Source: Linnemannia hyalina
Lineage: Eukaryota > Mortierellomycota > Mortierellomycetes > Mortierellales > Mortierellaceae
Length of the DNA: 64,000 bases
Assembly (NCBI GenBank): GCA_019671135.1
Contig: JAHRHY010000017.1
Coordinates: 372,001-436,000 of the forward strand
Direction: 5' to 3'
The translations under genes were made by a program, and so were the position numbers. Below the pieces are notes generated by a model. It was given only the letters and a program-made list of their open reading frames with translations. It made no database searches and had not been told where the DNA came from. Positions 1 to 64,000 of the stretch are shown here, piece after piece. Positions within the stretch are counted from its first letter, which is position 1. Every line of letters begins with the position of its first letter.

Positions 1-635
1 TCTTGTACTGGATTGAAAGGAACAAATTGAATGACGCACGACGCTGCACCACTACACTCCTTTTTGCATTATTCTGCAAAAAGGAATTTTTGTGCTGGCA
101 CTGGCCCAAAGTGGAAAAAATGGAGCGGGTGCTATTTTAGTGTTGTTTTTGAATAAAGACACTTGTGTTCATGTGAGCGATGGTCCATGCAATCTCTGCA
201 GAACAGAACAGGCGGATGACGTTCCCATCCTTGTTCTCAGGGAACAAAGGAGGACCCTTCAGTAGTCGCTGTTTGGCTAGCGTCGTACCCTTCTGCTTAT
301 CTGTGTCTTGTAGCCGTTGAGACAGTCAGTGTGTCCTTTATTAATAGCGGTTGAGAACAATGCCATTCGGCCCCCCCATGCTTTTTTAAATTGCCGCTTT
401 CTTCTCTCCTGGCCTTCCTTCACCTTCATTCCAACTGCACCACTCTCTTTCTTCTCCTCTCCCTCGTCACTTTTCAACACTGTCCACCTCTGCAATATCC
501 AAGGAGACAGATCGCAGCTGAACCCTTTCCCTTACAATTCACATCACTTCCACGCTTTCACTTCCCATCTCTTTCTTCACACGTCAACAAAAAAACATAT
601 AAAAACCTCGACACAAGCCACGACAGAACAATAGC
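1..635. other. Upstream intergenic region
   Basis: No convincing coding sequence is visible. The last 200 bases are pyrimidine-rich and lead into the O-fucosyltransferase-like gene at 636. A TATA-like string (tataaaaa, about 598-605) lies only some 30 bases before that ATG, so if it is used the leader is very short. Confidence 0.5.
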
Positions 636-2357
636 ATGAAAGGATTCGCAAGTGAGGGCCAGTGTCAGGGTCCCAAGAACAGGACTCTGTTCATTTTGGT
701 CGCCATCATCCTCGTCTCTGCCTGGACCCTTCTCGCCAGCATGGATCTTGCCGGCTTCCAACTTGACTCCTCCGACAGTTACAATAACGTTGGCTTACAC
801 CAGGACCAGATCACGATCCCTCACCAACAACAACAACCACTCAACCCTGACACAGACACAAACACAAACGACGACTACAATGACAACAACGACGATGCAC
901 CGCCCTCGACGGAACCATTAACGCCGGAGCTAAAGCCTGCAGTCTCCAACCTCGACCCAAACACCAAATATTTCTCCTTCCTCACCTTTGGCGGCCTCAC
1001 CAACCAATTCATCGCCCTCCAAAATGCGGCCTATATCGCCCACAAACTGAACCGGACCCTTATTCTCCCACCCATCATCTCCAACTCGCACGACCATAAA
1101 AACACACACCAGCGATGGTCCCAGTACATGAACCTCCCTAAACTGACCCAACTCACGGGGCTGCAAGTCGTTGAATGGTCGGAGGTCCGGCCTCTCACCG
1201 AGGCGCAACGTCAGGTTGGATTGGATCAGGCTTTGGAGTCGACGCATCTTTGGGGGCCATACCATTCCGAGATAGAACCCTGGGCGGCTGTTGCGGAGAA
1301 TATGACCTGTCAGATTGTGTATGGGTTTGGTCGTCCGGAGGTCGATATCAATTTTTCGGCACAAAACTTCATGTTTCATTTCCTGATCCGCCCCGTCTTT
1401 GTCCCTCCTGTTGCCCCACGCCCCGATGGACCCGTCTACGACCGCCAGAGACTTGTTTACGACAACAAGGAACCCGACGACCTGGTTATCGTCGAAGACC
1501 TCCTGGACCGGTATAGCGACTTTGACGGTCGTTCGCCTGAAGACGTCGCGGCGGGCAAGGCCGATGTGCTCTTCTTGAGCCACACATTCAAGATCAAGTC
1601 CGTCCAGCGTGGAGGTGTTTATTGGAAGGAGTTCGGCAAGAGCATGCATTTCGAGCCCAAGGTGATAGAGTATGCGACCCTGCGGATGAACGAGGAGATC
1701 AAGGGCGACCGCGACATCGAGGTCCTGCCCAATAACGATCCCGAAGAAGTCGAACTCACCGAAAGCGAGCACCAGAACCCAGTCTCAGAAAATGGAACCC
1801 TGGTCACAGACATCCAAGCACCCACCACACGGATCCCTCACATCGCCGTCCACCTCCGTCGCGGCGACATCTGGACCAAATGCCGCGGTGCCAAAGAGCC
1901 CTTCGAGAACTGTGTCCTCCCGATGGAACTATACGCAAACGCCGTGGAACGCGCCCGAGAATACGCCGCCAACTCTCTGGGACTTGTCTCCCACCTCCCC
2001 GTCGTCGTCACAACCGACTCGACATCCGAAGACGATTTCGCAAAGATTAAGGAACTCGGCTGGCACCGTCTGGACCATGAGAAATACGGCACGGCCGACA
2101 TCTGGGGAACGTTTGGCCCCGCGATGGTGGACGCTGCGATTCTGGCGCATGCAGACGTGTTGGTGGGAAGTTCGGTATCGACGATGAGTCGGATTGCAGG
2201 GTTGCGACAGAAGGGTTGGTATGGCCACGAGTCATTCTTTCCTTCGTGGAAGGATCGTGCAGAGGAAAAGCAGAGAAGAAGAGCCATTATGAAGAGGCGG
2301 TTGGAGACCGAGTGGGAGCGTGACGATCTCAACGGCGAGATCCTCATGGTCTACTAA
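636..2357 (+). CDS. O-fucosyltransferase-like type II membrane protein (copy 1)
   Basis: Intronless gene of 573 residues. A short cytosolic N-terminus is followed by one hydrophobic segment (about residues 17-37) and a low-complexity Gln/Asn/Asp stem (about 60-95), the layout of a Golgi or ER type II glycosyltransferase. The catalytic region starts with FGGLTNQFIALQNA near residue 120 and includes LNRTLILPP. Near residue 403 it has HIAVHLRRGDIW, the Arg-containing nucleotide-sugar motif of the GDP-fucose protein O-fucosyltransferase fold (PF10250 type). The family transfers fucose from GDP-fucose to proteins or glycans; the acceptor here cannot be inferred. A clear paralogue lies at 45990-47684 on the same strand, also intronless, sharing these motifs and the C-terminal VDAAILAHADVLVGSS-like block. 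The start is the first ATG of the frame and gives the expected membrane anchor. Confidence 0.85.
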   Translation: MKGFASEGQCQGPKNRTLFILVAIILVSAWTLLASMDLAGFQLDSSDSYNNVGLHQDQITIPHQQQQPLNPDTDTNTNDDYNDNNDDAPPSTEPLTPELKPAVSNLDPNTKYFSFLTFGGLTNQFIALQNAAYIAHKLNRTLILPPIISNSHDHKNTHQRWSQYMNLPKLTQLTGLQVVEWSEVRPLTEAQRQVGLDQALESTHLWGPYHSEIEPWAAVAENMTCQIVYGFGRPEVDINFSAQNFMFHFLIRPVFVPPVAPRPDGPVYDRQRLVYDNKEPDDLVIVEDLLDRYSDFDGRSPEDVAAGKADVLFLSHTFKIKSVQRGGVYWKEFGKSMHFEPKVIEYATLRMNEEIKGDRDIEVLPNNDPEEVELTESEHQNPVSENGTLVTDIQAPTTRIPHIAVHLRRGDIWTKCRGAKEPFENCVLPMELYANAVERAREYAANSLGLVSHLPVVVTTDSTSEDDFAKIKELGWHRLDHEKYGTADIWGTFGPAMVDAAILAHADVLVGSSVSTMSRIAGLRQKGWYGHESFFPSWKDRAEEKQRRRAIMKRRLETEWERDDLNGEILMVY

Positions 2358-2472
2358 GTATAGTCTCATATGCATTGTACAATAGCGTTTCATGTCTCAA
2401 AAAATTACATATTGCATATCCTTGACCTGCAGGGGCCGCTGTTTATTTTCTTTGCTTGTTGTGATGTACATG

Positions 2473-2592
2473 TACAGCGCCCTCCCAAAAAGAATTGCCG
2501 GAAAAAATTTTGAGCACCATTTTTTCCCCTTCAATGATGAAAAAAAAGTGCTCAAGAAATTTTCCGGCAATTCTTTTTGGGAGGGCGCTGTA
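2473..2592. mobile_element. Short non-autonomous DNA transposon (MITE), Tc1/mariner-like
   Basis: A 116-bp palindromic element (2475-2590) is flanked by TA on both sides. The outer 35 bases, counting the flank, match perfectly in inverted orientation; they start TGTACAGCGCCCTCCC and run into AAAAAGAATTGCCGG. A shared GAGCAC sits further in, giving arms of about 47 bases around a short A/T-rich centre. It has no coding capacity. A CAG start, a CCCAAAA-like stretch and a TA target duplication fit Tc1/mariner-derived MITEs; the family assignment is inference. No second copy was noticed in this window. Confidence 0.8.
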
Positions 2593-2801
2593 CAATGAAT
2601 GGATGGAAATTTGACACTCTATTCGTTTGGTGATTTTGAGCTAACTGACACAAAGGGGATGGTGCTGTATGCTGTATGTTGTTCTCCTTGTAACTCCTCG
2701 TCTAGCCGCTTCTCCTCTCCTTCTCTGCTGAGGTCTCTTCTTCTCGTTTGTCCTGCTTCCTGCACTCATCCTCCTCCGTCTCGTTTCTCGTCGCTCATGC
2801 T

Positions 2802-3101
2802 CTATCGCCGGCCAGGGATCCCCTTGATATGTCCAGCCAACTTGATGCTATGAACGGGGTCCTCTCCAGGAACTTGGGTCACAGTCCGCTCCCATCCTGC
2901 TCCTTCCTCGTGGCTCAAGATCTGGGGTTCGACCTGTGTCGAGAATCCTCCTGCTCCACCGTCAATGTTGGCCTGCGAGGTTGCTTGGTTGGTTCCTGCT
3001 ACTGTTGTTGTGGCAGAGGTGGCGTGGGCGGGAGGGGCTCCGGTTGTGGCGACAGAGGAGGAGGTGGTGGTGTTTGTGTGGGAGGAGGGGTGCGTTGTCA
3101 T
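2802..3101 (-). CDS. Small hypothetical protein, 99 aa
   Basis: Single-exon frame starting at an ATG with A at -3 (3101-3099) and ending at TAG (2804-2802). The first half is rich in Thr, Ser and Ala. The second half is more ordered and ends with VHSIKLAGHIKGIPGRR. Codon choice in the second half looks like that of neighbouring genes, and a pyrimidine-rich stretch precedes the ATG. I do not recognise a family. No signal peptide or membrane segment is visible. It could be a real small gene or a chance frame. Confidence 0.45.
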   Translation of the reverse strand: MTTHPSSHTNTTTSSSVATTGAPPAHATSATTTVAGTNQATSQANIDGGAGGFSTQVEPQILSHEEGAGWERTVTQVPGEDPVHSIKLAGHIKGIPGRR

Positions 3102-3472
3102 GTTGGCTTGTGTTGGTTGTTTGTATGTTGTGGGAAAGGGAGGAAAAGTGTAGTGCGACAAAAAGAAAGAAAGGCATGTGGGAAAAGAGAAAACGTTTTA
3201 ATGAGACAAGGATTCGTGCGTCTGTCAGGTGATGGATTGATGCGCGAAGGGTCTGCAGACCCTAAATGGGAAAAAGAGAGTCCATCCAACACACATGAGA
3301 GCCCCCTTCGAGGCTCTCCCGTCGCGGTCTAATGATGAGCAAACAAAACCATCGACACTTTCTCGTCCACTTTAGCCGTTACAGAAATGACATCAGCCCT
3401 TGCAATAAGCAACAAATAACTAGGCCGATTACGAAAAAAAAAGAAAAAGTTCGATCCATAACTCATAAAGTT

Positions 3473-4534
3473 TTATTTTTCACCGCGTACAGAGTCCCGT
3501 TTAGATCGCTCTAAGTTGGCTTCCCGTTCTGAAGCCTCTTCATTCTTCTTCTTCCTCGTCTCCTCAGCCGCAAGATCGGCCTTGGCTTCTTCTTTCGACT
3601 CGGGCGCCGGTGGCGACTGCAATACAACAGCGTGGAGGTCGATCGGGATCGGGTGTGGCTTCGCCTTGATGTTCATCCTGTCCAAGAACGCCAGCACCCT
3701 ATGTTCCATCCTCCGGATCTATATTTCATATCCAAGCAATCCAAAAGGGTCAATTGCATTTTCTTGCAAAACTCACCATGCATTCCTACTTCACTCCCTA
3801 CGCAAACAAAGCAAAAGAAACTCACCCGGAGAGCCATAGGGTTATCGCCCTCTTCGGTGACGACATCGCGCGTGAGGATGGTCAACATCCCATAGTTGTT
3901 TCCAAAGACCACATCCGTCAACGCCCTATCACCCACAAAAGCAATCCTCCCCGCCTTGATCCCGCTGAAATGCTTTAATAGCTCCTCGCCACCTGAGGGT
4001 TTCTTTTTTTGATGCCGGAGGACGTTGACTTGGAGGGTGTGTTCGATGGCTTGGGCTTGTTGACCATCCTTGTCATCGGGGGTCCCTGCAGAGTTGGAGA
4101 CAATCACGACTTGGTCCTTGTACACGTCTCTGCATCTCCTCCACGCGTCCTATTAGTTTTATTGTAAATTAATGTTTGTATAGGTGATTGAACAGTTGGT
4201 GATTCCACGGAGGTTGTATCCTGAGGGTGTGTACCTTGAAGGGAGGGTGGAGTTCGAGGCCGTAAGGTTTTGTGAGACAGTTATCTTTATCGAATGCAAT
4301 TGCTATGATCCCAGCCTTGTGAAGCTGTTCAAAGTTGATATCGCGGATATCTAAGGTATGTCACCAAGACGTGGAACCAGGTGAGTAAGTCGTTGTTGTC
4401 TCCTTGCATGGAGAATGTTCGCGCGCTCTGGTTGAATGGTTACCACGGACGACAATGTTGGGGACCATGAGGCGTGGGGAAGTGAGGACGCGGAAGGATT
4501 GCAGGATGCCCTGCAGGTTGAAGCTCTGTCCCAT
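3473..4534 (-). CDS. GEP4: Mitochondrial phosphatidylglycerophosphatase, Gep4 type (HAD family)
   Basis: Four exons read on the minus strand: 4534-4444, 4350-4235, 4149-3826 and 3718-3473, giving 258 residues. Every junction keeps frame. The HAD motifs are in order: motif I AFDKDNCLT (Asp51, Asp53), motif II VIVSNSAG (Ser87), the motif III lysine in KKKP (about 117-119), and motif IV VGDRALTD (Asp143, Asp148). This set and the length match yeast Gep4, which dephosphorylates phosphatidylglycerophosphate in the matrix as a step of cardiolipin synthesis. The last exon adds a charged, Glu/Lys/Arg-rich tail not needed for catalysis. The leader carries GA and GT simple repeats. The gene is divergent from the PL14-like gene at 5275. 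Confidence 0.9.
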
Positions 4535-5274
4535 GGTTTTGCGAGTGAATATTTGTTGTGAGAGAGAGAGCGAGAGAGAGAGAGTGTGTGTGTGTGTGAT
4601 GAATGAAAAAAAAGAGAAGGTTGGTGTTGAATCAAAAGATCTCTTTGCTGATGGTCGAGTATAAGAAAAGAAGCGCGTCACAATGATGAATGGATGGTTT
4701 AAAGTTTTGAGGTGATGAAAAGGTAATTGGGACTTTGTGCTTCGAGAGTTCCTCAGTGGTGGTGACAGATATTAATACAATCCAGATAACGGACACTCTA
4801 ATCCAAATGATCGTCAGGTCGAAGTAGGCGAACTTCGTCATATGGCACAAAAAGAAGGATGTCGTTGGCAATGTCAAAATGGAGAACACGCTGTCGAAAT
4901 ATCGTATTGGCTTGATGCTCATTTTCTTCGCATTTTATGTTGGCCCAGACAAGCAAGAGCTGAAAAGGGGGAAAAGGAGCCACAGGTTTCTTTATTCCAA
5001 TTGCTAACCTGTTGGACCATGTTCTGTCTGTTCGCGATGTGTGCCCCTCTTTTTCGCTCTTTGCAAAATCTAATTTGCCTGTGAGAGATTGATCCGTGCT
5101 GGCTGCATTTCACTGAAGTATTTTTATTTTCCGTCATCTGTCTTATTTCTTCTTCTTCTCTTCTTTCTTCCTTCTTCTACTCTTATTCTTCTTCACTCTT
5201 CTTCTTCTCCGTCGCCCACGAGAGTATCTTACCTGATCCTCTCTCTCTTTCTCCCTCCTCTCCCTTACAACATA
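4535..5274. other. Divergent intergenic region between GEP4 and PL14-like gene
   Basis: About 740 bases serving as upstream region for both neighbours. It holds a GA/GT microsatellite near the GEP4 start and a long CT-rich stretch (about 5140-5270) directly before the lyase ATG. No further gene is supported. Confidence 0.5.
4559..4599. repeat. (GA)n/(GT)n compound microsatellite
   Basis: An interrupted GA tract runs into a GT tract about 25 bases upstream of the GEP4 ATG, so it probably lies in the leader or core promoter. Confidence 0.8.
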
Positions 5275-6519
5275 ATGACACCATCAAAACAACACAGCTC
5301 AACAAAAGTAATAGCAGTGGCAATGTCCATCCTACTACTCACGTCTACAGGAACAGGAACAGGAACAGCAACAGCAGCAGCAGCAGCAGCAACACCTCTA
5401 ACAAGGGACCAAATCTACGCTCAGGGCGGCTTCCTCCAGAACTGGGTCGCTCCCATGCCCAACAACCTCATCCAGACCTCAACTGTCAATCCCACCAACA
5501 ATGGCGAAAAGTATCTTGTCCAGAACTGGGCGACCACCTACCATACCATTCAAATCGGAGGACAAGATATCTCGTTCGTCAGCGACCCCTTCCCGGCCGC
5601 AACAACGAACTCAACGACGGTACTGCAGCTAACCTACCCCAAGGGTTCATACGCACCGTCAATCGGACCTGTGATGGGCGGAGCGCAATTCTATGCGAAG
5701 CCGTTTGGGGACACGACACCCTTCTCCAAGATGCTTATTAGCTATGATGTAGCCTTCCCTGTGGGATTCGATTGGGTGTTGGCAGGTAAATTGCCGGGCA
5801 TCTATGGAGGCACCCCTTATGATGGCTGTTCCGGAGGCGTCCAGTCGACCGGAGCCAATTGTTTGACCATGCGGATGATGTGGCGTCAGAACGGTGTAGG
5901 CGAAGGTAAGCAGATCATTCATGCCTTTTCTATTTTTATTTTTTATTATCTTGTTGCGAATATTGTGTCTAGCTGGGCTGTCCATTATTTTTACGTGCTA
6001 ACGAAAGCATTGGAAAATGATATAGTGTATGCATATGTCCCAGCAGACCCAAAATCGGCATTCTGCAAAGACTCCCAAGTCCTGTGCAACGACCAATACG
6101 GGAAATCCATCGGCCGTGGACAGATCTTCTTTCAACCGGGCGTCTGGACACGACTTGACATGGTCATGGAACTCAACGAGCCCGCAGGGAACAGCAATGG
6201 CACTCTAGAAGTCTATCAGAACGGCAACTTAGTGGTGCAGATGAACAATATCCCTTACAGGAGTTCGGGAATGGTCGGCTTTCAGGGTCTATTGTTCTCG
6301 TCCTTCTTTGGAGGCTCGGATCCGACCTATGCGACCCCCGTTGATACGCAGGTGTACTTCAGGAATTTCCAGTTGAGTGTGGGCGCGCCTGCCATTTTGT
6401 ACGAAGGCACGGGTGGAAGTGGTGCTACTGGAAGGGCGATGATCGGTGGATCGTCATTGACGATGTTGGGAGCTGCCACAGGGTTCGTTTTCGTCCTAGT
6501 CTCAACTCTCTTTATCTGA
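5275..6519 (+). CDS. Secreted polysaccharide lyase family 14-like protein, probably GPI-anchored
   Basis: Two exons, 5275-5905 and 6026-6519, giving 374 residues. A signal peptide with a hydrophobic core lies near residues 14-23, followed by a Thr/Gly/Ala-rich linker. The body has YPKGSYAPS, GGAQFYAKP, LAGKLPGIYGG, MRMMWRQNG and GRGQIFFQPGVWTRL, a pattern I associate with PL14-type lyases (alginate or glucuronan lyases) and their fungal relatives. The C-terminus is a small-residue stretch followed by a hydrophobic tail ending FVLVSTLFI, as in GPI-anchored wall proteins. The substrate is not predictable. The 120-nt intron is a multiple of three and has no in-frame stop. The start at 5275 is preferred over in-frame upstream codons because it puts the signal peptide at the N-terminus. 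Confidence 0.8.
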   Translation: MTPSKQHSSTKVIAVAMSILLLTSTGTGTGTATAAAAAATPLTRDQIYAQGGFLQNWVAPMPNNLIQTSTVNPTNNGEKYLVQNWATTYHTIQIGGQDISFVSDPFPAATTNSTTVLQLTYPKGSYAPSIGPVMGGAQFYAKPFGDTTPFSKMLISYDVAFPVGFDWVLAGKLPGIYGGTPYDGCSGGVQSTGANCLTMRMMWRQNGVGEGKQIIHAFSIFIFYYLVANIVSSWAVHYFYVLTKALENDIVYAYVPADPKSAFCKDSQVLCNDQYGKSIGRGQIFFQPGVWTRLDMVMELNEPAGNSNGTLEVYQNGNLVVQMNNIPYRSSGMVGFQGLLFSSFFGGSDPTYATPVDTQVYFRNFQLSVGAPAILYEGTGGSGATGRAMIGGSSLTMLGAATGFVFVLVSTLFI

Positions 6520-8008
6520 CCGACAGGATACTTGATTGTCATTTTGTTTACCCTCCCTCTTTCTTTTTTGCTTTGCTTTGTTTGTTCTGTCTCCTTTCAT
6601 TTCTCGGCCACCTAATGGGAATCGTTTTCCCCCTTGTTTTTTTAACACCTAGAGCTTATCTTCTCACTCTGTACAAACCTCACCACAATCTCCCCCTCTC
6701 TCGTTTAATTTTTTGTATAATTTTAGATACACAATAATAAACACGGCATGCGAATGACGCATATAGCATATATCATACATTTGACCGGCAAATCTCCATG
6801 CATTTGTTAAAGCACGGCAAGGCCAGGTGCGCATTCCCACCGAACGATCTCCTCTGTTTCTCCTCTCCTTGCAATCCTTCGCTTCCGCCCTGTTCTTTCT
6901 TCGTCTTTTGGGCCCTGAAGATGACACAATGTATGTAGTGGGGTCAAAGTTGAGAGACCGGGAAAAAAACATTTTCCCGCACCATTATCTTATTTAACGT
7001 CCATCCATCCAACTTTAGGAGACAATTTGGATAAAAGACAAAAAAGCGTGGTCAAATTGGACGGATGCACCATACTGGCGGCCGACACAGACATACAGCC
7101 TTAGTCTTCTTTTTAGTTCCTCCTGGAAACAAGGGTGCACAGCATTTGGTGTGGGACATTGTGGAGGCTAATGGGGGAGAGAGAAGAGGCAGACCATCTT
7201 TAGGGCAGCATAGAATTCCCCTCCTTTGAGTTTTTTTTTTTTTTTTTTTTTTTTTTTGCTCTTGGTCTGGCACTCTTGTTCAAGGAGGCGAGAGAAGAGG
7301 AGAAGAGGCGACAGGAGTAGAAGGGGTGACCCTGGAAGGGAATCAAACTCAAACAAAAATGTAATATGAAGCGGCTGGAGAGCTAGGAAGCGTAGAAGGT
7401 TCAAGGTGGAGTGAGAGTGAAGAACGGGACAGGGTCACCTCCCTTTTCGCTTGACTGAACTACGACGCGAGGGATGCTTTCTAAGCAGAGTGGCGGTGGT
7501 TTGTTACGAGATGGGTAGGTAGTGGCTGGGGCACATTGAGTGATATAGTGATAGGACGGGGTGGTGTGCGTCAAGTTGTCGTGTCGTTTAGTCGTGGAAG
7601 GTTCTACACATCCCCTTCTCCCCCAGTCCACAGAAAATCCTTGTTTTTTCATACGCCACCAATTCTTATAGTTTCATCAACTGATCCAAATTATCCCAAC
7701 CTTGGACAGCCCTACAAGACAAGTGATGGCTCTATCCTTCCTGTTATCTATGATCAGCGGCTGCCTTAATATCACTGATTTTCCTTGGGGTCATCATCCA
7801 AAGCGCGTCAGGTCTGCAAGACGTGTCGAGACTTTGACTACGCCCTTCGTGAGCGTTGTGTCTTCCTCTTTGGACAAAATGTAGTCTTCAAAAATGCATT
7901 TGTGTGGCTTGGATCACAACAATCCCACAAGGCACTTTTTTTTTTTTTTTTTTACTCCATTCACACTCTCATTCACCCCACACACACACACACACACATA
8001 CACTCACA
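6520..8008. other. Intergenic region, 1.5 kb
   Basis: No gene is supported. It contains poly-T runs (27 T at 7231-7257; 18 T at 7936-7953) and an (AC)n tract at 7980-7998, directly before the next ATG. Small frames here have no recognisable composition. Confidence 0.55.
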
Positions 8009-9341
8009 ATGCACAAGGCAGCAAAGTCCTCAAAGTTCCTAAAGGTAGTCCTACCAACCCTACCCCACACTTTTCACTCTCCTGTTTATTCCCTATTCCT
8101 TTCTCGGCCGCCTCTTTCCACCCATAACATACAATGAAATATTAACGTTACCGTTGCCCCTTCCGCACGTGTCATAACCCCCTCCCCCCTCTAGCCATCC
8201 GAAAAGAAGAAAGCAGGCAAGGCAGTAGTAGGAAGTGACGCACCCCTCGGAAAAGACGACCTTCTTATGCGCGAGATCCTGGCCATGGGCGGGTCCGCAA
8301 AGGACATGGAGCTCTTCCAGGATATCGATTCCGGATCTGAGCTCGAAGGTGGCGATAGCGACGACGATAGTGAGGTCAAGAAGGTCAAGACTGTCAAGGT
8401 GGCGGTTGTTAAGAAGGAGAAGAAGAAGCCTGTCAAATCTGATCCTGCCGAGGAGGAGGTAAGAAAAACTTAATTTCTCCTTACATTTGTTAGGACATTG
8501 GGGAAGAAAAAGACCGTCGATACTATGCGCATATTTATTTACCACTCGTTGTTTTTCTCTATACAAATAGCCAGGATTGAAGAACGAGGTCGCAAGTTTC
8601 ATGAAATCCCTCTTTGGCTCCGCTTTGATGGACTCTTCAAAGATGAGCACCGCCGCTGAGGAAGAAGACGATTCTGAAGAAGCCGCCGAAGCCGCTGCTG
8701 ACTCTGAGGACGAGGACTCTGAAAACTGGGCTACTGAGGAGGAAGGCAGTGATATCAACGAGGACGATGAAGATGAGCAAGGCCAGGACCAGGAGGATGG
8801 AGGGGAGGACTCGGGCGATGATAGTATGGACGATTTACCACAGGAGCTCAAGGATATTCATGCACAGCTGGAGACCAAGAAACGTAAATCTGACGCCGTT
8901 ACCCCGGCCTCCTCAAAAGCAGCAGCAGCAGCAGCGCCTCAACAACCCAACAAGAAGGCAAAGACAGCCGCCGGCGCCGCTGCCACGACCACCAAAATTA
9001 CAAAGGCCTTGCCTGCAAAGAAGAACTCGGAACTCGCCAAACAGGTCTCGAAACTCCTGGGGGAAAAGAAGACCGCCACCTCAGCAACAACAACATCATC
9101 ATCAGCAGCAGCGACAAAGATCACCAAGAAGAAAGTGACGACTACCATCACAACAACAAAAAAGACAACAAGTGCCGTTGGTGCGAAGAAGGCGACGGCC
9201 TGGAAGCTTGGAGATGGTTGGAGTAAAGGATTTGAAGACGACGATGATGAAGCGGCACCTTCAAAGCCTGCCAACAAGAAGAACAACAAGATCGATACCC
9301 AGAGGAAGAAGAAGCTGGCTGCCTTCAAGTCTAGGAGGTAG
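8009..9341 (+). CDS. Acidic/lysine-rich nuclear-type protein of unknown function
   Basis: Three exons, 8009-8044, 8195-8458 and 8571-9341, give 356 residues with all junctions in frame. The N-terminus is lysine-rich, followed by LLMREILAMGG and DMELFQDIDSGSE. After PGLKNEVASFMKSLFG comes an almost purely Asp/Glu/Ser region (about 125-190). The rest alternates Lys with Ala/Thr tracts and ends in basic KKKLAAFKSRR. No enzymatic domain is visible. The composition is typical of nucleolar or chromatin proteins. The REILAMGG...DIDS region reminds me faintly of the N-terminus of Noc1/Mak21 proteins, but the rest of that family is absent. It is convergent with NOP4, about 150 bases away. The first exon is tiny and rests on the splice signals. 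Confidence 0.65.
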
Positions 9342-9493
9342 TCCCCTTCTCCTCCCTCCTTCCATCCTCAAAACCACACAATAAATCACTAACATGCATA
9401 AAGAAAAAAGAAGTGTGGATGAAAAATGATATTTAATGCATGCGGGTGATTCTAATGAAAAATGGTTATTATGAAAAATGGGTACCGTGAGAA

Positions 9494-11212
9494 TTAATCG
9501 CGACCGCGACCACGACCGCGGAATCCACCACGGCCGCCACGGTCTCCACCACCGCCTCCGCGGCCACCGCCACGGAATCCTCCTCTGGATCCGCCACGAT
9601 CGCTGGATCCACCGCGACCTCCACGGAATCCACCACTGGAACCGCCACGATCGCTAGATCCACCACGACCACCACGGAAGCCACCTCTTGAGCCACCACG
9701 GTCACCGCCGCCACGTCCACCACGGAATCCGCCGCGGTCTCCGCCGCCGCCGCCACGACCACCACGGAATCCACCACGGTCTCCGCCGCCACGACCTCCA
9801 CGGAATCCACCACGAGACTCGCCACGATCCCGTCCACCGCCCTCGTGGATCGATTTCCTTGGTCGTTTCCTCTCCTGATCCTCGTCACCCTGATGGTGGT
9901 TATAATGCTCGCCCTCACCGTCATCCTCTCCCTCACGCTTACGCTTTCCATCTCTCTCGCCCTTACCCATCCGCCTCGTCTCACGCTCGTCTCTCTGCTT
10001 GTTAACCATCACGTTCTCGACCGAGAACTCGACAATCAGACACTTCTTATCACCAAACAGCGAAGGGTTGTTGTTCAACCAACGGAGACCAGCCAAAGCA
10101 TGCGCATGAGTCGAGTACTCCAAGAAACCGTATCCCTTCGACCGCAACTGCTTGGTATCTCCGTCGACACGGTCCTTGGACCGAACAATCTTGGCCTGCT
10201 TGACAAACACGCGCTTGTCCCATCCCTCTGCCATCTCGTCCGTCGACAAGTGTCCACGCTTGCCGTCCTTAACCTCGTTCTTGAACTTTGCGATAGCCTG
10301 CACTCCCAACTTGCGGAGATCCTTCTCGTCCATCTTGATAGGCAAGTTACGGATCGAAAGACGGGTCTTGGAGATATAGAGCGAAGGGTTGCGGGAAAGA
10401 AGAGCACGACGAGCAGAGAACGAAGCCTGGCGCTTGGACAACTCTCCGGGCAAGATTGACTTGGCGGCGGGCGAGTCAGGGAAGATAACACCCTCACGCA
10501 TCAAGTACAAGTTCCTACGGTCCTCACGCTCACGCTTCTGCTGACCAGCCTCCAACAGCGTCACAGCAGACTTCTTGTCGACAGCACGGACGACGTTGAG
10601 GACACGTCCGTTGAGCGTAAACTTGAGTGCGAGCTCCTCGGGCAAGTCGGGCTGCAAGATAGCGTGCTTGACATGGTTGTTCTTCTTCTTCTTGTCGTTC
10701 TCGGCCTGGATGGGGTTAACAATCGCAGCGACCTTATTAGCCTCAACCATAACGTTGTCGGCAGCGCCCTTGTTGAAATAGCAAACAAATCCTGTTCCGC
10801 GGGACCGTCCAGTGTCGTGGTCCATTGTCACACGGCAGTAGCGCAGCTTTCCCCAGTGACGGAAGAGCTCGAAAAGATCGTCCTTTGTTGCCTCGAAATC
10901 CAAGTTGCGGATGAAAAGAGTGGTGCCTTCACTGGGATCAGGGAGAACCATCTTGGCTAAAAGTTGTAAAAAATATAGATGTTAGAGATAATTTTCCAAT
11001 AACTTGCGAGTGAACGTTTGCATGGTTCCCGGAAAACGTATACTTACTTTGCTCCTTCTCCTTCTCCTCCTCGAGGTCAAGCGCGGCCAAAGCAGCAGAA
11101 TCCTCCTCCTCGGCATCCATCTCCTCGTCAGAATCCTCAGCTTCCTCGTCGTCGCTGCCCTGAAGATGGTCCAAGTCGAGCTCCTCATCCTCATTGTCAG
11201 ATCCCTCCTCAC

Positions 11213-11243
<31 letters not shown>

Positions 11244-12748
11244 GTCCTCGTTCTCTGCAGAAGCATCCTCCATCTCAACATCCTGATCTTCTTCTCCTGC
11301 TGGTGCCTCATCCTGTGTCTTGGCCTCAGCCTCCTCGAAACGATCCTTGGCCAATGCCCAATCGACAGCAATGGTACGGCCGTGGTGCTCAGTGCCGTTC
11401 AAGGCAGCAACAGCCTTTTCGGTCGCCTCCAAGTTCTCCATCTGAACAAATCCGAATCCACGGAGGGGACCTCCATCGAACTTGCGAGGCAAGTTGACCT
11501 CATGAACAGTGCCGTACTTGACGAAGAGGTCACGGAGCTCAGTCTCTCTGTACTTCCAGGGCAAGTTGCGGACAATCAATCGGCAACGCTTGTAGACGGA
11601 AGGTGAAGCCAACAGGGCAGCGTGAAGGGCGCATGCCTTGAAAATATGTCCATCCAAGGCCTGAACGGCCTGTGCGGCCAATGCGGCAGTGGAGTAAATA
11701 ATATGTGCTACTCAATTGAATATGCAAAGCCAGTCGGTTAGATTATGTCGCTCAAGCTGCATGATATCTTCCTTGAATAATCCTGCAATGAATAGTACCC
11801 GCGACTCACCAGTTCCTTCCTCGACCTGATCCTCGCCCTTCTGCTCTCCCTCAGCAGCTTCGGGGGCCTTTGTGATGACTGGGTAGATGACTTCCTTGAC
11901 ATCGCCAGCCTTGCGGACCTTCTTGTAGATGTGCTTCTTGGTGATATCCTTGCCCAATCCCTTTAACACGACTGTTTGGAAAGAGTAGCTATAATAGAAA
12001 GAAAATACAATGTTAGCGATGAGTTCTTCTCGCGAAGTGCCGTTCGATCTCCTGTGTCAAATATGGATGATGGTCCGTACTTCTTCTCCTTGGGTTCTTC
12101 TGTTTCTTCCTTCTTTGCCTGCTTGACCTTGTCGTTCTTGGGCTTGTCAGCCTTGCCCTTGGGCTTGAACTCCTTCTTGGGCTTGTCCTCGCCATCATCT
12201 ACATGTTCAGAGAACAATTAAAAGAGAGCAAAATGTTAACACAACAGGAACACGATGCGCATCAACTCACACAACCAAAAAAAATAAAAATTAAAAAAAT
12301 AAAAATAAAAATAAAAATAAATAAGCGAAAACGTACGAGACTTCTTGACAGCCTTCTCCATGATGAGAGGTCGCTGCTTCAAGAACTTTGTTCCGCGCAA
12401 CTCATCAATAGCCTTATCAGCATCCTCAGGAAGGACAAACTGCACGAATCCGAATCCCTTGTTCTTGGGGGTAGTCTTGGCAGCAGAGGCAGCAGCAGCT
12501 GCAATACCGGCCTTGTTGTTTTCGGAAGAGGGAGACTCTGCCGCAATCTGCTCGGCACTGCGGTCAAGGACCACGAAGCAGGAACGGACAGGTCCGACTT
12601 CGGAGAAGAAGGCCTCGAGCTGTGCGCTAGTGGCCTCGTAAGGGAGACCGCGGACGAAGAGTGTCGACTTGCTGGTGTTATCCTCTGTGGTTGTTGCTGT
12701 TGTAGTGGCGGCGGTCTCGGCCACGACGGGTGCTGGCGTGTCCGACAT
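9494..12748 (-). CDS. NOP4: Nucleolar RNA-binding protein Nop4/RBM28 with an RGG tail
   Basis: Five exons read on the minus strand: 12748-12337, 12198-12081, 11988-11810, 11707-11048 and 10956-9494, giving 943 residues. RRM-like segments: about 27-135 (TLFVRGLPYEAT, GFGFVQFV), 181-267 (VVLKGLGKDIT, then HIIYSTAALAAQAVQALDGH across an intron), 277-352 (LIVRNLPWKY, GFGFVQME), 463-570 (LFIRNLDFEAT) and 660-790 (LSIRNLPIK, GYGFLEYS). A run of nearly pure Glu/Asp lies between the third and fourth. Nop4 and RBM28 are needed for 60S ribosomal subunit assembly in the nucleolus. The last 115 or so residues are RGG/FRGG repeats, as in fibrillarin and nucleolin. I do not recall such a tail on yeast Nop4. 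The same frame runs unbroken from the last RRM into the repeats. Confidence 0.88.
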
Positions 12749-12987
12749 TGTGTGATGTGTGTGAAGGGGGGGAAGGGGGAAGGGGGAAGTGGAATGAATG
12801 AAAAGGAGGTGACAGCAATGCAAAGACCAGCAAAGTACAACAACCAACTACCGAAGAAACTCAGTTCAAAAGTAGTGGCCACAAAAAAAAAAAAATCAAG
12901 CTATCGGTGGCTTAAACAAGAACACTTGTTTACCAGCTACAGTCGCAGCATTTACATCAAATAAATCTTCTTTTAATTCTAGAGGTG

Positions 12988-15900
12988 TTACATGTTGTTC
13001 TGCACCTTGAACGCGTCCCAGGCAGAGTTGAGAGTGCTGAAAATGGTATTGGCCATCATCCTCTGCTCTATCGTCGTCGACCCACTCAACTATCATTCAC
13101 AGGAGAAAGGTGATGTTAGTCATGAAAAAAAAAAAGAATGCATCAACGAGTTCATAAATAGAATGAAGCCAGAAAGAGAGAGAGGCGTACCTTATCGGGG
13201 TGCATCTTGCCGATAGCGCGCATATACTTGATCTTGACCTGCGAGGGGGTAACCAGCTCGTGCAGACCAACGGGCTTCCAGCCTACTCCTTCCCATAGCA
13301 CCGATCCAAGAGATGAAATCAGCGCACGGATATTGTCCTCCTTACCCGCTTTCCACATTGTCATCTTCATCTCCACCTGATCTGTCAGTCTCAGCTTCTC
13401 GTCCTCGTCTCTCTCCTGCTGGGCTGCGTTCTGTCGCAACTTGCCCACTCCTTCCGATCGCGCCAACTCGGCCTTCACCTTGGCGTCGTTATTGGTCCGT
13501 TGTTGAGAAGAAAACATATCCTGCATGGGCGATGACACCGACATGCCACCCTGACGAGCAGCCGAGACAGCGGGTTTCCTGGCGATTGGTTGAGCGAAAC
13601 CATTGGCTCCACCACCATTGACCATAGCAATTGCCTTTTCACAACGACGTTGTCCTTCAGTAGCGTTTCGGTGTCCTGGATCCATCTCCTTCAATTTGGC
13701 CCAGTCATCCCTGGCCTCTTTGTACTTTTCGAGGTTCTCGTACGCAGTTGCACGGCGCATCAAAGCCTTGCCCATCTGATCCTTGAGGTTGACGCCAGCG
13801 CTCTCAGGCAATATATCCTGCACACCTTGTCCATCAGGTCCCTGCACTTGCAAGACAGTTTTGTCGCATACAGACACTGTCTCGCGATACTCGCCAATCT
13901 TCAACAAAGCAGCTGCACGGTTGTTCTGGGTCACGATCAGAAGGATGTGACCCGATGGAAGGGACTGGCCAGCCCGTGCGTAAAATTCCGCTGCTTGACC
14001 AAACTGACCCAGCTTGAAGACCTCGTTTCCTTTCTCCTTGTGATGGTTCGACTCTGCTAGTTGCTGACTACTCGCCTGGACTAGAGTACGGGGTGGGCGA
14101 GCGGGCTTGGGTGGGAGTGGCGAAGGAGCCTTGGCTGCCCGAGAAGCGTTGGAAGGTGTCGAAGACTTTGAGCTAGACGAGAATTTAGGTGTTGACATGT
14201 TTGACTTTTGCTTGTTGGGCGAGTCGTCCATGGAGAACAAAGGCTGCTGGTTCCTTGATGCGGTAGCACCTCCTCGTCGAGACGACGAAACGTATGTATC
14301 CTCGAAAGCCTCCTTTTCCTGACGTGGTCGTGAAGACTGCTGCTGCTGCTGCTGCTGTTGGCGCTGCTCCTGTTGACGCTGCTGTTCCCGTCGACCTCGG
14401 TACACCTCGTCCTCCTCCGAATCTGAATCCTTGTATTGGCTACGGCTGGACTTGAACTCATCCTCGACCCACTGGTGGCGGCGGGCGGCGGTCGATTTTG
14501 GTTCTTCTGTCGTCATATCCTCCATCACCGACTGAACCTTGTCACGGCCCTGCTTGTAGAATTCGTTGGCCTTGGACAGTACAGACATTCCAAAGACAGA
14601 TGCCGTCCCCACAAGCTTGTCCTTTTGCTGTTGCAGCTGTTGTGCTCTCGACAGTTCCTGCTGTTGTTGCGTTTGTCCTCTGCCTTGGTTCCTTCTCCGC
14701 CGGTCCTCCAGTGCGGGATCGCTGTCGTCACGGTAAGGTCGTCTCTCTTCCTGCCCTCGTTCCCTTGCGCCCTGGTTACGTCTTCTGGAGGGCATCTGGT
14801 CCTCTGCCTCGTCGTTTTGAACCAAGTATTCGATGGCGGCCTCGATATCTCGTCCGTTCTCAGTCATTGCGAGGGCCAGCCTAGCGCGTTCAGCCGAGAA
14901 GCCCATACTGACGATCTGCGCAATGTCGGCATCCTCCCTGCTCGCTGGCTTTGACGTTGTTGTCGCAGATCGAGGAGGTTTGGCTGCTGGTGTCCTTGAC
15001 GTTGGAGGACTGGTTCGTTGAGATGGCGATCCTGCTGGTGATGGTTGCTTCCCGATAAAAGAGTTGAGGGCATCCACAGAGTCACGCTGACGAGATGAGT
15101 TTTCTGGAGGTGCTGATTCAAAGGATCCCAAGTCGAAGACGTCGTTGCTGGAGACAGGTGTCTATTGAAAGTTTGATGACGGTGTTAGACATGGGCAGTG
15201 TGTCATTCTGTGCGACTATCAAAAGTCGAAAAATTCGCCGAAATAACAACATCGTCAATACCTGGGCAGGTTTGGCGACAGTGGCACTGGCCAAAAAGTC
15301 TAGATCCCATGGATCAGCCACCTTGGTAGCGGATGGCTGTCCAAGAGGAGGGGTATTATTCCGGCTGGAGAGACGGGCAGGGGTTAAATGAGGCGACAGA
15401 CAGACAGAGAGGGTGGGTGTGTCAATAATAGAACTCTGTATCAAATTGCAGGTGGTCTCCATCTCGGGTGAGCAATTAAGAACACGCATTAACAGATAGC
15501 CAAAAAAAATTGAGCCTACATGGAGTTCAAAGACTGGTTCTTCATGGAGGGGCTATTCCGCGAGACCTGATCACCAAGGAGAGCACCAAAGGGATCCTTC
15601 GACGTAGGTGTTGAGGCCATTGTTGATGGAGACGAGTTGTTTGATCGTTCTGGCTGCAACGGTGTCATCGCAGGCGAGAGTGATCGGCCGAGAACTCCTG
15701 GAGATGCAAGGTATCCTCCTGCCGGGCTCTGATTGCGAGAGAGATTGAACTGTTGCTGCTGCTGTGATGACAGTGGTTGAGACTGCGGGAACTTTGGGAT
15801 TGGTGACGCAAATCCTGGTACAGGCTGGGGAGACGATGTGGCAATTGGTCGTTGGAGTCCTGCAATGTTTCCTGGATCATATCCTCTTGGTATGGTTGAT

Positions 15901-16439
15901 GATGAAGTGTTCATAGCTGGGCTGAACGCTGATCGAGAAGGCTGCGAAAAGCCAGGAGAGGAAGAAGAATTGAAGCTGGAAGAGCCAAACGGTGAGGCAG
16001 AGGAAGCAGGTGTGGGAGAACTGCTCTGTGATCCCCAGGAGTTAGATTGTTGCTGCTGGTCGTGCCGACGTCTCTCGTCCAGCGACATGGCGTTAAGACT
16101 CTTGGCGGCTCCTGAAGAAGTGTTCTGACCAAAGGAGGACATGAGCGAGCCAAAGACGTCGTCGGCGTTCTTCTTTTGCGATGATGCGGGCGAGGAGGAG
16201 ATGCCGGTAGTGTTATTACGGTAAGGCTGTGGTGCAGGGAGAGAGTTAGATGAGGCCGGTGTGGGGACGAGTCCGACCTTGGAGAGGCCCATCTGCAGGT
16301 GTGCTGGCTTGGAGGTCGGAGGAGGGGGCACGGGCTTGACTTTTCCAGAGGCCATGCCAGCACCGTTAGCACCTTGACGGTTGTTATTGTTGTTGGCAGA
16401 GCCCTTTTGCTCCCAGGAGAGGCCCAGCAGGTCATCCAT
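12988..16439 (-). CDS. SWA2: Auxilin-like clathrin-uncoating co-chaperone (Swa2 type)
   Basis: Four exons on the minus strand: 16439-15520, 15364-15262, 15161-13191 and 13089-12988, giving 1031 residues. The N-terminus MDDLLGL looks like a clathrin-box motif, and DPF and DPW motifs follow in a Ser/Pro/Gln-rich disordered region, as in endocytic adaptors. A UBA domain (about 418-460, IVSMGFSAERARLAL) is followed by a Gln-rich linker and TPR repeats (about 715-860, KEKGNEVFKLGQ and ALMRRATAYENL). A C-terminal J domain with the HPD triad (KMHPDK) follows. The last small exon completes the J domain and ends AWDAFKVQNNM. This is the order seen in yeast Swa2/Aux1, which recruits Hsp70 to strip clathrin from vesicles. 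The ATG at 16439 is used because MDDLLGL starts there. Confidence 0.9.
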
Positions 16440-17191
16440 GTCGGCGAATGGGCGGAGGTAAGGCAAAGAGTGGAGAGAAGGATGGAAATAGAACGATGAT
16501 GAATGAGAAGAAAGAGAGGAGAAAGAAGCAATGGAAAGGGAGAGCTTAGCAACAGGAAGACAGTGTGGAACTAACTGTCTGGCTCAAAGGAAGTATTGGA
16601 TCGTGCAGCTTAAGGGGATCTGAATGGCTGGTCAATTAAATCATATGAGCCTTTGGAAGGAGCTTGTCGGAGTCCTCCTTGCATACGACAAACTACGCGT
16701 TCTTGGTGACGATGATCCTTCTACACAGTCTATTGGTCTGCACCTTATCTACGATGAGACGAGTAAGGCTGACCACAGCCACAGAAAAAATAAGACCGTG
16801 TTGACGCGTTCGATGCAGATATCCCCTTCCTGACATGGCCATAATGATTAAGAATAACGACAACTTTCCGCCAATTTGATGCTGCTCTATGTACCATGAC
16901 TACTTCCTCTCTCCACCCGCCTCTCCACCCGCCTCTCCACCCACAAAGCCTTGTCTGCGTGATGCATCACCATATCGGGCAGAAAGCCATTTCTTTGTGC
17001 ATTTCAGGAGAGATCAGATCTTCAGGTCAGATACGGATGTGCGCATCTCCAATCTTCAAGCAACGACAACTGCCCGACCTTTTAGGGCATGTTGCGCCCA
17101 CCTTTTGGGTTCAATGATGCTTCCGACAGAAATAAGCATTCTCTATGTTTAAAAGTCTGCCTCTTTCACCTTTAGCCTTTCAACTTCCCAC
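16440..17191. other. Intergenic region before lipase remnant
   Basis: It holds the upstream region of SWA2. No gene is supported. A short duplication of ctccacccgcct occurs around 16912-16940. Confidence 0.45.
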
Positions 17192-17400
17192 TCCATCATC
17201 TACTGTACGCCCGACGAGGTTGTGACACCTTACATATCGTCATTCCACAGTGGACCTAGAATTGTGGACCTGGGCCTTCAAGATCATTGCAAATATGCGC
17301 TCCCTGAACACACCCTCATGCCAAAGTCAAAAGCAGCTGTTCGATGGGTCCTCAACATGTTAGACCCCTGTACCGCCCCTCCTGCCGATTGCGACTCCAG
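17192..17400 (+). pseudogene. Remnant of a class-2 lipase (C-terminal part only)
   Basis: A 65-70 codon stretch aligns by eye with the end of the intact lipase at 18607-19751: YCTPDEVVTPY against YDEIVSPY, then GPRIVDLGLQDHC against GPGVVNVVLQDLC, LPEHTL against VEHAL, and RWVLNMLDP against RWILNQLDP. The catalytic Asp and His positions are present. The Ser-containing part, the signal peptide and the normal stop are missing, and the frame runs on into unrelated sequence. It sits 1.4 kb upstream of the intact gene on the same strand, so a decayed tandem copy is the simplest reading. Confidence 0.75.
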
Positions 17401-18606
17401 ATACGCCGTTGCCATGCCCGTATTGTACTTCGATTCCTTCACACAAAACAAGCTAATGCGTTTCGTGATTTTGGGGGCGAGTATGTGTTGCGGGCAAGCC
17501 TTGTTCTACAGTATCGTGGACTGACTTGTCACTCCAAACGGTCCAACGACGTGGTTAGGACAATCCTCCTTTATCTTCATCAACCCGAAAATGCAAATTG
17601 AAAGGAGAAAATCTCTCGTGTCAACCAACCCACGCCACCTCAGATAACCACCAGGGAAAAATAAGAACAAAGGTAGATCGAAAAAAAGACACCACCAAGA
17701 GGGACAGGAAAGGAGAATGACGATCTACAGAACGTTTTTTTTTTTTTTTTTTTTTTTTTTTTGGTGGTCACTGAGTTTTTGTTGGCGTCTAGCAGAGGAG
17801 GAAAGGAGGCGATCGAAGAGTTTGCTTGCATCCATAACCTGTTCTAAGATGAGACAAAACTCATGTCGCCATCGAGGGTACTACTCTGCATGTACGTTCC
17901 ATTAAGCGCGTTCTCTCTCTAATTTGTGTCCCAATGAAGGATGAAAAAAGGTGTGGGCGGACACAGATTTAACAGACGCTACATGCATAAAAAATGCTAT
18001 GGGCTAAAACTTCACATGTCGCGCTTAATATATTTGTTCTATACGTCTTCAATGCTACCTGTCGTCTTGTGTACCCATACGCCCTTTCACAAGAATTGCT
18101 AAGGAATGTATTATCCTTTTCACCGTAAGCTTCCTCGGAAGTGAAGAGATGCCCTTTCTCCTTAAGAGTTGTTTTTGTGTTGTATGAACTGATCACCGAA
18201 CGTTCCCGCCTTCCTAAGGACTCTTGTTCTGTCTGTAACAAGGGCATAGCCTTCTTCGGAAAAGGTCTCCCAAGAACACCCCCCCCACCACTACAAAGAC
18301 GACCAACGTGAAAAGTACATGGTTCTGAAGGAAGAAAGAAGGTACACTATGTTTGTGAGCACCTGTGAGCGACAAGGTTATCCTTTTTGCTTTTTTTTCC
18401 ACTCCTTCCTCTGCCTGTCTGTGCTCATAGTCCCAATTCTCAAATGTGAATGTGACAGTCGGACCTGGAAAATGGTGGCCACATTCCACCTGCTACGTCC
18501 ACTTCTATTTTTTTAATACAAATACAAAGAGATGTGCCAGGACATTTCTTTTTTGATTTTGTTCCCCACATCCATCCTCCTCTCACTCAAATCAAACCAA
18601 TTCACC
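17401..18606. other. Intergenic region before lipase
   Basis: No gene is supported. It contains a 28-T run (17735-17762). Confidence 0.5.
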
Positions 18607-19751
18607 ATGAAGCTCTCCTTAACAGCCCTTATCCTCTCAGCGATTTCCGCCGCAGTGCTCGCCACCCCCGGATCCGATGCCGCCCCCACCCCCGCCTCGA
18701 CCCCCTCCACCCCCTCAGGCAAAGGATACAACGACTGGAACTGCAAACCCCTCGAAGGTCGCCGCCCCGTCATCTTGGTTCATGCCACCTTGTTCACCAA
18801 GGAATCCTGGGCGATTTTTGGACCTGCGATCGCGGAACAGGGGTACTGTGTTTACTCGTTGACATATGGGCGGTACTGGAAGACGTTGCTTCCGATGGTC
18901 GGCGCTATTGCGCCAGCGGTTGATAATGCGAAGGAGGTGGGTGATTTTGCGGAGAAGGTGTTGGGAGCCACTGGTAAGTCATAGTAAACAAACACAAAAG
19001 AGCTGACCAATGCGTTTGTTTGTGCTGCAGAAACAAAAACAAAACACCATTTTTTGTCTAATCTCGCACTTCTTCTTCCCCCACCTCCCTCTCTCCCCCA
19101 TGGTAGGAGCAAAGCAGGCAGATTTCGTCGGCCACAGCCAAGGCGGTGTCCTACCCCGGTATTGGGTCCAATACCAAGGCGGAAAGGGCAAGATACACAG
19201 CATGATCGGTCTCTCCGCCATTAACCATGGTACCACCTGGCAGGGCCTTGCTCCTCTTCTCGAGAAGTTGAAGGAGATGGTCAAGTTTTTGACATTAAAT
19301 GTCGATATCGTGACAAAGGCTGCACCGGCCTTGCAGGATATCATGAGCACATCCAAGTTTATTCAGGAATTGAACGCCCATGGCGAGACTTTGCCTGATG
19401 TCTTCCAAGCCAATATCGTCACCAAGTACGTCACCCCTCCCTTGTACTTTTTACTTTTTGCACTGGGTTGCTGTTCTATGTGGTCCCAGATTATTTACAC
19501 GTACGTTTCCTGTTTCCCCCTGCCTCCCACTCATTTTGCGTTGTTTCAATAGATACGACGAGATTGTCAGCCCTTACAAATCAGGCTTCCAGAGCGGTCC
19601 TGGAGTCGTGAACGTTGTTCTCCAGGACCTCTGCGAGTCTGCCTATGTGGAGCACGCTCTCATGGTTGCCTCCAAGACGACGCTTCGTTGGATCTTGAAC
19701 CAACTGGATCCTACCACCGCCTCGCCCGCCAACTGCAACCCAAAGTTCTAA
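18607..19751 (+). CDS. Secreted triacylglycerol lipase, class 2 (alpha/beta hydrolase)
   Basis: Three exons, 18607-18973, 19107-19425 and 19553-19751, give 294 residues. A signal peptide (about 1-19, SAISAAVLA) precedes a Pro/Thr linker. The fold begins with RPVILVHAT. The nucleophile elbow is GHSQGG (Ser133), created across the first intron. The catalytic Asp is likely Asp231 in YDEIV and the His is His263 in VEHAL. This layout matches LipA/EstA-type lipases (PF01674) secreted by bacteria and fungi, which cleave ester bonds of acylglycerols. The C-terminus has paired cysteines that may be bridged. An older damaged copy lies upstream at 17192-17400. Confidence 0.88.
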
Positions 19752-19951
19752 AACAAGGCAGATATAATAGAAAGCAAGACTCTGGGTCCTGTTTATTTGT
19801 TGCGACTTCCATATCCCCGTAGATAGCAGCAGGCTGGTTTCTGCTCAATAATTCCCCTTGAATACCACATACATACACAACTAATAGAAGTTTCCCAAAC
19901 AATCACAGTCTCCATGTTCTATACACTGTTTTATTCGAACGAAAATCACTC

Positions 19952-21511
19952 TTAAAACAGGGACTTCAACGAAAGGTATCCAGTAGCGACAGCAATGATG
20001 AGGGACGAGAAAAAGTTGACCTGATGGTTATCCAGAATATCAAGTCCCGAAATGGCCTTGACCTCGTCGTCCTTTTCTGGGGCCTTGTAGGTGATGACCT
20101 TCTTCTTTGTCGAGTAGTTGGACTTTTGGATTGTTGCTCCCAATACCGAGTCGAGCTATAGTTATTGTTGGTTGATGTAATCAGATTTATAGTGAGACAA
20201 ATAAGAATTTTGGTCGGCTTGCGACAAATCAGATAATTAGGTCTCAAATATATAACTGATGATTGATCGGTGATCAATAAATAATGACGTACCAGAGATC
20301 CAAAGAGTCCAGCGCCTGCTCCAGCGAGAACCAAGGCACCAAGGAACTTGGGGTCCAATGAGCCAGTAAAAGTATCCAGCCCAGTCAATCCTTTGTTTGA
20401 GCTCCAAGAGATGGGCGCCTCCACTGCCAACTGCACAATAATGCTGATAGCAGCTGTGATACCAATCAAAAGTCCACCTCCAAGCGAAGCGCCTAGGCCC
20501 AAGGGAGATACACCTCCGTTAGTTCCTGGGGGTACCTTCTTGAAGGTTGTAATCAGTGTTGGCCATGACTTGTTCAAGATCCCGAGTTCACTTGCCCACT
20601 ATCAATTTTTTCATGATGAAAGAATTGGTCAGTTTCCTTGAAAAGTTATCCTTTGCTCTCTCTTGAGCGACTATTAAGGGGTAAGGAACATACAGTGTCG
20701 CCGTTGCAGCAGGCATAGTGTCCAATGTACGCAAAGAGCAAAGTGCTAGCTCTCCAGTCGTTCACAAACAAGGTCGCGGGTCGAGATTCCGTGGTCCAGA
20801 AGATGTATTGAAAGAGAACAGCCAAAACGGCGCCGGTAGCGCCGTTCGAGAACACTTGGATAGCTGTGCGTCCACCTCCTTCCTGATGATCCTCCTATTC
20901 AAGAGCAGATAACAAAAAAGAAACAGAAATAAGATGAGCCTTAACGAACATGGGCATGTCAGCTGTTGACGTTACTTTTCCCTTTTCTGTAATCAGCCCA
21001 TTTTTCTGAGAGTAAAAGAAGGTGCGTGAAACTTTACTTCGAGCGTTTTCTTGATCTGCGACCTGAACTACAGTAGGAAAACAGATAGGAAGAGTTGTGT
21101 TAGAGAAAAGAACGTAGCATTGAGCAACTGACATGTTTGCGTTCTATGATACCATCATTCAAGGGTCCTTTTTTTTTTCTCACACCCTCCCTATCTCCTT
21201 GCTCCTTTCTAGTCTCGCTCTTATGCGTCGATTTACGCGACATACAACACGGGAGCCGAGGCAACAAACAAAGACTTTATTACCTTGGTCAATCTGCTCG
21301 AGGAGAGGTAAAAGGTCAAGAGGACAGAGCCAAAGACATAAGGCGAGTTTGTGAAGGTGCCAATACCGACAAAGGTTGCAGCCATGGCACCTGATGGTGC
21401 GAGTGACTTTTTAGTGAGGCCATGTCGGACCATGAAGGCACAGAGGGCAGCAGGGTAGAGGAATCCTGCGGGGCTCATTCCAGCAGGTAGGAGTGACTTG
21501 CTGGAAGACAT
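19952..21511 (-). CDS. TMEM19/DUF92 family integral membrane protein
   Basis: Five exons on the minus strand: 21511-21284, 21062-21033, 20894-20694, 20598-20293 and 20155-19952, giving 322 residues. The family hallmarks are present: a hydrophobic N-terminus with [33 protein letters not shown] followed across an intron by WASELGIL, a Gly-rich membrane segment with [17 protein letters not shown], and [15 protein letters not shown] near the end. DUF92 proteins include plant VTE6 (phytyl-phosphate kinase) and animal TMEM19; the fungal role is unknown. Exon 2 is only 30 nt and needs a weak GTTTCA donor, but the spacing between LTK and EGG then agrees with my recollection of TMEM19. An in-frame upstream ATG at 21625 would add 38 residues. 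Confidence 0.85.
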
Positions 21512-23388
21512 TATGTTGATGAATGCGGTTGTGAGAAGGAGAGTGTTGAGCGGGGAGGTCGAGGCGTTGGAGATAAGAAAAGAACAGAGAGAAGGGAAAA
21601 AGAGCGCAAGGGTGGGGGCTTGCATGCAAGGACGCTATACTGCACGTGACTTCTATGGATGCACTTCGTGGCAAAATCTTGGTCCACAGACAGGGGTGAA
21701 TGAAAGAAAGGCCTTCTGCAACACTCCTTTTCGCTAGAAAAAACTATCGTTTGTTGAGAAAATGGCGTGTCAAAGTCTTTGTCTTGCTTTCAGGGGAGGC
21801 GAATGAAGTCAATGGGCAATTATTACACCTCTCGTCATTATGCATTTGTCGACACCTCTTGGCAACAATCACTTCTTCGCACCAACCCCACTTCTTCCTA
21901 CCACCAGGCTTATTGCATTGTCGAACAAACATCCTAGAAGAGTTCCGCCACCAAGGAACATAGAAATCTCGCAGACTATTGGAATGGAGTAGACGAATTT
22001 TGCTTAATCACACCAGTCAGGTCGGGTCAAAAAGGTGGGCTGTGTGCTATTGGGCAAGGGCTTTTGTGGAGGCGAGGTCAGTAATAGTGTGTTTTTCTTG
22101 GCTGTAGCAAGTAGAAAAATAAATTGCATTAGCGAGAATCTGAAATCTTCACGGTTGAAAGGATTCTAGAAGTGGAGGCGGAGGAGTAAAGAAGCAGCTG
22201 ATGGATGTTGGGATGTTGGGGAGTGGGCTTGATTGAAGGAGAAGGGAGGAGGGGGTAAGGGTGTGTGAGTGAGTGAGTGAGTAAGTCGCGTGAATAAACG
22301 GTGAGAGTGGTCAGGATTCAGTTATTGTGGGCTCCTTGAAATATCAATAAGAGACAAGAAGGGCGTCGATGAGTATTGGCATATTGGCATATTGGCATTG
22401 AGAATGCGGATGGGGTGGGGGTGCATGGTCCGGAAGAAAAGAAAGACAAAAAATGGGCGAAAGCGCATCTTTGATCGATCATTGGCTGGAGCGAGTTGTG
22501 TCGTTTTGCGTGTGATTCCCGTGTAAAATGGGAGAAATAATATTTTATGTCTGGATGTGTGTGCTGTCTGTCGGTCAGTCAGACCGGTCCATCTGCCTTC
22601 CTTTCTCCCCCTTGCCTTCCCTTGCCTTCCCTTGCCTTCCCTTCCTTGGCTGGAAAATGGGCATTGAAGACAGACTGACTGAAATAATTTGCTCCCATCT
22701 CATCGACTCCGGGGCAGTGCTCAGGTCCAATCTATTTAAGTAGGCGGCTCTTTCTGTGATATTTTTCGTCTCTCTTTTTTTTATTCTCCTTCTTCGTCTT
22801 TTCTGTCACTCTTTGTTTTCTGTTCTCTTCACCATACACACACAAGCTCTCTATCTCTCTCTCCCTCTCTCCCTCTCTCCCTCTTTCCCTCTCTCTGTAC
22901 ATTCTTCTTTATTCTCTTTCTTGCATTCGTCCTCTCTTTCTTTTGTACATTCATAAACACTTCCTCATCCTCGACAACTTGATCTCCTACCACAAGTTTG
23001 CATTCCGCACTTTTGCCATCTCCACATTACATTCATACCTTTGGTCAAATAAACGAAAAAGAAAAAGTCTCCGAACACTTCTTCTCTGACGACCTGCCCT
23101 CTTGTTATATTCTCAAGCATCGTCCTTTGTAAGATGCCACCAACAGCTATCTCGCTACACGTTGATACCTTTCACAGAAGAACCCTTGCTGACATGATAA
23201 AGAACATTCCTCCTCCAATTGACACTAGGCGAAGCATAACTCACGTTTGACACTTCCTCTCCACAAACCTGGCTGCGGATCTAATTGCTTACTCAGTCAG
23301 ACAGACGATCGCCTCAGGACAGAATACCCTTTCCAATCGATCCTCTCTCTTAACCCTCTCTCTCTCCCCTCGCACTTGTACGGAGACC
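21512..23388. other. Long divergent upstream region
   Basis: About 1.9 kb between the TMEM19-like gene and the large Myb-like gene. It has GAGT repeats (about 22265-22285), an atattggc triplet (22375-22400), cccttgccttc repeats (22605-22645) and a long CTCTCC tract (about 22850-22905). The pyrimidine tracts near the right end suggest a promoter or leader of the Myb-like gene. A leader intron cannot be excluded. Confidence 0.45.
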
Positions 23389-23974
23389 ATGATGGGTCAC
23401 GCAAAGTCCCATCCTTCGCTATTTCTTACCACAAAGGACTTTTCATTACAGGACTCGCCCACCTTTCGCCCCCACCTTCTCCCCTCCCCTTCCACCGAAC
23501 ACAACGGACAAAAAATCATGCATCTCCAACAGCAACAACAACAGCAGCAGCAGCATTCATTACGCCACCAACAATACAACCAACACAGCCACACCGCTCC
23601 ACAACAACAACCCAACAGCAGCAACACCTCGGTACAGTCATCACAGCAAGGACCGTCAGCTCCCTCAATAAGGAGCGATGGTGCTGCAACGGCTGTTGCC
23701 GAGGATGACCTCAACTTTCATGACTTTATCCATGCCAAGCACGATGACGAACGGTACGGGGACGATAGCCGATCGTCGATGGTTTTGCCGGAATCCGATC
23801 GTGGCCCCAGCACCAGCACGATCACCACCACAGCCACGACCCAGGGATCAGTACAGTCTCAATCGACCCAAATCTGCAGTAATCACACACAGCCAATCGG
23901 AGGCAATCTCCACATCACCTCCCACAGCCTTGACCATATCAGCCATAATGCAGGCACCCAGCAGAACCAGCTTG

Positions 23975-24012
<38 letters not shown>

Positions 24013-26649
24013 AACAACAACAACATTAATGATACCCATGGGCAAAATATCTATGAGCACTCCTCAGATCACTTCCCGCCCTACGACCTTGTCCCACCGC
24101 CCACCCAGGATTTGTTCCGCACCCTCATGGAGGAACTCCAGACCGAGGCTGCCCACCAGCGAGATCAGGTCATGGCATCGTCGTCTACTTCTACGTCAAC
24201 CAGGCCGGACTCTGGTGTCGAGGTTGACTATTCGCTCGGCGGTCAGCACCAGCACTCAAGGGCACTGCCTCGGTTCATGATGGAGCCTCTTGACTTTCTT
24301 TCGGGAGACTACGAGTCTTGTCTGGGCAGCACAGATATCCATTCGATGGCAGACACCAACTCGTCGGACCTCTCCTCGTTCTCTGCACAGTACGGATCCT
24401 CAAGCCATGATCAGAACCAGGGAGCGGCAACGTCTTCTTTGCAGGTTACCTACGATACCCATTCGTCCTCTCACGGCCGTTCTGGATCGATGGACTCTAC
24501 TAATTCCAGGAAGCGACCCCTTTCCGACGATGACTCTCATATCCTGAATCAGCACAACAACGGGACAGGTACACCACCCTCGTTTACGACAACCCATGAC
24601 CAACTGTCGCCGCCAACACAGGATTTGTTCCGCATGCTGATGGAGGAGCTCGAGACCCAGGCCGCCCTTCAGCGTGACCAGTTCTTGGCATCTACAGCAA
24701 GACAGGAGGCCGCCGGTGCGGCTCTCACCAACACTGATTATGCCTTCAACGGCAACGATCAGCACCACGCTCGTCTTCCGCGCTTTGTGATGGAGCCTCT
24801 GGATTTCTTTAATGCTGGCTACGGAACCATGCAGGTCGATGGAACTATGAGCGAACATTCTGGGGTCTCGGGAGGAGCATCTTCTGCCAGTGCTTCTCAG
24901 ATGCTTTCAGCTACTTCATCGAATCTTGAAGCCAGCCACTCTCACCTTCAGCAGCCTCAACAACATCAGCAGCAGGAATTCGCACCCCCGGATGTTTTCC
25001 GTACTCTCATGGAGGAACTGGAGGTCCAGGCTGCCTTTCAGCGTGAGCAGGTCTTGGCCGCCACCACAGGAACTGCACCCCGAGTCGACCCGGAGGAGTA
25101 TGTATTCAACGGACAGCATCTTCGTCCCTTACCTCGTTTCATGATTGAGCCTCTCGATTTCATGTCGTCGAGCTATGAGTCGTACCTCAACAGCAGCATG
25201 TCCTCGGAACCGCATCATTTCGATCCCTCGCAGAACAACTTTTTGGGTCTCAGTCACTCGCAGTCCTCAGGAGTCTCGTCATCATCGTTGTCGGCGCCTC
25301 TGGAACAGAACAACCAGAACCTTGCTCCTCCTGCAAAGAGGGTCACAAGGAAACCTTCGGCGTCTGGTTCTGGTGGCAAGGGCGTCAAGTCGCGCCGACC
25401 CAAGCACCTCACCATCGCATCAAGGTCGGGATCGAATCTCGAAGTCCCCACCTCAGGATCGAACCAACTCCCTAGCCCTTCCAAGAAGCGACGTGTTGGT
25501 GATGATGATGATGGTGCCTCTGGAAGTTGCTCTCCGTCCAGCCTTGTGACATCTCCCTTTGGATCCACTGCTGGTGATGGTCTGGATTCGCCCATCTCTC
25601 CCACCTCGATGTCCAACCTGTCGATTTCAAGCGACGCCCAGAGTGCTGATGGCTCAACCACAGATGGAGCAGTTGCTCAGACCTCGAAGCGTCCCTGGAC
25701 CCACAAGGACGAGACTCTGCTGCTGAAACTGTTTGCCAAGCGGCTGCCGATCAAGGAGATTGCTCAGACGCTCAACCGATCAGTCCACTCTGTCCGCTCC
25801 CGCCGCCAGATCCTGACAGATCCTGGATTTGTGAAGGGCAAAGGTCACAGCGTCTCACGTCGGTGCAAACAAGACCCAGCAACAACGACCAAACTCCCGA
25901 CCTATGCCCAGATGGGGTTCCTGTCCTTGGCCTGGTTGCCCGATCTGGAGGGAACCCTGAACGATGTGGCGACGATGGTCGAAAAGTTGTTCAGCAAGCA
26001 TCTCAACCGCATCCCCAGGACTGGACACAAGAACCTGCAGATCTGGAGGGCGCAGCTTTCGGATGCTCTTGCACACGAGAAGGGACAGCCCCGGCCACGG
26101 TTCGAGAGCTTTGGTGTCAAGCGTGGTCGCCAGTGGGTGTACAGGTTGACCGAGTTTGGAAAGGGGGTTGTTGAGGCTATGGGAGGCGTTGAGAAGATCT
26201 GTGAGGATCTGTTGAAGAGCAACGAGATGGAGATGGCCAACGCTGCTCAAGCCGACGAACAGGATGGCTTGCAGGACGGTAATAGTAAGGATGCCGACGG
26301 AGTTGGTGTTGGCGGATCTGGTGCCGATGCCGGAATTGGACAGGGCCAGGGATACGGATACAGCTACAAGCCCCCAGATGCCAGACAAAAGTCGAACAAG
26401 GGATCCAGTCGTGCGGCGAGGAGATCTTTGGCCAAGAAGAATGCTGCTGCTGCCGCTGCAGCCGCTGCAGCAGGGGAACCCTTGCCCAAGGGAGGTGGGA
26501 ATGCGATTGCGAACGCTGTGGAGGCCATTGCTGCAGCGATGGCCAAGATGACGTCGTCTGAGGAGGAGAAGGAGAAGTATCGGAGGAGTGAGAGTGATGA
26601 GGATGAGAAGGATGGTATAATGGATGTCGAGATGGAGGACGACGACTAG
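23389..26649 (+). CDS. Large Myb/SANT-like DNA-binding protein with three internal repeats
   Basis: Single exon, 1086 residues. The N-terminus has poly-Gln and His/Gln tracts and a 16-residue poly-Asn run (about 197-212). Three related blocks follow at about 236-312, 406-480 and 532-600. Each starts PP(T)Q-D-L/V-FR-x-LMEEL, continues QAA-QR-QV/F and ends LPRF-MEPLDF. A Ser-rich linker with short basic KKRR leads to a Myb-like helix-turn-helix (about 768-810: RPWTHKDETLLLKLFAKRLP, then IAQTLNRSVHSVRSRR). A folded block (about 841-934) follows, then poly-Ala and an acidic tail. It is probably a nuclear regulator; targets are unknown. MM at the start is in a good context, and the next ATG (23518) would remove 43 residues. 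Confidence 0.8.
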
Positions 26650-26866
26650 GAGGATGTGTAGGAGGACAAGCATTTTTTGTATGATTTGAACATTTTTATT
26701 CCCCTCTTCGCCATGTAACATATCTCAACCTTTTTATTTGCGACAATAATAAACCGCACCCTTGTACATATTACAATCCAACATCATCATCCAACAAAAC
26801 AAAACTTGCAGCAATATGTTCTATTTTACAAGTGTATTTATTTTAGTACAAGGGGTTGTGTTTTCT

Positions 26867-27664
26867 TCAGCATTTGTGTGGTCCCCGGAAGCAAACGAAC
26901 CAGTCTGAGCGGAAACATTTTGTGTCAAGGACATGTGGGCATGGACAATTGATGGGTCGGTCGACACAGGTATCTGTCTCTGCGCAATAGTATCCCTTGC
27001 ACTCTGATCCCGGCAGGACCTGTCTTGTTCCTGCTCCGTATTCGTGGTTTGCGTCGGATGTGTCTGCTTGCTGGGTATCGTAGTTGTTGTAGTTGGAGGA
27101 ATAAGAGTCGTAGTCGTAGTCGTCATCGTCGTCGTTGGAGGTGGGGAAGTATGAGGAAGAAGGTTCGCTAAAGTATTTCTTTTCAAACTCTGTCCGGTCA
27201 TCGGATGTCTCTTGAAGGTGCTGGGCTGGGTCGTTATACCAGGTCTGTTGTCCTCTTTGTTCTTGAGGACTGTAGGTTTGTTGCTGTTTCCGCCGACTAC
27301 TCTTTCCACTGCACTGATGTGTAGACTCTGCCGTCGGGAACGGTATCTCAAACGACGTCCGACTGCCAACTCTCTCACCATCACCACCATCACTACCACC
27401 ACTCGACGTTGAAGCCGGGTAAGAAGAGCGCCTTGGCACGGTAGCATTAAAGTGCGAGAGAAAAGACTGGAGACCGTAGAGGATGAGTGCTGTGAGGACT
27501 AGGATGGATCGTAAAGATGGCCCTCCACGCTGATTGTGGGTATGGTGGGAGAGGAAGAGGTTTGTGGACAGGGAGGAGGATTTCTTCATTTTGAGACAAG
27601 GAGGACGTGTGGTGGTTGTGGGGGTGTGCAGGAGAGTTGTTGGAGGGTGAGGGATGTGAGCCAT
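26867..27664 (-). CDS. Membrane-anchored protein with an Lcl2-like cysteine motif
   Basis: Single exon, 265 residues (240 if the better-context ATG at 27589 is used). One hydrophobic segment (about residues 51-68, SILVLTALILYGL) suggests a signal anchor. A Ser/Gln/Asp/Tyr-rich disordered stalk follows. The C-terminal 50 residues hold a compact cysteine module: SECKGYYC, DTCVDRPI, NCPCPHV, KC and FVCFRG. This order resembles the C-terminus of fungal Lcl2 (long chronological lifespan 2), a small ER/secretory protein of uncertain function. Typical Lcl2 is short and has a cleaved signal peptide, so the long stalk is different. The gene is convergent with the Myb-like gene. Confidence 0.65.
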   Translation of the reverse strand: MAHIPHPPTTLLHTPTTTTRPPCLKMKKSSSLSTNLFLSHHTHNQRGGPSLRSILVLTALILYGLQSFLSHFNATVPRRSSYPASTSSGGSDGGDGERVGSRTSFEIPFPTAESTHQCSGKSSRRKQQQTYSPQEQRGQQTWYNDPAQHLQETSDDRTEFEKKYFSEPSSSYFPTSNDDDDDYDYDSYSSNYNNYDTQQADTSDANHEYGAGTRQVLPGSECKGYYCAETDTCVDRPINCPCPHVLDTKCFRSDWFVCFRGPHKC

Positions 27665-28050
27665 TGGAAGCGAAGACTGTGATGATATGTAAAATAACGA
27701 TAGAGCGGGATGTAAAGCTGGAAGGTGTGGGAATGAAAAGGGAGAGGGGACGCTTTATATATTGTGGGTGAGAGAGAGAGAGAGGGATGCAACGTGGCAC
27801 AACAAGATCTGTCTTCGATCTCAGACAAAGACAAAAATTTGAGACACAAACGAATCACGCCCACGTCCTTGACTTCTGGTAGTGGCACACGTACCCAAGT
27901 GGCAAGGGTAGAGGACAATGGGACGCCATAATTCTCTTATTGACTGAAACTACGCGTGAAATCTTTCCTAATATGGATTACATTACACTGTCAATTGACA
28001 CATATTATCCATTCAAAATCGGCTCAAGGAACTCATTTGACACTATATTT
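27665..28050. other. Intergenic region
   Basis: It contains the upstream region of the Lcl2-like gene, including a GA-rich stretch at 27770-27785 (CT on the minus strand). No gene is seen. Confidence 0.45.
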
Positions 28051-28602
28051 TTATTCGCTGGCACTTTCGCCCTGCACCACCCTCATTAAGGCCTTTGACT
28101 TGAAGATAGGTGCTGTGTAGCAACACCATTGTTTCTTGAAGGTACTGAAACGAGCACTTTCTTTTCTTTGTAGCCGAAAGTACTTCGTAAATCTTCTTGA
28201 TGATGGCCATAAATCAGCCTCTCTTTTTTCAGCCCTTTCTCTCTGCCGTAAAAGAAGGAGCTGAGGCGAAAGAATCGTCTCCAACGAGACGTTAAGTTGA
28301 TTCTCGTCTGCAGTCGATTCCTTTGAGAGGGATGGCTCACCCTCATAGCTGATCTCTATATCATTGTAGATCCTTGTCACAAGATACATGTGTTTACAAG
28401 GCTCCTTGTACCGCGTGTAATCGCCGCAAGTGCAAGAGTAGAGACATGAGATATACTCATTTTGTGTTGACAGAATACGACTCATGGGGCAAGTCCCCTC
28501 CTCAGCACATGTAACCTCAAAACAGGGTGTCGATTCCTCTGGAAGTTCTTCGCGCTTACACCGAATAGGCTCAAAGAATTTGGTGATAAGATCACCCTCC
28601 AT
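28051..28602 (-). CDS. Small SWIM zinc-finger protein, possibly transposase-derived
   Basis: Single exon of 183 residues, starting at the ATG 28602-28600. The key feature is YSCTCGDYTRYKEPCKHMYLV (Cys-x-Cys, nine residues, Cys-x-His), a SWIM zinc finger. SWIM fingers with the PCKHMYLV form are common at the end of MULE-type transposases and in related domesticated proteins, where they bind DNA or protein. No DDE catalytic core is visible. The rest is charged, with RQRERAEKREADLW. The gene diverges from the nuclease pseudogene at 28782 across 179 bases, so the two share a promoter region. It could be a fragment of a transposon, an accessory gene of the same element, or an independent small gene. 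Confidence 0.65.
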   Translation of the reverse strand: MEGDLITKFFEPIRCKREELPEESTPCFEVTCAEEGTCPMSRILSTQNEYISCLYSCTCGDYTRYKEPCKHMYLVTRIYNDIEISYEGEPSLSKESTADENQLNVSLETILSPQLLLLRQRERAEKREADLWPSSRRFTKYFRLQRKESARFSTFKKQWCCYTAPIFKSKALMRVVQGESASE

Positions 28603-28652
28603 CACACGCGTGACATATTTTCAGTCTCGACAATATTTTAACCTTCCCAGAT

Positions 28653-28728
28653 CCTTTTCTCCTTCCCACACCCTTTTCTCCTTCCCACACCCTTTTCTCC
28701 TTCCCACATCCTTTTCTCTTTCCCAAAA
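28653..28728. repeat. Four 19-bp tandem repeats in a divergent promoter
   Basis: The unit CCTTTTCTCCTTCCCACAC occurs at 28653-28671 and 28672-28690, with one change at 28691-28709 and a diverged fourth copy at 28710-28728. The array sits between the starts of the SWIM gene (minus) and the XPG-like pseudogene (plus). It could be an iterated protein-binding site or simply a pyrimidine minisatellite. Confidence 0.85.
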
Positions 28729-28781
28729 CACGACACACACATACACAAAAAGGAGGCACTACTCGCCTCTTCCTCGCTAAC

Positions 28782-31700
28782 ATGGGAGTACCCGGGCTTT
28801 GGCCCCTCTGCGCGGAGAAGGGTTACAAGGCCCAACTCAAACAAGGACTCTCCAGCTCTCCTCCAACACCAGGCTCCAAGTTCCGCGTCGACTTACTGGC
28901 CTCATCCTACCCCCAAATCCGCTACCACTACCTAAACGACCTATCCACCTTTCCTCAAGCGATCGAGCTGCACTTTATCTCCTGTGAGTTGCGCAAGAAA
29001 ACCTCGGTACTCTACCTCGATGGAATTTCTCCTGTCTAGAAGCAACACATAAACGCCTTGAGGCAGGACAAGCGCAACACCGCGCTGGCAGGAGCGGAGG
29101 ATTGTATCCGGAATATGGAAAAATCGCTGGAAGGAGGCCACAGTCCATGCAAGCCGACTTTCAAGAAATTAATGAATAAGCTCCGTGGCGCATTCTACCT
29201 TGGTCAAGACTCTCGGATGGTGTTGGTCACATATCTACGCGGACAAGGCTGGAGCTTGCCAGAAATTGCGTCCGAAGCAGATATCACCATTGCTCATGAT
29301 TTCAAGCCTGGCGATATCGTCGTGTCGCAGGATAGCGACATAACAGCTTACGAGAACGTGGAGACGATCTGGCCTCTGTCACGAAGGCGGTTTCTGAAGT
29401 ATGAGATGGGAGCTGTGGCCAAACACCACCTACAGTTGAGCCGCGTGCAGCTGACGGTTCTCTACTGTGTGTCGAAGAACGACTACACCACGAACCTGAA
29501 CCAAATGGGGGTCAGGACCAACTACGGAACTATCAAGACCATAACTGAAGGTGGTAATGACCCCGATCTCGTTTTCATTATATTTTCTTGTTGTCACAAG
29601 CCCTCGAGATAGTAAACTTACTATCTCTCTCTTTTTTATTTATTTTTAAGATCCCCAAACGATGGTCCGTCGGTACCTGGCGCATGAAGTTGTGGTGATC
29701 AAGAAACCTGATCTAGACCGTTTTGATCCGGCGTTGAAGGTTTTCTGCCGCCGAGAACTTACAATCCCGGATCCCCCTGCTGCACCCCATGGACTTGACG
29801 CCGATGCACGACTCCAGGAGCTTTTTCAGAGGTTGGCCCGGATCCGTGACGTTACTCACGACAGACGTCAACAGACGTTTGTTAATCTGATTGGTGAGGA
29901 TTTGTTATGATTGAAGTTCATAATGTTATGAAGAATCTGTTTGTTAATGGTACATGTCTTTTCTATACTTGTTCTAGTAGCGCTTTTGTCGCAAGTGCGT
30001 CTGAGGGTAACGTGGATATACCCAACCGATTTCGTATCGCGGACAGGCCTCCCGAGAAGCCTCCTCCACCCACAAGTCCGGTCGGCGGTACAAACACCGT
30101 TCCAGATATGCCATCAAGACGCGGACGATGAAGCTGGAACACGAACCAACTGAGGGATTCAATAAGTACAAGCTCAAACCCTGGGACAGCGTGAGAAATC
30201 CCCGGCCACTAGCGCTACCTCTAAAAAATCGCAGAAACCCTATAACCACCGGTCAGTAACAAGCTTGATCAAGAAACAGGACCATATCTCAGCCATGGAC
30301 TTTGATCACCCTATATGGACTCTCAATCTTGGCACAGTCCAGGCGAACGCCAAGCGTGCTATATCAAGGAACATTACCCATTCCGCCGAGCGTCGATCTA
30401 TCCTTATACAGGCATCAGGAGTTGCTTCCAGCACGTCGTCAAACAAGCCTCGGAGGCAGCGAGGACCTTGCAGTGCGGCATTGGCATGTACCTCGAGAGC
30501 CTGTCTGCCCGGGAGGTCGACGACATGGACAAACTGATTCTCAGGAAACTCTGTCCTAATTTCACCGTCGAGAAAATTACCGCTTTCAACGACTGGACAA
30601 ACCAGCAACAGAGCGTCGGTCAGAGACAGGATCAGGAACATGACCAAGGTTCGCAGAGGAAGTACAATGAACAAGAACCTTTCCTAAAGATGCTCTTGAA
30701 CGCTATCATGAACTCGACACAACCTGGTGCAACGGCGAATGTGAGAAACCCCACGGCGAATGTGGAGCTCGCCCGCGAGTTTTTCAACAGGATCAACCTG
30801 TACGGTGTCTCGGGTCCACCAACCAAGCCGGCGTATCCAGCATCAACAATAGCCCAGCTTGTTGCTAATCAGCTTTACGTGGAGCTTAAAAACCATTACA
30901 AGAATGGTTCTTTGGTACTCTGCAAAAAGGTAATGACAACTACAACTATTGTTGCGGATATAAAAGATTTTGTAATATTATGGACGTTTTAGGGATGGCT
31001 TTCCTAAACCCTGTCTCGTGTCTCTTTCAACAAAACAGATCGAGGTCTTGAAGAAGGAGCTCCTCCAAGTGGAGGCAACAACGGGAACGATCGATCTCTC
31101 CATGTCGGCGATCCAAAACGTCCTTGGTTTGAACAGAGTTTGCGGACGACCCCGATGCTTGCTGCCGATGTCGTCAATGAAGGACAGGTTCATTACTTTG
31201 ACGGAACTCGAGCTTGTGGAACTGTTTTGGCGGAACCCGGCACTGAAGTGCGAGCTTCAGCACATATATCAACCAACTCCCAAACACAGTAAATAGCTGG
31301 AACGGCAACGAATGGAGACTACGGAGGGAGGTCAATCAATCAGTGACATAAAGAGCCATCTCCCCCCACATCGAGGCCCGGACGGCAGTGTTGAGAAGTA
31401 TGTCAACGCGAGACAGGAGATTGAGACTGTTTTTTACGATTTCTACAACAAACCGGCGATCAAGAAAATACCTGGAATGCGCAACTGGCCAAGGAGCAAG
31501 AATTTAGTCTGGCTGCCGGTCGATTGTTGCGAATGCTTGGAGGGTCTATCGGCGCCAAGAGACAGGACGACAACTTTGTCATTATCGGGATCGGCCTTGG
31601 AGATTTCAAGTCGCACTATGGCCTTTCTTCGCTCCACACCGCCTTTTGTTCATATTTTGTCCGACTAGTAAGTGAACAGTGCCGGTCTTTGTCAAAAAAT

Positions 31701-31990
31701 TGGTGGTTTGAAATCAAAAACCAGCAACTGACACCATACTCTCCGTTCTCTTTCTCTTCTGTATTTTATAATTTTCTTAGGCAAGATCTCTGGGATACAT
31801 TGTCGTAGGTGTAAATGAATTTTATACATCCAAGAAATTCCCGGTTTGTCAAGCCTTCGTCGGTCAAGTCAACATGCGATGACTGTATTGTCCACATTGC
31901 AAGAGCTTCATGCACCGAGACGAGCTGGCGGGGCACAATATGTGCAACATTATTCAAGGACACTTGCTGGATCAAGAGCGACCACAGTAG
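28782..31990 (+). pseudogene. Broken gene: XPG/FEN1-like nuclease joined to a TnpB/Fanzor-like C-terminus
   Basis: The frame opens with MGVPGLWPL, the hallmark start of XPG/FEN1 nucleases, then VLYLDG and, near 29270-29340, EIASEADITIA and VVSQDSD, matching the acidic XPG-I region. Introns at 29551-29650, 30930-31038 and 31668-31780 keep frame. Much later come GGSIGAKRQDDNFVIIGIGLG, GLSSLHTAFCSYF, SLGYIVVGVNEFYTSKK, PVCQAF, LYCPHCKSFMHRD and GHNMCN. This is the layout of the RuvC-II/zinc-ribbon/RuvC-III end of TnpB and Fanzor proteins. Damage seen: TAG at 29037, TAG at 31294, TGA at 31880; apparent frameshifts near 30080, 30425 and 31480; and Phe in place of the first zinc-ribbon Cys (KKFPVC). 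I find no RuvC-I motif between FFWRN-like sequence and IYQPTPKH, suggesting an internal deletion. Confidence 0.7.
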
Positions 31991-32080
31991 TAGAGGACAA
32001 TAACAATTGCAAGTCCAGTTGCGACGCCTGGCAAAAGCGCCAAGGTGAGGTGCGAATTATGCAATCGCTGACCCTATAGC

Positions 32081-33728
32081 GCATGATGACCTTGATGACC
32101 TTGAGCAAGATAATACTACACACAGTGATTATCCATTCTTCCATCTCTTCCGGGCATTATTCGACCAGGTATGTACGATTGTTAGACTGTTCTTATTACT
32201 TGGTGTACTTGGTTGGTGCTATTAAGATTGTAGTGCTGATATTCATCGCCCTCTCTTTTTGCCTGTAGCATCACAATTGGAAGCTCATCGTGCCCAGCCG
32301 ACCAGCCAAACTCACTGGCCTCCAGTCAATTCTCTTCCGATTTGTTGCAGAGCGTCTGCCTAAATTCAAGAAGCTGCACCGCATGCACAAGAAATAAGTT
32401 TAATCGCATATTAACAACTATTTTTCCTTTATATTAGTGTCGCGGCGTCGATGGTAGCACACCTGGAAATGGAGGATGCACACCGTGTTTTCGGGCTTGC
32501 GGTGATCTCCGAGCTTGCTCCTTTGGTGGTCGACGAGCAGTTTGTGGATGCCGACGAAGCGCTGAGGAGCACTCTGAAAACGACTACAGACGCGGCAAGA
32601 GACTCAAATGGCTACCTTGACGCACAGCGAGTTCAGCTGTTAGCAACTGTCAGGCTTGGAGAGCTAGCATCTAATGCACTGGTGGGGAAGCCGACAGACT
32701 ATCGAGAGAGACGTGTGTTTGAGATCGTGCGCTATTTGTAAGGACGGATACACACTGCTCTGTAAGATCAAGGATGTGCAATGCTACGCAGTGATTCAGA
32801 CACTTATTCATTTTATCTCTCCCAATACCATTTGCCATTCATAGGGCAAAGCTGTCAGAACATCAAGTGGTTGCTCGCCCAAAGGAGACAGAATCAATGA
32901 CTGTTAGGACCTGGCACCAGGTGTTTGATCTGATGTTTGATGGAACTATTATCTTTGTCCTAACGTAAGTGTCGCCTATGCTGCCTTACAGTAACCATCG
33001 TGTACATTTTCTTCGTACTGGATTGTAACCGAAACGACCCGTCTCTCCATACATATCCCACAGAGGCGAGTCCGGCTTATCTTCCACTCGCGAGGAATGA
33101 GAGCAGCATAAGCAGGAGCATGGAGGAGAATTCCCGCCACTGATGCCAAGGAAAGTAGACTTTCTTCTTGTCGCCTCCGTTGACGAGGAACACAAGCTGC
33201 TGCATGTCGAGTTGGTGGACTATGAGCACAAAGGACCAAGAGCAAGCAAGGATGATGTCGCTATACAGCTAAGAAAATCGATACGCCACAATCACTCCAT
33301 TCTATCGCGGCACCCCTGGCGCAAGGAGCTTGTCTTTCTGGACATTAAAGGTATGTCAGCCAAACGATTATTATTACAAATGGCTAGATTAAGCTGCTGC
33401 CGCACGCTAAGGATGGGCTCGACTCATCCACTTTCATTGCCAACAAATAGGGTACACCGGACGAGTCGTGCATATGGTGAAACACGACGGAGTGTATCTT
33501 TGCGCAACTCTCTGTGAAGACTTGAAACTGCCCACCTATGCTGCGGAACTCAGCCAGTTCATAAGCGGAAGAGCGCTTGCCACATTGGAATGGATAAGAG
33601 TATGTCCTCACCTTTAACCAGCGAAACTTGTTACTCTGCATACACTGTTGACATGCATCTACTTACGCACTTTTTTTTATTCCTTGCAAACGTAGGCTCA
33701 ACTCCTGGAGGCAGCAGAAGAGGTCTAA
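32081..33728 (+). pseudogene. Broken gene: PD-(D/E)XK-like nuclease
   Basis: Coding-like segments with matching splice sites can be followed: about 32081-32168 (DYPFFHLFRALFDQ), 32269-32396 (WKLIVPSRPAKLTG), about 32440-32737, 32845-32964, 33064-33350, 33451-33599 and 33696-33728. The core segment reads GESGLSSTREE, then PRKVDFLLVASVDEEHKLLHVELVDYEHK, with an Asp and a later Glu spaced as in PD-(D/E)XK nucleases, and then FLDIKG/YTGRVVHM. TGA at 33098-33100 interrupts the core, and the segment ending near 32396 runs into TAA without a good donor. The start was not found; it begins just after the TnpB-like pseudogene on the same strand. It may be a separate gene or the distal part of the same transcription unit. 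The nuclease assignment is inference from motif spacing. Confidence 0.5.
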
Positions 33729-34628
33729 AAGGAGACTCTGAGGCCGAATAGGCCGCCGTTGATAAGGTCGCTCACACCGCCGCCTGCACTGAAGCAGTGC
33801 CCCTCCACATTTTATTCACCTTCGTCAAAGACGACCTGACGTGGTTGTCATTTTTTCGATAGGCTGCTGTTCAATGAAAGAGGAGAATTATGGCATGGTA
33901 CGGAGCTTTGCCAAGGCATTACATCTCAACATGTTTGGGTAAAGAAAAACAAAAGTAGGGTGAGCTTGCGAGCGGTCTTGAGGATGCCGAGGCGAACCAA
34001 GGAGACGCGAGGGAGTGTATCGTTGGATGGGCGATTTTGTGGAAGAGAAGATATAAGAGGAAGGAAGCAATGAACGAAGGGTCTTTCATACTAGAATTGC
34101 GAAGGGCTGTAAATAACGGATGGTGGCTTGGCCATGCGTGCCTGTTGTGCGCCTTCCAACGACAGAGCCGACCTTTACGAAGATTTCGTGAGGTTCCAAG
34201 CCAAATAAAAAGGCGATACCTCTCGGTCCTTCATGAAGTTCATAGATTATTATGTCCCTGATGGCTCAGCAAGAGATCTGCAACAAGTCAGCAGACAAGG
34301 CTTATAGGCGAAAATATTAGCGCTGCAGCTAGAGAAGCCACATTCTTGAGTTGATTTGTCGTGTCGTGCGGGAAGGCATAGCTGGGCGATTTTTTGGTCT
34401 CTCTCTCTCTTTCTCAACTTTCGCTGGCACCAACAAAGAATCGCCCATGACACCAATTAAATGCAGCCTGTGCCGTTTACCCTTCCTTCAGGGACAAGGA
34501 CGGAAACCGAAAAACAAAATCAAAATGCTCTCATGTCGAAACTCTATTTTCTTCTTCCGTCCAAAGTAACAAACAAGACTTTACCTTTTCCCTCTTGATA
34601 CTTCGTTACCTTTTTTTCTTACCCGGTC
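33729..34628. other. Intergenic region after nuclease island
   Basis: No gene is supported. Nothing resembling the left flank of the island was recognised here, so the right boundary of a possible element is not visible. Confidence 0.45.
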
Positions 34629-34843
34629 ATCCCCACCTCCCTCCAACAAACACTTCTCAGGTTCGCGCCTCCGTGGGCAAGTAGGACGCAATAGGGAAAC
34701 CTATGCCAAATGACCTCCGATGACAATGACGAAAGACAATGCATTAGTGGCTGGGACCCAAAAAAAAAAAAAAAAAAAAAAACATTTTGGAGAATGGATT
34801 TTTACTATTGTACAATGAGTTCATGGCATATAAAAAAGAAGAT

Positions 34844-35281
34844 CTACAGAAGGGCACCAGCAATAGCCACAGCAGCCGCGCCAGCAGCAGCAATCTTGGC
34901 CGACGAGGCACCACAGAACCGACTTCCATCATTAGCAGAAGCAGAGGCAGACACGTTATCGCAGGTACCAGGGACGGCTGCAGAGGCTTCATACAACTCT
35001 CTAAATAGCTTGACCGCTCCTGCGGGACACTTGTCGTCTCCAATGCACCCTTCGATCCAAGTCTTGTTGGCGACTAGACCACACAAACAGGCCTTTTGCT
35101 TGTCGCTAAGCGTCCCGGAGGGAGCAATAAGGTCAGAGTCCACGAGGCCCTTGCAGGCGGGGGCGGCTGCGAATGCGGCGTTCTCGATGCAAGTGGTGCA
35201 GGCGGCGAGGAGTACGGTCTGAGCAGAGACGACGGAGAAGAGGACCATGGTGGCGGCAGCGAGGATGGTGAAGCAACGCAT
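34844..35281 (-). CDS. Small secreted cysteine-rich protein, GPI type (copy A)
   Basis: Single exon, 145 residues. The signal peptide covers about residues 1-20 (ILAAATMVLFSVVSAQ). The mature part has spaced cysteines (ACTTC, PAC, CLCG, GC, KCP, GTC, RFCG), then SRFCGASS followed by an Ala/Gly/Ile hydrophobic tail, the usual form of a GPI-attachment signal. The function is unknown; the layout fits wall-associated or effector-like proteins. Its sister is at 35878-36321. Compared with the sister it lacks a few residues after the signal peptide and has Ile or Glu at several aligned positions. A TATA-like ACTTAAATA (minus strand, around 35358-35368) lies some 75-85 bases upstream of the ATG and is conserved in both copies. 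Confidence 0.82.
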   Translation of the reverse strand: MRCFTILAAATMVLFSVVSAQTVLLAACTTCIENAAFAAAPACKGLVDSDLIAPSGTLSDKQKACLCGLVANKTWIEGCIGDDKCPAGAVKLFRELYEASAAVPGTCDNVSASASANDGSRFCGASSAKIAAAGAAAVAIAGALL

Positions 35282-35352
35282 TTTGGATATGTGTTTTGTG
35301 TTTTTGTGGTGAGTGGTTGTGTGCGGAATGGTACAAAACAATAATGGACGAT

Positions 35353-35368
35353 CCTCAGTATTTAAGTA
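35353..35368 (-). promoter_or_regulatory. TATA-like element upstream of secreted protein copy A
   Basis: The 16-base string whose plus-strand form is cctcagtatttaagta is kept identically in both duplicated units, about 72 bases upstream of this ATG and 94 bases upstream of the sister ATG. Its A/T core and position suggest a core promoter. Confidence 0.45.
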
Positions 35369-35452
35369 TTTTTTGATTTGATTGTCATCGCTCACGAGAA
35401 AATGAACTTAGGTGGACCATCTTTCTTTGGCGCTCTCAAATCCCTCAGAAAC

Positions 35453-35453
<1 letters not shown>

Positions 35454-35485
<32 letters not shown>
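35454..35485. repeat. 32-base poly-A tract
   Basis: Uninterrupted A run in unit 1 of the tandem duplication; only 5 A at the matching place in unit 2. It is a slippage expansion after duplication. Confidence 0.9.
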
Positions 35486-35486
<1 letters not shown>

Positions 35487-35877
35487 GCCACCTTGTCCCT
35501 TGTATCTTTCACGAGAGAAAATGAAAGTATCATGAATTCCCCATGCCTGTTCAAATTCACGAGTAACTGAGATCGAAAAATATTACCCCCTCACACCCCT
35601 CACAGAAAAACTGTTAGCATTGTTCTCGCCCACCTGTCGAAACTCAAAAAGTAACATTTCAATGCCCACTTCCCCACCGCCCTCCAGCAAAAACTTCTCA
35701 GGTTCGCGCCTCCGTGGGCAAGTAGGACGCAATGGGGAAATCTATGCCACATGACCTCCGATGACATTGACGAAAAGACAATGCATTGGCGATTGAGGCC
35801 CAAAAAAAAATATATGAACGTTTTGAAGGATGGGCTTGTACTATTGTACAATGAGTTCATGGCATATAAAAAAAGAT

Positions 35878-36321
35878 CTACAGAAGGGCACCAGCAATAG
35901 CCACAGCAGCTGCGCCAGCAGCAGCAACCTTGACCGACGAGGCGCCGCAGAACCGACTTCCACCATTAGTAGAGGCAGACACGTTATCGCAGGTACCAGG
36001 GGCGGCTGCAAGGCTATCATACGCCTTTTTAAACTGCTGGAACAATTCTGCGGGACACTTGTCGGCTCCTGCGCACGCGTTGGTCCAGGTCTTGTTGGCG
36101 ACCAGGCCACACAAGCAGGTCTTTTGCTTGTCGCTAAGCGTCGCGGAGGGGGCAAAAAGGTTGGTGTTCTGGAGGCCATTGCAGGCTGGGGCGGCGGCGA
36201 TTCCGGCGTTGTTGAGGCAGGTGTTGCAAGCGGCGACGAGGGAGGGGTCGGGCACGGTCTGAGCAGAGACGACGGAGAGGATAACCATGGTAGCGGCGGC
36301 GAGGATGGTGGAGCAACGCAT
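35878..36321 (-). CDS. Small secreted cysteine-rich protein, GPI type (copy B)
   Basis: Single exon, 147 residues, the same architecture as copy A: signal peptide ending VVSAQ, cysteines in ACNTC, PAC, CLCG, AC, KCP, GTC and RFCG, and a hydrophobic Ala-rich tail ending AIAGALL. The core CLCGLVANKTW is identical in the two proteins and carries one N-glycosylation site. Differences are concentrated in the first third of the mature protein and around the FKKAYDSL helix. The gene lies 1.04 kb from copy A in the same orientation as part of the tandem duplication. Function unknown. Confidence 0.82.
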   Translation of the reverse strand: MRCSTILAAATMVILSVVSAQTVPDPSLVAACNTCLNNAGIAAAPACNGLQNTNLFAPSATLSDKQKTCLCGLVANKTWTNACAGADKCPAELFQQFKKAYDSLAAAPGTCDNVSASTNGGSRFCGASSVKVAAAGAAAVAIAGALL

Positions 36322-36414
36322 TTTGGATGTGTTTTGTGTTTTTGTGGTGAAGGGAGGAAGGAGTGCTTGTGTTTGGTGGTGTGCGGAATGGTGACAAAAA
36401 AAATAATGGACGAA

Positions 36415-36430
36415 CCTCAGTATTTAAGTA
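36415..36430 (-). promoter_or_regulatory. TATA-like element upstream of secreted protein copy B
   Basis: Same conserved string as upstream of copy A (plus-strand form cctcagtatttaagta), here about 94 bases before the ATG. Confidence 0.45.
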
Positions 36431-36723
36431 CTTTTTTTTCTTCGTTGTCAATCGCACACGAGAAAATGATCTCGGATGGCATGCCATCTTCACCTTCTTT
36501 CTTCGGTGCTCTCAAATCCCTCAGAAATCAAAAACGCCTCCTTGTCCATAGTATCTTTCACGAGAGAAAATGAAAAGTATCATTTGTTCCCATGCCTGAT
36601 CGGATGCATGAGAAACTGAGATCGAAAAAGAAAAAAAACCCTCTCATAGAAAATTTATTAGCATTGCTCTCGCCCACCTGTCGAAACTCTTATTTTTCTC
36701 TGCACCTCAAAAAGTAAGGTTTC

Positions 36724-37506
36724 GATTCTTGTTCACCAGACGATGTCTCTCTTTACCTCTTGCACTGGCGCTACCTAGAGGGAGGGGGGGGGGGGGGGGG
36801 GTTAAGGCATCGCGCCTTTTCGAGCAAGGTGGTTGTCGATGTCAGTATGTAAAACAACACCCGTACTGAATTGGATCGATGTGGAGAACAAGACGACAAC
36901 AGGAAGGGCTGTTTGAACGAAGAGCACGCCCTACATCTTTCCAAATAGAAAATAAATAAATACGTGTTTAGTGTTTGGATTGTTTCTTAACGATTGAGAG
37001 CCTCTTGCTCACAAAGTTAAACACAGCCCAACCAACATGGTCATGTTTGGGGGTATGTGTGTATGTGTGTGAGTGAGTGAGAGAGAATAAGTGTGAAAGG
37101 GTATGTGGAAACAGGAGAAGAAAAAAAGTTCATTCTTTGATCGCGCACATAAGAAGGATATACCGGGCTAGACACTAATTGATTAGGAGCAACACTCATT
37201 CAGGAGGAGGGGACATCAATAATGGAATACCAGGTATCAAAGGGTGGATCATAATCATCGCACAGCGAGAATGTAAAAAGGTACGAGTTATTATTATGTT
37301 GTTCATAAGTGGTGCTTGGAGGCGCATTTTCCTCTCTTTTCATTTTTTGTCGGCGCTCTCAACTGCTTTAATCAAAGCCTCCGACAATCATTGTTGCTCT
37401 GTCGACTTTCCTTTCATAGTACGGTAATATTCTTTACTCAAAAAAAAAAGGTATTTCATACTCTATCCACGCCAACAGCCGACCAACCAACAACTCAACT
37501 TCAACA
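36724..37506. other. Intergenic region with poly-G tract
   Basis: No gene is supported. An 18-G run (36784-36801) is the only long G homopolymer in the window. A GT/GA-rich stretch lies around 37050-37085. Confidence 0.5.
36784..36801. repeat. 18-base poly-G tract
   Basis: Uninterrupted G run just outside the right end of the tandem duplication. Long G runs are rare here; the others are A/T runs. Confidence 0.9.
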
Positions 37507-40500
37507 TCAAAACTCGCCAGCCTGCTCAGCAAGTCCTCTAAACAACCCCTCCTCCTTCCTCAACAACTCCCCGGGTTCCTCAAACTCCTTCACCCTCCCC
37601 TGTTCCAACACCAAGATCTTATCCGAATCCATTACAGTCTTGATCCTGTGAGCAATCGTCAACACTGTCCTATCCTTGAACTCTTCCCTGATCGTCCTCT
37701 GAATCAGATTGTCCGTTTCTACATCTACGGCCGCTGTGGCTTCGTCGAGGACCAGGACTTTGGTCTTGCGGAGGAGGGCCCGGGCGAGACAGATGAGGGA
37801 TCTTTGGCCGACGGAGAAGTTCTCGCCGTTCTGGGCAACCTCAAAGGAGAGACCGCCAGCAAGGGTAGAGATATGTGACTTGAGATGGGCACGTTCGAGG
37901 GCTGTCCAGAGGTCGGTATCGGAGAGTTCGGAGAAGGGGTCGAGGTTGTCGCGGATGGTGCCTGCGAAAAGGGTTGGGTCTTGCGGGATGATGGCCAGAT
38001 GGCGGCGGAGGTCGGTGAGTCCGAGGGTTGAGATGTCGATACCGTCAATCTCGATCGATCCACCGCTGCGTTGTCCGGAAGAGAAGAGACCTCCAACAAC
38101 CGAGGGCTCAAAAGATTGAGAGGTCGATCCGTTGCCTTGGAGTTTCTTCGTAGACGACAGACCAGAGGAGGGATCACTAGCACGCGCCCAGAAGCTATCG
38201 GCAGCCTCAATGATCCGGAACAGCGCCAGTGTCAACGACGACTTTCCAGCGCCAGTACGACCAACAATCCCAACCTTCTCTGCGGGCGCCACCGAAAACG
38301 ACACATCCTTGATGACCAGATCTAACCCCTCCCTGTACCTTGTCGAGTAGTTCTTGAAGACAACATGACCCTTTTGAGGCCAGTTCTCGGGAAGCATCAC
38401 GCCAGTCTTGACGGGGGCCTCGGTCGGTTTCTGAGAATACTCCAGCACACGCTCGACAGAGATCAATAGGTTCTGGGTCTCGCAAATAGTCCGAACAAAG
38501 TAGTTGATGTAACCCACAATACCCAACGCATAACTCAATGCCAAACCGACCAAACTCGGATCCAGCTTGTCGACATACAAGACCGCAAGCGCCGCGGCTG
38601 AGAAGTTGACGACTCCACCCAAGATCTCGACCCGGACCTGGAGCCAGCGGTTGATGGTGAGGAAGACATACTGTCGGATGGTCGCCAAGTCGGCATGGGT
38701 TTCATTCTGCGCCACAAACTGCTGCACCAGCCCCCTCATAACCCGGATAGTCGTCACTCCAGAAATTGTCTCACTGAAATGCTGATACAACGGCGACTTT
38801 GATATAGAAATAAGCCGACGCAGACTATTAGCTGACCGGATATAATAATCCTGGACTAGGAAGAACATGAACGCTAACGGGGGCACGGCAACTAAGAACA
38901 TCGGCGTCGCATACCCAATAATCAACAGCGTCCCGGTAATATGAAAGATAAACCCGATCATATCATTATAGTTCTCGGGCAATTGCGAGTCAATCGCTCC
39001 CACGTCCGACGAGAACCGGTTGACGATGCGGCCTTGGGGGGTGGTGTCAAAGAAGCTCATGGGCAGACGAAGGATGCGAGTTAAGAGAGCATCGTGGAGG
39101 GTTCGGGCGGCTTTGATACCACAGACGACTTGACTGACATAGTTGACAAAGACGTCGAGGATGACGTAGATGAGGATCATGAAGCCGTAGACGGCGAGGT
39201 AGTAGGATGCCTTCTTGGCTGCTGGGCCACCATGTTCTTCTTGTTCAGAGTCGCTGATCCAGTGGCGGAGCCAGAAGTTTGTGAGGATGTGGGAGCACAT
39301 TGATGTTGTGAATAGGGTTACACACAACAGCGCGTTCCTGTACGTGCTATTTGTATCGAATGAAGAAAAAAGGCAGAAGCTTATTTAGTCGTCGAAGAAA
39401 ATATGAATACTGAGAGTCATATATCAACAAAGGAAGAATAAGAACTTACACCGCACGAACATAAGCAGCAGCAATGTCCCAGCCAACTCTGCCATCCTCC
39501 ATGGTCTCATCCGCAACCAGTTCACCAGACTTTTCGCCATCACCGCCCTTCTTGTCATCCTCCTCCTCCTCAACAATGGTGTTTCTCTCGCTGTCAACAT
39601 CATCCTCTTCCGCCACCGCTTCAACGGCCGTAGAATTGCGTTGGTGGTGCTTGGTTGTCTTCTTACTCTTCTTGGTCACAGAAAAGTCCTTGATGAGCTG
39701 ATAGAACGCGCCGCGAGAATCCATCAACTGCTGGTACCCACCCATCTCAGAAACAGCCCCATCCTTCAACACCACAATCTGATCGACATTCTCCAAATGA
39801 TGAATCCCATGGGTCAGCAGCACACGCGTCTTGTCCTTCAACAGCCCCTGGGGTCCAAGCAAGTGCAGCCACAGATGCTGGTCGACATGAGCATCGACCG
39901 CACTCAGAGGATCGTCCAGCAAGTACACATCCGCATCCTGGTAGGCCGCACGAGCAAGAGACACGCGTTGCTTTTGGCCACCAGAGAGGTTGATACCGCG
40001 TTCTCCAATCTCAGTCTGGTCACCGGCGGGAAGCATCTCGAGGTCGGGGCGAAGTCCACTGGCGGTCACGATCCGATCGTAGAGGTCCTGGTCAAAGGGT
40101 TTACCAAAGAGAATGTTATTCCTAACGGTTGCATTACAGATCCATGCTTGTTGGGGCACGTAGGCGACATCGCCGTACACTTTGACTGTTCCTTGCTTCT
40201 TGTACATCTCGCCCATGATTGCGTTCAATAAGGATGACTTTCCCTGACCGATGCGGCCGACAATGGCTGTGAGAGATCCGGCGGCGATGTCGAGGTTGAT
40301 GTTGAAAAGGACTGGCCGGCAGGGGGTGTGGGTAGTGGTGGTAGTAGATCCAGAGAGCAGAGGTTGGCGCTCAGCCTCCGCAACAGAGAGCCCAGGGGTA
40401 TCAGCATCGACAACATCAGAACCAGTGCCGAAAGGCTGCTCCTTCTCCCATGCAAAAGTACCATCCTCAATCTCAATCGCCATAGCCTTCCTGCCCTTAC

Positions 40501-42502
40501 GATCCTGCTGCCGACTAAACCGCTGAACGATAGTGGTGTCAATCTCCTCCTGGACCAAGAAAGACTCGATACGCTTGATTCCGATATTGACAGCAATGGT
40601 CATGGAGATGGCCATGGAGGCGAGGCCGAGGGGTTTGTTCAACATTCCAAAGAGACCCATGCTGACAAAGATGACTTCGGGCGTCATACGTCCAGGAGTA
40701 AAGTTAGGTCCGCCGATAGTCGAGTAGACAGAGAAGGTTGCCAGGGCCATGAGTAAAGTGATAGAGGAGAAGAAGATTGCGAAACAGGAACGGACAGTGG
40801 CGAGGGACTTTTCTGCCTTGATTTCGAGTGCACGTTGGCTATCGATCTTCTTGCGGAACGCGTCTTCCCTATTGGAAGGTGAAGAGGAATGATTAGACCT
40901 TGGGAGTGACGGCAGATAAAATTATTTTTATCAACATGCCGCGTCGCAAGAGGAATAGGAGACGTACCAGCCATAGAGCTTGACAATCTTGATATTGGAC
41001 AGGACCTCAGACATCACCCTTACACGAGCATCCATCTGCTTCATCTTATCCTCCTCATAAACACTCATAAATCCCGCAAACTTGCCCTGGATCGGCGTAA
41101 TAATAAAAAACATAGCAAAGCCCGCAAACAACGACCATCCCAAGATCCTGTACAACAAGAAGCTGCCCACAATCAGCTCAGTAGGGAGGACGAACAAGAA
41201 CAGCAAAACGTTGGCCGCCATGGACCACTTCTCGGCATCGACTGCCATATGGTTGGTAATCTCGCCGACAGTGCTCTTTTGACGGGCCTGAGGGGAAAGC
41301 TTGAGACTCTTGCGGTAGATCATCGCAACAGTGGCCGCGCGGAGCTGGTAGCCCATCTCGAACAGACCTTGACTCGATCCGGCAATTAAGATCGTGGCGG
41401 CGATGTTGGCGACAAGGATACCCAGAGCGATCAAGAGACCATACTGGATCGATGGTGGCTCTGTGCCCTCGCGGATGGCGTTATGGTAATCGGCAAAGAA
41501 GCCAAGCAGCTTGCCAAAGATGGCTGGCGGCATAAAGTACAAGAAGGTTCCGAGCAGACGACCCAACATCAAAAAAACGATGCGGTCCTTGAAAGAACTT
41601 AAGACAGCCTTGAACATTGAGGGACGTTTGCCTTTGCAGCTGGCAGCAGCGACCTCCTTCTCCCACGCAGCATTGACGCGTTCAAAGTTTGCGTGGGTCA
41701 TGAGCTCAGTAGGGACAATGCCATCAATATCCTCAGGGCGAAGAGCACGCTCAGCTCCGATGGAGATGGTCTCTTGGGCATAGTGGAAGGTCCATCTGGA
41801 CCAGAGGTTGGCCTGTTGGTAAGGGGTGAGATGTTCCTGTTGGCGACTGGCGATCTGGACCTTGGTGTTGTGACGGGGGAGGGCTTCGATAACAAAGGCG
41901 GAGGCGATGACGATAGTAAAAGCGACAAGGTTCTGGAAAGAGATGTCGTTGGCAGGAGGGATATCGAGGTTCTGGTGAAGGATGAAGAGTGAGAGCGAGG
42001 AAGCGACGATGGTGACGAGGTAGTAGACGAACAGGTAATCTGACGATCGAATCTCGTAGCGGTGCTCCATTTGATTCACTTTCAGCGCCGTCGCCTAAAA
42101 TTAGAAAGAAAGAAAGGAAGCAGGTGTCAGAATTGATGTTTCATTTTATCACGCGCACAAACAACGTTGTCATGACATTAAATATAGTTCATATACCCAT
42201 GCGACAAACATGAGGAGGGCACCGAGAGGGAGACCGTTAGATGCAGAAGGAGAAGCTGCGATGTAGAGGGCAAGGGTAGATCCAAGAGCTATCAAGAGCT
42301 GAGTAGGCCAGTAGATCCACGCAGTGCGACCATAGCTGTGAGGGGTGCGTTTCTTCTTGAGCCATAGGATGCGAGAGACGAAAGTGAGAGTAGCGATGAC
42401 AGCAGGGAGGCCGAGGAGGGTAGAGTATCCGCCATGGTGCATCAGGTACTCGATCCAGACCTTTGTAGGATCACTCTGGTCTATCGTGAGGGCTGTTGGC
42501 AT
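37507..42502 (-). CDS. ABCC-type (MRP/YCF1-like) ABC transporter
   Basis: Four exons on the minus strand: 42502-42197, 42094-40968, 40868-39450 and 39346-37507, giving 1563 residues. An N-terminal TMD0-like hydrophobic region (exons 1-2) precedes two transmembrane-nucleotide-binding halves. NBD1 has Walker A GRIGQGKSS (near 682), signature LSGGQKQR (near 768) and Walker B VYLLDDPLSAVD, with Asp where catalytic Glu usually sits. NBD2 has Walker A GRTGAGKSS (near 1312), signature FSVGQRSL (near 1459) and Walker B VLVLDEATAAVD with the Glu. This asymmetry is typical of ABCC proteins, which export glutathione conjugates, drugs or organic anions across vacuolar or plasma membranes. A Lys/Glu-rich linker follows NBD1, and a roughly 50-residue Ser/Gly-rich insertion sits after Walker A of NBD2. 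The substrate is unknown. Confidence 0.93.
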
Positions 42503-45500
42503 GGGCTAAGGGGAGGGGTGTGAGAGAGGAGGGTATGGAGTAGAGAAAGGTAAGGAGAGTGAAAGAGTGTGAGCGAAGTAGGGAAAGGAGGGACGAGTAC
42601 TGCTTTTATACCTGCTCAGAGTGGTCGCGTTCGATCGTTTGGACAGACGCGCCACCATTTTTCCCTGCACTCGATGCCATCCAATCATGCACACCCACAT
42701 TTTCAGGCAAATCAATAAGGTTGCATATTTCCGGCACACCCTTCTTGCCTTTTTTTTTTCTCACCCTCCTTTCTTGTTCGTTGCGTTTGTGACCACCTTT
42801 GCATGACAATTGCATATACCTCTCTCTCACCTTCCAAGCAAGAAGCGATATTCTATTAGAAACACCCCGTTATACATGCAACCTTATTTGCAGTTCGTAA
42901 TACACGAAAATAGCTGACAATGTGTTATGCTCAGGACCCTGCAATGGTCAAAAAGCAAAAATCTTGATTCTTGACATCCCATCACCTCGGCATTTTTTTT
43001 TCCCCTGTAAATATTTGCTCACTTCGGCATCTGCTTTGTCCTTTGCTCCTGTTCGGACAAATGAAAGGATCTTTCGAAATGGTCTCAACTCTTTCGAGCT
43101 GGTGATCTTGGCAGAAAGAGTTATCTGCTGCGAGTTTCCACAGTTGATGGTAGGATTGAAAGACAAAGTGAGCTCAACGGACTTTGAAAAAAAAAGGGAA
43201 TTCGACTTTCAAAATGAGAAGGGGAATTCGACTTTCTCCCGCTCTTACCAAATAGAGAGGGGAATTCGACTTTTGAATTGAGAGCCCCGCCGTCTCACTC
43301 TCCTCCATCTCTGTACCCTCCGCAGTTTTCGGCAACAGAATTGATCATCCTCCTATCTCAATCCCGCTCGCACCCCTTGCTACATAGATCGTTGCCTCCG
43401 AGGGCTACTTGGCTGTAGGATGGGAAGAGAGCCATGTCCCCATTGTGCAAGCACACGTGCGTGTGGTTTTCTATTTCCCTCTGCGCAGTGGAGTCATGGG
43501 TCTAGTGACCAACACGGCGCGTCGAAGAAAAGAGGAGCTGGATGGAGGAGTCCAGGCCAAGTCCTTCACCAAATAAGCGCAAAATACAAATGAGTAAATA
43601 GTAGAAAGGAGGAGAGGGTGACAAGCCAGACATGGTCTATCAACGACTTTGTGTGAGCCAGCGCAAAGCGCGACATTCCGTCCCAACGAATCCATTTTCC
43701 AGTCGCAACGGGATTTGCATTCTCAGCCACGACTTGAAATCACGTTGTTCCCGGCCACACACTGACGACGCCCTTAAGCACTTCAATCATTGATCGTTCC
43801 AATCGTTGATCGTTCCTGAAAGGCTGAAAGTCAAAAAAACGCACTGCCTCCAAACAACAAAAACTGCAGGGGGTTCATTCACGCATAGGGGGGTTGCCCT
43901 TCTGGTTCTCGCTCTCTCCTCTTCTTCACAAAAATATCTGTTTTTGTTGCGCGATGGGCCATGCTGACATGACAAATAGAGAAAGATAGTGTGGGGCTGT
44001 GCTTGTACACACCATCTCCACAATCTAGTACAGTACAGTCTTGCTAATTGCCCGCCCTTTATTTTGGTTCTAGACTTGTAGTAAGTCTTACTCCTGCATT
44101 AAAGTCACGAAGTCGTAGAGAACACGCTGCCAAGGACCATCGTAAACTTGAAAAGAGGCCATTGCATGAGAAATTCGAAGGAGGAGATCAGAGGGAAGGG
44201 CTGAGGAGGTGAAAGGGCGATAAAAGGACAATGGGATAAACTGACGATTCGCCGCAGGAGAGGACAAAAATAAAAAGAGATAGGGATGAAGGAAGGAAAG
44301 AGGAAGGAGGACAGCATCGCCCTCCTCTTACACCTCCTCTCCCTTCCCTTTACAGGTGTCTGCAAAGTCGACTATCGGTTGAAGGTGAGAAGGGATGAGA
44401 GATAAAAAAACCTACTGCGTATCACAACCATTCATACATACAATCACGCAGTTGCGTGGATTGCTCTTGTTCAGGATTTGCCTTTTGCCACATTGCACCT
44501 GTTTTTATTTCTGACAAGCTGTTAGTTCGTAGAATGACGAATGGAAGGGAAGGAAAAACAAAAGGTAAAAAAAGAAAATGTATAGAAGGAAGGGTTTTAG
44601 CTGGCTGACTTTTTGGCTGACTGGGCAATTGCGCCCCGTCCCTTTGAAGAGGTGCATCTCTGTTTGAGCGGCGAAGTACCCTGCGGAGAACTGGAAAAAA
44701 ACAGGAAAAAGGGGATGGACGGGGTGGACAAAAAGACATGGTAGAAGGGGGTATTTTTGAAATCTGCTTGATCTGGCTGTCTCTTTCTTTTCGTTCCCTA
44801 GGGGAAAAATACGGAGAGACAAAGTTCGTAGTAGAAAGACAGCCTGACTGACAAAGGGAAAAGAGTTAAGAATGTGTGGCTGTGCATGAATTTTCATCTT
44901 CAATCCTTCTCTCGCTATATACTGACCTTACTTGCTTTGTCCAGCAATTCTTCCTCGCCGCGAGTTTTTTTTTCTCTGTTGCTATCGTGACATGCTTGTT
45001 GTTGATGTTCGTCATTCGCTTGCTCTTTGCCGTCGCCTGTTGCTATAGTTGATTGTTTCTACACATACGCTCTCGGTTCCCTTCTTCGAGCCAAGAGCTC
45101 TCTTGTCCCAGCCCGACACTGCGCCCCTGATTTTTCCTTTCTGCTGTGAATTCTCGGTCATCACTTGACATAAGAAGTAATTGAGCTACCTGGTAGAAGG
45201 CACCGAAATCTTTTTTCGTCTTGGCCGGTTGCTCCGGGACTGGTTCGTTCTTTGACATCCACGCACCTACACTCCTTCTTTGCATCCCACCTACCACGCC
45301 CACCTTTGCAATTAAAACACCCAGACACGCATCATATCTTCACAAAAGACAAACAGGATGATTAAACGACAATGGCGCGGTGCATTTGGATGGGCAATGA
45401 TCGATGTAACAAATGAAGACCACAATGATCCGCGTTTTTTTTGTTCCGCTTTTGTCTTTCTGTTCCGTCCTGTACGTTTTGTTTGCATCTTTGTTTTTCT

Positions 45501-45989
45501 TCTTTCCCGCTTGCCTGTGGGTGCTGAATAGCACGACCACAACATGCGCATCCCTCTGTACATCGATTGTCCAGCAGGGCATTTTTTGTCCCTTCTGATT
45601 TCACTGCCCTAGAAAAAAAAATTCTTCCAATGCCACTGCCACACCTAAAAATATAATGCACAAATCCCATAGGAATTGTTTGCCCCTTTTCTTGTGTACA
45701 GAAACAGGTGGATGGATGGGCCAGGGCTGGGGACAACAACACACCCGTTTTGTTGTTCGAATTGGGTTGTCCTCTTGGTATAAGTATCCAGGACCATCCG
45801 CCCTCCTCGCCCACCATTTTTTTTGCAGCTTTTCACATCCTCTCGCTCTCTTTCTACTCTGCACATCTTAAAACCTTATTTTTTCTCATCCACGTCGCGT
45901 GTCTCCTTCTTTATACCCCAGCTCTCCCTCCACTATTCTCTCCTTGCATACACCTATTCACTCAACGACGACATACACTATCACCAAAG
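42503..45989. other. Gene-poor region, 3.5 kb
   Basis: No protein or RNA gene is supported on either strand. Small frames have simple-sequence composition. It contains a three-copy GGGGAATTCGACTTT repeat (43196-43274) and CT-rich sequence from about 45820 that leads into the second O-fucosyltransferase-like gene. Confidence 0.5.
43196..43274. repeat. Three spaced copies of GGGAATTCGACTTT
   Basis: Copies start at 43196, 43221 and 43259 with spacers of different lengths, so this is not a simple tandem array. The second and third are preceded by gagaag or gagag and have an extra G. Confidence 0.7.
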
Positions 45990-47684
45990 ATGCAGAAGGA
46001 CATGCTTCCTCAACACAAACACTCCTTCAGCCACTACCCACATCACCACCTCCAAAACTCACAACCCCAAGGAGGGTGGTGCTACCGCCGCGGGTTCCGC
46101 AACCGCACCCTCGTCCTCCTCTTCGCCATCATCTTCCTCTCCTTCCGGATACTCCACACCTCCTTCGAATTCCGCCTCTCCTCTTCCTCTTCCTCAACGG
46201 ACGACCTCGAAGATATCGATTTCGATTTTGAAAACATCATCCGCGTTCCTTCACAACCATCCCTCACCCTCAACCCTGGACCCGTCGAACCAGCATTCTC
46301 ACTCCTCGACCCTAATACCAAATACCTTTCCTACATGCCCTTTGCGGGGATCACCAACCAGTTCATTGCCCTCCAGGGCGCAGCATTCGCGGCCCGTCGA
46401 TTGAACAGGACGTTGATTATCCCACCCATTGTCTCCAACACGCATGATCGAGAGAACACTCACCAGCCCTGGTCACAGTTCTTTGACCTCCCCCGGTTCA
46501 CAGAACTCACAGGCGTCCCCGTCCTCGAATGGTCTGACATCCGACCACTCGACCCGCTGCAGTACCAACTCGGTGTCGACCACGCCTCCCGGTACGGTAA
46601 GGGTCCCCGTGCCCAGGAGTGGTCCGAGTTGGCGCAGAACATTACTTGCCAAATTGTCTATGGCTACGGAGCGCCCGATCTCGATATCAACATCTCTGCG
46701 AAATATTTTATGTGGCATTTCCTCATGCGCCCCAACTTTGTCCGTCCTCCACCCAAGAAGCCCGAGACTCCCCAATATAACCGGACCAAGATCGCGAGGG
46801 ATAATGTCCATGAGGACGATTTGGTGGTGATGGAGGATTTGTTGGCGAGATATAGGGATTATGAGGATCCTAGACCAGAGCAGAATGGCGGGCAGGTGGC
46901 GGTGTTGTTTATGGCGGATATGTTTAATATCAAGGACCCGTTTCATGATGATCGGTTCTGGTTGGAGGCTGGGAGGTTTTTTCATTTCTTGCCCGAAGTG
47001 ATTGAGTATGCGAAGGTGTTGGTTCATGAGGAGACCAATGCAGATGTTATCCATAATGCACTCGATGGTATTATCCAGCAAGCCACCAGTGTCGATGTCT
47101 CTTTCTCTTCCGCCGAAGGTGAAGAACAACAAGAGCTCGACGCGGTCAAAGAAGAATATACCCCTTCCACACCCCAAGAACTCACTGAAACCCCTTCCGT
47201 CACACTTCACACCAACCATAACCCGTACATCGCCATCCACCTGCGCCGCGGCGACATCTGGAAGAAATGCTCCTCCGTCAACCGAGCTGTCTGCATCATC
47301 CCCTTCGACCTCTACGAAGAAGCCGTCTCCCGCGCCCGCCAATCCGCCTTCACCTCCGGTCGCGTCTCCCCCTACCAAACCCTCCCCGTCATCGTCACAA
47401 CCGATTCAGAATCCGAGGAAGATTTCGCAAAGATCAAGGACCTAGGCTGGCACCGGTTGGACCATTCAGGGTATGGCACGATTGAGCGGTGGGGGTTCTT
47501 TGGACCTGCAATGATAGATGCCGTGATTTTGGCGCATTCCGAGGTGTTTGTGGGGAGTGCAAAGTCGACGATGACCCGGGTTGCCGCCTTGAGGCAACAG
47601 GCTTGGTGGGGTCGGACGGCGCTGTATCCCCAAACTGAGGCGGAGACTGTCCGTCGGTCTCATGTCCAGAAGGGTAGAGTTTGA
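45990..47684 (+). CDS. O-fucosyltransferase-like type II membrane protein (copy 2)
   Basis: Intronless, 564 residues. A His/Gln-rich cytosolic end is followed by a hydrophobic anchor (about 36-54, TLVLLFAIIFLSFRIL) and a Ser/Asp stem. The catalytic region has FAGITNQFIALQGAAFAARR and LNRTLIIPP, then YIAIHLRRGDIWKKC, and near the end MIDAVILAHSEVFVGS, all aligned with copy 1 at 636-2357. A TTDSESEEDFAKIKDLGWHR-like block is also shared. The family uses GDP-fucose; the acceptor is unknown. The ATG at 45990 is chosen because it places the anchor near the N-terminus. In-frame upstream codons would add about 94 residues of leader-like sequence; ATG 46002 is also possible. Confidence 0.85.
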   Translation: MQKDMLPQHKHSFSHYPHHHLQNSQPQGGWCYRRGFRNRTLVLLFAIIFLSFRILHTSFEFRLSSSSSSTDDLEDIDFDFENIIRVPSQPSLTLNPGPVEPAFSLLDPNTKYLSYMPFAGITNQFIALQGAAFAARRLNRTLIIPPIVSNTHDRENTHQPWSQFFDLPRFTELTGVPVLEWSDIRPLDPLQYQLGVDHASRYGKGPRAQEWSELAQNITCQIVYGYGAPDLDINISAKYFMWHFLMRPNFVRPPPKKPETPQYNRTKIARDNVHEDDLVVMEDLLARYRDYEDPRPEQNGGQVAVLFMADMFNIKDPFHDDRFWLEAGRFFHFLPEVIEYAKVLVHEETNADVIHNALDGIIQQATSVDVSFSSAEGEEQQELDAVKEEYTPSTPQELTETPSVTLHTNHNPYIAIHLRRGDIWKKCSSVNRAVCIIPFDLYEEAVSRARQSAFTSGRVSPYQTLPVIVTTDSESEEDFAKIKDLGWHRLDHSGYGTIERWGFFGPAMIDAVILAHSEVFVGSAKSTMTRVAALRQQAWWGRTALYPQTEAETVRRSHVQKGRV

Positions 47685-47915
47685 AGGAGAGGTGCGTGTG
47701 AAGGGGGAGGAATCATGTTAGCCTTAATCTAGACGGCATTGTATAATACCATTTTGCATATTTTTTTTTACTACCCATTACACCCCCCATCGCATGCCAC
47801 GAAAGACGCGTTTCATGTTTGTATGTAATGTTTACTTGTTTATTGAACAAAAACAGGGTTTTGGAGACTGAAGGCCTACCCCCCCAGTTTTTAACTTTTT
47901 CTCAGTCCTTCACTT

Positions 47916-48648
47916 CTAAGCAGCTTTAACATGCAAGATGCCAAAAAGCGAAACAAACAACGCCAAAGCATTCAAGCCTACGCGTCCATATTGGTTCCTA
48001 TTCCACTGGGCCATCTTCTTTCCAATCGTTCCATCATCACGTCCAGTCTTGTTCATTTCAAAGAGGGGTCCGTTGATGGGAAGAAAGAAGGCGGCGGTGT
48101 AGGGGAGGATGGAGGCCATGATGAGGGAAGAATAGAGGAAGAAGCGGTTCTTGGTCTTATAATAGATGTAGGACCCGCCTAGGACGCTTACTGCGATCGC
48201 GGAGACTTGGATCGCTGTTCGAGTGTGAAAGGGTTGGCAGAGTAACAAGGGAGGGACGAGAATGATTAGATGGGAATTGTCAGGGGAGGCGTTTGTGAAC
48301 ACATATGATGAGATAAATAAGCAAACAACAACCAAATGCAATACTTGTCTACTTTGTCTTTCGCTCTCTGTTTCTTGTTTCTTCAATCAGATAACCTTTC
48401 TTTCATTTAGACCCCCAGACAACAAAAACAAAAGAAGGTTTCTTACACATGGCGGGAAAAGCGGTCTCGCACCAGACGGCAAGGGAGGAGGAGGAGGGGG
48501 CGAATTTGGCGAGGGCGGGCATAATCATGGCGTTGTAGGATAGTCCAGCGCCTGTGGCGATGCCCATGGAAGCGATGGTGATTGATTTGGTGAACAGGAG
48601 AAAGTTTTCGCCGGTGAACACCGAGCTGAAGTAGTGTGGCAGCGACAT
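47916..48648 (-). CDS. DUF1772-type small membrane protein (copy 1)
   Basis: Two exons on the minus strand, 48648-48447 and 48214-47916, give 166 residues with four hydrophobic segments. Conserved features include GAGLSYNAMIMPAL, the split S/IQVSAIAVSVLGG, LYSSLIMASILPYTAAFFLPIN and WNRNQYGRVGLNALA near the end. This is the pattern of DUF1772 (PF08592), membrane proteins of mostly unknown role that include some anthrone oxygenase-like enzymes of fungal polyketide pathways. No polyketide cluster is present. A paralogue at 51217-51885 has the same intron position and phase. Confidence 0.8.
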
Positions 48649-49686
48649 ATCTTGGTTGTTATATGTGTGAGGGAAGGAGATGTAAAGGGTGGAGTGTGAT
48701 GATGTGATATGTGAAGAGCGAGGTGTGAGAAGGAAGGAAAAAAAAAAAAGAAACAAAATGTGGGAGATGCGACAGTATTTAGGTGGAAAAAGGAGGGATG
48801 GAGTTGCTTAAGAGGAAGAAGAGTTCGGACATTAGACGAAGGAGTGAAAATAACCATTTTTGGGACGAGCTCTGCTGGTGTAAATTACGTTCAAGAGGCC
48901 TGGTTGTATACATTAGTCAATTTTGAGAGGATGTTCGTAGTGCCTCGTCTCGGATACATTGCTTATCCTTGTTTGTCTTCTACCCTCTTTATGAATGTGA
49001 ACGACGACTGTCGATCCTCTCTTTGTTCAAGGAAACGGAGTTGATGAACTGCGTGAACGAAACAAACAATTGAACAAAGGCAGGGTAACAACAGCCTCTA
49101 TCATTCAAACTCCACATTGAACGACACCCTAGGACTACAGTTCCTTGAAAAGGTAATTCTTTTCACAGTCCTACTCTTGACCAATGCCAGTCTGGAGACT
49201 CTTGACCAGATACAAAGTATTTCTGTCACCATATCGGCCCGTCAGGTCCGCCACCGGAACGGTACCTTTCATGCAAGAGTTCATCGTCATCTCTGTAGGA
49301 TCTGGGATCTAAACAAAAAAGGCGCCGTAACTTCATCATCTAGGACAGCCTAGGAGCCGGGACTCTCTCTGTCTAGTAGGCTATAGGTGTTCAAAGCATA
49401 TTTAGTAGGAAAGATACGCGATGGACGTACATGAAGAGGATCGGAAGAAAGCGTGCGAGATAGCGGGACAAGGGCTCCACCCTGAGTTCGATCTACAGGA
49501 CTTGTGATATGAAAAAGAAGGTTTACGAGTCACAAAAAAAAAAAGGTTGTCAGCGAGGACAAAAGAAAAGTGTGATTTCAAATGAGCTGCGATTCGCTCT
49601 CTCTCTCTATTTCTCTCTTCACTTCCCTTCGCATTCCTGTTCACTTTCATTCAGGCCACACTCATCAACAACACAACCAAGCAACA
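48649..49686. other. Divergent region between DUF1772 copy 1 and CFD1
   Basis: About 1 kb with no supported gene. A CT-rich tract (about 49595-49660) precedes the CFD1 ATG. Confidence 0.5.
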
Positions 49687-50961
49687 ATGTCAGTCCAGCA
49701 ACCCCCACAACTCGACGGAGTCAAACACATCATCCTCGTCATGTCCGGAAAGGGCGGCGTCGGCAAATCCTCAGTCACCACACAGTTGGCCCTCTCGCTC
49801 ATAGCAAGGGGGAAAACCGTCGGAGTCCTCGATATTGATCTCTGTGGACCCTCTATCCCCCGCATGCTTGGTCTTGATGGCAAAGGTGTCCATCAATCCT
49901 CCGCTGGGTACGCTTCTATTAATCGTTATTCGGAAAAATCTTCGTTGCTGCTGTATTTATCTGCGCCATGGTTGACTAATTTGTATTCTTGACTCATATG
50001 AATATCGATTAGATGGGTGCCGGTGTTTGCGGATGAAAAGAAGCAGCTGTGCTGCATGTCGATTGGATTCATGCTCGAGAACAAAGATGACTCTGTTGTC
50101 TGGCGTGGGCCTAAGAAGACTGGTATGTTTTCGAAGGTTCTTTCTTAGTAACATGTGGAAGCATTTCTTGGTCGATAGCCATATGACTAACAGCTCACTT
50201 TTGTCAATTGGACCAACAATAGCTATGATCCGCCAGTTTTTGACGGATACTTGCTGGGGCGAGCTGGACTACTTGATCATCGACACACCACCAGGTACGA
50301 AAAGTCATACAGGGTAGACACATACATCCCAGCTCCTTGCGCATGGATCAGGACCATTGCTAAAGCGACTAACCGATCCATCCTTGGTTTTCGTAATTAA
50401 TTAGGCACATCGGACGAGAATATCTCGATTGTGGAGCATTTGAAGGCATACAACCCAGACGGAGTGGTGTTGGTGACGACCCCTCAGGCAGTGGCTCTGG
50501 CCGATGTCCGGAAACAGGTCAGCTTCTGTCATCAGGTCGGCGTGCCCATCCTCGGCCTTATCGAGAACATGAGTGGCTTCATCTGCCCCCACTGCGCTGT
50601 AAGTTCTTCATTTGTTGTTTTCTCATTGTCGTGCAAAGTGTGAAGTATCAGTTGATAGAACACGAAACTAACATTTGACAAATCTACTTTCTTTTTCTCT
50701 GTTTTTCCTACTGGATCAACCAATCTTCTTCAAACCGGATTATACAACATCAAAAAGGAATGCAATAACCTGTTCTCTGCGGGAGGAGGAGAGGCCATGT
50801 CAGAGGAATTTGCATTGAACTTTTTGGGTAGGGTGCCCATCGACCCTACTTTGACGGCGATGGATACCGATCTGGTGAAGCAGTTCCCTACCTCGTCGCT
50901 GTTCCCTGTCTTTTCCAAGATTACCGACAAGGTCGAGGAATTCGCCACCCGCTCCCAGTAG
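49687..50961 (+). CDS. CFD1: Cytosolic Fe-S cluster assembly P-loop scaffold Cfd1/NUBP2
   Basis: Five exons, 49687-49907, 50013-50122, 50223-50294, 50405-50598 and 50758-50961, give 266 residues. The deviant Walker A is GKGGVGKSS (residues 21-29), followed by [22 protein letters not shown] (across an intron) and GLIENMSGF. The cluster-binding cysteines are CPHC (195-198), with Cys201 just across the last intron ([11 protein letters not shown]). The absence of the N-terminal ferredoxin-like cysteines of Nbp35 points to Cfd1/NUBP2, which pairs with Nbp35 to assemble 4Fe-4S clusters for cytosolic and nuclear proteins. All junctions are in frame. It lies between the two DUF1772 paralogues, which are on the other strand. 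Confidence 0.92.
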
Positions 50962-51216
50962 ATTCAACTTGTGGAGTGCAGAGATGATGCAGTGATATCC
51001 AAGCGAGTTTACCATAGACAACAAAATAAACACAGAATGTACAATATGAAACGATACCGATACTTATGTGCGATGTTTGTATTTATGTATTTTTGGGGTT
51101 CTTTTGGTTTTTGAATGCCAACTGATTTTCGTCCAAATCTAGACCTGCCCTCTCTCTCAATCCTGCAAATCATCTCCATGTTTCTGTTGATATTCCCTCC
51201 TCCTCCCCCATCCTTT

Positions 51217-51885
51217 CTACTTCAACAAAACACCCCCAACACGCCCTGAAGGTCCCCTCAACGCCCCATAAAGCATCAAAACCAACGCCCCATAACTAAT
51301 CACCGTCCTCCCAAAATGCAGTGCGTCCCACCGGATCAACATCTCCTCAACCGGTCGATCGCTCCCACCATGTTTCCGGATCTCGAGCAACTTGTTGTTG
51401 ATGGGGAGAAGGAGGATGCGTGAGTAAGGGATGAGGGAGGTCATGAGGATGGCGGAGTAGAGGTAGTAAGGGTTTGATGTCTTGGAGAAGAGGATTAGTC
51501 CGCCCAAGGCACTCAGCACCGTTGTTGTTATCTGCAGCGCTATTAGACGTATTATCGTCAAAAAGAAGAGTGATAAAAAAAAAGTGATGTCAGTGAAAAA
51601 GAGGGCGTTGTCGTTATTGTTTTTCTCATGAAAAAAACCTATACCTAAGAAAAAAAAAAAAAAAAAAAAAAAAAGAGGAAGCATACGTTTGGCGAGGAGG
51701 GACATCTCGGCCCAGACGGCGAGGGAGGAGGCAGAGGCAAACTTGCGGAGGGAGGGCATGACGATGAGGTTGTAGTTGAGGGATGTGCCTGCAAAGATAC
51801 CGATCGACGAGATGGTGAGGACTTTTGTGACGAGGAGGATGTTCGAACTGCTCGCGAACGCCTTGAACTCGTGTGCTACCGGCAT
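51217..51885 (-). CDS. DUF1772-type small membrane protein (copy 2)
   Basis: Two exons on the minus strand, 51885-51687 and 51539-51217, give 173 residues. It parallels copy 1: GTSLNYNLIVMPSLRKFAS, LAVWAEMSLLAK, then across the intron LQITTTVLSALGG, LYSAILMTSLIPYSRILLLPINNK and IRWDALHFGRTVISYGALVL. Four hydrophobic segments are visible. The intron interrupts at the same place and phase as in copy 1 and contains a 25-A run (51650-51674). The ATG at 51885 aligns with the start of copy 1. An open frame continues upstream but is simple-sequence and not supported. Function unknown. Confidence 0.8.
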   Translation of the reverse strand: MPVAHEFKAFASSSNILLVTKVLTISSIGIFAGTSLNYNLIVMPSLRKFASASSLAVWAEMSLLAKRMLPLFFFFFFFFLGIGFFHEKNNNDNALFFTDITFFLSLFFLTIIRLIALQITTTVLSALGGLILFSKTSNPYYLYSAILMTSLIPYSRILLLPINNKLLEIRKHGGSDRPVEEMLIRWDALHFGRTVISYGALVLMLYGALRGPSGRVGGVLLK

Positions 51886-52738
51886 TGTTGTTGTCCTTTT
51901 TTTGTTTCGGTGGCGGTGGTGGTGGTGGTGTATGAGTGAAGGTAGTGAGGTTGGATTGTGGATCGCTCCTGTATTTTTGTGAGAGTCGAGGCCTTTGTCC
52001 TTGCGTGTGAGTTCCGATCCTGGGTCCTGCTTGACGAGACTTGACTTGGGGCGGATGGGCGGTGGGAATAGTTTGTTGAACTGTGCTCCTGTGAAAAAAA
52101 GAAGGAAAAGAAAAGAAGAATGAGAAGATCGGAAGGGAGGTGGAACAAAAGGGGAAAAGAAGGAAAGCGAAAAGGAGGCGGGTGAAGGGAAAAGAGAGAC
52201 AAATGGCAAATGTGATATGATATGCAGAATGATGAGACAACGAGTGACGACACTATGCTATTGGGGAATAAGGAGGAGGGGTGGATTCCAATGCCTGCTC
52301 CGGCGAAGGATCACAGTCGCCTCACTTGCTTATACCATAGTAGTAGCAAGTGCTAGCAAAGCATCAAAGGTCAATTGCCTGACCTGACCTGGTCCATCGT
52401 TCCTTCTTGCTCTTTTCTCCTTTCCTCCGTGTGCTATACGCATGGACGCATGTCCGTTATTGGGCGAAATGGCTTGTTCGTCAGGTGACGACGCTTTATT
52501 CTCGCTAGTGCAAGCACACATACTTCGTCTGCCTTTGCGGGATTTTACATCAAATTGCCTCAGGCTTTTGCCTGTCTGCCTGTCTGTCTGCCCTCCTTGA
52601 CAAGTTCCCACCCTTCATCTCCAACCTCCCTTTCCCACTTTCCTTTTCTTCAATTGCCTCTTCTCTTTTTCTTCTCCACACTTCCGATACTCTCTCACTC
52701 CCTCTCACCCACACCTGCACAACAAGACAAGAACAAAA
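51886..52738. other. Intergenic region
   Basis: Divergent upstream region for DUF1772 copy 2 and the Ser/His/Gln-rich gene. It contains GGT repeats near 51910-51930 and pyrimidine-rich sequence before 52739. No gene is supported. Confidence 0.45.
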
Positions 52739-54364
52739 ATGGCGTCTGTAATGCTCTTCCCGAACGTAGCAACCCACCGCAGGATGCCCCACTTGTCCAA
52801 GGAGCCCAAAGAGACTACTACGCCCAAGCCAACAGCCGATATCAACCTCTCACAGCAACAGCAGCTACGGACGACTGTCCTCCTCCCACATTCCTCTGAT
52901 GCTCCTCCGTCCGGCCGCACAGACAGCAGCAGCAACGACAGCGCCTCAAAAGCAATTGCCCCGTCTTCTTCGTCTCCGACTCCACAACAGCAACAGCAAC
53001 AGCAACAGAACTCGACCACTGGCAAGGGCCACAGGAGTCACCTCACTCTCACCACTGCCACTACCACGAATCCCTACGGCAATAGTAGCAAAAATACTGA
53101 GCAGGTCACTTTTGGTGCCTCTTCGTCAAGTTCTTTGACTGTCGAGGGCGCTGGAGGGTACTTCTCAACGACTCCGTCGGCGTCGGCGTCTGCATCTACC
53201 GTCTCCACGCCTCTTGCCGACCCTCTCCACCACCACCACAGCCACCACGTCCACAACATTTTAGATCATGAGAGCTCGTCACACGGTCATGGTCATGATC
53301 GTGAGCATCCTCCTCAGCTCCACCTCTCTCTCCTTCAACACAACCAATACCAACAGCAGCCCCTGAATGCGCCACATGGGTCATCTATTACCAACCACCA
53401 ACATCACCCGGCGTCGTCATCTTCCTCTCCTTTTCCTCACGAGGCTCCTCTTCCTTCTTCAGGCACAACACCAACACTATCATTATGTCCGTCCAACGCG
53501 TCTGCAACACACGAGTCGAGACTCATCAAGTCAGCACTCTATGACGCGTTCGGATGTCTATACCATCCTGTCCAACATACTCATACACCTTGCTCACCCT
53601 CTGGACTCTGCTCCAGTAGCACCAGTCAAGCCGCCAAGTTGCAGCAGAGGTCGGGAGAGGTGACGCCATTGTCGTTGGTCAGTCCGTCGCCGGGAGCCAT
53701 GTCGCCCATGCTCCGTCCACATCTGGGTCCTTCTGCGCCTATTACTCCTTTGGACTTGTGTTCAGAAAATGGAATCTCGAACCATGGTGCTGCAGGATAT
53801 TTTGGAATTGTGCATGGTCATGGATCGGCACCGGGATCAGGAGCTTCATCCTCGTCGTCGTCGTCGAGACAATTGCACCAACAGCAGCACGTTGGGCCAA
53901 ACCATTATCATACCCACCACATTCACCATAGCACTCATGGACATGGACAACAGCAGCATCCTCAGCCACCTGCACCTTCGATACTGAGTCGAACGGGATC
54001 TTTCAGCAAACAGAAACCACAACAACAACAGCATCACCACCAAGAGGACACCCTCCTCCACCATCGCTCTCACCGCCGCGACACCAGCACCGGGAGTAAT
54101 AGCAGCCCACTTTCCAGAAAGTCATCCCTGGGAGACATCCATCTAGACCCGACAGAGCACCCAGTTCTGTGTTCACTCCAGACACTCAGTCTGACACACC
54201 CACATTCTGCGAACCATTACCATCCGCATTTGGGACATGATTTGGGACATGATCGCGTTTCGATTTCGGACCCGGACTTGTCTAGTGGTAGTGGGGGGAG
54301 GATGATGACAATGCCGTTGACACCGAGTGGGGTGTTGTCCAAGACGAACGGTCCTAAGGCGTAG
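52739..54364 (+). CDS. Disordered Ser/His/Gln-rich protein of unknown function
   Basis: Single exon, 541 residues, starting MASVMLFPNV. The protein is dominated by Ser, His, Gln, Thr and Pro tracts, including poly-Gln near residue 85 and several His-His clusters (HHHHSHH and similar). More ordered islands are LIKSALYDAFGCLYHPV near 263, SPMLRPHLGPSAPITPLDL near 322, GYFGIVHGHG, and SPLSRKSSLGDIHLDP near 455, an RKSS phosphorylation-like site. No known domain is recognised, and there is no signal peptide or membrane segment. The unbroken frame and codon use make it a likely gene. A regulatory or RNA-granule role is possible but not shown. Confidence 0.65.
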   Translation: MASVMLFPNVATHRRMPHLSKEPKETTTPKPTADINLSQQQQLRTTVLLPHSSDAPPSGRTDSSSNDSASKAIAPSSSSPTPQQQQQQQQNSTTGKGHRSHLTLTTATTTNPYGNSSKNTEQVTFGASSSSSLTVEGAGGYFSTTPSASASASTVSTPLADPLHHHHSHHVHNILDHESSSHGHGHDREHPPQLHLSLLQHNQYQQQPLNAPHGSSITNHQHHPASSSSSPFPHEAPLPSSGTTPTLSLCPSNASATHESRLIKSALYDAFGCLYHPVQHTHTPCSPSGLCSSSTSQAAKLQQRSGEVTPLSLVSPSPGAMSPMLRPHLGPSAPITPLDLCSENGISNHGAAGYFGIVHGHGSAPGSGASSSSSSSRQLHQQQHVGPNHYHTHHIHHSTHGHGQQQHPQPPAPSILSRTGSFSKQKPQQQQHHHQEDTLLHHRSHRRDTSTGSNSSPLSRKSSLGDIHLDPTEHPVLCSLQTLSLTHPHSANHYHPHLGHDLGHDRVSISDPDLSSGSGGRMMTMPLTPSGVLSKTNGPKA

Positions 54365-55764
54365 TTTTGGTGGCGATAGATAGTGAGACAAGCCAGGCCC
54401 ATGTGTTTGATAGGAAGACGCACTCAAGGCATACCTTTGTTAACTAAACGCCTGTTTTTTTTTTCTGTCGATGAACGCTTTCTACGACAATTGAGGCGAC
54501 AGCTTTCTCGGGGAAGAGGGAACATAGAGTGAGTGCGCGTGGGATGAAAAAGAGATGTTGAGTGGAGTGGGAGTGGCAAGGCGGACAAGTGAAGCCATCA
54601 TGACCTATCGAATGGGGGTCGTGGGAGGGAGGGAGGGGTCGTAAAGTGCGAGTCCACGTGAGGAGCATGGAGTCATACCTCATAGTCTCTACATTGTCCT
54701 TGTGAATGATAGCGATATTGGATGGTGGGCAATGAAGTGGGCTTTGAACGTGCTGCTTGCTCACTCGCAGAGAGAGAGAGAGAGACGTATGGATGGGATG
54801 GGTTATGGACCTTTCCGGCGCAGGCACGGAAAAGTGGCAATCAAACAGATGTCCCTTCGGCTGTTCACAGACTCAAAAAATAGAAATAAAAGAGCCTGCT
54901 CCGAAAGGGGGGGATGATCCGTTTGCTCCGTGGGAGAACAAGCAAAGAACACTTACAGTGGACAACAACAACAACCGAAACGAGAAGAGGCAGAGAAAGG
55001 AATGTTGCTGTTGGCAAGTGTTCAATTGATCGGTGGAGTGGATAGCATGGACCCTCGTTTTTTTATCGGCACAGAACCACCTCTTTTCCTCCGTTTCTCA
55101 CGCAGTGCAAATTGCCCGCTTCCGGTCTGGGGTCGAAGGCGGTGGCCATAATTCCACGATCGATGATGACGAGGGGCAGCAGGAAGAGCAGCATGTGGCA
55201 AATTAGAAAAATATCTGGGGTCAAAGACTAGTCGTTTGTACCCTTTGTTTGTACTCATCGCTTCTTTTTGTTTCAAAAAACCTGCTTCATCGGTTTTTTC
55301 TTGACCCATTGACCACTGACACCAATATTGACGTGCATCGACGATGAAGGACAACAGCAGCCATCAAGCATCAACAGAGAGAAGCAACAAGCGATGGGTT
55401 GCGAGAGTCCGTCCTCTTCTTTACCTTCCCCCTGACTCGTCCTCCTCCCGTTCGGAGTCCACGTTAAAAAATTTCTTTTCTTTTCTTTTTGTCGTGGATG
55501 GATGGCTTCTTTTTTCGGAGTAGGGAAAGAGTGTGAAAAGTGTGAGAGAAAGTGAGAGTGAGCAAGCCCTTGTTTTTCTCTGCTTCTTTTTTCTCTTCTT
55601 TTTTCTTTTCTGAGGATCTTCCTTCTTCCTTCTTTCACTCCTTCTCATTCCCAACACCTCTTCTCTCCTTTCTCTTCCTCTTTTCTTCTCTCCTCTCTAC
55701 ATCCAGCATACGCATACTCCCCACTCTCCCCTCTCCAACCTAACGACCTAAACATACCTACACA
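54365..55764. other. Intergenic region, 1.4 kb
   Basis: No gene is supported. A GA tract lies at 54769-54784, and a long pyrimidine-rich stretch (about 55560-55740) precedes the carrier gene, probably its promoter and leader. Confidence 0.5.
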
Positions 55765-58700
55765 ATGTCCACAACAGCAGTCGCCGAGACTGACCCTGGC
55801 CCCACCCACGTCGAGGCCACAAAGGAAAGGTCTTCCATCAAACTCATGGACCTCCCCATGACCAAAAAGAACAAGGACAAAAGCAAGGACACCACTACTC
55901 ATAGCGATACGAATAGCTCCAGCAGCGAACACACCAAGCACCAACAACACTCCTCGTCTTCTTCTTCCTCCTCGTCGTCAATATCGTCTACAAAGACAAA
56001 AAAAAGATCGGGGATGGCGGCCAATATCGAGCACGACTCGGATCCCTCCTTCCTCCCTGCAGACAACAACGAAGACGAAAACGATGCCACTTCTACTACA
56101 GCAACTACAAAACAACAAGCCGACAGTACGGACAAGGACTCACAAGACAATGTTCACACCTCCTCGGAATTGGTTGAAGAGGAGGAGGATCAGTCGTCGA
56201 CGAGGGATCGCGTTGGAAACCCTCCTCATTACGAGACCCGCAAGGAACGACAGATTCGGATCCGGAAACAATTCAACCAGTTGGACGAGCAACAATCAGG
56301 ATTCGTCGATGCCGACTCTTTGGTCACTTTCTTTGCTGACGTGACCCCTGACAGAAACGTCCAGCAGCGGTATGCTGACGAGCTGTTGCAGCTCTGTCAC
56401 GCCAAGGCCCTGCACCGGAATCGGACCAACTCCAACGGTCATAGTGGAGCTCACCGCAACAGGAATCAGGACGATAATACACATAACGACGATGGCTTGT
56501 CGGATCAGAGGAGTTTTCATGGAGCGCCGTCGGAGCATGGCTACGATCAGAACGGTGGCGGTGATGACGGTGACGATAACGACAGGACGTCTGGATCGGA
56601 TCGCACCGCCCACAATGGACGACTTCGCTACGACGATTTCCAGGTCTTTGTGGAGGAGAAGGAGGAGAGGTTATGGAACCTCTTCCGAGAGATTGATCAC
56701 AACAACGACAACGGTATGTGCCAACACTTTGTCTACTTCAGACCCACACCCACTACCACCATGGACTCTCTGCGTTATATTGTCAACTGCATGCAGGGTG
56801 GACTAGACAGGATAACAGCCTGTAAAAAGAGGGCATTCAATGTGATGTCACTACTACTCTAACATGGCCAAGTTTTACTAACTACGTCCCCAAAAAAACG
56901 TACTATTTTTTTTCCCGTTCTCCCTTTGACGTTTTTTTCAACTACCATCTCTTACTTCCCACGGACGTGTATTCAAAACTATCTAGAACTCCAAGCGCAC
57001 GAGATACAGGCATCGTTGACCAAGGCAGGAATCGACCTGTCCGATGCGGATCTGGAGCAGTTCATCAAGGCCATGGACAGGGACGGAGATGGAGTGATCG
57101 ATTACGAAGAATGGCGCGATTTCTTGGTCGTAAGTCAAAGCCCTGTTTCTCTTTCTTGATATTTTTGTTGTTTTTCCCTTCTCGTCGTTCTCTCTTGCTC
57201 TCTTTTACTTCTCGCCGCTCGTTGTCAATAATGGTCACACGTTTTCATGCAGGAAGAGCAAAGATCACAAGAGACAAGAAAATGGAGATTGGACCGACAG
57301 AATCGAGGATTCAGGAAGAACAGAAGAAATGGGCAATGAAGGGGGACAGAAAGACATGAGTCAACAAGTGGGATAGCATGCAGTTCTGAATCCGACCGAC
57401 GCCGAACCGATCGACTTGCCAAAGAAAAGGGGGGACAGAGGTCAAAGCCCAATCGATTGAACAATTGCAAAAGGGGGAAGAACAGTTAGAGCGCACGGAT
57501 GGAACACTCATGGACAAACGGTCAAAAAAAAAGAGCGAAAACAGGGGGAATTCGATCGGTAACGGCATGGATGAATTGTTGCAAGCAGAATTTGTTCTAT
57601 TGTTGGCAGGAGGTCCCAAAAAAAGAAAGCAAAGAGGAGAGTGGCAGGGGTAAGGGACTGTGAGCAGGCGCAAGGGAACAGGGGCACAGGGACAGTGGGG
57701 TCAGAGACATTGATTTTGATTACAATTTCATTTGTGGTGGAGTACTTGCATCAGTCATGCAGGTGGCTACTTTTTTCAGGTACAGGCTCAAAATCTGACA
57801 CCAAATCATTTTCCTTATGTAGTTGCTTCCACGCGAGCCGACTCTGAAGGAAATCTTCCACTACGTCCAAGAAGTCGTTGCCCAGGTCGGCGTCGATGGC
57901 GATGTCGTCATGCCCCCCTCGGAGAACGACTATGTCGCCAGGTATCTTTTGGCCGGTGCCATTGCCGGAGCTGTCTCCAGAACAGGTTAGCAACTGGATA
58001 TTACTCATGCATGCAGTTCATGTCCACTTTTCTTCTTACAACGACTTAACACCAATTTGCTTCCATGAAAATGACAGTGACGGCGCCATTGGATCGGCTG
58101 AAGGTGTATCTTATCACAAACTCGATGCCGGCATTAACGGGACAAGTGGCTCAGGCGGGTCTCAAGCATATACCCAAACTCTCGACACCAAGCGCGGTAG
58201 CCCCCGTGAAGCAGCGATTGCTGTGGAACGCGATCGTTGAACTGTACCAGCAAGGAGGCGTCAAGACCTTCTTCCGTGGCAATGGACTCAACATTATCAA
58301 GATTGCGCCCGAGTCGGCCATCAAGTTCTATACGTACGAGACCAGCAAGTCATTTATTGTCCACCACATGCCCTCGATGACTGTCCAGCACTATCACCCA
58401 CCTTCGCCCAACACCACTCATTCTTCGCCTGTGCATGTGCCCGAGATCGCGACTTCTGGACGGTTTTTGGCTGGAGGTATCGCTGGTTTGGTGTCGCAGT
58501 TCTCGATCTACCCCCTGGAGACTATTAAGACGAGGATCATGTCTTCAACAGTCAAGGTCAAGGCTCAAAAGGCAGCCCCATCACAAGCCTCATTACCATC
58601 ACCACCATCAACGGCATCATCATCATCATCATTGGCATCAACAACCTCAGCAACAGGACTAGGAGCAACAGCAGCAAAACAAACGACGTGTATACGATCT

Positions 58701-59313
58701 GTAGCGCGTGAGATGTGGCAACAGGCCGGATTACGAGGATTCTATCGAGGACTGGGCCCCTCCCTTGTCGGAATCTTCCCCTACGCAGCCATCGACCTGT
58801 CTGTGTTTGAGACGCTCAAGTTTGGATACATGCGGTGGAAGGTAGGCTTGCAAGAAGGTGACGAAGGAAGCGAGGAGAAGGCGTTGGATCGGCCCAGCGT
58901 GTTTGTGTTATTGGCTTGCGGAACGATCAGTGGAAGTGTTGGTGCCACGAGTGTGTACCCGTTGAGTCTTGTCAGGACGCGGTTACAGGCCCAAGGCACG
59001 CCGCAGCACCCGCAGACATATACTTCGACACTGGATGTCTTCCGGAAAACGTATGAGCGTGATGGTATCCGTGGATTCTACAAGGGCATGGTCCCTACCC
59101 TCACCAAGGTACTTATTCTCGAATCTCTGAGGCCACTGATGTCTACACTATTGGGAATTATGATTTTTTTTTATATCTCATTTCATGTTTGCGTGTGTAC
59201 TGACTCCCGTTCCCCCCCCCTCCCCTTTCGCGTTCTTTCCATTGTAGGTTGTGCCAGCTGTCAGTATCTCGTATGTGGTGTACGAGTACAGTAAACGGGA
59301 ACTCGGCCTCTAA
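55765..59313 (+). CDS. Calcium-regulated mitochondrial carrier (SCaMC/Sal1 type)
   Basis: Five exons, 55765-56713, 56987-57129, 57823-57985, 58078-59108 and 59248-59313, give 783 residues. The first 140 or so are a Ser/Thr/Asp/Lys-rich disordered extension. EF-hand-like loops follow: a weak one at about 174-185 (DEQQSGFVDADS, lacking the final acid), a complete one formed across an intron at 311-322 (DHNNDNELQAHE), and a canonical one at 347-358 (DRDGDGVIDYEE). Three carrier repeats show PLDRLK, PLETIK and PLSLVR and end with YVVYEYSKREL. In Sal1 and SCaMC proteins, calcium on the EF-hands gates ATP-Mg/phosphate exchange across the inner membrane. A low-complexity Ala/Ser/Thr loop interrupts the second repeat. 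The 693-nt third-exon acceptor gap is the longest intron in the window. Confidence 0.9.
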
Positions 59314-59378
59314 TTATTTGTTACCTAACTATTATTTTTGAAGATCTGGATGCTTCGTTGCATCCTTTCTGCCACACC

Positions 59379-59399
59379 ACCACCACCACCACCACCACC
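59379..59399. repeat. (CAC)n microsatellite
   Basis: About seven CAC units lie just after the carrier gene, in its probable 3' UTR. Confidence 0.75.
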
Positions 59400-59689
59400 C
59401 TATTTTGTCACTTTGTTTTCATTGTTTTTGTCTTTTCAAAAGTTTCTTACAGTCATAGAGTAAGTAGAAAAAAAAAAAGTTTCTAAGCAAATAAACCCCC
59501 CCACTCCACTTCCCCCCACTCCACTCCCCCCCACCCCACCCTCTTCACTCATTTTTTAACCATACATCCTCCCAGCGAATCAAAGCAGTGATTATGTGAA
59601 TGAGGTTTTATGAATGGTACATTGGATGCGGAGAAAGAAAAGAAAAAAATGGATGAGATAAAAATACAAATGAATAATGTAAAAAAATA

Positions 59690-59691
<2 letters not shown>

Positions 59692-59722
<31 letters not shown>
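59692..59722. repeat. (GT)n microsatellite
   Basis: A 31-base GT tract lies about 15 bases downstream of the PIF1 stop codon, in its probable 3' UTR. Confidence 0.9.
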
Positions 59723-59726
<4 letters not shown>

Positions 59727-59738
59727 TGTACCGCGAAC

Positions 59739-60218
59739 CTAGTCCGAAGACGCGACTGCAGCAAGAGCAGGAGCAGCAACCTTCCTCGTAGACTTCCTCT
59801 TTGCAGCAGAACTAGCAGCAGCACTAGCAGCAGAAGAAGCAGCAGTCTTCGTCCTAGGCACTCTAGTCGATCCCTTCTTGCCTTTCTGCGAACCAGCTGA
59901 CTCTGCCGTCTCCTGTATGAGTTCCTGAACAGTTTTCAATCCATGGTAAAAGGCTTCGACGCGTTCGTCAGACTGGACGGCGCGTTTATCAAAGTTCAGG
60001 ACCTGTAATCCATCGAGGGATGTCGCACGGGAGAGGGCGACGTATGCCTGGCCGGCTTCAAAGATCTTGCCCATGTCGACTTTTAGTCGTTCCATCGTCT
60101 GTCCTTGGGACTTGTGGATACCTATTTCGGGATTTGGGTGAACGGGTTAGATATGCAAAGGATAAAAAAAAAGGGAGCGCGCGGAAGTAATGTATCAAAG
60201 CAAATACAGAGATAAATC

Positions 60219-60254
<36 letters not shown>

Positions 60255-62337
60255 GTACTTATAGCCCATGCGAGGATAAGTGGCACCTGGATTCTAGACC
60301 CAATCACCTCCCCATCCGGCAACTCCATCCTCCACTCCTGCGGCTTAATTACCAAATCATCCTCCTCGCCCGCAAATCGGACGACCGGAAAATGACTCTC
60401 CATCCAAGTCCCTGACTCTTCACAGAAAGTCATCTCTTTCTGGAATCCCACCACCATCCCCATGGACCCGTTAACCAAAGTCGGCGTTAGGTTCTTGATG
60501 AGCATGACTTGAGCGTTTTGTTTGATCTGAAGTTTGGTCGGGGCGTTACAGAACCGGTCCATGAATTTTTCCATGGGGCCAGAATCCTGGGGTTGATAGG
60601 TGTACATGGGTCCAGGAAGTTGTGCCAATCGACGGCGGTTGGCATGTTCGACCTGGGATTTCAACGCAAACAACTCTGTCGCGACTATCCCATCCTCGTC
60701 AGTCGGATATTCCGGTTCGCGGGCAAGCTTCCTGAAAACCTCACATGTCTCCTCTGACAACTTTCCATGTCGCATCTCCGTCAACATTTTGACAAACGCC
60801 GGATCCCGCTGCCGAAACACTTCCGTCAACTGTAGGGTAAACGGGATCGCCTCTTTCCAAGCCTTGGAATCAAAACACAATGTGGGCACCTGAACCACAT
60901 CAGCACCTGCCCCTGAAGTGACCACGGCACCCTCAGGAATAAACGGACTATTACTTCCATCATGGTCGTGCTCAAAGGGCGGCAAATCCCCCCACTCCGT
61001 GGCTTCAGCGGTCGCCTGGGAATGTTGCGAGGATCCAGCTTTGATGATCGTGGTTGTAGATTGGGAGCCGGATTTACTGGCGCGTGTTCTGGAGACGGGC
61101 TGGGTGGCTGTGAAGGTGGTGATGGAGGAGCCATGGGGGGTGGCTGCAGTGGGGAGTTGTTTTTGTTGCACGGCGCTTGCTCCTGCGACTGGTGGTAACT
61201 GGTAAAAGTCTCCCGTGATGATCAACTACAGGTGTGTGATGGGAAGAGAGCGGTGTTAAGGTTCATGATTTTTGAAAAAGTACAAAAAAGAGTTGAAATG
61301 TGCCGTGTAATTAATTTTGTTGGCCATGTACCTGGATGCCGCCGAACGGTTTGGTGCTTCGCTTGATACGGCGCGCAATCTCGTCCAGCTTGTCAAACAA
61401 GTCGCCATCGATCATCGAGACTATCACGATACAAAAAAAAAAAAAAAGCGAGAAAGAGTGGAGAGAATGTCAGTCGTTGTTGCTTCTTTCCTATCGCACC
61501 ATTGGTCAAGACGAATATGCGACCCCAAGTCAGACACAAAAATAAAAAATAAAAAATAGAATCTCAAAAGGACTTACTCTCATCAATAACAAGGACTTTA
61601 GTCTTCTTCCACCGCTGCTTTGCACGCTTATTCTCACCCAGCTTGACCATCAACTGGTCCACCGTCCCATTACCCAACCCAATCCCCGCAAACGCATGCA
61701 ACGTACATCCACCAATATTACACGCCGCAATACCCGTTGAAGCCGTAACAGCAACCTGACCCGGCTTGTAATGTTCCTTGAGGTTTTCGATGAGTTGTCG
61801 GAGGAGGACAGATTTTCCGGTACCCGCAGAACCGGTAAAGAAGACGGATTTCTTGTTGTGAAGGACCTGTTGCATGAGGAATTGTTGTTCTGTCGAGAGT
61901 TGGAGGGGTGCTTGGGAGATGATTGTGTTGGCGAAGGAGGAGGCGTCTAGGACTGGGGGTGCTGGTGCTGGATGGGGTTGAGAGTGTCGTGGTTCGGAAG
62001 ATAATGATGCGGCAGCTGACGAGTAACACCGGAGGAGGGGGGCGGTTCTCGAGGAACTGCCGTGGTTGGTGAAGCGTCCTACTGTGGGTCGCGATGCTAC
62101 TGCCCGAAGGGTGGGAGACGCTGGTATCAGACCACGGTAGTTTGGTGGCAATATCTTTTGAACGTTGCACTGTTGGGCTCTTGAAGGATTGGTGAAGGTT
62201 CGAGTGAACTGTATGTCGTTGTTACTGGCCCTTGAAAGGCGAGAAGAGGAATGAGTTCCAGAGCGCAGACAAGAATGTAGGCGGGGAGCGTTTATTCTGA
62301 GGACGCGATCCATCGCGAGTGCGCCGGCCAGTGCCAT
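59739..62337 (-). CDS. PIF1: PIF1-family 5'-3' DNA helicase, probably mitochondrial and/or nuclear
   Basis: Four exons on the minus strand: 62337-61578, 61420-61332, 61225-60259 and 60121-59739, giving 732 residues. The N-terminus is rich in Arg, Ser and Ala with few acids, as expected of a mitochondrial presequence. Helicase motifs: Walker A GSAGTGKS (near 167), [27 protein letters not shown] (across an intron), [42 protein letters not shown], and across the last intron [13 protein letters not shown] with [10 protein letters not shown] disordered insert of about 75 residues follows GDFYQLPPV, as in other fungal PIF1 proteins. The tail is a Lys/Ala-rich basic stretch. PIF1 unwinds G-quadruplexes and removes telomerase. 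Intron 3 contains a 30-base GA repeat (60221-60250). Confidence 0.93.
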
Positions 62338-62552
62338 TCTTTTTCTTTACTTTGGTTGTTTGTTGAGTGTGAAAGTAAAGGAAAAGAAACAGAGACGAAA
62401 AAGGAACACTTTTTATGTGTTGCGGTCCCCCTGGAACACTGGAAACAAGGTGCCCGTGACTGTGTTGTGCACACGCTGTTGATTATTTCCTTTTTCTTTT
62501 TTCCCTCTCTCTCAAGACACTCGCCTTTGCCCAACGAACGAACTAGCCAGCC

Positions 62553-64000
62553 ATGTCGTCCACACCTGGAGGACAAGACATGCAGAAGCAACACCCTGTC
62601 ATCTGTCAGCATTCCATCTGGGGCAGCAAACAGCAACGGTACCGACACTGCAAACTCCCCGCAAAACTCTCACCTCTCCTCCTCAAAAAACTCGACCACC
62701 TCCAACAGCAGTGCTTCCTTCTTCCCCCCTCCTCACCAACCTCTCCTGTCAACGAGGAAGAGCACCAAGCAAATGTCAGCAAATACCTCACCTTCCGTAC
62801 AGAGCTCCTCCAACCCGAGCTAGACGCCCACAAAGTCCTCTGCGGACACCACCAAAAGGAAGCCCAAGCCGCCCATCTCAAACAGGACGAGATTGATCGA
62901 CAGAAGCAAGAAGGGACGTACCAGGATCCGGAGGAGGTGAAACGGTTAGCGAAGGAACAGCCTGTGGATCCCAAAGATATTCCGGGGGCATTTTTGGATG
63001 CTATTGAGAGGGTTTTCTCAAATGAGCCGTCGGAGTGGGTGAGGAGGGTGTTGGATCAGGCTGATGGGCCGGAGGATTGGAAGATGGGGCGATCCTCTGG
63101 ACGGAGAAAGCGATCAGGACTGGAAGATGATGAAGGCGAGGAGGAGTTGGGAGGGATTGACGGTGTTGTGGAGAAGGAGTTTCCTTGTCACGAGTCGTAT
63201 GAGGGTCTATTCTCGGAGGCGGGCGCAAAGAAGAAACGACATTTGGCACAGGAGTCACAGCTGATCCAGTCCATGTCGACGTTGGGTCTTTTGAAACCTG
63301 TTCTGGAGCAAGACGGAGATGATACCAGGGATCAGAAGATCAATGGAAGGAGAAAGAGGCCGGTGTTTGTGGAGTTTGGAGCTGGAACGGGTGGTCTGTC
63401 GCGTCATCTTCAGCTGGTTCTGGAGACCATCGTCGCCACTTCACCCGCCGCGTCATCGACCACTACCTCGGATTCTGCTTCAGGAGAACAACAACAATCA
63501 TCTACCACCACATCGACAACGACGACACCAGAACCGTTCAACTTTGTCCTCCTGGACCGCCAAAAATTCCGCTCACGCAACCAAGTCGACTACATGATCC
63601 GAACCCAACCGCGACCTGTCAAACCGCGTGTACTCCGAATCACAAAAGACGTCCGAGAACTGACTCTCGAAAACCTGCAATTGATCCATGAGGTCGAACC
63701 GGGCGTTGCATGGCCAGATTGGACCGAAGGTGGTGGGGGGTTGATAAAGCCCAAGGAGGAGACGAGACGGGTCCCGACGCATTATTTGTGTATTTCGAAA
63801 CATTTCTGTGGGCCAGCGACAGATCTTGCGTTGTCGTGGATGAGGGAGCAGCGGCAGCGGGAGAAGGAGGAGGAGGAGGATGGAGAGGAGAGGCAGGATT
63901 TGTACTCGATTTGTTTTGCGACTTGTTGTCATGGTATCTGTGAGCCGTTGTTGGTGGTCGCCAAGCCTTATTTGCTCGAGCTGTTGAATTCATCAGCCTC
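62553..64000 (+). CDS. TRM13: TRM13-type tRNA 2'-O-methyltransferase, N-terminal part (runs off window)
   Basis: Open from the ATG at 62553 to the end of the window (482 codons, no stop), so the gene is truncated by the window edge. Near residue 272 is VEFGAGTGGLSRHL, the SAM-binding loop, then FVLLDRQKFRSRNQ, ISKHFCGPATDLAL and FATCCHGICEP, the characteristic TRM13 cysteine/histidine blocks. TRM13 methylates the 2'-OH of nucleotide 4 in the acceptor stem of certain tRNAs. The expected N-terminal zinc fingers are not clear: ICQHSIWGSKQQRYRHCK carries some of the Cys/His residues only, so an unrecognised intron or a diverged finger is possible. A charged Glu/Lys region sits before the SAM loop. 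The gene is divergent from PIF1 with about 215 bases between starts. Confidence 0.85.
   Translation, partial: MSSTPGGQDMQKQHPVICQHSIWGSKQQRYRHCKLPAKLSPLLLKKLDHLQQQCFLLPPSSPTSPVNEEEHQANVSKYLTFRTELLQPELDAHKVLCGHHQKEAQAAHLKQDEIDRQKQEGTYQDPEEVKRLAKEQPVDPKDIPGAFLDAIERVFSNEPSEWVRRVLDQADGPEDWKMGRSSGRRKRSGLEDDEGEEELGGIDGVVEKEFPCHESYEGLFSEAGAKKKRHLAQESQLIQSMSTLGLLKPVLEQDGDDTRDQKINGRRKRPVFVEFGAGTGGLSRHLQLVLETIVATSPAASSTTTSDSASGEQQQSSTTTSTTTTPEPFNFVLLDRQKFRSRNQVDYMIRTQPRPVKPRVLRITKDVRELTLENLQLIHEVEPGVAWPDWTEGGGGLIKPKEETRRVPTHYLCISKHFCGPATDLALSWMREQRQREKEEEEDGEERQDLYSICFATCCHGICEPLLVVAKPYLLELLNSSA

Follow-up and report, generated by a model that had tools for sequence, protein, structure and literature searches.

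Fanzors are found in eukaryotes and are related to CRISPR Cas12. Guided nucleases have been engineered as fusions with exonucleases. The nucleases EXO1, FEN1 and XPG act on DNA flaps and ends, and enzymes of the PIN/XPG fold include RNA-acting ones. In the available parts of their paper, Bao and Jurka (PMC3627910) place Fanzor1 in MuDR-like elements with a 9-bp target-site duplication, in Rhizopus, Phycomyces and Mucor. The accessible text of Yoon 2023 (PMC10711439) gives as the Fanzor fingerprint Ealt, a Glu six residues ahead of the zinc ribbon, calls DPG at RuvC-I "near exclusive" to Fanzors, also describes a clade with D-Phi-G and Ealt, and discusses the TDG motif. For SpuFz1, Saito 2023 (PMC10432273) reports "ghost" loci with the omega-RNA and without the protein. 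No description of a fused XPG-like and Fanzor-like nuclease, here named XPG-Fanzor, was found in the literature searched (most subscription papers and all supplements lay outside its reach), and no joint mention was found there of Fanzor with XPG, Fanzor with Mortierella or Mortierella with TnpB. The words XPG and Mortierella are absent from the available portions of PMC3627910, PMC10432273 and PMC11423790, and earlier Fanzor surveys may hold XPG-Fanzor proteins unremarked.

The window analysed here is a stretch of 64,000 nucleotides (C9:372001-436000) in the 51.5-Mb, 50-contig assembly of Linnemannia hyalina, a fungus of the Mortierellomycotina. Its nuclease gene is a dead copy of the transposon-carried XPG-Fanzor family, the encoded product of which is probably one protein with two DNA nucleases.

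The window copy

An intact paralogue was used as tblastn query against window positions 27000-34500 and matched from 28782, where the gene begins with an ATG, to 31987 (Table 1). The earlier note on this DNA had placed a broken two-nuclease gene at 28782..31990, and both this extent and the damage it listed were borne out. All three stops are in frame (a TAG at 29037-29039 and the two in Table 1), the first Cys of the zinc ribbon is replaced by Phe (FPVC), and the window copy lacks anything corresponding to paralogue residues 816-1029, where the TDG motif and RuvC-I lie. The reading frame also changes, for example from 3 to 2 near 30190-30199 and from 2 to 1 near 31461-31467. The initial residues of the RuvC remnant overlap the preceding segment, and the RuvC/zinc-ribbon end (31243-31987) is 72% identical to the paralogue across its last 69 residues by tblastn. 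A Pfam scan of seven window frames, without the last exon (31781-31987), matched no nuclease family, so the case for the fusion rests on intact relatives. A canonical host XPG gene was ruled out, PF00752 matching other loci in the genome and not the window gene. The window copy itself cannot carry out the guided cutting and repair proposed below.

Table 1. Features of the decayed XPG-Fanzor element in the window
Feature	Position	Strand	Basis
XPG/FEN1-like nuclease domain, MGVPGLW start	28782..29549	+	tblastn against intact paralogue, E 1.2e-57 (260 columns, 44% identical)
Linker and Fanzor N-terminal/REC-like region, in pieces	29656..31260	+	tblastn; frame changes, intron-like gaps
RuvC remnant: helices and GIGLG strand preceding RuvC-II	31243..31691	+	tblastn; TAG 31294-31296
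RuvC-II (NEFYTSKK), zinc ribbon, RuvC-III (MHRD..GHNMCNI)	31781..31987	+	tblastn; TGA 31880-31882
MULE-type transposase gene remnant, SWIM zinc-finger end	28051..28617	-	SWIM PF04434, E 1.5e-4
Candidate left terminal inverted repeat (TIR) remnant GGACAATGGGAC	27913..27924	+	sole exact window match to GGACAATGGGNC

Elsewhere in the window, two adjacent and similar ORFs on the minus strand (34844-35407 and 35878-36423) have a signal-peptide-like start and regular cysteines, CFEM-like by eye, and may have arisen by tandem duplication of a gene for a secreted protein. The ORF at 33101-33514 (+) has the look of a conserved-protein fragment (VDFLLVASVDEEHKLLHVELVDYEHK), perhaps connected with a nuclease or a transposon, and gave no match in a Pfam scan. 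An open frame at 23251-26649 (+) of 1132 aa has Q and N runs and, by eye, a Myb-like stretch.

Intact relatives and their two halves

The family is large in the L. hyalina genome: compared exon by exon, the C-terminal piece gave at least 129 matches with E values of 0.001 or below, 150 out of 154 candidates having been scored. Intact relatives, which the earlier note expected to be the informative copies, were found in two element lineages. L039 (C1:605112-609424) is stop-free across five exons and four GT-AG introns of 92-133 bases and encodes 1295 aa, and L045, a group B copy from a diverged second lineage, has one open spliced frame of 1342-1357 aa, the range stemming from alternative third and fourth introns. 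Ten annotated proteins from several genera (P0005, P0006, P0012, P0017, P0019, P0022, P0023, P0025, P0030 and P0032) likewise contain both halves, from XPG-like start to RuvC-III end. Merging gave 79 XPG-like places; 66 of these are followed on their own strand, inside 7 kb, by a Fanzor-end place, mostly 3.0-3.4 kb away, and 13 are not. No XPG-like match lies within 7 kb upstream of 58 of the 124 merged Fanzor-end places, which indicates that many copies are truncated or diverged, and some database proteins, for example P0066-P0069, match one half only. Through the open spliced models in both lineages and the ten annotated proteins, the proposal that the two ends belong to one gene is upheld; chance resemblance was ruled out by the open relatives together with fold comparison. 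We regard the two-nuclease protein itself as very probably real, and a single polypeptide would be made from the predicted gene models. The near-identical copies carry too few changes for dN/dS to show purifying selection.

By profile and fold comparison of relatives, the N-terminus belongs to the XPG/FEN1/EXO1 family and the C-terminus groups with Fanzor1 structures, in agreement with the earlier reading of both ends. Approximately residues 2-297 are predicted to form a 5' nuclease domain of the XPG/FEN1/EXO1 fold, closest to EXO1, FEN1 and XPG; the XPG_I scores of L039 and P0006 fall under the Pfam cut-off. At seven metal-binding positions, which we take from FEN1, the MULE-type lineage, to which the window copy belongs, is acidic throughout, with Asp for the second XPG-I Glu. 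The piggyBac-type lineage lacks the full set: in three of three representatives the first XPG-I Glu is Gln, five other acidic sites are kept, and the D34-like site falls in another exon, outside the alignment. The relatives compared at these positions are mostly 37-53% identical to P0006. Apart from the Gln of the piggyBac type, both sets of catalytic residues are, by alignment, kept in the relatives.

The C-terminal half, following a linker and a helical region, is by sequence and structural model a Fanzor1-like nuclease with RuvC and zinc ribbon. The Fanzor1 fold was found over residues 445-1122; Foldseek comparison of the whole model with Fanzor gave a large rmsd (9-11 A) and a query TM of ~0.30. 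Intact relatives also match PF07282. The Ealt Glu is present in all 21 sequences that reach the site (group B reads DEYLTSTMC), and the TDG motif of the WED domain is well kept (T 26/26, D 21/26 with N in 5, G 26/26). At RuvC-I, one representative each of piggyBac-type groups A, B and C has DPG. The MULE-type lineage does not, its middle residue being Leu in 22, Met in 1, Gly in 1 and Ala in 1 (n=25), and the window copy has lost the site altogether. With D-Phi-G at this position, the MULE-type lineage is by the Yoon 2023 fingerprint Fanzor-like and not a fingerprinted Fanzor.

Some relatives are named "Cas12f1-like TNB domain-containing" in UniRef, and one "XPG-I domain-containing". In three database searches 40 of 40, 8 of 16 and 14 of 15 protein matches carried an organism name, and all of these genera we take to be mortierelloid, with lineages consulted for two species. 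Scoring in each search was confined to the ~8000 candidates with most words in common and may have passed over a remote relative elsewhere; within the searches made, the family was met only in mortierelloid fungi.

Transposon carriers and right-end structure

Judged by sequence, XPG-Fanzor genes are carried by both MULE-like and piggyBac-like DNA transposons, an aspect that goes beyond the earlier reading. Copies on C1 and C8 lie inside elements of ~8 kb whose ends match (GGTTCC.GGACAATGGGCGC and similar). The TIRs of the C1 element are ~18-20 bp, present at both ends with a few mismatches, those of C8 are alike, and the right-end core is exact in 13 of 30 loci. Direct repeats outside the elements, read by eye as candidate target-site duplications at C8 and C1 only, are ATCGCGTG (8) at C8 and GACATT (6, or 9 counting a shared GGG) at C1. 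Divergent ORFs are found in the C1 element; PF10551 (MULE) matches at 22.6 bits (E 1.5e-4), below its 27.6 cut-off, the SWIM match is above the family cut-off, and the SWIM ORF (in stretch L071) neighbours the PF10551-matching ORF. The window copy also lies within a remnant of such a MULE-like transposon. The SWIM remnant there is 35% identical to the SWIM ORF in L071 (E 1e-17) and divergent from the nuclease gene, an arrangement and orientation shared with the C1 element. The candidate left TIR matches the core of the ends at C1 and C8; with one mismatch this core has three matches in the window against 1.3 expected by chance, and the 18-position end pattern was not found in the window at up to three mismatches. 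This 12-mer is weak alone; what supports it is a location immediately beyond the SWIM remnant. We read the window copy as a decayed MULE-type element, the right end of which is no longer recognisable.

Three near-identical groups (A, B and C) have a piggyBac-like transposase upstream on the same strand. PF13843 was matched at E 2.5e-20 in L042 and 67 times genome-wide, and 27 of 39 merged PF13843 loci have an XPG-like domain within 6 kb downstream (chance ~0.5% per locus; 12 are without). Three group A copies share ~6.6 kb at 95-99.7%, and the group A ends are sharp by eye (7 left, 7 right). The piggyBac-type ends read TATCCC...GGGATA and no TTAA repeat was found beside the copies read, so that "piggyBac-like" is used here with reference to the transposase alone. 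In all seven group A copies read (L042, L043, L044, L056, L058, L061 and L063) the left end is directly preceded by a T, and in five of them a C stands three bases out; this may reflect a preference at the target site or for a TAM. At L055 (C12:3158900-3168200, position 1288), a left end of group A and pieces of a transposase are followed downstream by a window-lineage copy (C12:3163181). The element may be a chimera or a nested insertion, and gives a hint of the route by which the gene passed from one transposon type to another. A piggyBac-like transposase piece at C5:1599853-1600655 (+) stands head-to-head with a window-lineage XPG-Fanzor at C5:1598329-1599090 (-). A domesticated host nuclease, one of the earlier suggestions, is not favoured because the family is present in many copies, and those examined are bounded by element ends. 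Searching for empty sites with eight joined flank pairs returned, in the DNA searched, only the pairs themselves and one 52-base, chance-like match.

A conserved RNA-like structure, likewise beyond the earlier reading, was found at the right ends of MULE-type elements. Past the coding region, the last ~110 bases fold into two hairpins with a short linker between them, the first small and the terminal one taking in the TIR (13 loci). Across seven loci, 91.3% of cells in the 24 pairs are paired, a share reached by none of 500 shuffles (86.4%), five pairs are changed on both sides (5 of 500 shuffles as high), and further pair types are not above shuffles (169 of 500). Sliding by 1-3 columns reduces pairing to 27-57%. 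A covariance model built from the seven loci, for which E-values are rough, was run on the 30 best-scoring Fanzor-end loci and reached E 0.02 or better in 25, in every case past the Fanzor end and on its strand; outside model building 18 of 23 loci matched, including the near-identical copies L011-L013. L031 (0.47) and L033 (0.48) matched weakly, and no match was obtained in the window copy (L009), L027, L035 or the left-end stretches L069 and L071. Among 28 distinct rows 13 pairs change on both sides, in 51 cells versus 19 in shuffles, in an alignment that was fitted to the structure and so leans towards it, and that includes a few weak or chance rows. The structure used is that of alignment A3, for which the RNAalifold covariation term was slightly unfavourable (+0.82). 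On alignment A5, in which the 5' arm seems poorly aligned, RNAalifold yielded no more than a weak structure of 8 pairs, none of them changed on both sides, and Rfam returned nothing at gathering threshold for five loci. The right ends of piggyBac-type elements have a similar two-hairpin layout with other stem sequences and do not match the covariance model. Their upstream hairpin was not significant singly in shuffles of eight ends (P 0.056 to 0.91) and folding z-scores of seven ends scatter from -0.3 to -3.2, so the layout is suggestive only; MAFFT misaligned the stems of nine such ends.

The right-arm motif, at up to two mismatches, occurs 131 times in the genome and the reversed control 0 times. 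Among 100 of these places, 36-37 lie just past a listed Fanzor end and the others are solitary. Fifteen of 16 sampled solitary ends matched the model at E 0.02 or better, with L088 at 0.066, in a sample chosen by a motif within the model, searched over 4 kb and with identical copies included. Such ends may be like the "ghost loci" of SpuFz1, or merely non-autonomous MULE ends. Two inverted pairs of the motif were seen. In one, L095/L096 (C1:239050-240660), the members stand ~1.4 kb from each other and both have the structure; the matches listed include no XPG-Fanzor place there, and the pair is likely a non-autonomous element.

We infer that a right-end transcript could be an omega-RNA guide bound by the protein. 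A serious alternative, though one we would not call probable, is that the structure is a fold-back transposon end recognised by the MULE-like transposase, as its presence at solitary ends and on both sides of the 1.4-kb stretch would allow. The outer arm overlaps the TIR and the piggyBac-type ends do not match the model, as this alternative would have it, but the upstream hairpin covaries while lying outside the TIR, the left-end stretches gave no match, and the piggyBac-type elements, with other TIRs, have a similar two-hairpin layout, though within chance singly. Loci with omega-RNA and no protein are, moreover, described in the available part of Saito 2023 (PMC10432273).

Possible role and comparison with known systems

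Our preferred model, which we advance tentatively, is one of resection and copying back. The right-end transcript would act as omega-RNA, its 3' end extending into flanking DNA as the guide. The Fanzor half, programmed in this way, would cut the matching empty site on the sister chromatid, on the homologue or at the site just left; the XPG-like half would trim 5' ends or flaps of this cut, as EXO1 and FEN1 do, and the trimming would steer repair towards homology-based copying back of the element. Cutting by either half, RNA guidance, the choice of target and the EXO1/FEN1-like role after the cut are all predictions from sequence comparison. The broader reading, of a two-nuclease RNA-guided effector that commits the break in advance to transposon copy-back and of a module that has moved between MULE-like and piggyBac-like transposons, is possible and falls short of probable. 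The role of Fanzors in transposon life is unsettled, and the joining of a Fanzor with a resection-type nuclease points to events after the cut. With this lineage the idea that a guided cut promotes copying back can be tested in a fungus whose copies are open and have multiplied recently. Such a joined protein would be a natural counterpart to engineered guided nuclease-exonuclease fusions.

Given a real fusion, the XPG half could serve transposition or the guide RNA instead, either by cutting the right-end hairpin or a flap or by trimming the omega-RNA precursor. The right end does fold into a TIR-containing terminal hairpin, a possible substrate for a structure-specific nuclease, and RNA-acting members exist among PIN/XPG-fold enzymes. 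We nevertheless consider this unlikely, as the nearest folds (EXO1, FEN1 and XPG) are those of enzymes acting on DNA flaps and ends, and no observation connects the XPG domain with the hairpin. It is also doubtful that the XPG half, or both halves, now act as a DNA-binding module only, with the elements as passengers of MULE-like and piggyBac-like transposases: the other alignable acidic positions are kept in both lineages, among relatives mostly 37-53% identical to P0006, and long open frames exist, although the Gln for the first XPG-I glutamate in the piggyBac-type representatives and the stops or missing end of many copies would fit such a loss. Very improbable is a transposon with two adjacent genes, XPG-like and Fanzor-like, merged by gene predictors, since the XPG exon is stop-free up to a canonical GT donor, frame-keeping joins occur in two lineages, the spacing is narrow and ten database proteins contain both halves, even though an intron directly follows the XPG domain, some database proteins match along one half, and the single polypeptide is read from sequence and predicted gene models.

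Of the described systems, Fanzor1 (SpuFz1, GtFz1 and PpFz1; available parts of PMC3627910, PMC10432273 and PMC11423790) resembles XPG-Fanzor in the fold of residues 445-1122, the RuvC D-Ealt-D, the C4 zinc ribbon between RuvC-II and III, the TDG motif, transposon carriage and the candidate structured right-end RNA. XPG-Fanzor differs in its additional N-terminal XPG-like nuclease, with a full length of ~1150-1350 aa, in D-Phi-G replacing DPG in the MULE-type lineage, and in its carriage on piggyBac-like elements as well, which was not met in the available parts of those three papers. PpFz1 with its FRI domain (Parasitella/Rhizopus; PMC11423790) is likewise a Fanzor1 of early-diverging fungi with an additional domain, but FRI is linked to cyclophilin and the available part of that paper mentions no XPG-like domain. 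TnpB of IS605/IS607 and Cas12f share the PF07282 TNB zinc-ribbon/RuvC-III homology, whereas XPG-Fanzor has the Ealt position, a larger helical region, introns and the XPG domain. From the XPG/FEN1/EXO1/GEN1 superfamily of 5' nucleases, XPG-Fanzor differs in being joined to a Fanzor-like nuclease on a transposon.
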